DNA of 64,000 nucleotides, taken from Apostichopus japonicus. Its lineage: Eukaryota > Echinodermata > Holothuroidea > Aspidochirotida > Stichopodidae. Position 1 is the first letter of the stretch. Each line of letters begins with the position of its first letter. The notes under the pieces were generated by a model. The model searched no databases. It saw only the letters and a program-made list of their open reading frames with translations, and had not been told where the DNA came from. The position numbers and the translations under genes are program-made. Where the stretch lies: the NCBI RefSeq assembly GCF_037975245.1, contig NC_092570.1:1238501-1302500 (forward strand), given 5' to 3'. Of this stretch, positions 1 through 64,000 are shown piece by piece.

Positions 1-853
1 ATTGTCCCTAAATCCTTAACCAGTCGCAAAGAGTCACATTTTATTCTGCTTATGTAAACAGTTCATTGAAGACTTGCAGTGGAATTGTCGCATTTTCCAT
101 AGACGCTGATGGAAAAATATGGAAAGAAAAAGGCAAGGACTGAACGGAAGTAGTAATTATTGTATTACTGATAAAAAAGTGACCTGTGTTCTCATTCTGT
201 GATCATTTCTAAAACAGTGGGGAAAACTGGCTTCTTCCCTGTTTCGGGTATGATATGGTGATTTCATTTCTAAAAATAGAAAGCGGAAGTGTCGCGTATT
301 GTTTGGCTGTCGAGTATAACAGTTTGTTTGTCGGTGTAACAGTCTTTTTTTGCAGTTCAACACATCAAACACGTTTATCTAGAAGGCTAGTACTAGAAGT
401 ACAGGTAGTAGTAATTTAGGCGGTTGACTTAATCGCTTTGCCTAACGTCTCATTCGGTGTTCCGAAGAATTCGGGAGAGAAAGATAATAATAACTACGAA
501 AATTAATTGAATTAAAGTGGTGACTACTACTATCAGCAAGTTATCAGCTTTGGAATCGCACACAAGTCGACTGTAAACAGTGTATCCTTGGGACTAACGA
601 CTAACTGAACAACAGCCTACCATAGGCCTAACTCAGACACAACATTCCTAACATAATTTGTAGTTAGTACTGTAATAGTATATAGCCTAGCAGTGTGTCT
701 GAGTTTCATTCAGCCTAATTGCAGGAAATCGCCGCGAAGTTTGGTAGACAGGACGGTCTTAAATCAACTAGTAGGCAGACTGAGGTTTTCTTCAGGCCTG
801 AGTTAGGTTAGTCCTGATCAAATCTTTTAAGGATTGGAATACTCCTTGTGAAT
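1..853. other. Upstream region of the receptor gene
   Basis: No coding exon is supported here. The segment precedes the receptor start codon at 854 and probably holds its promoter and 5' UTR. I see no convincing TATA box or clustered factor sites. Short reading frames on both strands have no recognisable protein character. Confidence 0.5.
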
Positions 854-9805
<8,952 letters not shown>

Positions 9806-10820
9806 ACGGTCTCACACCTTAAGTTGTTAATGCTTAAAGTGTCCCTTATAGCTGCTGCTTGTCATTTTGTGAGTTTTTTTTCCTTAAAACTTGAATCATT
9901 TCTAGTCTCACTGTGTTTTTTTTGTTTTTGCTTCTTGTCTAGCTTGTTGCCTCTCTCACCTCTCTGCTCTCGCTCACACAAGCCTAATATATTGTTTGTA
10001 TTTGAACTTTGCAAATGATCAGTGTTTTCCCCATTCCACAACATGCAAAGAATAGAATTGCTAAATGCCCTCACGACAAACGAAAAGGTTCCATGTTGTC
10101 GTCTGAGGTATGAGAAAAAAATATGAAGCTTTAATGAAATGCATCTATAGGTTAAAAGGAGTACAGAGAATCTGGAGGAAGCAGAGAATTGGAGAGAATG
10201 TTGGAAGGCCTTGTAGTTGGAAGCCATCTTGTATTACTGGTTTGGGAAGTTACCCAGGAGTAGTTATATTTTATCATGTACTACTCCATTCTATTTCAGT
10301 TGGTGTTCATTTTATTTGTGGTTTTACATTTTCTCTTTCGTTGAGTGACGTTCCTTGGTGTGTGATATCATTCCGACATAGTTCATAGTGGATAGTTGAC
10401 AAAGGTTGAGAGTTTACCCTAGGTATGTTTTAAAGTTGTTTGAAAGTCTGGTTTGTTTGACTGAAGATTTGTTGTATGAGTATGTGTGTGTGTGTATAGG
10501 ATGTTTGATTGCTGGAAATGTTTATACTTTAACAAAAAAGTGTGTGATATATCATATTGAGTGAGAGTGGGGTTCCTCATGGGATGGGGGATGAAGGGGG
10601 GGGGTTGAGGGATGGGGGGAGGTGAGGGTGGTAGGTAGGTTGAGTGTAGAGCAACTGATAGAAGATGCCACTAAGCTTAATATGGCAGAAGAGGTATTTA
10701 GGGTGGAGAAATTGAGGGCGGTATTACATTTCCTTTCTTCTCTTCGTATTGCCCATTAGCAATCAGAATCCAAACTTACTAATCATATATATATATATAT
10801 TTATATAATATTCCAATTGA

Positions 10821-11075
10821 CACTATGAAAACACAAAGGGTAATGTCGGTTGTCAGAAGGCCTGTTGCCAAATCTGTAAACATAATACTGTTGGGGAAAG
10901 AATTACCATTCCTAAACTTAAATTTCCTATCATGCCTCCCAGTCTTAATTATGATTCATACAATGTTATTGACATTTTCCACCGTAATATTAGTGATCAT
11001 GGTTTCTATGTTGGTGAAACGGGCAGCAAATCCCATTTACATTTAAGTAATCACAAAAAATCAATCAATTTGTGA
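10821..11075 (+). pseudogene. Decayed Penelope-like element fragment with GIY-YIG-type end
   Basis: This frame, different from the ATG-initiated one nearby, is open for 84 codons and reads NVGCQKACCQICKHNT, then LNYDSYNVIDIF, then FYVGETGSKSHLHLSNHKKS and a stop. The C-rich motif followed by SYNVI and YVGETG with a trailing HK box is typical of the C-terminal region of Penelope-like and related retroelements with a GIY-YIG endonuclease-like end. The cysteines expected before YVGET are lost and no reverse-transcriptase part is visible, so it is a dead fragment inside the receptor's last intron. Confidence 0.6.
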
Positions 11076-11483
11076 CAATTTCCCAGGTTTTCCAGTTGCT
11101 GAACCTTTCGCTTTAAACTTTTTTGACATTTGCATATCAAAGGAATGTCTGCTTTTGGCAACTCACATAGCTGTTTACCATGATGTTTAAGGGAGCACAG
11201 TAGTAAATGTAGACTGCATGCGTTCATCTCTAGATTCAATTCATTAGGCTACCGATACATCATGTTCATTACATTCATATTTTCATTCAAAAGCTTCCCA
11301 GCATTATATATATTTGTTGATGTTACATGATTGCATTTTCTACAGTGTCTTTTTCAAGTAGCCAAATGTTATTTGCTACATTTGCAAGGTAATATGCCAG
11401 CTTGATCTGTGTTATTAGAAACGGTGGCACATTCATTTGTGAACAGGTCGGTAACTTGTTCTATATAAGGGGTCAGATGAAAA

Positions 11484-11939
11484 CAGTGGCGTAGCCAGCA
11501 TTCTATTTTTAGGGGGGCAAGATTTTTCTTAAGGGGGGCAACCCCGTGATGGTTGATGGTAGGAATTACCAAGAAATATATGAGTGGCATCATTGGTCCC
11601 TGAAACTGCACATGGGTTGCTAGCGCTAGTTTGTAATGGTTATACAACCAGCCAAATTATTGGCGCTTGTTCTGTAGGACGATATTGATCAACAGTCTCC
11701 GTATGTGGGTATGATGAAGGCCCAATATGTGTAATATCTCTGATTACCAAGTTCTGACCTTATATGAAGTATGAACATGAGCCCTGAGGTATGAAAAGTT
11801 GTGATTAGAACTCGAAAAAATGTAAAAAAGAAGTATTTTGAATACATCACTGGATTTTATTTGGGGGGGGGCAAGACTGTAGCACAAAGCAAATTTGGGG
11901 GGGCATTGCCCCCCTGGCCCCCCTCTGGCTATGCCACAG
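11484..11939 (+). mobile_element. hAT-like non-autonomous element (family 1, short copy)
   Basis: The ends are inverted: CAGTGGCGTAGCCAG at the left and the complement of CTGGCTATGCCACAG at the right. A perfect 8-bp target duplication GATGAAAA flanks it (11476-11483 and 11940-11947). Eight-base duplications and CA..TG termini indicate the hAT superfamily. There is no transposase frame. A longer relative lies at 55939-56605 in the same orientation. Confidence 0.88.
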
Positions 11940-12561
11940 GATGAAAAGAAGGTTGGGTATCACTTGAGGATCTCATTTTGGATATTTTTTGCGTTTCTGA
12001 GCCAACTTTAATTTGCACAATGTAAACAAAGACAGACTGGTTCCAATAACAGGAGTGAACCAGCTACACACCAATCACTAATGGCAATGTGCACCCCATG
12101 CTCTTTTCTTTAAAATGAAATTCTATAAAGTTTCTTCCTATTTCAGGTTGAGCATAGTTGACCAGTTAAGTATACTTTAGTGAAAAAGCTTTACTGTTGC
12201 TACAGATGGATTCAAAGGGCCTCAGTTCTAAGTCAAGTCTCATCTTTCTTCCATTTACAATTTTATTTTTATTTTTTACAGCAACAAAGTTATTTTAGTC
12301 GTTCTCAAAGTATTTTGAGAATTACACTTCACATATTTGCAGGACAAATCTTTTGAATAATTGCTATCAAAGAGCTGTGTGAAATGCTTCCTGTTATGTC
12401 AGTTTCTCAGTAGCTTAACATTGTATTGTTTTCTTTTAGTAAACCTACCATACTTTATCAATGTCTTTTAAGCGACCTATACCTATACTGCAGTGTTCAC
12501 TGTTACAAAGTGCTGCTTTTATTGAGTGCAAATAGCTAATAATTTGCAAAAACCATTCAGC

Positions 12562-13892
12562 CAGGGGCGTATCCAGGATTTTCCAATAGGGGGGGCGCCA
12601 GGCATGAATGATCGCCGTCCTGGGGGATGGGTCTAAGGGGAGGGGGTGTACAATTTTTGCTTTCAAAGAAGAGCTGAAATGCAAAATGGTGTTATATGCA
12701 TGGGCGGCAATCCGTACTTCCGAGTGGGGGGGGGGGATATGACCTTGTTGACTATCTAAGCGTAGCGCCACCATGGGTTGGCGCGAAGCGTACACGAAAA
12801 TTTTGGGATTAACAAACCCTCTAGATGGCCGGAAACGGCACTTCCCGAGGTTTCCAAGCGGCATATACCCAACTTTAAAATAGGGATGTCATGTCCGAAA
12901 TATCTCATAATCAGGATCCAAAATACTTTTTTTTTTAATTTCGGGTGTTATTTTGGGAAAATTGCCCCTGTCAATCTTGTTTCAGGCGCAACGTTAGAAT
13001 GTTCGAGAGCTCTGTTATATTATTCGATGAAGAAAATGGCCTCATGCAGGCTATTATAGGCCTATACACATGCAATACACAATTACAGTTACATTCCTAG
13101 GTACCGATTGCTAGGGCATCCAGGTGAAACGTGTATTAAGCATTACCCTGGTTACATGAGATTCTCAGCTGTTCGAGGGAACATGTACGTGTGTAGGCCT
13201 ACTATAGGGCCTATATGAATACTATGAGGGTGCATATATGTACTATATCAATACCGTGGGCGCAATAATACATTTTGTTGTTATAGGGCCAATGAAGCCT
13301 ACAGTCAACAATATTTGCTTTATAAAGACGCTTTATTTGAAAAGATCGCACTGCGTTTATGGTAGGCGAGAAATGAAGCTAAAAAAGAGCCGTACATAAA
13401 CGAAGATGCATAAATGTAGGCATGAAAATATTCTTATCCCTGGCATTTGGTGGGGGGGGTATGGTGCATTACATCCCCTCCACCCATTTTCATGGGGGGA
13501 TATATCCCCCCTCCACCCAGGATCGCCGCCCATGGCCATATGTGATCCATTTTTCGACCTTAATAATAAGCAACATTTCCAGTAAATATGGACACAAAAT
13601 GCACAATTTAGTATGGCTGGCATGTCATTTAGTGTTTATAGTGATAATACAAACACAATTACCATCTATGTTTCTAAAACTATTATGCCGCCGAACTTCG
13701 CCAGAACCTTTTTTTGGCAAACAAAAAATAAAGCATACGGGAGGGGGGGGGGGGGGGTTGAGCGATCACCGACATCTCACATAAAGGTCGTCATCAATTT
13801 TTTTTTTTTTTTTTTGCTAAACTTTTTTTTTTTTGGTGACGGCCAATAGGGGGGGGCGCGCGCCTGTTGCGCCCCCCCTGGATACGCCCCTG
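12562..13892 (+). mobile_element. hAT-like element interrupted by a second element
   Basis: The terminal inverted repeats CAGGGGCGTATCCAGG are perfect at the two ends. G-rich subterminal sequence (CCAATAGGGGGGGCG-like) appears near both ends. The target duplication is less clear: a shared TTCAG(C) lies beside each end with a one-base offset. The interior is largely a nested element at 12699-13534. No transposase is visible. Confidence 0.75.
12699..13534 (+). mobile_element. Nested hAT-like element
   Basis: The left end CATGGGCGGCAATCC pairs with the complement of the right end GGATCGCCGCCCATG (14 of 15 match). The flanks GTTATATG and GCCATATG agree at 6 of 8 positions, a decayed 8-bp duplication. 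It sits wholly inside 12562-13892, so it inserted later. A CTATCTAAGCGT motif near its left end recurs in the element at 19620-20000. Confidence 0.65.
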
Positions 13893-14894
13893 GTTCAGCT
13901 TCTATCATGAAATCAATTCAAACTTTCCATCCAATTTTGCATCAGCATATATATCTATATCTATGTGTATACTGCATGGGAATAGAGGTATGTTTGAAAA
14001 AGATGTTCAAACATGTTTATTTTTGTGTAAACATCAAACGAAATGAAAATTGTCAGTCTATGTTGCTATTATGGATGCGTTTAAGAACCATCAATCGTTT
14101 AGAAAATAAATGTAGAAATATGGCCGTTGACCACTATTACTAATATTACCATATGTACCAATGTCCTGTGTCCCTGCAGGAAAACCAAATTTGCACATTT
14201 TTCGTAAGGTCTTAGTAATATTAAAAATGTTCAGTTTGACGATACGCAATACACATTTAGTACAGCGAATCACTTTATTCAACCCTTTGGGAAGCACTAC
14301 GTAATGTTTCTTGATGGCGGCTCATAGCCCCACAAACTTTGTGGGAAAAGCTGTGAAATGTGGTCTAGGTAGATCAATTTAATAGTTAGACCATACTAGG
14401 CCTAATTAACCACCAAAAGTCTGGTAAAAATGAAAATTTTACTCTGCATTAAACTTGTGTACAAAACTGTTAATATGTTATGATTTGCTTACTTAAAATC
14501 CAAAATATTCTTCAAAGGAGAGGGGAGTGAGAGGAGGGGGGGGGACCTTAATCCCTAAGTATATGGTGTCCCACTTTATAACTACAAAAAGATGGTAACC
14601 CTAACTTTCCCTGATTAGTGTCAAATTACTAAAGCTGTTAAACTGTTCATGTGTTGATAGTTTATGTCAAGATGACCAGGAGAAAATAAACGAGTGGTCT
14701 GAATCTATGTGATAAATGATACAACCAGCAATGTATACATTGATTGATCAGTATAAGTATACTTTATACTTAGAGAAGTTTTCATTTATTTTTCGGCACT
14801 TAAAAGGTTCCCATACACCCTTGTTTTTCCTTTTTTCCGCAAAAGTCTAGTTTGCCGTTCTTAATATCGATCTGCTTTGTTTGTTACCAATTAG

Positions 14895-15077
14895 GTTGCT
14901 TTGATGAAGAAAACCAGTGAAACTGTCATTAACGAATACAAAGTTGAGAGTAACAAGCAGCCTGCAGAGAAAGAAGACGGCTCTCCTTCTCCTTCGATAG
15001 ATGAAAACTTTCAAGAAAATCCCGACGTGGCCTTTTCCGAGGAGAACAATATATCAGGTGACGCAGTAACGTGCTGA
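14895..15077 (+). CDS. Distal alternative last exon of the GPCR (tail B)
   Basis: Follows a ttag acceptor with an upstream T-rich tract and reads in phase 0, so it can join exon 10 (ending 8087) directly. It encodes 60 residues starting VALMKKTSETVINEY and ending SGDAVTC, then TGA at 15075-15077. The tail is acidic and Ser/Pro-rich (DGSPSPSIDENF). Both tails open with a similar pattern, ALLNK or VALMKK, as expected of duplicated or alternative ends of helix 8. The resulting protein is about 368 residues. The intron from 8087 would be 6.8 kb and contains the transposon cluster. A possible AATAAA lies at 16052-16057. Confidence 0.75.
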   Translation, partial: VALMKKTSETVINEYKVESNKQPAEKEDGSPSPSIDENFQENPDVAFSEENNISGDAVTC

Positions 15078-18000
15078 GTGCAAAGAAGTTGTAAGTCGAT
15101 GATCAGGCCATGGACAGTGTGTCCAAAGAATTATGAAGTATTGTTTATATTTGTACCCCAAAAATAGATAACTGGTCAACACTGGAAGGTAAAAAAACTC
15201 CAAATTGATATGTCAGTGATGTTTAATTCACCTGGATGTTTAGGAAAGGTTAATATATATACATATATATATATATGTATATATATATATCTTTAACTGA
15301 ATTCGCAATGAGTTGGAAAACCAAGAACAGTGAAAAAGCTTCCAGCCTCCACCAGCCTATATGCGGACAACCTAACCACTACGCTATGGACGCTGATTGT
15401 ATGTCCAGAGGTTCGAAACCGGTAAGGAAGGTTGTAATTCAACTGTAGGCATTTGTCACCTGTATCCAACGATACTAGTTCTGTTTTTGGTGACATATTT
15501 TACTTTACTCTAGAGATCAAACATGATGCTAACCAACCCAAAATCATTTGGATATATATATAAATATATAAAAAAAAATATATGTAAACATATATAAATG
15601 GACAGGATTAAAAGGTGATGTTGTTATCAATGGTAAAAATTGTAAAGGTTTTTGTAAAAAAATTTAAGACTAAATGTTGTTCAAAAATGTTCACCTATTA
15701 TGAATTAATGTGAGTGTTTATGATGTGAATTGTTAATAAGTGCAGTCAGTGTAGTAAGGCAAAGAGGCAAAGGTACAAAAATAGCATTTTGCTGTTGCTG
15801 GTGCAGAATTAACAGGAAATGTTAACAACCATACCAAGCACATCAAGACTATGATCATACTAACATACTGTCCACAGCTTTTTTCTCGTCATTTTCGTGC
15901 ACAGTATTTCAAAGGTGGGGGTGGTGTAGGGGGGGAGGGAGGGGGAATTCTAAATTTCCCAACTGATATAGGTAGGAACTAAATCTTTATGGAGGGACCA
16001 GAGGAGAAATAAGGACTCCAGTGTAGGTGTGGGTATGTCATTCTAACACAGAATAAAAATTAATAGTTGAGACCACAGATGGTGACTATAAACATGGTCT
16101 AAGATTATTTTTTTTCATATTGAAATGTTTGTGAGTGATCAAAAAAGCATTGCTTGAATGTATCGATTTCACACCAAAAATAAAGGTGGTAAAACGTACA
16201 ACTTTATTAGTTTGAAGGCAAATCAAATTTTCCCACTTTCTGATGGTGTATATATACAGAAAATGAATCATACTTAGCTTATTTAAATAGTTGGATGTAT
16301 TCAGGATTCCACAGGATATTTTACATTGCAATGTGCACAGGATTGAAATGTATATAAGAAAGCACACATTAGCACAGATATTTGTAGCATGATTTCAGTT
16401 TATACAAAAACACATTATTTTTTCATCATAATGTTTACTTACATTGCTTTGTGCGATTACCAATAGACGTTCACAACAGAAACATTCAATTATTTATTTT
16501 TGACCGATGGCAGATCAGATTAACGTATAAAAAAAAGATTTATTAAAGAAAGACATTATCTTCAAATTCACCATATACAGGGAATGATTTATAGGTAGTT
16601 TTTAGACAGCTATAATTAATAATTTAATTTTTTAATGACTAATGACTTGTAAACAACATGGATCTTCAGTAACTGATATTCAACCAAATTGCACAATCCT
16701 CAAAAACTGTTATTCAAGATGTGAATAATTTTAATATGATTTCATTTCTTGAGAGAGGAAAGGGAAGGGTGAGGACATGGAAGGGTGGGTAGAGGGGTAG
16801 CGGGGAGGTGCAGTGGAAGGGAACAGGTACAAACACTACAGTGTGTGTTATACTGTCAGGGGACTTGGCCAAACTGTATGCGATAGATTTGATCAAGATG
16901 GATCCACTTCTCAAGGGTCCTTGTGTTATTATGTTATGACATAAAGCTAGCCCAAAAAATTGATTATATTCTAAACTATGTATATCCATGCTGATGGAAA
17001 TAATGTCCATTTTGTAGGTAGTTATACTTTGGTAACATAAATGTGTGCTGTCACAACAGGGATACATAGTATGAGTATTTTCATAATTTGGTGAACCATT
17101 TTATTTTGATAAAAGCAAAAATGTTCATGTGCTCACAGTACCAATTTGAATCCCTCATGTTATTGTTTGCTAAATGTTTAACATACCATGAATACATGAA
17201 ACTTTAACATAGGGATCCACATATTTTCCATACATCAAACCAATAACTATAGTTTCATAAAAAAGAAATTTTACAAAAAAAAACCTGGTTGTGCAATATG
17301 TTACAAATTTATATAAGACAAGTGTTTAGTTGTTGAAATAAGTTCAGATTCCTTTTGTTCTTGATGAAAGTAAAAGAACTATTTTTGGATGGGTTATAAG
17401 TTTTATGATAAATTCATATTAACAATCTGGTTAAATATTTCTCATAATTTTCCACATTTATATCTAGTCCATTGGACTTTGTTTTAGCTCATTGAGGAAG
17501 TAATAAAGGAGACACAAATGTAACCATCATCATTAGTCTATGTCATATAGATATATTGCTTGAACAAATATACCAATATAAAAAGATGAATCACTGAGTA
17601 GAATGTTGCATCAATATATGTGGTATGCTGTAACACTTACAATAGAGAAATGTACAAACTTAATATACAGATCACTGGAACAAATGGAGCATACTAGTTC
17701 GAGAGGTGTATATGTTTTCTTTTAAGATTGAACTTTGTCATATTATTATTTACTCATTACCTGAGTCTATGAACTAGCATAGCAATAAAATGAGCAGTGA
17801 GAATATATATATATATATATTATATATAATATATATTGTTTATATTATCCACATTGAGTAGGCCTATATATGTTATCCATCTTCCTGCTCTATTGTCATT
17901 ATAACTCTTTGGTTGAAGTCTTTCATATGTTAACTTCCTCAGTTCAACACCAGGCTAGGTAATTAAAATATTCCATCCTCTTTTTGATAATTTACAGATA

Positions 18001-19619
18001 TCTTCCTACGTTCACAATTTTGTAATTTTGTAAAATCTCTGACAATATGGTATTCGGGCGTTATTTAATCAGATAGTTTATCAATTCATGGCAAGCAAAT
18101 ATGTGTCATATTCTGTGAACCAATAGGGAAGAAGCTGAATGTCACATGACCAATGTGAGTACAGATGGATATATGTTGTTACTAAGCAGAAACTACTTTT
18201 TTTAAATATATTAACCATTTTAAACTATTTAACAGTTATTACAGCAGTTTTTATAAAGCTGATACTACTATAAGGAATGAATGTGGCTTATAGTGTGAGA
18301 TAGGATAATGTGATATTTGTAATCCTGAAACTTAAACAGCTGAAACAGCTGCTTTTGAGTACTCAACATAAAATGATGACTTAGCATTATTTTCTATATT
18401 TTTTTTTATAAGGTGATGGTTTTGATTGACTCAGAATACTGTAGCACAAATATGACTGGTAGTTGTCTTTCAGATTAGTGTGGAATTATTTTGGGCTGTG
18501 TAAATGGAAGAGATGTAATCATAATAATTGAAAAATAAGAAGCAATTCATTATTAAGAAAGTATGGTATTACATGATATGAAAAGGTACAAAACCCTGGT
18601 CTGCACAAATAATTTCATGCCCATCCTAAGATAATAAAATGCCAAGTGGCACTTGGTTATGTACCAAGTGTTGCTTATATACCAAGTGTTGATTGGAAGC
18701 AAATGGGTGTGATATCATAGAAGCACAATTTGTTTATTTTTCCTTTAAAAAATTTTCATCCAGTTATCGGCTACAGTGTTGGGCTGTATCTCGATATATT
18801 TGCACAATACAGTCATAGGTGTTTTATTAACTTCACATCCCCTTTTGGTAAAATTTGTAAAGAATGAAATTATTCAGGCTATTACAACTGATTCTGGGAT
18901 TTTCACAGGACAGATGTTCATTTAATCTGGGACACTTTTAGTTGGGGAAGGGCACAAGAAATCCAGGGATGGTCCCTGGAGATGGGCCACGTCTGGTCTC
19001 CTAGCTAAACCAGAATTATGAGAGTGAATTTAAGAGAGAAAAACATTTAATATTATCTGCATGCACACCTACTATCCATCCATGCTCTAGTTATGCAAGT
19101 GTTTGATGTGTATGTGTATGGGTAGAAAAGCAATCATAAGCTAAATATTAAAATTAATCTGTGTGAGGATTAATCAGTTACAGATACTTGACAATGCTTG
19201 CTAACAAAACATACTCAATATTTTATCAAGTTGACTGAGCAAATATATTAAATCTGTACAAAACTTTTATATTTCATTTATTTTTTTGGTAAATTTGTTC
19301 TTTTGGAGTGTAAATACTGAAGATTTCCCTTGTCCACACATATATACAATTGCCATTATTCTTTTACTGGGTTACTCCTACTGGGTTCACATAAAGCAAT
19401 TTCATTGTTCCTTTGGAAGTTTTGGTTGAAGCAAGGTCTATTCCATATTGAAATTATTCAAAGCCTATCACCACACACTGCCCCATCCCGTCTTACTGAT
19501 TACAGGACAAAAAATACATATTGCACTTTATCCAGGATATTCAAATGTGAGGTGCTACAATTCAAAGTACAGGCTCAGCTGTTCTCATTTGGTAGAGGTT
19601 ATGTAGGTCTAGGCTATTG
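15078..19619. other. 3' flank of the receptor and intergenic DNA
   Basis: No gene is supported. AATAAA at 16052-16057 could polyadenylate the distal receptor isoform. AT-dinucleotide microsatellites lie at about 15252-15292, 15537-15600 and 17805-17837. Short frames such as 16714-17067 have no recognisable protein features. Confidence 0.6.
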
Positions 19620-20000
19620 CAGTGGCAGAGCTAGGGGTATTGGTCAGGGGCGAGAATGGCCTGTAGGGGCGCTTTCAACACTATCTAAGCGTGGTATCTT
19701 TGTGAGTGCTCATGTTTTCGAAAAAATAGATCGAAAACCCTGTACAATTCTTGGAAATAGTTTCGTACAACGGAATTAAGTGCTGATAAATTAAGACCGC
19801 CGTACGTTAGAGCATTTTGTCAGAAAATTACACCAACAAAATGTGACAAATGTCAATAGGTTGATGAGAGCGCAATAAAAAAGTCAATAATCGCGAATAA
19901 GTAAAAAGTGGTAAAAAGCTGAAAAGGGCGCCAGCAGTCCATTTGAGTCCGTCAGGGGGGGGCATCCACCCCCCCTGACTGTATGGACACTCCGCAACTG
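19620..20000 (+). mobile_element. hAT-like non-autonomous element
   Basis: The left end is CAGTGGCAGAGCTAGGGG; the right end closes with TCCGCAACTG. The flanking 8-mers GGCTATTG (19612-19619) and GGCTATTT (20001-20008) match at 7 of 8 bases. The inverted ends are degenerate but the duplication fixes the borders. It shares CTATCTAAGCGT with the nested element at 12699. Confidence 0.6.
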
Positions 20001-22439
20001 GGCTATTTCATTTTGCGATTACCCCAACCTCTCCCCCTTTCTCTAAACCTGATTCTGACGACAGGAAAAGCTGTACAGATGGATTCTGATTTGGTTTCTG
20101 ACATGATCAGCAGTCCACATTCATTACCAGCTGAATATGCAGGAGGCCAAAAATAAAACAGAAGAAAAAAAGACATAGGAAAATAAATATGCTTTTCATT
20201 TTTATTGGTATAAATTCATGTGTATTTGGACTCTCAGCAATAAACATAATCCTTTGTTCCAACACAGATCAATTTTGACATAATTATACCAACAGAAATG
20301 TTATTCTACAACAATCTCTGTTATGTTGCCTGGGTTTTGTCTTTTCCTCCTATTTGAAAATGATTCATGAAAATGCCTCAAATTACTCAAATGATTGTTC
20401 CCTCTTACACTGTATCAATTATAGTGCGTCTTCGTTGATGCAGTGTAGACGGAAATAGCATTTGACACAGTGTTTACAATTCGACTTTCAAATAATGCAT
20501 CTACCATGTTTATCATTGCAGCTATGTATACTATGCAGAATAAATTTGTAATGGTCATCCATTGTCCAAGATGACCATTATCAGTTTTGCAGGTCATCGG
20601 GTGGATGACTAGTTGTTTACATCAAATTCAGGTTGCTTTGTAACTAAACACCCCCAAATAGAAAAAAAATGATATAATGGTATCACCGTCCATAACTTAG
20701 AAGGTACTGACATACTACAAAAATAGTGGTACACCCAGGTGGGGGAGTTTTACTAGCCCAAATCTGGTGTTCTACTCACCAAACCTACACATCTTTCCTT
20801 GAGTGTACATATTTGTTGTCATTTGTTATTTTGCCGCACTTGTTGGAACAACCAAATTTTAACTGTTTCGAAAAAAGCAAAAAAAGAAAGGCCTAGTTGT
20901 CCGAGGGGCAACTATAAAGCATCCTCAAAAATTGCCCTGCTATATAAACTTAAAATGGTCTGATAGGTAGCTCAGCCCACCCTTCAGTGTTAAGTATAGG
21001 CCTGTAGGTATCACAGGGTCTCTAGGAATGGAATCAAAGAAATGTATACCCTTCTCTACATTTAGTCTCCACAACAACCAAAATATTCAGTACATTATCC
21101 CAACACCTGTGTGTATTGCACGTATACATAGTTTTATATAATGAATGAAAATATGAAATATCTGTACATGGATCAAAAAAATAAAGGAATGTGCTTTTTA
21201 ATCTTTACATATTATTCCTTGAAGAATTTTATAAATTTCAGTTCCTGAATTATTTTTCTTTCTCATCCTCCTCCTCCTTCTAATACATCAAACTGTCTTT
21301 AACATGTTCTTAATAAGTTTTTTCATCTTCTGGAAGTACCACCATGACTTGCCAGTTGAAATGTTTTGTCCTGATGTACTACTGTGCATATAATGGCATA
21401 AGAAAGACATGATAACTCAATTCTAGTTCTGTATCTAAACAAGTAGTACAGAATACACACTTACAAACCTCGGTGCTGTAATCAACAGAAAGTCAACATA
21501 TCACAAGCAGTATCATTTGCGGGTGCGGTAAAATGCACCCAAAAGAAAGACACCTTTGCCTTTAATGAAAGGCTGTACTTAAAAAATTAATGTTCAAATC
21601 TGGTAAGGAATCTTCCTATGCAAAATCTGTTAAAGCAACGATACAATGACAAAAGCAGTTTTTTATTTGAAAATAATCAACATAACATTTGGAAACTTTT
21701 TGTAGAACATTTTAATGCCAATTTTCCATGACGATTAATAAGTTTCCCTCGAACTGATATTAAGAGTACGTCTCATACATTACAGAAGACTAACTTTAAA
21801 ATGAACCAGAGAGCCAAATGAGAAATAATTCTTCAGATTTATTCGGGCTCTTCGCAAGGACCAAGTGGGGAAATTTTTTTACAATCTTTTAGTCAAGTTT
21901 ATTTCAGTGCTTTGATCACAAGTTTAAGACTGCCTTACATCGCATCAAGTGAAAAGTTACCAATCCCACTGAAATGACTGAATTTCATTTTTTATGGAAA
22001 AAAGGAAAAACACTTTTTCGATCGTGGAAAAAAAAAAAAAAGTTAAATCACATCAGTTTTAAGTAGAAAAAGAAGCATGGTTAGGATTACAAATGATGAT
22101 AGCCTTTGCTGGGTGAATAACATGTTCTCTTGCCATATGTCATTATAGGTTGGCATAATTTAGTGTTGACTATAAAACACAGAAAAGAACATAGGCTAAA
22201 GACACACGTAGTGGAATTCCATTTCTGTAGAGGGAAAGGCTTTTTCATCACAAAGATCTTTCATGCATTAGCTGCTTAAATTTCTGTCATAGAAGAGTTC
22301 TCATCTCAGTCTTGTAAATTATGACTATACGGAAACAGAATAAGTGAAAGCAAAATGGCTAAGATTATGTTTAAAGTTTAATTTGGATAATCACCACCTA
22401 ATGTAAGGTACTTTATAAGAATGTTTAATACTGTGACAG
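20001..22439. other. Intergenic DNA beyond the Rubicon 3' end
   Basis: No gene is supported. It lies downstream of Rubicon on the minus strand. Several TTTATT words (AATAAA on the minus strand), for example at 21838-21843, are possible Rubicon poly(A) signals, but they cannot be ranked from sequence alone. Confidence 0.5.
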
Positions 22440-23602
22440 GTATACAAGACTCCTCCTCAGGTACCACCTTGTATCAGCTGTATGTACCAAAGCTGCTGAT
22501 AGACTGGCCAAAAACAGCAGCAGTGTACCATCAAACTAGTGTCCAGATGTACCACCTTCTGGTGTGATCTTCAGTAAACCTGGTATGGAAACAGACTGGA
22601 TATACACCAACGGTGTAACGTACTGTACCCTGTCATCTGGTGTCATGCTCATGTAGTCCAGGTGCACATTCAACTGGTACAGAAGCACCCTGGCTTTACA
22701 TAATGGTATACCATACTCTGCCCTCTCTCTTCTGGTGTCATACGCAGTTAAATCTGGTATTGGTGCAGACTTGCTGGGCAGTCAAACACTAGACTAGTTC
22801 TAGATGTGCTCTATCATCTGGTGTTGTTGTCAGGTATAACTGGTATGGAAGGAAACTGGCTGTACACAGTGGTACACCATAATGTGCCCTCTCTCTTCTG
22901 GTGTCAAACCCAGGGCAGTGTAAAGTCCTACATCACACTAGTTCTAAGTGTGCCTTGTCATCTGCATACCTGCTCCAGGAGCAGATAGTCTCTGCTGAGA
23001 TTCATGACCAATTACTTTAGGCAAGTTCCCTCCCTACTCCTGTCAGCTGGCATCATCTGCGGGTGTTCCTGGTCTGGATGCTGCCTGGTACACCTGGTTG
23101 TACAGACTGGCACTGTACAGTCCTACATCACACTAGTTCTGACTTCTAAGTGTGCCTTGTCATCTGCGATGGTGCCTGGTATACCTGGTTATGTAAGCTG
23201 ATCCTCTGTACACAGTGGTACACCATACTGTATCCTGTGACGTATTACTTTAGGAGGTTCCCTCCCTACTCCTGTCAGCTGGCACCATCTTCGGGTGTTC
23301 CTGGTCTGGATGCTGCCTGGTATACCTGGTTATGTAAGCTGATTCTCTGTACACAGTGGTACACCATACTCTATCCTGTCAGGTAGTACTTTAGGAGGTT
23401 CCCTCCCTACTCCTGTCAGCTGGCTCCATCTTCAGGTGTTCCTGGTCTGGATGCTGCCTGGTATACCTGGTCGTGGCAGCTGATTCTCTGTACACAGTGG
23501 TACACCATACTGTATCCTGTGATGTAATACTTTAGAAGGTTCCCTCCCTACTCCTGTCAGCTGGCACCATCTTCAGGTGTTCCTGGTCTGGAGGTAGACT
23601 GA
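22440..23602. repeat. Minisatellite over the Rubicon stop codon and 3' UTR
   Basis: A clear 141-bp period joins copies whose CCTGTCAGC words start at 23271, 23412 and 23553. An earlier copy begins at 23039, and more diverged related units extend back to about 22440 (recurrent CTGGTGTCA, GTACACAGTGGTACACC). Read on the minus strand, every clear copy contains AGACCAGGAACACC, then GAAGATGG, then GCCAGCTGA, which are the last codons and stop of Rubicon. Confidence 0.9.
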
Positions 23603-26600
23603 CTGCTATCTTCACTCTCAGAAATTTGTGCCAGAAGTATTTTCCTAGAGTTTGTTTAAAAATAAACAGTTGAAACTTGAAAAGGATAGCACAATGACAT
23701 CTCATACATTAGTAATGATACAACCACGTCATTTTGATTCACCATACATAGGCATCATCACACACACACCCTATAGGCACAATCAAACATCATCACACCC
23801 TATATGAAATGTAGGTGAAATCAGGCGTTCATAGATAGCAATATTAACTATGTTCTTCTTACTACTGGTTAAAACTATCTACATGGGCTTTGATCTCTAG
23901 ATAATTATACTTTCTAAAGGAATATATGACTCACCTCCTTTTGATCCTGATACATTTTGGACAATCTGTCGTAAAGTCAAAACAGGCCCGATGATAACAA
24001 GAACCACATTCTGTGCATTAGGAAGAAAATCTCAAAACTGAAAGATTTATACTTATCAATAAATATGATAAAATAAATATGATAAATATATATGATAAAA
24101 TAAATATGATAAAATAATTCATTGCTGCAAATGATTAATTGCTGCAAATGATTAATTCCATGCCACAAAATAAAGAGTTAATAACTCCTTCACTTATTAT
24201 ATATTTACTTATTAATCTGTTCTATGGACTTCATAAATATGTTTGAATGGCACTTTCATAGGAATGACTTGTTAACATATGTTAAAATTCAGCACTCAAC
24301 ACAAGATACAGAAAACTTTTAATCACAACTTTATGTCTTTACCTGGACACTGAATAGCTTTCTGTAGCTCAAATGGAAATATGACATCACATTCATTCCT
24401 GCACATCTCACAGATGAAACCTTTGGCTTGACAAAGCTGTAAAGATATAAACAAATATAGCGTTTGACATACATTAACAATTGTAGGCACTGTAGAACAC
24501 AACTAAATTCCGATGGTAGCGGAGAATCGAGGGACCTTTTATCGTAAATAGCATCGCAAATTTTTTTTTCATTTTTGTTAAATTTGCATCATTCTGGGCA
24601 AATTTAAACATCAATCTGTCCATACAAAAATCATAAGTGTCTGTAATATGATTTGATGACTCTACCTCACACTGAGTCACATGTTGTACCCCGAGCTGCA
24701 GTAGTTTATTCAGGGTCTTCTCCAGTTCCCCGCTTCTGACCCGCATCAAGTCTTCTATGGAGTAAGTATCCGTCTCGGAGAGAAGGTGTGGAGGTTCTTG
24801 GTCGAACAGTGAAAAAAGGGAACTGTAGGATTGGAAATCAAGTGCAAATGTTTAAAATACAGAAAAATAACAGAATGTTGATTGTTTTACTACAATTCTT
24901 GCCATTTCTGAGGATTCTCGCCATTTCTGAGGAGCTTTTCCTGCCTGCGGTAGCCTTTTCCGTACAAACATTTTCTGTTAACCAACTCGTTTACCACAAA
25001 GTCTGCTGGGACGAAGATTTACGATGTTTCACTCGCTCGTTATCTCAGGTGTCAAAGATTCTGGTTCGATACAACTCAAACTCTCAAGTCGGGAAATTAA
25101 CAAAAACAGAGAAACACCCTGTAGAAACATTTATGAAACAAAAATGAATGCTGTTTCTACAAATACATTAAAAACAAAAAAGTTCCCGCTGATGCTATAA
25201 TCAAACGTCTTACATCAGTAAATCTTAAAGGTTCTTTCCTTATATAGAAGCTGAAGGAAAAAAACCCCGGCAAAATGAACAAACAGGCAACTTACCGATC
25301 GCTTAGCCTACAGGTCCGTATAAAATCTTTCAATGAGAATAGTTGAGACCTAAGCTCCTGAAGAGAGTGATAAAAGATGAGAAACACCATGGTTACGGTT
25401 TGCTTTTGAAAAGAATCAGGAGCATAGGGCAGGGGTGAATTGAGGAAGTGGTATAGAAGAGAAGACGAGGTGATAAGAGAGAGATGGTGGTGAGTGGGGG
25501 AGGTGGGAGGTGGGCCTAAAGAGGAGTATAGAAGGATGATGAGTTTACCTGGCAGTTCTGTAAGGTCTTGACCTTCCTATATAGGTGTGGGTTGATGTCT
25601 CCTATATTAAACAGAGGGTCGCTGTGGATCTTTCTCAAGAATTCCAGTGAAAAGTTCGAGACTGCCATCTTGGTGAAATCCCACTTCCTAAGAATCCTCG
25701 ATGGGATGATGGTTGTGTTGGTCGTGTGGCAACACTGGCAGAAAAATTTACCTAAATAATGGCAATACCTAAGTCTTTTCAGAAACCCTGTCGTGAGATG
25801 AAAATATGGAAAATATTGCATTTCATATTTCGTAAAATAGGTATTATCGGTCTGGTCAAAATGTTACGACTGCAAATAGCATTCATTGATGGAGATGGTT
25901 TGCTTTTGTATGTCAAAGCAATCAAAGAACAAAATGTAGACACTTCCTTTCCACCATGTAGCACCACAGAGGTTCCCAAACAGGCTATAAAAATCTTGTC
26001 ATAAATATACATTATCGGGAGATCTTTTTGGTGATGTGTATACTGTAACTTTAGTAGGATGTCTGTTGGGGGTCAAAAACACATGGAAAGGAATGACTTT
26101 AGGTCATGTTTTTTTTTAGACTCACCTCTTTCTATTTTCATTCCACACCCAGCACACCTATAATTTTGCTTGGCAATGATAAGTTTTCTCCTGCAAAAGT
26201 AAAAATGGAAAACCGATAACGATTTCTCTGAAGAAACAGAGTGGACAATTTCACTTCCAATGTAACAAAGAGGAAGAGATAGAACTACCACTTTAATGTG
26301 GCAAAAGTTTATACAATGATAAAGTTGTCAGAGTACGATTAAAAACTGATTTTTTAGTTCAGACAATTTTCAACAAAAAATTACGATAAAATAAGATTTC
26401 AAATTGGGGGAATTATGACTTATGAGATTGGCAACTTCCCATGATCTCTGGCAGGCTTTCTGTGGGTCCAAGGGTAATAATGTGTATCTGGAACCTTACA
26501 TTGTACTGCCATGAAATCATGTTGACGAATTTGTCAGCTTTGCTACATTAAGCAGGTCCTAAGCCAGCCCCCCCCCCCCTTCACGGGTTGTTCCCATTGA

Positions 26601-26820
26601 GAAATAATAATACAAATATATTCAACTGTAATATGCGACAACTGAAGTTGTCAACTCACAATTTCGTATTAAAACTAATAGAAACCATTTTGTTTCCATT
26701 GTTTGTAACTGCAAATGAATCAAGTCAAGGTCAGATTGTTACTTACTTTGGAATTGGATGAATGTTAAATATCAATTGTGCTCTCGGTGGAGCCCATTCC
26801 ATGTTACCTCTGAGTCGCAT
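23557..26820 (-). CDS. RUBCN: Rubicon-homology (zinc-binding, Rab7-binding) domain exons
   Basis: Eight exons (26820-26747 to 23644-23557) encode the cysteine-rich RH domain that binds Rab7-GTP on late endosomes. Seen in order: [62 protein letters not shown] and [47 protein letters not shown] joined to [18 protein letters not shown]; and [10 protein letters not shown] followed by CPKC. Every zinc-ligand Cys/His motif of the family is present. The last exon encodes a short Ser-rich tail ending TPEDGAS and TGA (23557-23559), shared with the 141-bp minisatellite. Confidence 0.95.
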
Positions 26821-29800
26821 CTATGGGTGGGGAGGGAGAGGGGGTGGGGGAATAGAAATGAAAATAAAAATGAAAAAAATGATTGAGAGTGTTAATCAAT
26901 AACAGTCCTTAACGGCAACCAATGAAACTTATGCAACACATTAGCAATTACTTTCGATATGTGGCAGCATTCCATTGAACCATACTGCGACAAGCTTTTG
27001 AAAAACTGCACAATTACACCCCATCATGTGAACAGGACATGGTGGAGTGTAAAATGCTTGTCATAGAATGTAATTGTAAAATGAAAGTCACAGAATAAGA
27101 GCTCATCATAGGTACAACAGTCACCCTAGAAATGTATTAACAATATCCGTTTATTAACAACAGTCTGCTAGCTATCCAACGTAATTTTCGACAAAATATG
27201 TCACAATATGATCTTATTTGGACGGTATCAGGCACTCTGCAATTAAAGCAGCTTCTTCCATCTGGTGAACAAGCTGGTTTTAAAAAATCTTATCAACAGC
27301 AAAGAAAACGTTAGAGAAAACTTGAGCACAAATGATGAAGACTTTAACATAAAAGCAGCAGTTTGTTTTAACAATGTAACATCTCTCGCTGTGCCAATGT
27401 TACTGTGAACATCCAAAAAGAATTTTTGAGTTTAATATCAAATTCAAAATTTAAAAACATTGATAAATCAGGAAATAATGTATTGGATTACTTTGATCAG
27501 AATTTTAATCTTTGATAAAGTCACGGTGTGAGTAGACTAAGTACTTCAGCCGTTTTAATTGACAAGCCTCAGATGGTTTAAAGGATCATGTCTCAAAAAG
27601 TAAAAAGTAGTAGAGAGCGACAACATAGAATGAGAACAGATTTGTCACCAGTCCGTAACTAACCAAAAATCATTTTCTCCCTAAAATCATCCTTTAATTT
27701 AAAAAACGAAGAAGAAAAAAGGGATAGAGAGAGAGAAAACACATTTCCATATAGAATAAACTCCAATCAATTTCATTGCACACATGCTGACCCTTCATCA
27801 ATCTTACTTTATTTTATAATCACTGGGAACGAAATCGTTCTTGACATTAACAGGAAATAATTGAGCTTTCTAATTTTGGTCTAGCAGTTTTGCAGGTGGT
27901 TAGAATTCTTGTAAAATAATAAGGTAACTGTCAACGAACATCTTTACATTTGCATTGCAATTTGTCAAAAAACATTTACGGACGCCGGAAGTGAAATATG
28001 ATGGTGCCAATGATGTTATCGAGTGATGGAACGACACAACCCACTGTATTAAAGAATACACCAGGATGGATCTGCGTTATCATTGTGTGCTAAAATACGG
28101 AGATTGGAAAGTATAAGAGGAACACAGACATAGAGAGAGAGAGAGGTGGAGAGAGAACAGCAATATGGAGACATAATATTATTGTTTTGGATAATATCCA
28201 GGAACACTAGGTATTAACCTCATCCACTACACTACATGCATTGACAACTTTACACATAAAGTTTGTATGGAAGAATGTTGAATTCTAGACATCATCTACG
28301 GTAGAATATCAGGTATAAAACATTGTATTATCATGAGATTGATAATTTATCTCAGCACAGAGAAGGCATTGGATAGGTGAAGGGAAGGGTGGTTGTACTA
28401 AATGATGATCAGTCATTCTATTTTTAAGTATGGCCCAATGATGAAAAAACATCTCTGTTTCTCATTCCATTTGTCTGGAGAAAGGGGAGAGGTAGGGGAA
28501 AAAGGGGAGAGGTAGGGGGAAGAAAGGGGAGAAGAAAAATGGGCAGAGAAAGAAGGGGAGAGATGTAAGGGGTAAAGAGAGGGATGAATAAAATGTGCCA
28601 TTTTATTAAATCTTCATGTTCCCAACCTAGTATTTGGTCTTATTACAAAATGATTACTTGTAGGTGAGCTTTAGGAAAAAAACTTATAACAAAGGAGAGG
28701 AAGGTAGGTTGTAAAGAATGCCTTTACTAAGTGACAAAGTGCTTTGGATACCGAAACATGCAAAGCTAAAGATGAGTTATGCAGTTAATTGCTAACACCA
28801 ACAACACCAACAACAACACCACTACCAACATGACGAGAATTAGTCCATTGACCATAGGTTGCATTTTTCAGCTCTCTTGACCTCAAGTTACTGAAACTTT
28901 ATCTCTCCTACAAACAGACTGGGATTGGTGAAGTTGGGAGAGTTGATTTGTTCACACCTTGCCATGACTGCCGTGATCTGATAGTGATTTGGCTTCTAGC
29001 TGTGTGATGAGTTGCAAGCATAATAGATGAATAGGCAGCTCAACTATAGTGCGAAAAGATGGAACTGATCACTCAGCTAACCGACTGGAAAAAAAACCTG
29101 CCGTTCAGTACAAACGGCGGGTGTTTTGATGCAACCTATAGCTAATGGACACTTTCCCAGCATGAAGAATAAACAAAAACAACAACAACAACAACTTGCG
29201 GCATCACAAACAGGGATGATGATAAAATAAAACCTACACTTTTATTTGAAAGACTAAGCAGATCAGAATTCTCTCCGTCATCTGGTGAGATGGGCACGGA
29301 TTGGGGTAATGGTAGAAGCTGAAATAGAAAGAGGTGCGTGAATTGTGGTAATAAGAAAGCACTTTAAAAGGGCCAAAAAAAAAACCACAACAAAAAACAA
29401 AAGAAAGAACTGAGAAGACTAATAATATTTCTCAAATGAAATCCTTGCAAAAAAGAATTGAAAAGAAAGATAAAGTCAAAACTAACTACGGTTTTATCTG
29501 AGGGAGGTTTCTAACATGACAGCTTGCTTTTATATAAACTTTGTCACAGCTTTTCAAGTTCAGAAGCAATTCTTTTAAAGCTTATTCTTATAGCTTTGAT
29601 TTTCTGATGCATTTTGATTTTCTGATTTTCTGACTAGCTACAGTTCTATGCAAGGGACGTTTCTAACATGACAGTTTGCTTTTATATAAACTTTGTCACG
29701 GCTTTTCAATTTCAGAAACAATTCTGTTAATTAAAGCTTTTTCTTGTAGCTTTCATTTTCTGATGGATTTTTTTGTTTTCTTGTTGGCCTGTTTGCATTT

Positions 29801-32800
29801 TGTTTTGTTGTGAGCTTTAAACTTTGTTGCCTGCTAGGGAAATCTAGTGCAGTGTCATGATATTGTTAGCACAGCAAAGAATATGACAAATGAGTATGAA
29901 AAATAGCTGTGCTAAAAAATAGCATTGTTTTATGCTACTATCAGAATAGCTGTGTTTCATGTTATTATCTTCAGTAAATGACTAATTAATACCAGTTTAA
30001 GATAACAAATTGTAGCCTTGTCTATAAGAGATATGTTTACACAACACAGGAAGTGCAGACTAAATGTTGAACTTGCCCCGAACCTACAGCCAACATAACA
30101 AAAACTTTTTCTCAAAACAAAGAAATGAAACCAAATATATCATAGTGAAAGTGCTTGGTTTTACCAGGTAGGCAACCACCATGTTTGTACTGAGGGAGGG
30201 GGGGAGGAAAGGGTGTACCAAGATATTATGTCATCCGGGGAGGGGTCTACGAGAAGGGTGACCTTTTGAAAAGTTTGGTAAAATGGAGGGTGATTAGATG
30301 CAAAATGTTGCAATATTTTACAACTTCTAAACAAACTTCAAGACTTAATTGTTGACGGTATAGGCTGTACTGCCCACACATTTACATACTGTACATTAGG
30401 ATGCACTGCCCACACATATTATGTATTCACAAACCATACATTAGTCTGTACTGCCCACACACAGTATGTATTTACATGTATCAAAATATTTCCAAAAGTT
30501 TCATTTATCCCATGAACAAGATTTTTAAAAAGCAAGTACTTGTGTAAAGTCAAACTCCTTATTCCATCTACCTGTGCATTTAAAATCAAGAAAGATTGCA
30601 TCTTAAAATTCCAGCCAAATAATATTATGATTTCTTGAGCACAGCAGTTACGCTATAGAGAGTTAGCTTCCCGCCCGTTTTGCAATGCTTCTTTGGAATT
30701 GTCCACCAATTCCACACAAATGGGTTATTTATTCCTAAGCTGTGCGATTCTATCTTTCTACTAGCAGCAGAGGAAAGTAAATTTTAAAAAATCTGAAAAA
30801 GAAAAGCATTATTATCATATATATTCCAGCATGCAAGTACGATCTAAAATGACAGTCTAGTGACAGAAAATGAGACACTTATATCGAAGTAAAGAATACT
30901 CCACACTGTCAGTTAATAACTCCATCTGAACATATATATACTGTCCCTAACTCGAGATTGATTGATCGAGGTCGATTCAACTGGAACCTAATTTGACAGG
31001 TATAAACCTTCCCTTAATCCAAGAAGTGAACCATGGTAGGCCATCTGTGTGTTTATTCTGGGTAGATATTCTTCAACATCTTAATTTAGGCTATTTGTAA
31101 TTTGATTAGTTTTTGATTAGTTTTAGTTTCGGGACATGATACATTTGAAGTGTTTGCTTCGCTATCAAATTTCAATGTATTTATAACTTTATCTAAATGC
31201 ACCTCTTTCTTAGAAATATTATTTTGCTCTGTGGATAATAAATGATTGAAATATTGAAGAGAAGAAGAAAGACATTTTCAACTCAATTGCCCAGATGACA
31301 TCATTCATCATAACTCATTTTAACACTTGAATATTACTTCAGACTAGCTGTGGTGATTACATAACTGGGTAAACATTGTTAAGACTAGCTGTGGTGATTA
31401 CGTAACTCTGTAAACATTGTTAAGACTAGCTGTGGTGATTACATAACTGGGTAAACATTGTTAAGACTAGCTGTAGTGATTACATAACTCTGTAAACATT
31501 GTTAAGAGTAGATGTGGTGATTACATAACTCTGTAAACAGTGTAAAAACTAGCTATAGTGATTACATAACTGGGTAAACTTTGTTAAGACTAGTTATAGT
31601 AATTACACAACTCTGTAAACATTGTTAAGAGTAGCTGTGGTGATTACATAACTCTCTAACCATTGTTAAAACTAGCTGTGGTGATTACATAACTCTGTAA
31701 ACATTGTTAAGACTCACTGTGGTGATTACATAACTCTGTTAACATTATAATACTGCTAAAGACAAGTGGTAATGATTAGATCTCATTGGGCTGGAGTTTT
31801 CAAACTGAGGTATATGTGCAATTAGGATCAAACAGGGATAATATTCATGTGTAAATACAGTACGACTCTCACATATGTACTGTAGGTTTGTTCATGAGGG
31901 AATAGCTGCATATCGGTGACATTACATATCAATTTAAATTGGGTCATAACGAGTATTATGTCAACAATTCAACGAACAGAAAATGAAAGTTACCTTTAGA
32001 CATTGTTTCTAGATTGGAAGAATTGGTGTGTGACCATTCAACAGTGCAGCATGTGTGAAGAACTAAGTACTTAGGTTGTCACGGTGACATCTCATATTTT
32101 CATTTTTACCTTATCAACTTGAAAATGGGCAAGCCATCCCTTCAATTGAGTCTAGTACATTTTCACACCTCATTTACGGACATTTCAATATTTCCGGGTT
32201 ACAAATTCTGTATTTTGATCAATGAATAAGTGTTGCAAGTGTTATATTCCAATTTAAATCTGATTGATTAGCAAGTAGTCTGATTTCAAGTTTAACTACA
32301 TTATTAAGAATCCAAATACTACAACACTCTCCTAATAAAAACAAATTCCAATGATTCATCCGAAAATTTCCCGCGTTACTTACAGCTTGGGGAGCATCCT
32401 TCTCTGACACCATCCATTCCAGCTCAGAGGCCCTCGGGAGGTGCTTCAGCGAGAACTTCTTTAGAAGGGAGAGGGCGATAGACTCCGCTGAAAGATGACT
32501 GTTGGTTTCCGAGTGAATTTGGTTGGTGTTATCGCTATAAATGAGGCCTTTGCTGGATAAACCTCGCTGTAAATCAGCATCTAGGTAATGGAGGAGGGAA
32601 AAAATGATGAAACCGTTCAGATATCAAACCCCTAATATAATTGGTCTCTGGTATAAAATGATCTTGTTTCATAGCTATAGCTTGGTCTGATAGATGATAA
32701 ATAAACAGGTATTTCTCACATATTGCGTTTGATTTCACGAAGATGATGTTCAAGAATTCCCTCAAATATTAAACGTAACAAGGGAATTAATGAATTTGTT

Positions 32801-35800
32801 CGAAGATTTTGTGGTCTGGACACTTTTCATATAGTAGTATTACGTACATTTATAAGCAAATTGGAAACTTTATTGCAATATATTATACCTGACTAAACTG
32901 GCTAAATCTTCAGTGTTTTGGAACTTTAGAACAGAATAAAAAATGATAAAAAAAAGCAACAGGTTTAAGAATGGGTTTAAGAGTGCTTTGGACAAGCACT
33001 TTAAGCATTGTAATCTGGTCTGAGTGTTTGTGTCTTCAGTTTTTTTTCTCTCCTATAGGGTCCTTGATGGGGTCTTGAGTGTCCCTCCTGATCCTTTTTA
33101 AAACTAAGATAAACTAACCCAAAAGTTTGCCTTACAAAGATCTCTCTGACTGGTAATTGGTAAGTTGGTAGCAATTAAGCAAGACAAGCTGAAGATCATT
33201 GCTTCCACACTAAACAATTGTTTCCTCTCTTATTGAAAAGTTATAGGATAGTTAAGTAATAAACATAATCTTCAAAGTGATAAACATAAAATATTGATGT
33301 TATTGAAATGTGTAAGTGAACTTAATTCAGTCTTGATGTAAGTATGGTGTCAGTGCTGTGTTAAGTCTTGAGGTAAACTACTAAAAAGGGATTTCTCACT
33401 TGTGCAAGATAAAGTGGTGGTCATGTTTTTAATAGCTATTAGCAAAATAACTGATCAAATGATTTATCGTTTGTTAGTATGAATCAAGAGGTGGAATAAT
33501 TATGCGCCGTCAAGTGATGTCAAAGACAACACTTTTGGGGTTTACTACTAAAGATGGTCGTTAAAGGAAATAGAGTTTAATATATGAACAAAAGAAAAGA
33601 AAAGAGGATGGTGAACAAATAAACCGATGTCTAAATTGTGTTCGTGTTAGTGCATGGTTTCTTGTGCAGGTAAAATAATAAGTGTTATATCATAATTATC
33701 CATCATGTAGACAATTCTAACCTTCAATAATCATGAAACTGCTTCTTGAAGCAATGAGGACAAAAGATTTATCATTCTTGCAAATACCAACGGTATTCTA
33801 GAATAAAGTGAAGCCATTGAGGCAGAAAAATACCCCCATCTTGCAAGCTAGTTAAATATATAAGAGGTCAAGTCAGGTTGGGAGGCGGTGGGGGTGGGGA
33901 GGAGTAAAGGGAGGGAATAAATACCAAAAGTTATACCAGAATAAAGTGAAGCCATTGATGCAGAAAGACCCCCATCTTGCATACTAGTTAAGTTTGTGCC
34001 CACTCTGTCTGTTAATTCTAAATCCTCCAGACCATCGTTGTCTGAATAATCTGTCAAGGAAGAGCGATGAATGAAACATCAAGTAAGAAAAGAAATCGCC
34101 GATTGTTTGACGAGATGGAAGTTGGTTATCGGTATTTTATAGAGGTATTCAACTTCAGCTACTGGAATATCCCTTTGTAAACTAGTGCTACATTCAAATT
34201 CAGCCACTAGAATATCCCTTTGAAAACTAGTGCTACATTCAACTTCAGCCACTGAAATATCCCTTTGTAAACTAGTGCTTCATTCAACTTCAGCCACTGG
34301 AATATCCCTTTGTAAACTAGTGGTACATTCAACTTCAGCCACTGGAATATCCCTTTGTAAACTAGTGGTACATTCAACTTCAGCCACTGGAATATCCCTT
34401 TGTAAACTAGTGGTACATTCAACTTTCAGCCACTGCAATATCCCTTTGTAAACTAATGTCAACTGCAGCAACAGTCAACTGCAGCCATTGGTATATCCCT
34501 TATATATTCCTCCTTCAGCAGCTAAAAATAAGATCGATTTTACAGCATCCACCTTAAAAAGTAAATAAGCCAATCGGTTTAAGTATACTTTGCTGTAGAG
34601 TTGTAAAGCCTGTTTTAAAACTACTTGCATACGGCGCATCTGATCGAAAGACAAAAACTAATGTCAATTTTATAAATATTTCTTCCTACGATGGCAATGT
34701 ACCGACACATCTGATTGGTTCCTGCTAGAGCAGACGCAACTACTCTGATGAATTGGACTGTCCATGGTGTTTATTCATTTTAGACGACATACCACACAGT
34801 GAAGGATTATTCTCTGTCAAATTCAATTTTTTTTAATTCAAGAACAGTGAGTGATGACAATGGAACTAAAGATTGAAGCTGTGAATTGACATCTAGATGA
34901 AAGTATGACATTGATGTTTTATTATGATACTTACCATGAAAAAACAAAAAAAAGGGCAAAATAAATATGGAAGCATTTTTATGAAAATTCATTGAAATAT
35001 GGGAATTAAATGTTGAATAGCAAATCAATGTCTTTAATACTTTTATGAAAACATGATTTTAATAAACAACAAGTTTTCCCCTCTTACTCAAACAATTTAT
35101 ATTATGAATTTCGCTTTCTTTTCTTATATATATGTAACTTAAAAATCACTTGAAATCACTTAATAGCTTGATGGTTAAATTATATCACTAACACAGTTGA
35201 TCATAATAATGGAGTTTCTGTTTCCATGAAAAACTCTTTTTCTAATTATATTAAGTACTTTCTTTTCGTTAAAGTTTGTAATGTATAGCTACATGCCATA
35301 ATCAAAAACAGAAGGAAAATTTCCCCATATTTTCATAGTTGGAAGAAACAAACTTAGAGAGAATTATGTCGTAGCAATAAAACTAAGAAATATCCGCTCT
35401 TTTTGTCTCCTGTCTCGCTGCATGTACTCATGTCGGTCATTTGTACTCATTATCTGACATGGACAGAATATAAATAAACATATGTCGAGTTTACATTGCT
35501 TATATCCTTATCAATAGTATGGTTTTATTTTGTTTCTTGGGGGAGGGAGGGGTTATGTTTACGTTGCTGTTAACTGTGAATATGTTTCAATTTGTACTCA
35601 TTATAGGTACTAAACCTTTAGAGGGCTTGTTTATCTGACATGATCAGAATTTGAATAAACCTATGTCTAGTTTAGATTGCTTATATCCTTTTCAATAGTA
35701 TAGTATATATATATATATATTTTTTTTGGGGGGGGGGGACATGTTTACGTTGCTGTTAACTGCGTATATGTTTCAATTTGTACTCATTATAGGTACTAAA

Positions 35801-38800
35801 CCTTTAGAGGATATGTTTATCTGACAAGGTCCGAATATGAATAAACTTATGTTTAGTTTAGATTGCTTATATCCTTATCAATAGTATGGTTTTATTTTGT
35901 TTCTTGGGGGAGGGGTATGTTTACATTGCTGTTAACTGTGTATATGTTACAATTTCTAATTATCGATATGACATGTAAACAAAACTGATTTTACAACAGC
36001 TCAGCCATACTTCATTATTTAGTCGAGGAAACAAAATGCTGACGCAGCTGATTTTATTTATGTGTTTTTGGTTGCCAGGTAACATCATAAATTAAGACCG
36101 AACCATGAATGATTATTTTCTTCATAATGAAGCACCGGGATGGTACTACTTATGTAGAAACATTCGTAGCTATTTCAATGTTTTGCCACCACCTGAAAAG
36201 TTCAAGATTAAGACTTTGCGGGTTTACAAGAGCTCTCAAACTGCCATTCTTGGAGTGGACCCATGACCAAACTAAAACAAAACAAATAACCATTATTTGT
36301 AATATTATTATTGGGTAAGATTTTTCATATGTATGATCAAAATGGTATTAGTGAAAGAAATGAAATGGAAAAAATAAAATAAAAACAATTCTCTTGGCTA
36401 TATAACTAATTTAAAAACAATGCCATGTAAGATACAATACCACATCTTGCATAACTAACCACTACCGGCCATACTTCTGTGAAACTACAAATGTTAGCGA
36501 CTAATGAATATTGATATGTATTATGTATACCAAATTATGAGAGGACATGTAGTAACGGTTTACATAAACACTAAAGAACGGATGAAAGCTGTGCAAAAGA
36601 GCATGCACTTGGTAAACAAACAACAACAAAAATTGAAAGAGTTAAATAATGAAAGAATAAACGCGAACAATAATGTGAGGGTTACCCGAATCTGATTCAG
36701 ACGAGGAGAGCTGTAAAATGTCCATCAATTCGGCAGACAATGAGTCAGGACTTGACACTAAAAGAACGAGGGTAACATTGAAAAAAAGAAAGAAAAAAAA
36801 GTACAATTCACTTGAACATGCAAACAATGAACATAAAATGTGATGCAATAACAATGGTCGATCATGCTGGACTTTAAGAGAGGCAAGGAAGAAAAAAAAA
36901 ACTTTACGCTTGACACAAAATATAAATTATTTCTCATTGCTTGCTTGCATCGACCGATCCACTCATGTGGGGGGAGGGGGAAGGCTTCATGTTGAGACCA
37001 TTTCTAGAGAGATGAACATCAAATAAACGAGTCATCAATTACAATGACTGTGGAAGAAGATGATATTATCCTTCACAACTGTCATGGGTCTGTTACTTTT
37101 GACTGACACACCTAGTTTTAAAAACATAAATCCAAACAGAATCCAAAAGAAGAGCCGAATAGCCTGTTTAGGTCAATGAAAAGGACTTTTGTCTTTATGA
37201 ATTACAAAGTGAATAACATACTTCTGTAAGTGTGGGGGGGGGGGGTAGGAATAGTAGAAAGAGGACATTTCCAGATGAGTACCTTATTGTTCACTGGATG
37301 TATTTGAGTACCTTCATATCCAGGGTTTCGTATATTTGAGAATACAAATAACTCTCATATTATTTTTACTAATTCCATGAAAGTATGGGCGGATCTTAGT
37401 CCATTTTTCGAGAGAACGAAGGTAATGGCCTGTTTCATGTTTGTCTCACTGGTAATTTCAGTTTTGTTTTCGTGCACTCTTGTGTACATTTGTTTTAAAG
37501 AATACTATCACCCTCATGGAAAGAATGATTGGGTTATAATTTGAAAGATAAACCAAGTTTTGGGACTCCTCTGTCATTGCCTGATACATTATAAAACTTC
37601 AGGGCCTAAAACATTGAGCTAAATACTGGTCAGTGGATTTTGCCATTTGCCAGAAGATAAAGACTCTGGCCGGGGACATTTGAACAAAATAAGAAACACA
37701 TCATAAGTCGGTCTACATTCATCAGTCAAAGAATGGCATGATTTTGGTTCATAACATGCGGCTCATATTACTGCTTATTAACAGTAAATATTTATTGGCT
37801 GATCCCATACCTCTGTACAGTGTTTTTAGCCATAAGATATTTTAAGCACTGGTATAAAACAGAACACAACAGCTGAGACAGATGAAACAATGGATGCCAG
37901 TTCTACCAATAACATCAAACATGCCAACGTCATAGAAAGAAAACAGTCTTCATGCACAGGTTGCAGAAAAAAACCCAAATAAATGTGTTTGGTTTTTAAC
38001 CAATTTTTAAGAAAGTGTGAGGATAGTAAGTTTAATCTCTATAACTTGTTATATTATTGTTAGTCCTACACCAGTTTGAAGATCAAAGGTTTTAGAACAA
38101 TTAGAGATAATAATTTGAATCTCCATAATCTTTTATCTTTTGCATGTCTTATATGTATATATAACCAGTCCATTTGAAGGGTCAGAGGTGGTAGGTAGAT
38201 ATACATATATATATATATACATATGTACATATACATACATATATATATATACATATATATACATCTACTGCTTTTTTAGACAGATGAAGAGAATCATAAT
38301 CCAAAGCTGCACAAATGCATCACCTCTAGCACACAAGCATGGAACACATAGCAAGCAGAAGCACCACAAAGAGGAACTAACTCTGTATTTAATCTGCACA
38401 TGTTAGACTCAGATGAGCCACGCTCTCTTCTTTGTAATAATGGAATCTATTATATTTATAGCTCTGATTGGATAAGCACTCTAAGCACTAGTTTAAGTGA
38501 GTTCCCTTATATCTGATATCAACTCACCTCCTCTTATCCTGCAGCTTATTTTGCAGTTTCTCATACACCCCTGGTCATCCCCCTCTCGTTACCTTGTTGC
38601 AGTCCCTCATACACCCCAGGTCATGCCCATCTCCTAATACCTTGTTGCAGTTCCTCATACACCCCAAGTGAACCCCTCTGCTTACCTTGTTGCAGTTCCT
38701 CATACACCCCTGGTCATCCCCCTCTCCTCACCTTGTTGCAGTCCCTCATACACCCCTGGTCATGCCCCTCTCCTACCTTGTTGCAGTCCCTCATACACCC

Positions 38801-41800
38801 CTGGTCACCCCCTCTCCTTACCTTGTTGCAGTCCCTCATTCATCCCAGGTTATCCCCGTCTGCTTACCTTGTTGCAGTCCCTCATACACCCCTCATACAC
38901 CCCTGGTCAACCCCCTCTCCTTACCTTGTTGCAGTCCCTCATTCATCCCAGGTTATCCCCCTCTGCTTACCTTGTTGCAGTCCCTCATACACCCCTCATA
39001 CACCCCTGGTCCTCCCCCTCTCCTTACCTTGTTGCAGTCCCTCATACACCCCTGGTCATCCCCCTCTCCTTACCTTGTTGCAGTCCCTCATACACCCCTG
39101 GTCATCCCCTCTTCTTACCTTGTTTCAGTCCCTCATACACCCCAGGTCATCCCCCTCTCCTTACCTTGTTGCAGTCCCTCTTCTTCCAGCAGCATCCTGT
39201 CTCTTCTTCTCTCCTTTCTTCTAATTCTGATCCTCTGTTTCAGCTCTTGTATCTCCTCGTCCGATGCATCTGATTCGCTGTCACAACGCTGCTTCATCTG
39301 TTTACATTTAATCTGTTCAACCGCTGATATAATGGCCTCCGAGATACAGAAATGAGCATTCTCCTAGAAGCAATACCAAAGAGCAAAATTATGGTAGTAC
39401 GTAAAAAACAAAACAAACACAACCCTCACACAAATGTTACTTCTGCAAGGAGGAAATGAACTGTAGAGTTCAACATACTAAATAGCTACAGGTAAAGTAC
39501 TTTAGGATCCCATAGCAATCTGTGCTGCATATTACTAACACCTTCTGTGAAGTGCACTGAAACACAATTGCTGTATTAAACATGGCTAATTCCTCTCACC
39601 TTCAAATTCAATAATATATTCAAAATTTAGAAACTTTACAAAAGAACTAGATCTAGAAAGAACTCCAGCAATTCGATTGACTCCCCCCCCCCCTATTTCA
39701 TCTGCTGACACAAGAGAAAAATTTGTGTTTATGGACAAATTCCACTATTAGCTATGACAGATTCTCATGATATAATGATACAATGAACATGAATGAACTG
39801 AAGTTGAAAAAAAAACAAACCACATTTTAATAAATACTCTTCCATGTTTCCATATATAACAAGGGAAATATTTTTATGTCTGTAAGTTATAAAACAAATT
39901 TATGGAGACTTTACCCTGTCTAGTTCTGGGCAGGTAGCAAAATCTTGTGATGATAGAAAACTCATTAACGATTCACCCTCTGATGGCTGGGGGAAATATC
40001 CATCCACCATTGGTGACTGGATCCCTGATGAAAGAAACATAAAACATAGAATAGTTAGCAACAGAGCCTCAAAACATAAAGAAATAATATGCATATCATT
40101 CATGAGTAGAAAAATTTCATTAATAATAATAATGATAAATTATATTTATATAGCGCTTAATAGAGCGTTTCAAAGCCCTTACCCTCATTCCTCATTTCCT
40201 CAAGCGCTTTCCTCAAAGCATTTCATTCCTCATTTAACTTATCACTCCCATCTAAGCTAGTGGTCTCTGACTCAGAGAATGGATAAGACTACTGATAATT
40301 CTCACAAATGCCTGTTATATATAACTTTGCACATGCACGCATAGATCATGAACATTTTGAGATCATACAAAAACAAGGATGTTGCAACAAAAGAAAATTA
40401 ACTTTTTTATATGTCTCTTACCGTGATACCACTGCCTCTCATGGTCCGGGAGAGAAGAAGAGTATTCACCTCCATCACTATCATCATTACTCGCTTTAGC
40501 CTCCTCCTCCATTATCCTTCTCGCCTCTTTTTGGGTTAGATGCTCCGAGTGCCACCGTTTATGGGCGTTTCTCCTCCTCAATAGTTTCTCATGTTGAGAC
40601 ATGCTGGCGTCGGTACTCAGTTTTCTCAGACGGCTCCTCGATTTCACCGATCCAAACTGGTCGTGCTTCTTTATAGATCTCTCCCAATTGTCTTTCCCCT
40701 CCGGTGAAAATAAACTGACGTGGTAATCCGTGTCGGGGCGCACAGAGGCTTCCGCGCCCTTCGAAGCTCTGCCGGCATGTGAATGATACCTGCGGACCGG
40801 CCCCTTGCGCCTGACTTCATATGAGTTTTCGTTTTTGGTCGGATCTTCTCGCACTACCTCTGCACCCCTCGTTGCCTCCCATGGCATCTCATTCTCTGTG
40901 ACCCGAACATTGCTATTGTCTTCCATGATGGCGTCTTCTTCTACCCGCAGATTTCGGTGACTACGGGCACTCCGACCCTGGTGACTCTCTCGTACTCTTT
41001 TAGAGGGCACAAACTCCTCCTCAGAGCTTAACCGGCTCAGAGGGACTTGCATCTTGTTATTCTTCCTCTTAATCACGCCATTTTCGGATGGCTCGTTCCC
41101 GTTGACGTCACCTGAGGAAGGATTGGACTCTCTTGTCAAATCTGTACAATGAATATTCATGAGAGGGTCCTTATCTTCAGTCTGAGCGATTTTATCTATA
41201 CTTCCTCTTCTCTCTTTCACGTCCAGAACAGATTCCAAGTTATCTTTAGCGCTCCTCCTGTGGTTAGGTGGTATACTTCCTAGGGCATGCTCTGGGCTTA
41301 ATGACACAGTTACATCCTGCTTACAAGGCTCAATAAAGATTGGTGGGTACAACCGAGATCCTAACTCATTGGAGCCTTGGTAGCTGAAAGGATTGAAGGC
41401 TGATCTCGGTGGAAAAGACGGCTCTTGACGGGTGATTGACCTTTGCATCTGAAACTAGATTGAAAAATGTATTCACTTGAATACATTCCGTCATTTTGAT
41501 ATTAACTCACCTGCAAATTCTATAGCCATTCAATGTTAAGTGTAAGTTACAAGCCATTCAATGTTAAGTGTAAGTTACAAGCCATCCCATGTAAAGGGTA
41601 ATTTATAAGCCAACCCATGTAAAGTGTAAGTTACGGGCCATCCCATGTTTAGTGTAAGTTACGAGCCATCCCATGTAAAGTGTAATTTACAAGCCATCCC
41701 ATGTTAAGTGTAATTTATAAGCCATTCCATGTTAAGTGTAATTTATAAGCCATCCAATGTTAAGTATAAGTTACAAGCCATCCTGCTTCTCCCTAATGCA

Positions 41801-44800
41801 TATGTGGTTGCTTATAGCCTCGTTCCAGGGCGATTTAGTATAACTTGTTTTCCCCTTTAATCTAACAACAGGAATAGCTTGTGAGGTCAAAATAATGTGG
41901 ACATCTCAATTACATGCATGGACATTTCATGGTTCTCAAACCTTTGAACCAATGAATTTCCTCACGTTGACCAATAGCAACCATTTCCTCATCGAGACAG
42001 TATTGTAAGTGTACAATGCATTCAGTTTTTCAACACAATTACATAGAAAAAAGACCTCAACAACTGAAACCAACGAAGTCCTTTAAACCTTTCCTTGAGA
42101 AACGATTGCCATAAACCAACCCCAACATTACCGATGAGAGACCAAAAAACTGTAAATGCTTATCTACTGCAAAAGGCTTGTGTTGGCAAAATGTAATAGT
42201 TAGTCGGCCTGACATTCCCATCTTAGCAGGGTAATCGTTAGAGCCGAACCTGGAAATTAATCTACAAAAATGCTTACCAATTTGACTGGAAATACCACGA
42301 AAGATACATGACTATTGATTTATGGTCCATCGTTGAGATATTTCAGTCACAAAAACAAGAAAAAAGAAGCTCAGAAATTCCAGCACTTTATTTCCTCAGA
42401 ATAAAATTCAAATCCACATAAACAATCAGCCACGTTCCACGATAATTTGATGCCATTTTCCGATATTTCAAATAAATCACCAAAGTCAGACGATTTTGAA
42501 CAGATTCTAGAAAACATCTGTTTACATCACTTGTAAAACAGAACGTTTAGTTTAACTGTGCAATGACAGTTTACTGACTGTTATCCATTGATGGTTGCAG
42601 ATGTAAGTAACTTTGCCAACACTGGCTGGTGGTTTTGCATGCAGGCATAACGATGATACAAGCATGTCTGTCATTCAATACTTTGTGTTCAGTTTCCTGT
42701 TTGTCATGCATTAGGCAGGTACTCTAGACTGCTATAATAGAGAGTGATTTATCAACAAAAGATTTGTTTCACTTCCTAACGACTTAACTGATAATTGATA
42801 GCGCTTTACAATCCTACTTATGAATATGTTTTTTTTTTATGTACAATGGATTTTAATTAACTTCATAAACTTTAAACTCACCAAGCTGTAGTCCAACTCG
42901 GCTAAGAGGCAAGAGTCATTATGTTCAATGGCTCTCAAACAGGTCAAGAGGGCTTGGGTAAAGGCTGGCTGGCAGACAAGGGCATAATCTGTAACAAATG
43001 AAATAACAAGACATTAATTAATACAGTCTACATAAAGGGAAATGGAATGACAACATATTAATATATAACTACTCATTGCCTTAGTATGGCAGTAGTTCAT
43101 GGCATCTCTTCCATGCAATGATAACACATAATTATGGTTTGTCTCGCACACTACAGAACAAACAACAACAATGAGAACAAGCATACAAAGTACAAAATAC
43201 AACAACACCTGTATTAAAGTAAAGCATATCAATACATGGCTGCTCCTTGCCTTATTATAGCAGTAGTGTCTGGAATCTCTTCCATGCACTGACAATACAT
43301 AATTATGGTTGTCATGCACTCTACAGAACAAAAAACAACAAAAAAGAACAAACATACACGATACAACAACACCTGTATTAAAGTAAAGCATATCAATACA
43401 TGACTGCTCCTTGCCTTATTATAGCAATAGTGTCTGGAATCTCTTCCATGCACTGACAATACATAATTATGGTTGTCATGCACTCTACAGAACAAAAAAC
43501 AACAAAAAAGAACAAACATACACGATACAACAACACCTGTATTAAAGTAAAGCATATCAATACATGACTGCTCCTTGCCTTATTATAGCAATAGTGTCTG
43601 GAATCTCTTCCATGCACTGACAATACATAATTATGGTTGTCATGCACTCTACAGAATAAACAACAAAAAGAACAAACATACAAAATACAACAACACATGA
43701 AAGTATACCAATACAGTAAGTGTCTCTTGCCTTATTTATTGCAATGCCTTTCATGTTGTTGGTGATAATGCAATTTTATTTGCATTGTCACACACTCTAG
43801 AAACTAAGATAGAGTTACTATTTGTGCTTCAGGCATATAATGAATACATTCAAGTATTGTTACTTTCATAAATTAATGTCACAGGGAAGTATACATGGAC
43901 CACAATGTATGTTACAATTCACAACAAACATTAACACATTGTTTTGCACTGAAACAGTCTCTTTTTGAAGGAAACATGTTTACAAGCTACTGATTACTAT
44001 TTGACTTTTACTGCATTCTGCTGAGTTAGTTTGCCACCCACCATTGGCCTAGGAGCCCAATTTGATTTGGAGAGGGGGGGGAGGGGGTTGTAACGATTTG
44101 GCTGAAAACCAATATGTAAGGGCATACTGGTGAGACCCCCCCTCACCTTTGAAATTCGAATTCGTCAACAGTCATACATATCATAACATCGTCTTGGACA
44201 GAGAAGGAAAGCATGTACTGCGAACTGTGTCAATTTACTACACAACATCGATGTCAGATTAGTTGAGCAAGCTTAGAACGTTTATTACCTGAGGCTGATT
44301 TTTTTACGCAACTACTGACCCTCATCAAACAAGATAATCGCAGGTTATGTTTTTGATTGCAGTGCCCAAAACGATAGCAAGCATATTGCCCGAATTTTCA
44401 CAGAATATCTTCTTGGAGGGGCTGCAGCCCTCCCCGTGCCCCGGCCTCCTATGCCAATGCTACCCACCAAATATGTGGACTTTTTATCTTGTAGAATTGT
44501 CAAAAAATGTTCTCTGTGTAAAACACTCTGTACAGTACATAGCTAAAACACCTTTAATAGTTAATTAGCAAACATAACAAAGGATCTTACAATCAATTTA
44601 AAAATAGTGGCTCAAAAAGCTCCTTTAAGGTATGGAATTTCCTCAAGAGATAAACAGGGATATACTACAACTTACACATCGGGTGGCTTCCATTTCAACA
44701 ATTTAACTGAGATTTGGAATCTTTCAATTTAGAAGGTCATTTCTGATGGGAAAGCTGTAGATTGCTCTTGGATGACTATGACTATGACCCGGCCCGGTAT

Positions 44801-47800
44801 CAAACACGCTAAGCCTCATTGCTTCAAATGCCCCCACCTTTATTTAATCGGCCACAGTGCCGGTATCATAGAATTTATTTGTTTATAGTTTGTAGAGAGC
44901 TTACACCTAATATAAATATATCGTGTAAGTGATGTCTTATTTATTTTCTTGTGCACTCTCTGAGCTAATATAGTACTTGCTCTCCTCACTACAAAAAGAC
45001 ACTTACTGTAATATAGCCCGTTCACTGTTTATATGCATACTAACCTTTGGAGTTATATATACTAGACTGTTGACATTTATTACACCAAGAGAAGATCAAA
45101 ATAGTTAAAAACTAGAACAGTTATTGGAAAAAGGTCATAAAAGTCTTTTGCAGTAACAAAGTCAACATTCTCTACCTCATCTCAAATAAAAAATTCTGCC
45201 CTTTGTTATATATCTAGACACAAATCTGGATGTAGTTAGCACAAAGTGTACAGATGAATTTGACATAGAGAATAAGTACTGTAATCTGCTGAGCCAGATT
45301 ATTAGGTATAGATCAGCACCATGCACTCATGGACATAGATTCTGTACAGTATACTGTACATACCAGCCTATACTACAGAGCCTGAAAATGTATTTTACTA
45401 ATACGACTCTGAATAGCCTACAGTAGAACAATTTTATGGCTTTTTCAGGTTCCTTGATCAACATTCAACAACATTAATGTCTCTCCTCTGCCCCCCCCCC
45501 CCTGAGTCTGAGCCATATGTAGACAATATGCAAGCTTATCATGATAATATCTGCTTTTGAATTTGTGAGTGAGGTTGAAAAAGGTGAGGGGGGGGGGGGT
45601 GTGCACACCACAAACGGCCATACATCGGCACCTGTGGAGGCAGCGTCCAAACAGGTACTGTATATGAATACAGTACATGCCAACTCCGTTGATAGGTACT
45701 GGACTGCAAGGGGTCACTGCCAATATACAGTTGTCTCAATGCATCATTAATTTTCATGTCGTTAGTATTCTTCAAAGTAACCATAAATATTATGTTCCTC
45801 TGTAAATTAAGAGATATTTAAAATTCCAAGGGCACCCAAATGCTTATACTTAGCTTCCATACTATGGGGACCCTGGAGATACACTGATATATGTTATTTA
45901 CATGTGACTCTATAACATAAAATATAACATATCAAAAATACATAAAATAAACTCAAGTTTCAATTGCGTGTATAGACTAGCTTATGTGTATCTTTTAGCT
46001 TAGCTTTCTCTACATTACTTCATGTTATTCTTTGTTGATGTTTTGTCTTGTTTCATTTTGTTGTTTTGCTTATTAGTAGCTTACCGAGATAGTACTGTTG
46101 CATACGTCCACTGGCTAAAAGAATCTGTAACTGGCCTGACACGGTCAGTTGTTCCAAGCTAGACTGGAGCCAAAAGTGACCCTGTCTAGTCCCTTGACTT
46201 TCGGACTGCCTGTTGACTTTCTCCACCGCTGGTGCGAGTGTTGGTTGGAGCTGTCTCAAATTCAGAATAAAGGGCCAATAGTCACCTCCCTACAGGCGAA
46301 TAATTAAAACAGAAACAAGGTTGGTAAATAACAACAGCATTGTGACACAAAAATGTACAGCATATTAAAAGCTTGCACAGCTTGTAAAGATGTAGAACTG
46401 TTTTGCTATGGCTTTAAACATGGCAACTGTATCACTGTATGACTGATGTGAAAGCTTTTAAAGTGAAAATAATTTCACTGTCATGTGTGAACATTTTTAA
46501 CCATAAAATGAAAGCAGCTTGAAAGTTCATAATTTCCGTTCTTTTAATCTTCGACATTTGTCACGATTGATGAGTCCTGTAAGTTTGGTCCTTAGTCATA
46601 AACCACAGGATAAGGCAGTTTATATATTACTAATATTTATTACTACGAAACCATGACACTTACTGAATGTTAGATTCAGAAGAAAGAAAAAATTGAAAGT
46701 GAGGGGGTAGTGTAAGAATGGTAACCACATGTGGAGACAGTCTTAGAGAGGGCAGTGACACACAACTGCATGAACACATGGATTACAATTTGGAATTCGT
46801 ACACTGCATCTGAAGCGAATCAAACGGTGTGGACCGTCACTCCTTGAATGTTAAATGAGGGAGGAGGATTCAGTAGGCAGAGTCTCAGGTGCGATATTGG
46901 GGCACAGTACTAAAATGTTACCAGATAGTAAAGTAGGATAGGTGGAAGGGTTTCAGTGAGGTGTGTGCTTTATCTCCCCCCCCCCAAAAAAAGTCTTCAC
47001 TACATACATCTGCTAACTTGTGTCATGTTTAGCAATAAAACTGATGTCTCATGTAGGCCTACTCAGTATAATAAAATAATTCCTTTTGTTTTTGTTCTTG
47101 ATTGGTATTCAATATATTGCAATCTTACTTTTTTCGATATTCACAGTGATATCAAGTATCTTTCCCTTTAGTTTTTAATTTTGTTATAAATCTAGATCAG
47201 ATTGATGGTTTTTTTTAAATTCACTCATTTCCCAGTAGGATGTAGTGAGTACAGTAGCTGAACATGTGTTTGAACATGTGTTTGAACATGTGTTAAAATG
47301 ATAAAAAGAGACTTCCTTACAATGAGAAACCAAAATGTCTAATAGTTAAATACAGTATATGCTACCCATTACACCAGCAGTATGTAAACAAGCAAAAAGG
47401 AAAGATACACACTGAGTTAGAACAGGAAATCACATTAAAGTTACTAGTTTCACTTATGTCATATGCAGTATGTTGCAAGTATAATGATGATTATCTATGA
47501 AATTCCCTTATTCAAAAGATAGTGTCAACAAATGTGGTGCCTACAGTAATTAAAGATGGTGAAATGAGTTATTGAAGGCAGATCTCTGAGTTTGGTCGCA
47601 CTTTTAGCTAAACCGGACAAGTATTACTCAAAATAAGTTTACAATTGATCACACTAAGGACAAGGTAATGGCTTAGATTTTTCAACCAAATTAAGGTTAG
47701 TAAACTTGTTTATAGAGTAAGTTAATGAACTTCAATCTTTGACATTACTTTCTTAAATGACACTTGGCTGGTTAGTTAAAGTCATCACCCTGTACTGATA

Positions 47801-49702
47801 TGAGATTTAGGTTTAAACATTGTCAAAACCTTTAACTGAAAATTCAACTCAAAATGCTGCTTTAAATTCTGTACAGGTATACGATGAAGCAGCCCACTTT
47901 CACTTGTAAATCCAGAAGAGGTTACTCTAATGCTTGGTAGCAAGGATTCGATAGGGCATGATAAAGTATTATGCTCAGGAAATTTTGTTGAGACCAACTG
48001 GTACCAGGAGAAACCTTGTTGTACTGCTTGTATGCTTCTCATTGTGGTCCACTAAATAGCTAACTAAGTAGCTATCAAACACTAGCATGAACCTTATGGA
48101 CACTAGCCTAGCCCACAAATGTATTTGCAGTTTTATGACGACTTTCTCATCTCTGTTTTTTCTTTTGCAGCAACTTATTAAAAGATTTGGTTAAAAAGTA
48201 AATAAAGTACGAAAAATCAGTGTTGTTTACATGTCATTCATTTAAATGCGAAAGTACAGTTCAGTACATTCCACTACGAGGCCCAGTCCAACCACAAACA
48301 GTACAGTAGCATATAATCGGTATGGGAATATTATATATACGTATTGCGCAGAATCGGTTTCTTCCCAAAATAACTTGTTAGAGCATGCGACAAACTACGT
48401 GCGTGAAAAGGAACTTGTGAGAACCATTGGGCGAGAAACTGTACTTGTGAGTATGGCAGAACTATGCTGAAGTTTAAACGCAATTAGCCGTAGCAAAGTG
48501 TAGGTATTATTATACAATGTGACTGGGGAATGACTTAAATAATTTGGCAAGTAGCGGTCTGTAAAAGAGAACTTTGGGCGGATTTCTTTCTTTGAAATGG
48601 TATGCTCAAATGTAAAGCGAGTAACATCTCAGAACCACAATACTGTAGCTCTGTGAAAGTAGTGAGAAAGAGACCAGGTTATTCCATCAATTATAGTTTA
48701 ATATGGATTGTTTTAAAACTTTGATATAACTTTGCCAATCTCTCTGACAGTAGGTAAAGAAAGGTCGGCATGCAAAAATGTATGTATTTTACTCATGTGT
48801 CTTTATAGACCTGCTTCAAGCACGTTTTACCAGAGCGAGCTTCTCTTAGTTAGACCGGATTGCATTGCTAACAGAAACTGCAGATTCCATGCTAGACAAA
48901 AATGCATACATGTATGTATTGTTATTAATGTACACACACATACCATCCAATCCCTTTTCCTTCTGTACCAAAGCATGTGTGTCAAAACCTCCAACAGGTG
49001 CTGTACTGTATTCTGTGCTACCCCCTCCCCCCATCCGTAAGTAGACTGTTCCGAATTATCGAGTTAATGTAACCCATCCATGCTTGTGATTGGCTGAATA
49101 GGCTTAAACCAGTTTTTAAGGTGAAAATGCAAGTAAAATGTATACCAGTGTGTCCTTTCGTTGACCTTTTATCTGGTAAAGGACAAGCAACAGATTCAAG
49201 GGCTATGATCGTGCAGCAAGAATGTTTACGGTTGGGGACTACGGGAGTGGTAATTTATACAGGATTAACAGTAGCAGTGAATATTTCTCGAGTTCACATG
49301 TATTATCTAGGTATTTTATCAGGTATTATTTTTACTGAGTATTCAAGGTTTGTTTCGGATATACCTGGTATTTTCATTATATATATTTGTTGTTGACAGA
49401 TTTCAATACCGTCGGTATGTGTATGAATGAAATACCTGTTATACCTGGTATATGGATGTATACCAACGCACCCTACCATAGGAGTGATTATTGAACTACC
49501 TATGAGAACTAGCCATTTACTGTTGTTGCCGAACTAATAACTTACCTCTTCCTTAAGACCATGTGATAAGATCTTGTCTAGCTGCTTGACCAATCTTGAA
49601 AGTCCTCCCACAGTTGACCAGACACTTGTTGTGTTGACCACCAATAGGCTTTCTACAATACTCTTCAGATCCCCGAGAAGTGTCTTGCATTCTTCACTAT
49701 GG
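23557..49702 (-). CDS. RUBCN: Rubicon (RUN and cysteine-rich domain, Beclin-1-interacting protein)
   Basis: Rubicon ortholog: a late-endosomal Rab7 effector that restrains the UVRAG-containing class III PI3K complex and autophagosome maturation, and promotes LC3-associated phagocytosis. Exons in transcript order: 49702-49546, 46289-46085, 42988-42882, 41448-40422, 40024-39915, 39363-39165, 36757-36686, 34050-33937, 32580-32384, 29318-29238, 26820-26747, 26190-26126, 25787-25549, 25357-25296, 24822-24666, 24436-24343, 24010-23935 and 23644-23557. All have GT..AG borders and consistent phases, giving about 1040 residues (human about 970). The exon at 49702 needs two bases from an earlier exon, so the start codon lies upstream, unresolved, probably within about 51.2-49.8 kb. 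Order of domains: RUN, Ser-rich middle, PI3K-binding block, Rubicon-homology domain with all zinc motifs. Presence of RUN separates it from Pacer (RUBCNL). Confidence 0.96.
29238..40024 (-). CDS. RUBCN: Rubicon PI3K-binding and linker exons
   Basis: Exons 40024-39915, 39363-39165, 36757-36686, 34050-33937, 32580-32384 and 29318-29238. The first two encode [20 protein letters not shown] and [20 protein letters not shown], then [15 protein letters not shown], a strongly conserved block that in human Rubicon binds the class III PI3K complex. The third and fourth are acidic Ser-rich linkers. The fifth has [15 protein letters not shown] and [16 protein letters not shown]; its start at 32580, not the later AG, keeps phase and gives the family motif DADLQRGL. 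The sixth has [20 protein letters not shown]. Confidence 0.9.
29505..29795. repeat. Two-copy 152-bp tandem duplication
   Basis: GTTTCTAACATGAC starts at 29507 and again at 29659. Both are followed by the same TTGCTTTTATATAAACTTTG sequence with a few differences. It lies in a Rubicon intron about 190 bases before (in transcript order) the exon at 29318-29238. Confidence 0.9.
31342..31751. repeat. 41-bp minisatellite, ten copies
   Basis: Units of the type GACTAGCTGTGGTGATTACA followed by TAACTCTGTAAACATTGTTAA begin every 41 bases from 31342. It lies in the intron after the Rubicon exon 32580-32384. Confidence 0.97.
33782..33853 (-). pseudogene. Broken partial copy of a Rubicon exon
   Basis: The sequence repeats the 3' part of the neighbouring functional exon (33937-34050) and a little of its donor-side flank: AATAAAGTGAAGCCATTGA and CCCCCATCTTGCA occur in both. 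In this copy the donor GT has become GA, a short insertion changes the frame, and the 5' half of the exon is missing. It cannot act as a normal exon. Confidence 0.85.
34150..34460. repeat. 45-bp minisatellite, seven copies
   Basis: Units contain CAACTTCAGCCACTGGAATA, then TCCCTTTGTAAACTAGTG, then a short variable link. The array starts about 100 bases upstream, in transcript order, of the Rubicon exon at 34050. Because 45 is divisible by 3, it gives repetitive open frames on both strands that are not genes. Confidence 0.97.
35390..35960. repeat. About 181-186-bp tandem repeat, three copies
   Basis: TTGCTTATATCCTT recurs at about 35497, 35678 and 35864, each followed by a T-rich stretch with a G-run (GGGGGAGG-like), then ATGTTTAC, GCTGTTAACTG and TTTGTACTCATTATAGGTAC. 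It lies within a Rubicon intron. Confidence 0.9.
38150..38268. repeat. TA/CA-rich microsatellite
   Basis: Alternating ATATATAC and ACATATATAT blocks in the intron after the Rubicon exon 39363-39165. Confidence 0.9.
38557..39183 (-). repeat. 46-bp minisatellite made of exon end plus splice donor
   Basis: Read on the minus strand, each unit contains GAGGGACTGCAACAAG, the last 16 bases of the Rubicon exon 39363-39165, followed by GTAAG or a variant and about 25 bases of intron-like sequence. After the genuine donor at 39164 there are about 12 further copies in the intron with the donor GT kept, 8 of them as GTAAG, plus one degenerate terminal copy. Two-unit higher-order repeats (about 102 bp) are visible at 38838-39040. 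Prolonging the exon past the true donor meets TGA within the first unit. Confidence 0.95.
40115..40225. repeat. Dispersed repeat of the TATATAGCGCTT type
   Basis: AAT microsatellite sequence runs into TTTATATAGCGCTTAATAGA, then AAGCGC words in both directions. I know similar words as common dispersed repeats in invertebrate genomes. It lies in a short stretch of Rubicon intron between the exons 41448-40422 and 40024-39915; the family is not identified. Confidence 0.4.
40422..41448 (-). CDS. RUBCN: Rubicon large Ser/Arg/Glu-rich central exon
   Basis: A single 1027-nt exon starting in phase 0 with [16 protein letters not shown]. Its 342 residues are low in hydrophobics and rich in Ser, Arg, Lys and Glu, and are probably disordered. 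It corresponds to the poorly conserved serine-rich middle of Rubicon. The internal Met is not the start: the upstream RUN exon joins in phase. The reading frame runs a little beyond the donor at 40421. Confidence 0.92.
41522..41784. repeat. 28-bp minisatellite, about nine copies
   Basis: Units such as AGCCATCCCATG followed by TTAAGTGTAAGTTACA. The array begins about 75 bases upstream, in transcript order, of the acceptor of the large Rubicon exon (41448). On the plus strand many units contain GTAAGTTA, a donor-like word, on the strand opposite to Rubicon. Confidence 0.97.
42882..49702 (-). CDS. RUBCN: Rubicon RUN-domain exons (three)
   Basis: Exons 49702-49546, 46289-46085 and 42988-42882 encode about the first 156 known residues. 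The first reads [20 protein letters not shown] and [15 protein letters not shown], matching the Rubicon RUN start (LLGNLKTTVEGL in human). The second contains DYWPFI and [16 protein letters not shown]. The third contains [20 protein letters not shown]. The RUN domain regulates PI3K activity and endosomal targeting in the family. The introns carry a hAT-like element (44042-44459) and a 164-bp satellite. Confidence 0.93.
43030..43745. repeat. 164-bp tandem repeat, about four copies
   Basis: CATATCAATACATG begins at 43225, 43389 and 43553, and a more diverged copy precedes the first. Units include TTCCATGCACTGACAATACA and CAACAACACCTGTATTAAAG. The array starts roughly 40 bases from the acceptor of the Rubicon exon 42988-42882. 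Minus-strand frames over it are repeat artefacts. Confidence 0.95.
44042..44459 (+). mobile_element. hAT-like non-autonomous element in Rubicon intron
   Basis: The left end CATTGGCCTAGGAGCCC pairs with the complement of the right end GGCCTCCTATGCCAATG at 15 of 17 positions. The flanking 8-mers CCACCCAC (44034-44041) and CTACCCAC (44460-44467) match at 7 of 8. No transposase frame is present. Confidence 0.65.
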
Positions 49703-50540
49703 CTGTGGACAAAGAATGAACAACCTTTAAATTAAGTATGTAAGTGAATTTATTGCCTTCTTACATTGGTGTACACTAATTATCAATGAACTGGGGGAAA
49801 TAATATTACTAAGCATGTTAACCAGCCATTTAAAAATTTACTAAATTACACACAAGTACATAACAGTTTGTTAGCAATGACTAGCAATGAGTTATGGTTG
49901 GTCTACAATATTTACTAAATCTATCATTTTTAAAGATAGCGGTTATATCTATACAAATAAATGTGATACTGATAGAAAGTATTCACCAATTTGGATTTAA
50001 TTTGTACTTTGACTTTGGTTACCAATCTCTGACAATTTTACCAAACCTTCCATGTTTTTCTAAAAGTAGATAGGCCTAGATCTATTGATCAAACTATGGC
50101 ACCCTCTTTAACCTTTTCACTGGGTGAACCTTAATTTGGACTTCAAGTAGACACAAATTAATGGTTTTGATGGTTATCAACTTCAGTTGCAAAGTCACTG
50201 TTTGTAAGTGCTAATATAATGTTAAAATCAAATTGCTGATTACTTAATATTATGTAAAGATTAGGTTTTACAACTCCATTGTAGGTATTCTTTAATTAAC
50301 TTGCCTTCTTTTATCTTCTGCTGATATCATACTTGAAAAGTCACAGATAACATCTCTTTCCAGTAGTTACAAGTACAACTTAGTATTGCATGGGCAGCAT
50401 CAACTGGGTATATAGTATTCAGTTTTATTCACACAAATAATAATGCTGTTACTTGTTAACCTAAAATAGCTAAATCATGGAATTGAGTAGATTTTCAAGT
50501 CCAAGTATCTATTGGAAAAGCCCTTCGTTTCTTATATTAC
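49703..50540. other. First resolved Rubicon intron, no clear features
   Basis: Lies between the first identified Rubicon exon and the candidate promoter. I see no exon with an ATG whose donor gives the required phase (two bases left over), so the Rubicon start codon remains unplaced in or above this stretch. Confidence 0.5.
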
Positions 50541-50950
50541 GTTTTCGGTCTCAGCTTGAGTTGTATAGTTCGATCGAGAACTCTAAACAATTGTGTCATA
50601 CGCCGCGTTGGGCTGGAACTTGGACTATTACAACGTAGGCCTTCACGTCCTGTATGTTTACGTTACGCGTTTACACGTTAGGATAACGACTGAATAAATG
50701 CCGAAGCGTTTCACCAAATCATGTTTTGCTATAAATCACATTGCATGTAAATCTGAGACAAACAATTGATCCCCATTTCATGTAATTATGTACTTCTACC
50801 CAATTTTCCTACCCTCCAGACTACCATCATTGCAAAGTAGAAGTGATTAATCAACGAAGAAATATTTCTGATGATTCAGGTGTCGTCCCACTTGTTTTGC
50901 TGTGAAGCCGGATAACCTTTGAACCTAACAGCTATGTTTACGTTTCAGTT

Positions 50951-50959
50951 TCACGTGAC
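50951..50959. promoter_or_regulatory. CLEAR/E-box-like site TCACGTGAC
   Basis: The word TCACGTGAC matches 9 of the 10 bases of the CLEAR element GTCACGTGAC, bound by MiT/TFE factors such as TFEB that control autophagy and lysosome genes. Its place upstream of an autophagy regulator fits, but E-boxes are common and function is inference. Confidence 0.45.
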
Positions 50960-51132
50960 GAGGGTGACGGTGTCACAGTATGTTAGCACCAATCAAAATA
51001 GATCTTAAAGAAGGTTTGGGGTTGCAGCCAATCGCTGCCAAGCACCCCAAATCAAGATGTCTGCGCCCATAGATGTAAACAAAGTGCAAAACGTATACGA
51101 GAAGAATGGCGACTTCCAGCCCGACTTCAAGC

Positions 51133-51154
51133 CACTGATCTGTACAGATCAGTG
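51133..51154. repeat. Perfect 22-bp palindrome
   Basis: CACTGATCTGT is followed directly by its reverse complement ACAGATCAGTG. CTTCAAGC lies on both outer sides in direct orientation. It lies in the candidate promoter or divergent 5' region. Confidence 0.9.
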
Positions 51155-51199
51155 CTTCAAGCGTGTATAGTCAAGGTGAAGGAGCATAGAAATAGAGAA

Positions 51200-51259
51200 A
51201 TGGCGAGCGGTCGATTCGGGCGCTTTGGAAGTGATGGAGAAGTCCGAATTTCGATATAG
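51200..51259 (+). CDS. Possible first exon or short upstream frame, unrecognised
   Basis: ATGGCGAGCGG opens a 19-codon frame (MASGRFGRFGSDGEVRISI) ending in TAG, in the CpG-richer region. It could be a divergent first exon (GT words occur inside it), a short upstream frame, or nothing. I recognise no family. Confidence 0.15.
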   Translation: MASGRFGRFGSDGEVRISI

Positions 51260-52649
51260 CCTACCTATAACTAGTAGTAGGCATAGTATTAACTACTGTA
51301 GTTACTACTAGTACTAGCCTACTACTACTAGGCGTAACTGTATTTTAGGAATGTAACTGTGTTAGCCTTACTTAGGCCTGCAAACTGTACTGCCAGTGTC
51401 ATGCACGGCAATTCACTCTGGTATTTTAATAATTATTAGTACCCTAGGGCCTAGGATCAATACTTAGCTTTGTACTGGTGGATCCAAGGGGAGGGGTGTC
51501 GTGCTTTCCCAAAGGCGATTCACAATATGTCTAATGCCCCATTGTTTGTCCTTTGTACACTGTATAACAATGTGCAGCGTATTGTCTGCAATTTTGAAAA
51601 ATATATTATTATTACCAAGTACTCACTCCACATGTTCTTCAGCACTAGGCTATACTGTACGTATTTCGTGGACTTTTGTGGATGAAATTGGAAGCCCTCA
51701 GTTTGTAATGACTTTGTAAACTGCAGTGATTGAGATCCTTGTTTGGACAAGGTGTTGAGCTATTTTAATAAAATTGTGACAGGTGATCAGCATGAGATCC
51801 AAGAGAACTTGATACAGTATGTCATTCAAAAGCATGACTATACAGTCTGGCCTTAATTTCAAAAGATGGTTTACTGACAACACACCCTGGCAGAAGATGT
51901 CAATGATCGTTAACATGCTGATAAAAAAGATAGTACTAGCAGTATAGAAGCACAACCAAAAAACATTGGAAAGGAAAGTTAAGCTGCACTCAAAGACACA
52001 CAAAATATTTTGCATGGTTCCATGACTGGTCTATGGAAGTTGCCATCATGGTATTGTATGAATGGAGACTCTGGAGCAAAATGTTGTTATTCCATATTTA
52101 ATGGAGTGGCACCTGGTTAATGGAGATCAAGCACAGTGTATGTAAAATACTGGTGTAAGTCTGAGCAACTGGATATTCGAAAGACTCCCCCATATTGGAA
52201 TGTTACTTTTAGCTCGAACAAGCTATGCCACTTGAACTGTTATGACTCAGAATCTTCACTCTGTCAATCTATCTAGCTGTTATCCATCTGTTATTCATCT
52301 TTCTATAGTACCTTTTTGAAGTAACTACCGAATGGGTGGTGTGAAAGCCCCTCATAGCACTGGGACTGTATGACAGCCTTTGGCTTAGCCATCCTTTACC
52401 AACTTTAAACCGTGCAGTCTTGTGTTTGAGCAAGTGGGATTGCTTGACAAAAGATTGAACTATTAAGTTTATGTAGACAGCTCAAAATTGGCAAAATACA
52501 ATTAGCTTCCTAGTTGTGTTAACATGTAATAGATAACCATCAAGGTGGTAATTTTGTTCACCATACATGTATCTGTGCTAGCAGCCTAGGAGTCATCATT
52601 TACAGTTTGTATTTAGGAATTCTATAAAAATTATGTCTATTTCTTTCAG

Positions 52650-52745
52650 GTTGACACACGATGTGGTCGAGTACTTATTTATGAATCAAGTAGAGCCTTG
52701 TTTACAGGAAATCTGCAGCATATCATACAACATGCCAGTTTCAGG
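52650..52745 (+). CDS. Possible internal exon, unrecognised
   Basis: A good acceptor (TTTCTTTCAG) is followed by 32 open codons including CGRVLIYESSRALFTGNLQH, and a weak GT (gtttgc) follows. The frame stays open to a stop at 52809. The residue mix looks protein-like, but I know no family and cannot connect it in phase to the ATG at 51200. Confidence 0.2.
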
Positions 52746-54274
52746 GTTTGCAAATCAATCAATCTTTTGGTATATATGACCAGTTTACAGCACTTGGTAA
52801 CTTATCAGTAGTATTGAAAAAGCTATGTAAATTTAGGGTTAAAATTTCACAACTTGAGTGTGGTATTACATTTATCTATGGTTGTTTAAGTGCTCTGGAA
52901 ACTCTTTTTGTGATGGATTTTTGTGAAAGTTGGATGCAATTTCCTCTGCAATGTCACAATTGCAACCACAAGCATTCCTCTGGCAACTAGAAATGTTCAT
53001 CCTCTCAGTTTAGTCACTGAGCCGGTGTTCGTTCAATCATCTGTTGGCAAAATTTTCAGACATTGAATGAGAAGAAATTCAATAATTTCACCTATGGCAG
53101 TTTGCAAAACTTTTGCCAAAAGTGGTCAAAACTGGCAAATACTCTACACAAAATACAAGACATCACACTCATATTTTCATGCATATTGTGTTGAAACTTT
53201 TTATCTTTTCATTCTATTTATGTCAAGAGACATGCTGAAGGGCATAAGAAGCCTCATAGAGAAAGTTTCATGAGTGCAGTAGTAGCAGAAAGAAATGACA
53301 GTAATCACATAGAGACTGATTTGGCTGGACATAACTGAAAATTATATGTTCTACTAGTTTTATCAATTTTTATGTCTTTCACCAGCCATGATTGCTAATA
53401 ATGAAGGCATACTGTGCATACCTGAAAAGGCAATGGGTTGGGAGGAGGCATATTTCTTGGTTTTGCAGGTTTATGTGTATGTAGTTGTTTAAAGCTGCAG
53501 TATGGTATAATGCAGTTGAACCTCATATTGTGATAAGTTAAATACTGTCCCTGGATACAGTTAGTATTTTACCTTTGCAGACATTCTTAGATGTTTACTC
53601 ATTTAGGTACTGTAAAACTTCATAGGATCAAGCAAATGATCCAAATAACTATGATTGATCACAATTCAAGTCAATTGAGAAAGCACTGTATGCAAGCAGA
53701 ATAACAATTAGAATGGTTGTTCAGTGATGATAAAAAAAGGGGGTGTGGCAGAAAAGGTTTGTAGGAATTTTTTCTCAAGTTACTATCATAATTATCATAT
53801 TTCTGCCACCTAATCATACAGTTAATCAAGAAGAATTTTATACTAGTGACTAATAATTAGTAAGCAATGTTAAAATAAATAACAATTATCAACATTAAAA
53901 CGCTATAGAAATATGCCCTTTGCAAATCACAGGTGATATATGTTCTGTTCCTTTATTGACAGATCTATTTAGTCTAAAAAGGTTCTTTTCACTGTGAAAA
54001 GGTATTTTTTGTGGCATGAAATAGTTATCCTTCAGCAGGGTTCATATTATGTTATTTTCTGAACATTGCAGTAAATGAACCCACCCATTGTATGTTAAGC
54101 ATTCTGTGGTTTCAGTCAGTCTTTTCAGTCAATTAAAATTTCCTTGCTGTCAAGGTAGTATGCAATTACCTCTTTGTTTAATTAACAAGACATATCATGT
54201 TGCATTGTGCCTGGATCAAAAACAACAGTTAACTTAAATTTATGTGCATTTTGTGTACGGCATTTTGTAGTTTT

Positions 54275-54360
54275 GGTTCCTTGCTGAAAGCAAAGGAACC
54301 TTTGTAATCAGGTCGGTGTGGGTGTGTGTATGTATGTATGTGTGTATGTATGTGTGTGAC
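54275..54360. repeat. Hairpin followed by GT/TATG microsatellite
   Basis: GGTTCCTTGC and GCAAAGGAACC form a hairpin (one bulged base, loop TGAAA), followed by GTGTGTATGTATGTATG repeats from about 54308. It looks like the edge of a dispersed repeat; the family is not identified. Confidence 0.6.
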
Positions 54361-55938
54361 ACTTAAGTTTTTATGTACGATAACTCAACAAGGGCTATGA
54401 TTGATCAATGCTATATTTGGTGGGTGGGTGGGTGGTCCATAATTTGTTGATAAAAATATTGATTTTGGTGCTCATATCATGAATATTAATGAGGTCACAG
54501 GGTTAAACCTACAGTAGACAACCATAAGTCACAGTCCCATCAAAAGTGAGTGTGTTATTGATAGGTAGCTTACACATGGTGATGTGTGTTACAATTGATA
54601 ACTTGTGTATTTATGAGGAGGTGTGGCTTTGTAAGGCAGTTATTGATCTTTCTTCATAATTACATAATTGGAGTGTTCCCTGTTAATCAATGAGCAGCAG
54701 CAGGAACCATGAAATGTTTTCATTCTGGTTGACAGTACCTTGCTATGCCAAATGTATCTTGGAAATACCATAGCTGGTTGTGTTTCATATGTAAATTAGT
54801 ATGTGTGCTTTGTGCTTGCTTATTTCTACTTACGATCTAGTTGCTGGAAAAAAGCAGTGATTTGTTTTGTTATTCAAGTGATATCAAAGCATATTTGTGG
54901 TGAATAAAGGCAATACTTTAATCTGGTGACATTGCAACAAGAGGACTGTACTTGGTGATTTCAATAAACTCAAGTCTCAATTGATAATGGTATTTGGTTG
55001 TTTATTTCATTAACTATTATTGACAGATGGATAAAAATCCACATTCTTGACATTTTTATTATTACGGAAGGGACTGAAATCTTGTCAAGGTGCTCTCTAG
55101 CATAAAATAATTTAAAATTATTAGATGAACCCAATTGCCTGTGATGCTACATCATTTGATGTTGTGACAACTATCTCACATGCAACGAGCCTTCACACTA
55201 ACTCCGTCAGCATGTCTACAGCACATACTGAGCAGAACATTTTGGGTGCGTCTCCCCTGGGGACACTGAGCAGAACATTTTGGGTGTGTCTCACCTGCCC
55301 CCCCCCACCTATCTGTCATACCCTCACACTGGATGTGAATGACTTTGCAAGTGTGAGGGTCCATGTTTAATGTTACCACAAAAAACATGACTCTCTAGGG
55401 AGGCTGATTTATTTATAACATTTCCACTTTGCCCCCTCCCCCATACCCAAGTGTTTTCGTAGGGAAAACTCGGAAAGTTGCACCTACAACAGCACTCCTA
55501 TAATGCTAACAACAGCCCGATCATTTAAGTTAAGAAAAGGCAATGGTCAGGCAAAACTCTTCTTCGCACCAACATCATGCAGTATACTACTGCCAAGGGG
55601 AGTGGGGGGGGGGGATCAATAACCTCTCATAGGTTGGTCTGATAGGATGAAGAATCTCAACACTTTAAGGCTTATAGCTTTGAAATATGACAGGTTATGT
55701 ATCTTACATTAATGTAAACAAAATGGTATACATGGCTCTGAATGTAAGTAGAACATAAATTAGCTCTAAATTTAAGCTAACAAGAGCGCCCTCTACTAAT
55801 ATTTATTTGTTCCTTGGCCACATTTGTATGCCATTTTAATCACGGGACATTTTAAATCGGGCAAGACTATAAACAATAGTGAGTCCCATCTGTGGTCTTG
55901 CACCAACAACATAAGTTCTAAGTCAACGTGGCCTCCCA

Positions 55939-56605
55939 CTGTGGCGTAGCCAACATTCAATTGTTAGGGGGCAAGATTTTTCTTAAGAGGGGTTGATGGT
56001 AGGAATTACCAAGAAATATATGTATTAACGGTCACCTCGTCTGCACAAATACACATCTAATGGTTCAGTGGAACATGACACACTTTCACTTAATTTACCT
56101 CTATAGCGGAGACAGTCGTCTTGGTTTATGCATAATTCCGCACAATATGAAAAGGATACAGTGAATAAATTTGCTACTCTAATTCATAACATGCCCAGAT
56201 TCCCACAGAAACAAGTTTCACTAGGCCTATTCTCCACAAGTGGCATCATTGGTCGCTGAAAATAAACATGGGTTGCTAGCGTTAGTTTGTAACGGTTATA
56301 CAACTGGCCAAATTATTGGCGCTTATTCTGTAGGACGATATTGATCAACGGTCTCCGTATGTGGGTATGATGAAGGCCCAAAATGTATAATATTTCGGTT
56401 TGATTACCAAGTTCTGACCTTACATGAAGTATGAACATGAGCCCTGAGGTATGAATACTTGTGATCAGAACTCGAAGAAATGTTAAAAAAAGTATAATTT
56501 TGAATACATCACTGGATCTCATTTGGGGGGGGGGGGGGGCAAGACTGTAGCACAAAGCAAATTTGAAGAAGAAAAAAAACCTGGCTCCCTCTGGCTACGC
56601 CACTG
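55939..56605 (+). mobile_element. hAT-like non-autonomous element (family 1, long copy)
   Basis: Same family and orientation as 11484-11939: the left end reads CTGTGGCGTAGCCAA, the right end CTGGCTACGCCACTG. The 8-mers GCCTCCCA (55931-55938) and GCCTCCCC (56606-56613) form a 7-of-8 target duplication. It carries about 220 extra bases (roughly 56023-56236) between the blocks shared with the short copy. Confidence 0.85.
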
Positions 56606-58189
56606 GCCTCCCCTAGCTGTATAGACTCGGAATGATATCATAATTATATACCCTTTCATTCTCCTCTCAATCCCTACAATAATGCATTTGATCGTCCTGA
56701 TCATTGCATCAGTGGACCCAGCGAGTCCAATTCTATCACAAACAGTATTTTTATCGATTTTTATGACGTTATATTGTGGAGCGGTATTTTGCGCCAATGT
56801 AAACTTTGCCCGACTGGCTTGAAATTTTATATTTAAATAATAAAGACAAAGCTCAGTTTTGCAATGTCATATCGATTGCCTCCGACCTCTGGTAATTTTT
56901 TTATTATATTTTTTAAATTTTTTTATGTCTTTTTTAACATGCCGCCTTTTATTCAAGTATAAGAAAAGATGTGAAACTTAAGAAGTAAGAGAAAATGTCA
57001 TGCTGTATATATACGCCACAAATTATTATGCCATTGCATGTTGCATTTCCGACTTAGTGACGTTCACGACTACATCACATCCGCTTGGAGTTAAAAGACG
57101 GGAAAATCGGGATTTAATTGACAAAACGTACCTTTCCAATTAGCTTTCAAGGTAATTATAAGTTTCAAGTTCACAGATCTTTCCAGTGCTGTGGGGTTTG
57201 CCTTAGAAAGTATTCTTATGAAGCGCCCTCACATGGAGAGCAACTTCCAATGAGCTTATACATGGATATCACGTGAAAGCATCGGTCTGCCATAATATGC
57301 ATTCGGAGGTTCAGCTTCCTATAGACCTAATTCATTTAGACACCATAATTAATCAGGCTCATCCTAATGGTAAACCTATAGGGTGTGGGTTAACGCCATA
57401 ATTGTTTCGAAAATTCTTTTCGAAGTCGAAATCCTTTCCACTGAATGCCGCACATATAAATTTTAGTTCCAACCAAGATTTTGACTTTCTTAAGACTAAT
57501 ATTTTGGACATGCCATTCTCCTGTGATTCTGTGACGTTATCACACTCGTTTGGAAGGTGGGGAAGTTTTCCATAGAAACTATTAGTTCTGCAAGTTTCTT
57601 TCGATTTTTAGCCTCAGTTTGAAAATATGGCCAGTTTAGCACTTTAACCTTTAACCTTCTAAACCAAAAATGGTATGAGCATCCGTCTCGAATATGTTTG
57701 GGAACTAGTGACCCACTAAGCCATACAATTAGAAGATCGATCGGACCCCCACCCCCTTTAAAGACCCCCCCCCCACTCTTACGGAATACCTTTGAGAAAA
57801 CAGGTGTATTGGACTATATATGCTACAAAACATGTGCATTATTGTGTACGTATAGCTGATCATGTGAAGGTTTATTTAGAAGCACTCCTTCCTTCCGCAA
57901 ATTGTTCTCATCTGTTATTGGTATATTTCGAATCAGCCTGCTGAACTTTGGTCCGGTGGTTAGCTATTCAAACATCTTACATCACTGCTCATTTATTAGC
58001 CGTGCTGCTGTGGTATTTTTCTTTATTATTCACTTTTCTTAAAGGATAAGAACATCATTTACAAAAGGGCAATGAGCAGCCTAGTAATAAACAAATAAGA
58101 AACCAGAAAGTCAAAGATTTAGTGATTCCTTGCCGGGCCCATAGGAGAAATTTTGTTAGGGCTTTGATTTCAACTAGAGATTTGGATAT

Positions 58190-58960
58190 ACCATGTTTGT
58201 AGGTTATTCACAGTTTGGGCTGTATTGACCTTCACCAAAACAATAGGGTTATTTAATTGATATGGATCATCGACATACCAAGTACATATCAAAATCTTAT
58301 TGCTTACTACAAAGATACTGGCCAGAGAGAACCTACAGGAACTCAGCAACTTACGCGAAATGCAGCTCGTACACCGGTTTCGTTGCGACAGTTTTGTACG
58401 GATGCCTGATCCGGACGACGAAATGATATAAGCTTGTGCATCATGATCGTAATGCAGAAACATGTATGTGATGACAGTATGGTCGATGTTGGGTACCGTA
58501 GATTGGGTTTTCTGAAAACTGCTTCTCTTGACCTCAAAGGAAATTTGACACGCATGAAATTCCACAGCGATTTTGTTCTCACCAAAGGCAATCTACATGC
58601 TTTGTTTGTACATTAACCCAATTTCACTTTTAGAGTAATTTCTCACAAGATTTTCAGACTTTCACCTCAGATCTGCTGACCTCACATGACTGTTGACCCG
58701 CGTCCAATATAATAGGGATCTCCTACACAATATGGGCCATCTACATACTAAGTATGCAATCCTTCCAAGTTACCCCTTCCTACAAGATATTGTGTTAACA
58801 AGCAGTTTAAGAGGTTTTTTAGTTTGACCTCTGGTGACCTCAAATGACCTTTGACCTCCACCAAAAACAATAGTAGTCTTTTTCCTAATATGGGTTACCC
58901 ATATGAAGAGTATGAGTTACATACAAGCTTCAATTGTTGAGATATCATGTTTACAAGAAA
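58190..58960. repeat. Dispersed repeat with diverged internal monomers
   Basis: Three related blocks occur. TGACCTTCACCAAAACAATAG starts near 58227, TTGACCCGCGTCCAATATAATA near 58692 and TTGACCTCCACCAAAAACAATA near 58850; each is followed by a variant of ATATGG..CATC and CATACTAAGTAT. TGACCTNNNGTGACCT and TGACCTTTGACCT direct repeats are present near 58830-58860. Confidence 0.55.
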
Positions 58961-58967
58961 GTGTCTC

Positions 58968-58994
58968 ATACACACACACACACACACACGCGCA
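58968..58994. repeat. CA dinucleotide run
   Basis: About ten CA units, then CGCGCACACGCA. Confidence 0.95.
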
Positions 58995-59311
58995 CACGCA
59001 CTAACCCACACAATCACCATCGCATTGATTTCTTCAGTCTTTGGCAAGGAATCAAAAGAGGCCTCTTTCTGGATATAATGCCCCAGAGAACTACAGCAAC
59101 TGAAATACAATGACTCAGACTTTTCTATTTTATTCTTTTTATTTCAAACCAAAAATATAGTATAAATGTAAAAATACACGAGGTACACAAAATATGAATA
59201 TATAGGGTAAGAGAAAAGATGTGATAAGGAGCTTGAAATAAACTTGATTGAAATGTACTGTAAAAGTCATCACAATCCCAGTTACCTATACCACTCCACC
59301 CCCTCTGAAGA

Positions 59312-59560
59312 CTTATAATAGAAATGATGATGATAATGATGATAATGACGATAATAATAGTAACAACAAAATAATAATAAGAATGATGATGATAAAGATA
59401 ACAATAGTAATCATAGTAACAACAACAACAAAAATAATAATAGCAATAAGAATGATGAGGATGACAATGACGATAATCATAATAAAAGTAATAATAGTAA
59501 AAACAACAACAATAATAATAATAACAACAATAAGAATGACGATGAATAATAATAGTAAAA
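59312..59560. repeat. Degenerate AAT/GAT/AAC trinucleotide region
   Basis: About 250 bases of mixed AAT, AAC, GAT and AGT triplets. Frames of Asn, Asp, Tyr and Ile runs on both strands are artefacts. Confidence 0.95.
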
Positions 59561-62521
59561 GGCATTTATACATTAAGTTGCCCATGGATTGGTGTACCTG
59601 AAACTCTCGACCCGCCCACCCTCCCCCACCACACCCCTCCGCTTTTCTTAATGGATGGGTGTAAGTTATCATGGTTCACTATTTCACTCAACAAATGCTG
59701 TAACATGCTTAATTGGACCACAGAAACATTGAGTGCTCCAAACCACCGTACTTCAGATGTTGTCAGCAACTGTTTCCATCGTCGAGGCATCTCAAGTAAC
59801 ACACTTTGCATTGAATTGGTGCCTTCATGAATAAAATGTAGTAAAATAAACGAATAGTTAGGAAGCAATACAATATATTTCGTAGATTTCAGGAAGTTAA
59901 GAAAACAAAATTAACAACTGTTCATAACTTTCTGCAGATCATTTCTCATGCTTTTGCTTTGTCGTGGCTCCTGCTTCAAGGTGTCCTGGGTATTACAGGG
60001 TATTAAACAAAGTCATTGCCCACGAAACCATGAGTATGATGCATTGAATTCAATGAATTTTTAATTATTTCTAGAAGTATAGAACAAATTAAAACCATAG
60101 GATAAACACAATCATTTCACATACTGAAAGGTGCCTTGTACTTACTGCATTGGTCAGGAGAGAAAACCCATAGGTTACCTTCATGTTTAAAGTTAAGCCT
60201 CTATTTTTCCATTTCTTCTTTGTTATAAGTGATTTGCTTGTAATCCTATCAAGAATATTGTTTCCCTGAAGACATACTGTGTTTATGCTTCTAATTGGCA
60301 ACACCTTTCAGTTTTAGTCAGATACCCCCAGCCCCTCAACCTCCACCCTAAAGTACTACAAAGTGCTTACTGGCAGGTGGTGGTTCCCAGTGTCAGCCAC
60401 TATAGAATAACAATACTTGTTCATACTTTTGGGGGTATTTTGGAACAGAGATTAGTCGAACTTTTGGCTTTAAAGGTAGTCAGTATAGGCCCCAAATTCT
60501 AGCATGCTATAACTGCTAGAAGTTTTCAAAAGTACTTTCCTGGAGGTCTTTACTATACAAACTGTTCTCAGAAATTTTAAGGAACACACAAGATGACTAA
60601 ATGTCCCAGTTAGGAATTTTCCTCAAAGTTTGTAATAAAAAAAAAGTTTAAGAATATTGACCAAAGGTGACCATATTTGAATATCTAGTATAGTTAGCCA
60701 ATAAAGTACACCTTTAAGAGGAACCCCACCTGGAATTAGTGATTTACTTGAAACACTCTCAATGCATATCTACTTTCTTTACCGGGCCTCTATACTGCAC
60801 AAAACATTTTACTCATTAACTTTTTCCTTGCAAGAATATAAAGAAATTACAAGAGACCTTTACATAGCCACACGAACAGTGACACCAATTTATGTGTTCA
60901 TTATGCTGTCCCCAATTCTCCATAGGCTTATGTATGCTGTGTCCACCACTTTCCATTTACCAGTTTCAGTATTAAACACTTCTGGGGTGGTACAGTGCCC
61001 TAAAATGGACAAAAACTAGACAGATAATATATGTGATTCATTGACTAATGCATGTCCTTAATGGAAACTGGGGAACACAGAATAGCAAATACGAAGGGAG
61101 AATTTATGGAGAACACTATACAAGATGAACATTGTTCATGATAACTTTATCTGGGGTGGTTAGGTGCAAAGTTAAGCACAAATGGATTACATACAAGTGA
61201 AAATATCGGTTTTTTTTCCAGTCATCTAATGGTGCTTATGAACACATTGGCTTTACAAGAGGTGCTCAAAATCATCCAATGTTAGCTCAGCCATGCCAAC
61301 ATGCTGTAATATTTGCATAGTTCAACAATTTGTTTCACTGATGAGAAATGTATGCCTATGTGTGTAATAAAAATTTCTTTTGTTTAAACATATGGGCCTA
61401 CACTAGCCTACAGAGCATCCCGGTGGGAAACTTCAGGTCCACTAACTACAGACATTTCCATACACATGGCTTATGGTGGATAACCAGTTTGCTGAAAGCT
61501 GTTCTTCTCTATAATAGTTATCTGTTCCAGTAGTTCCAAAGTCTGAGATGGCACCATCCAAACACATTTTCTTTAAACAGTTTTTGTTGTTGTTTAATCT
61601 GAAGTTAGCTGCCAAGCTAACAACTCATTTTGAGCCTTTCATTGGAACACCAGTGGATGGTCTATAATGAAGTCATGATAACTTTAAAATTACCCCTACT
61701 GTTCGCATTTGCTATGTAGAGTGATTGACACTAGAAAGCTAGATTACTGTATCACAAAGAAAATTCCTATGTAGACAATGTGAGGAAATTCAACGAGAGC
61801 TTTGGGATTGAAAAATCCTGTAATTCCTTTTGTTACAAGTCTCATGATGGTGCCGAATACTTGACCTTCTTTTTGGAAACTGTATGGCTGTATGATATCT
61901 GTTGATGGAATTGAACCATCTGCTGAATGAATTCTGCATCACCAGAACAGATTATATAATGGCCTAACAAGTTCCAAAAAGAAAAAAATCAATTTGGTCT
62001 ATGTTTCTAGCACCTGGAACTTTAAAACTGAAGTCCAATTTTGGAGTTGAATGTCAAAGAACAAATCATATCTCAATACAATTGCCACACATACTGTAGG
62101 GAATGAAACTTTGGAGAACCATCAGCAGATGAATGTATGAATATGATGAATGTGGAGTAAGTCATGGATGTGGAGTAAGTCTCCACTATATGGAAAATAC
62201 ATTGCATTCCACACAGCCCACCTATTTTGAGAAGACTTCATCAGGGGAAGAATAATCTTGTGCAACCTGTAAAAATGTTTTTTTTTTGCAGACAATGTTA
62301 TTAATGGCACAATCAATTTACAACGAATATCATAACATGTACAGGCCTATTGAAGTTCAATGAGTTTACACAGTTGGAGACCATTGCATTTCAATATCTC
62401 AATCAGACCTTTGTTTGTCTTCAAATCTATCATATTTCTGAAATATCATGGGGAAGTAGGAATAATATCTTCTTGTTTGAACAAATGTAGGACTGGAGAA
62501 GAAACATTATATAGCCTAGAC

Positions 62522-63011
62522 CAGGGTTGTCCAACCTACGGCCCGCGGGCCACAGTCCGACCCGCCTCAAGGCTGCGTCCGGCCCGCCAGAGATTATCTA
62601 CGGTGCGAAATTTTAGTGAGCAGATATATTGATAACAATTTGAAGCTATATAATCATCATCCGAACCTTCTGCGTCCAAAAAACTGCATACAGGTCAGTT
62701 TTTGTGACACTCTCTCAGTGGAGGAGGGGGGAGGGGCGGGCGGTCCGTTCATCCGTTTTATCAGGACGGAAAATAAATCAGTACCATTAGGGCCTGACTT
62801 TAGAATCCGTACCATATGAATGTGAAAGCTTACTTCGAATCGGCAGAATAACAACTGTATAATCAGTGCGCTCTGCTCGCAGTGCTCACATTTTGTTGCC
62901 TTGGGCTTCGGGCAAAAAATCGAGCGTAGGCTACTGTAGGGTTCATGCGGCCCCCTCCTTCATCATAATCATTCCATGTGGCCCTCCTCTGCAAAAGGTT
63001 GGACAACCCTG
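62522..63011 (+). mobile_element. hAT-like (Charlie-type) non-autonomous element
   Basis: The terminal inverted repeat CAGGGTTGTCCAACCT is perfect at both ends, followed on the left by ACGGCCCGCGGGCC, a word well known at hAT-Charlie ends. A perfect 8-bp duplication GCCTAGAC flanks it (62514-62521 and 63012-63019). 490 bp, no transposase frame. Confidence 0.93.
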
Positions 63012-63429
63012 GCCTAGACCTACCTGCCTGGAAGATCCACATGAATCTTCAACACGTCCCTCATCATGAGTTTGGTTTTCAGATAAATAGGTACAGGTGC
63101 CATACGAGCTGTAAACGTTAGGCCTTTGCCTATTTAATTATTAGGGCCTAGCCTACTCCAGTCTCACGTTTCAGTGTGTAACTGACTCATATGGACGAAT
63201 TGTCAATTTGTCAAGTAACGCAATAACGTTATTTTGTGAAAATCCGACCACTTTTACCTGCTAGTCCTCAGCACAGTCACCGGGCACACATGCATTGCGT
63301 TCATATCAAAAATAGGAACTGAAGCCTTCACTTTGGTTGTTCAGCGTAATAAAGTGACTGTAACTAGTATAGGCCTTGGCTATTAGTACGTAATTCCATG
63401 TACACTACTGAAACCGGGATCGGCATAAG

Positions 63430-63540
63430 TTTACACATGGGCGCAGACATGTTGTTTATCCAGGAAATGCCTGCGATTGGCTGAAACCCTAAATCTTTTC
63501 TGAGATCTATTTTGATTGGTGCTAACACTCTGTGACAACG
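63430..63540 (+). promoter_or_regulatory. Second copy of Rubicon-upstream sequence
   Basis: Matches the minus strand of about 50968-51085: ATGGGCGCAGACAT, GCGATTGGCTG, AGATCTATTTTGATTGGTGC and CTGTGACA occur in the same order. Both inverted CCAAT boxes are kept, but the CACGTG site is not. It may be a promoter for a plus-strand gene beyond the window, or a dispersed repeat. Confidence 0.5.
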
Positions 63541-64000
63541 TCGTAGTGTGACAGTCGTGGAATAAGGTGACCAGTTTAGGTGATTTCAGTTTTGCTACGC
63601 TCTTCTGGAAGCTTCATTACTATGAATACAAAGTTTGTTATTCAGTTCGTTAGTTTTGTTCATGAACAGTGTTAAAAGTCATGTTGGACGAATATAGGGC
63701 ATATTAACACTAATTACACTATATTCAGTGGAAGATATACTGTTGATTGCTCATCGAAGCCAATGAAGCCAGAAATATTACTTGTGCTTCATACACTTGA
63801 AATCGGAATAAACAGAGAATTTTCCACAACACTTTTATGTGACAATTTAGGTGTTTGTAACGAAAGCGCCCTTTCAGTTATAGCCCAATGTTTACCTTTG
63901 TCAAGTGTGCATCCATGGTGGTGGAGCTAGGAGGCCGTCGGGGAGGGGGCGGGGTTTCAGTTCCCCCGGAAGTTTTTTAAACATCAAAAAGTGCTCCATT
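63541..64000. other. Window end, possible start of another hAT-like element
   Basis: No gene seen. From about 63914, GGTGGTGGAGCTAGGAGG followed by a G-run resembles the left end of the element at 19620 (CAGTGGCAGAGCTAGGGG), but the other end would be outside the window. Confidence 0.3.

Follow-up and report, generated by a model that had tools for sequence, protein, structure and literature searches.

A minisatellite astride an exon-intron boundary of the Rubicon gene of Apostichopus japonicus and its repeated donor-like sites

In the holothurian Apostichopus japonicus a minisatellite lies across the end of an exon and the beginning of the following intron, and a splice donor is repeated with it. 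This raises the question of which donor is used, and whether the others are kept for a function or are tolerated. The window, that is, the whole stretch of 64,000 nucleotides analysed here (assembly GCF_037975245.1, contig NC_092570.1, positions 1,238,501 to 1,302,500), was studied together with other arrays of the same genome. Coordinates are positions in the window.

The gene and its repeat

Judged from its domain matches, the gene that bears the array is the autophagy gene Rubicon, as a preliminary description of this DNA had proposed: the exon at the array matches PF21054 on its own and the RH domain lies downstream (Table 1). The joined exons match PF21054 with an E value of 7.4e-37 and PDB chain 9zpd_D, a Beclin-1/Rubicon chimera, with an E value of 9.2e-17, and the joined protein aligns to both across the 39164/36757 junction.

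Table 1. Features of the Rubicon locus in the window
Feature	Coordinates	Strand	Evidence
Minisatellite, 13 complete units and 12 decoy donors	38563..39180	-	TRF, unit split, U1 pairing, alignment
Degenerate 14th unit, carries donor-like GAG/GTGAGTT at 38527	38517..38562	-	Unit split, U1 pairing
Higher-order 103-bp pair, two copies (units 4+5, units 6+7)	38838..39043	-	3 differences
Rubicon exon, start of PI3K-binding region; last 16 bases within unit 1	39165..39363	-	PF21054, E 1.7e-17
Donor GT inferred as used (G at 39164)	39163..39164	-	Sole in-frame join of 14 donors tested; U1 pairing -10.0
Rubicon intron as inferred, 2,407 bp; array is its 5' quarter	36758..39164	-	Donor 39164, acceptor TAG before 36757
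Next Rubicon exon, 24 residues with split first codon	36686..36757	-	Phase-compatible join
Preceding Rubicon exon, phase 0 end	39915..40024	-	Splice signals and reading frame; no Pfam match of its own
RH (Rab7-binding) domain, first matched part (match extent, not exon)	25549..25770	-	PF13901, E 1.8e-22
RH domain, second matched part (extent of best match)	24591..24917	-	PF13901, E 3.3e-12

TRF calls the minisatellite at 38551-39180 with a period of 46 and 13.3 copies. When 38563-39180 is split into units on the minus strand, 13 complete units of 45-57 bp are obtained; they measure 45-48 bp, save units 4 and 6, where an internal duplication of 11 bp brings the length to 57 bp. The unit spans the exon-intron boundary, that is, 16 exon-like bases and the donor GT are found in 13/13 complete units, and unit 1 begins with the final 16 exon bases themselves (39165-39180) and the donor G at 39164. 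Thus the repeat includes a donor which, by the reading frame, is the authentic one. The array unit is specific to the Rubicon locus (seven exact matches to a pattern and three matches in a second search, all here). The mean pairwise identity among array units is 88% in the alignment, and units 4+5 differ from units 6+7 at 3/103 bases. The higher-order pair and the degenerate unit at the edge show that tandem turnover of the array is recent. In addition, a word, GTGAGTTRATATCARA, is common to 38528 and 41511 with exact matches at both; at least two matches with up to three mismatches were found in 28 of 100 shuffles.

Donors and reading frame

The 12 decoy donors (39118, 39073, 39027, 38970, 38924, 38867, 38821, 38776, 38731, 38685, 38640 and 38592) all carry GT, as AG/GT, and GTAAG is intact in eight, the remaining four reading GTAGG, GTGAG, GTATT and GTAAC. 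Retention of GT in every unit is unremarkable in itself, given that 21 of the 48 adjacent column pairs are invariant across the 13 units (counted by hand from the alignment columns). On the minus strand of the window, 10/16 MAGGTRAG words fall inside the array, the authentic donor counted. Predicted pairing with the 5' end of U1 in its usual sequence, from which that of this genome may differ, is -10.0 kcal/mol for the donor at 39164 and -9.2 to -10.1 kcal/mol for 10 of the 12 decoys, the two others giving -5.7 and -6.5. The strongest predicted pairing in exon and intron (-10.8) is that of the donor at 38527, just beyond the array, which the preliminary description had overlooked.

As to the frame, 14 donors were tested (39164, the 12 decoys and 38527), and 39164 alone joins the next exon in frame, in phase 1, without a stop. 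An in-frame TGA starts in unit 1, 29 bases into the intron, and is read by all 12 decoys and by the donor at 38527. This TGA lies far ahead of both PF13901 matches, and decoy use would give a Rubicon protein that stops short of its Rab7-binding RH domain. The preliminary description had read most of this from the sequence, namely a 46-bp unit that repeats the last 16 coding bases and the donor about 12 times, GT in every copy and GTAAG in most, an array of near-identical donors for U1, a TGA in the first unit that would cut the protein before the Rab7-binding domain, and unit pairs as a sign of recent turnover, and the present counts and predictions agree with it on each of these points.

Arrays at other exons and conservation of the donor motif

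The comparison set consists of 14 other arrays, eight with AGGTAAG among the matches listed and six from 61 CAGGTAAGT places. Nine of the 14 (the eight AGGTAAG arrays being those among the matches listed) start at an exon-like donor, a share to be read with the selection in mind, since the arrays were picked by repeated donor words and the choice of word favours exon donors. Six of these nine have homology support, the remaining three (L047, L080 and L083) being assigned solely from the frame and the splice signals. The six are a USP6NL-like exon (E 7.7e-6), a MON1-family longin exon (E 8e-4, below Pfam's cut-off), an aldo-keto reductase (AKR) exon (E 1.9e-5), an HMG-CoA synthase (HMGCS) exon (E 4.5e-6), a KRI1 exon (E 7.9e-29) and an exon for which Pfam gives generic P-loop families only and which we take to be NAV-like. 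Two exons, recognised from their sequence, are presumably VPS39-like, with no match in the Pfam or PDB search, and TRNT1-like, with one Pfam match, at chance level only. The L047 exon gave no match in Pfam or PDB and the L083 exon none in Pfam. The array of the USP6NL-like gene holds 63 strong decoys. Judged from these sequences, a mirage-like architecture (see below) recurs in unrelated genes of this genome.

The variation of AGGTAAG was compared with that of the rest of the unit in 10 exon-anchored arrays, L082 being excluded. It is lower in 5/10 (Rubicon, HMGCS, L047, KRI1 and L083) and higher in NAV-like, USP6NL, MON1, AKR and VPS39-like (Wilcoxon p = 0.85, in a test of low power). GT alone is less variable than the rest in 7/10 (p = 0.22, again at low power) and in 1/4 unanchored arrays, and the exon-derived part is less variable than the intron part in 6/10 (p = 0.16, with low power). 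In Rubicon units 2-13, the exon-derived part and GT contain 3/216 variable cells vs 32/360 elsewhere, and exon part plus GT ranks third of 48 circular positions for low variation. These leans of GT and the exon part hint weakly at constraint, or else at the copying of a constrained first unit. Functional maintenance of the decoys was considered and is not supported, the pooled test over the 10 arrays, of little power, giving no significant extra conservation of AGGTAAG.

Donor words do not form arrays more often than their reversals do: the 8,084 strict CAGGTAAGT words give 6 arrays and the 5,473 words of the reversed kind give 7 (p = 0.40), the CAGGTAAGT words outnumbering the reversed ones by 32% of the CAGGTAAGT total. 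Three of the six CAGGTAAGT arrays lie at exon-like donors (p = 0.30 when set against that 32%; the flanks of 5/7 reversed-word arrays were scanned for open frames of at least 38 aa, L089 and L090 having no TRF row bearing the word), as do 6/8 AGGTAAG arrays among the matches listed. Because AGGTAAG is not significantly better conserved and there is no excess of strict donor-word arrays, maintained, functional decoys are unsupported, though still conceivable, and so is the earlier suggestion that they are kept to tune the output of an autophagy regulator.

Known systems and competing explanations

By its architecture the Rubicon array corresponds to the mirages and to the human donor-spanning VNTRs of ABCA7, CBS and IFI6, and would be a known kind of structure. 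The human IFI6 repeat is said to provide multiple splice donors; its unit, reportedly 12 bp, would preserve the frame, whereas any Rubicon decoy reaches a stop. According to extracts of the published reports, mirages are minisatellites spanning exon-intron boundaries in lancelets, and the cephalochordate examples are Adh3 (unit 10-72 bp), the globins BflGb6/BflGb9, troponin C and PGBD5; Adh3 data and globin RT-PCR suggested that regular splicing is undisturbed (PMC3087553, PMC3902484). They share with the Rubicon array the boundary-spanning unit, AG/GT signals in many units and tandem turnover with concerted evolution; unlike them, the Rubicon array has an echinoderm host, outside the cephalochordates, and differs in the gene, in its 13 units and in the further exon-anchored arrays of one genome. 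In the extracts of the literature on mirages and donor-spanning VNTRs, no mention of echinoderms was found. The mitochondrial contig of this genome also points to an echinoderm: it reads better under the echinoderm code, and its genes stand in the order COX1, tRNA-Arg, NAD4L-like, COX2-like, tRNA-Lys (NAD4L and COX2 recognised by eye). A lancelet origin was considered as well; a GFP-family search gave 0 matches here and none in the control genomes, and carries no weight.

The human VNTR in ABCA7 intron 18 has a 25-bp unit that starts with the authentic donor GT, while the Rubicon unit adds 16 exon bases. The extracted ABCA7 report describes that decoy use leads to a frameshift and PTC-bearing RNA, which increases under cycloheximide, that retention of one unit concerns 2 +/- 1% of transcripts whatever the length of the array, and that longer arrays increase skipping of the next exon (PMC5954066). 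The human CBS VNTR has a 31-bp unit and is written c.1444_1467+7(16_21), a name by which it takes in 24 bases of the exon and 7 of the intron (PMC2630376, in extract); it also spans a donor and differs from the Rubicon array in gene and unit. Copy variation is known in both human genes, whereas the Rubicon array is known from one assembly and, in contrast to ABCA7 with its RNA data, from DNA alone.

The array is probably a tolerated, fast-turning minisatellite of the mirage type, in which the first donor is spliced and minor leakage is destroyed. It would have begun as a tandem duplication of a 46-bp segment astride the junction (16 exon and 30 intron bases), which slippage or unequal exchange later enlarged while keeping its units alike. 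Most transcripts would be spliced at the first donor, next to the exon, the decoys would stay largely silent, and slight leakage would meet the unit-1 TGA and be degraded; the decoys would be tolerated, not maintained, and presumably neutral. An assembly artefact is very unlikely, since the units differ from one another and include an ordered pair, and comparable arrays occur at other loci. Even less credible is the earlier suggestion that the 12 near-identical spares adjoining 39164 buffer mutation of the authentic donor, because all of them, and 38527, read the unit-1 TGA and no spare restores the protein. The preliminary description had further pointed to an acceptor-like word on the plus strand. 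The word itself is there, TTGCAG following a pyrimidine-rich stretch in 12/13 complete units (unit 2 is without it), and might be taken for an acceptor array of an antisense gene; such a gene is extremely improbable, as the three plus-strand frames gave no Pfam match up to E 0.1 over 30-45 kb and TTGCAG is how the coding end of the exon reads on the opposite strand.

Two further proposals concern regulation and origin. The decoys or the array length may control the dose of Rubicon, in that a regulated fraction of the transcripts would run into the TGA or lose the next exon. This would fit the predicted U1 pairing of 10/12 decoys, about equal to that of the authentic donor, the density of G-runs of at least three G (38 in 602 bases of the array vs 3 in 1,743 bases in the remainder of the intron), and the predicted folding of the array RNA, weaker than in 20/20 shuffles (z +4.0), so that donor sites may be open; GT leans to conservation, and since longer ABCA7 arrays bring more skipping of the next exon, the Rubicon array may act through its length. 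The proposal is nevertheless unlikely, because AGGTAAG shows no significant extra conservation relative to the remainder of the unit across the 10 arrays, unrelated genes carry the equivalent structure, and unit retention in ABCA7 does not rise with length. As to origin, the exon may once have ended at 38527, with the array arising inside the exon and the donor moving upstream; this is compatible with the reading as a tolerated minisatellite. Once units 1-13 are taken out, whose 618 bases are divisible by three, the frame is open as far as 38527, and an acceptor set 7 bases further downstream than the current one would allow an in-frame join, yet the scores slightly favour the present join (64.6 vs 63.5 bits for 9zpd_D, 128.1 vs 126.6 for PF21054), and such a history is rather doubtful. 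The location of this best-pairing donor outside the array was itself counted against the view of a tolerated minisatellite.

The Rubicon locus would be a natural experiment in which the spliceosome chooses among near-identical donors, one authentic and 10 about equally strong decoys by predicted pairing. It extends a structure of lancelets and human to an echinoderm, at several exons of one genome, and therefore donor choice, copy number and intron gain can be tested with RNA and long reads. For lancelets, new or shifted introns from mirages have been proposed. It is conceivable, although at a low probability, that exon-anchored donor minisatellites are a recurrent, lineage-wide trait of this echinoderm, in which the strong donors of an intron number anywhere from about a dozen to over 60. 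Their length might then work as a heritable splicing rheostat in some of the host genes and also supply material from which introns arise or shift.

The donor array of the Rubicon gene

The repeated donor of the Rubicon gene is confirmed: TRF gave an array at 38551-39180 with a period of 46 and 13.3 copies, where the preliminary description had placed it, and on the minus strand 13 of its units are complete, running from 39180 to 38563, whereas a 14th is degenerate. The usual unit consists of 16 exon bases, GAGGGACTGCAACAAG, and then 30 intron bases starting with the donor, GTAAGGAGAGGGGGATGACCAGGGGTGTAT. As had been described, GT is retained in all 12 decoys, that is, the extra donors beyond the real one at 39164, and GTAAG in 8 of them, and a higher-order repeat is present (units 4 + 5 versus 6 + 7, 103 bp, 3 differences). 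The predicted pairing with the 5' end of U1 is -9.2 to -10.1 kcal/mol in 10 of the 12 decoys versus -10.0 at the real site, and a donor word at 38527, directly beyond the array, pairs better than the real donor. In addition, all 20 dinucleotide shuffles of the array RNA (38563-39200, minus strand) are predicted to fold better than the array itself (z +4.0).

Exon 39363-39165 alone matches the Rubicon PI3K-binding region (PF21054, E = 1.7e-17); the value is 7.4e-37 once exons at 36757, at 34050 and near 32.6 kb are added, and the joined exons align with PDB 9zpd_D, a Beclin-1/Rubicon chimera. The join from donor 39164 to 36757 is in phase 1 and free of stops, and 39164 is, to judge from the sequence, probably the donor in use. 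The TGA in unit 1, to which an effect of decoy use had been ascribed, is indeed read first from every decoy (12 of 12) and likewise from the donor at 38527. The RH-domain matches lie downstream of this TGA, and therefore decoy use would remove the RH domain.

Features of the Rubicon gene (window coordinates) and exon-anchored arrays elsewhere in the assembly
Feature	Position	Strand	Remark
RH-domain matches, Rubicon	25770-25549 and 24917-24591	minus	downstream of the array
Array, Rubicon gene	34147-34455		ends about 96 bases upstream of the exon acceptor at 34050
28-bp array, 9.3 copies, Rubicon gene	41524-41783		its end lies some 75 bases upstream of the exon 41448 acceptor
Array, Rubicon gene	43054-43696		ends 65 bases upstream of the exon acceptor at 42988
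USP6NL array			homology
MON1-type longin domain array			weak homology, under the Pfam cut-off
Aldo-keto reductase array (L044)			homology
HMG-CoA synthase array			homology
KRI1 array			homology
P-loop exon array			homology
Arrays L047, L080, L083			reading frame and splice signals

Recurrence in the assembly

The Rubicon unit is confined to one locus of the 671.6-Mb assembly, since a 21-base pattern has 7 exact matches, all there, and a 254-base stretch of the array matches that array only. The kind of structure, in contrast, recurs. Three AGGTAAG words at 32-62 base spacing occur at 2,399 places versus 1,483 for the reversed word, and the AGGTAAG matches listed include at least 8 arrays, on contig C1 and the start of C2, while the stricter word CAGGTAAGT gives 6 arrays (61 places) in the whole genome. 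Among these 14 arrays, examined with their flanks, 9 start at an apparent exon end and contain 7 to 47 exon bases (the AGGTAAG part being drawn from the matches listed), and homology backs 6 of the 9 (table); an exon ending at the first donor was not seen in the flanks read for L043, L045, L079, L081 and L082. With Rubicon, 10 of 15 arrays are thus exon-anchored. In each of the 10, between 8 and 63 additional GT sites pair at -8 kcal/mol or more strongly; the count is of sites and not of units, and some units have two (e.g., in KRI1, 51 sites in about 27 units). A stop stands ahead of the first such site in 8 of the 10; use of that site would extend the frame by 17 codons in the USP6NL-like gene, and a frame shift is expected in the VPS39-like gene.

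Arrays L043 and L044, both on C1 and separated by about 0.5 Mb, share a nearly identical 40-bp unit, and an exon start is seen only for L044; L043 may be a lost paralogue or a copy that has moved. The usual 56-bp unit of L083 resembles a small complete exon, its 30 exon-derived bases being accompanied by an acceptor-like AACTTACAG and a CAG/GTAAGT donor, which makes this array a candidate for the intron-gain model. Four of the 10 exon-anchored arrays (Rubicon, MON1, VPS39-like and USP6NL) belong to genes that we take to act in the Rab5/Rab7 endosome pathway; this clustering is likely chance.

Arrays may lie near acceptors as often as they lie at donors. Besides those in Rubicon, where a donor-like GCAG/GTGAGTT at 41510 lies between the 28-bp array and the acceptor, a RanBP1 exon (Pfam) on the opposite strand has its acceptor 12 bases from L082, the acceptor of a presumed TRNT1-like exon is about 50 bases from L079, and L087 has the acceptor of a presumed TLC-domain-like exon within the 240 bases read.

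In the same assembly the mitochondrial genome is contig C35 (16,099 bp), with the order COX1, tRNA-Arg, NAD4L-like frame, COX2-like frame, tRNA-Lys; COX1 reads STNHKDIG with code 9 and STKHKDIG with code 5, and code and gene order are presumably of the echinoderm type. COX1 pieces with TGA codons as in mitochondria also occur at C29:14745-31219, either as a mitochondrial insertion or as a misassembled mitochondrial contig.

Constraint on the decoys

The suggestion that decoys are kept for a purpose was not borne out: motif conservation was not significant in 10 arrays, a sample of low power, and donor-word arrays were not in excess. In Rubicon units 2-13 the exon-derived part plus GT is unusually uniform, with 3/216 differing cells versus 32/360 elsewhere (rank 3 of 48 circular positions). 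Across the 10 exon-anchored arrays, GT alone is less variable than the rest in 7 (p = 0.22), against 1 of 4 arrays that lack an exon anchor, and in 6 the variability of the exon-derived part is below that of the intron part (p = 0.16); these leanings are hints of constraint, not evidence. The AGGTAAG motif shows lower variability than the remaining unit positions in 5 of the 10 arrays (mean rank fraction 0.57; Wilcoxon p = 0.85), even though 9 of the 10 were selected for three motif copies, which, if anything, favours motif conservation. Genome-wide, there are 6 strict-word arrays per 8,084 CAGGTAAGT words versus 7 per 5,473 reversed words (p = 0.40). Nine selected TRF arrays occupy 5.5% of the window, and the simplest reading is that minisatellites frequently arise in the A. 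japonicus genome and some by chance include a donor. The decoys may still have a regulatory role, but these tests lend it no support.

Known systems

This kind of structure is already known in lancelets and humans. Two papers describe mirages, minisatellite-like repeats over exon-intron boundaries in lancelet Adh3, globins, troponin C and PGBD5, with Adh3 data and globin RT-PCR suggesting undisturbed splicing, and propose a role in intron gain (PMC3087553, PMC3902484). In humans, the ABCA7 VNTR starts with the exon 18 donor; retention of one unit is out of frame, makes up 2 +/- 1% of transcripts and is unrelated to array length, cycloheximide raises the PTC-bearing isoforms, and a longer array gives more skipping of the next exon (PMC5954066). 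The CBS VNTR is designated c.1444_1467+7 (PMC2630376). An echinoderm case of a boundary-spanning array was not found in the literature searched, which covers few subscription journals and was queried by terms other than echinoderm names. The present analysis adds a first, low-powered test of decoy keeping, in which no significant keeping was found, and it adds Rubicon as a host gene, apparently the echinoderms as a phylum, and the recurrence of the structure within one genome.
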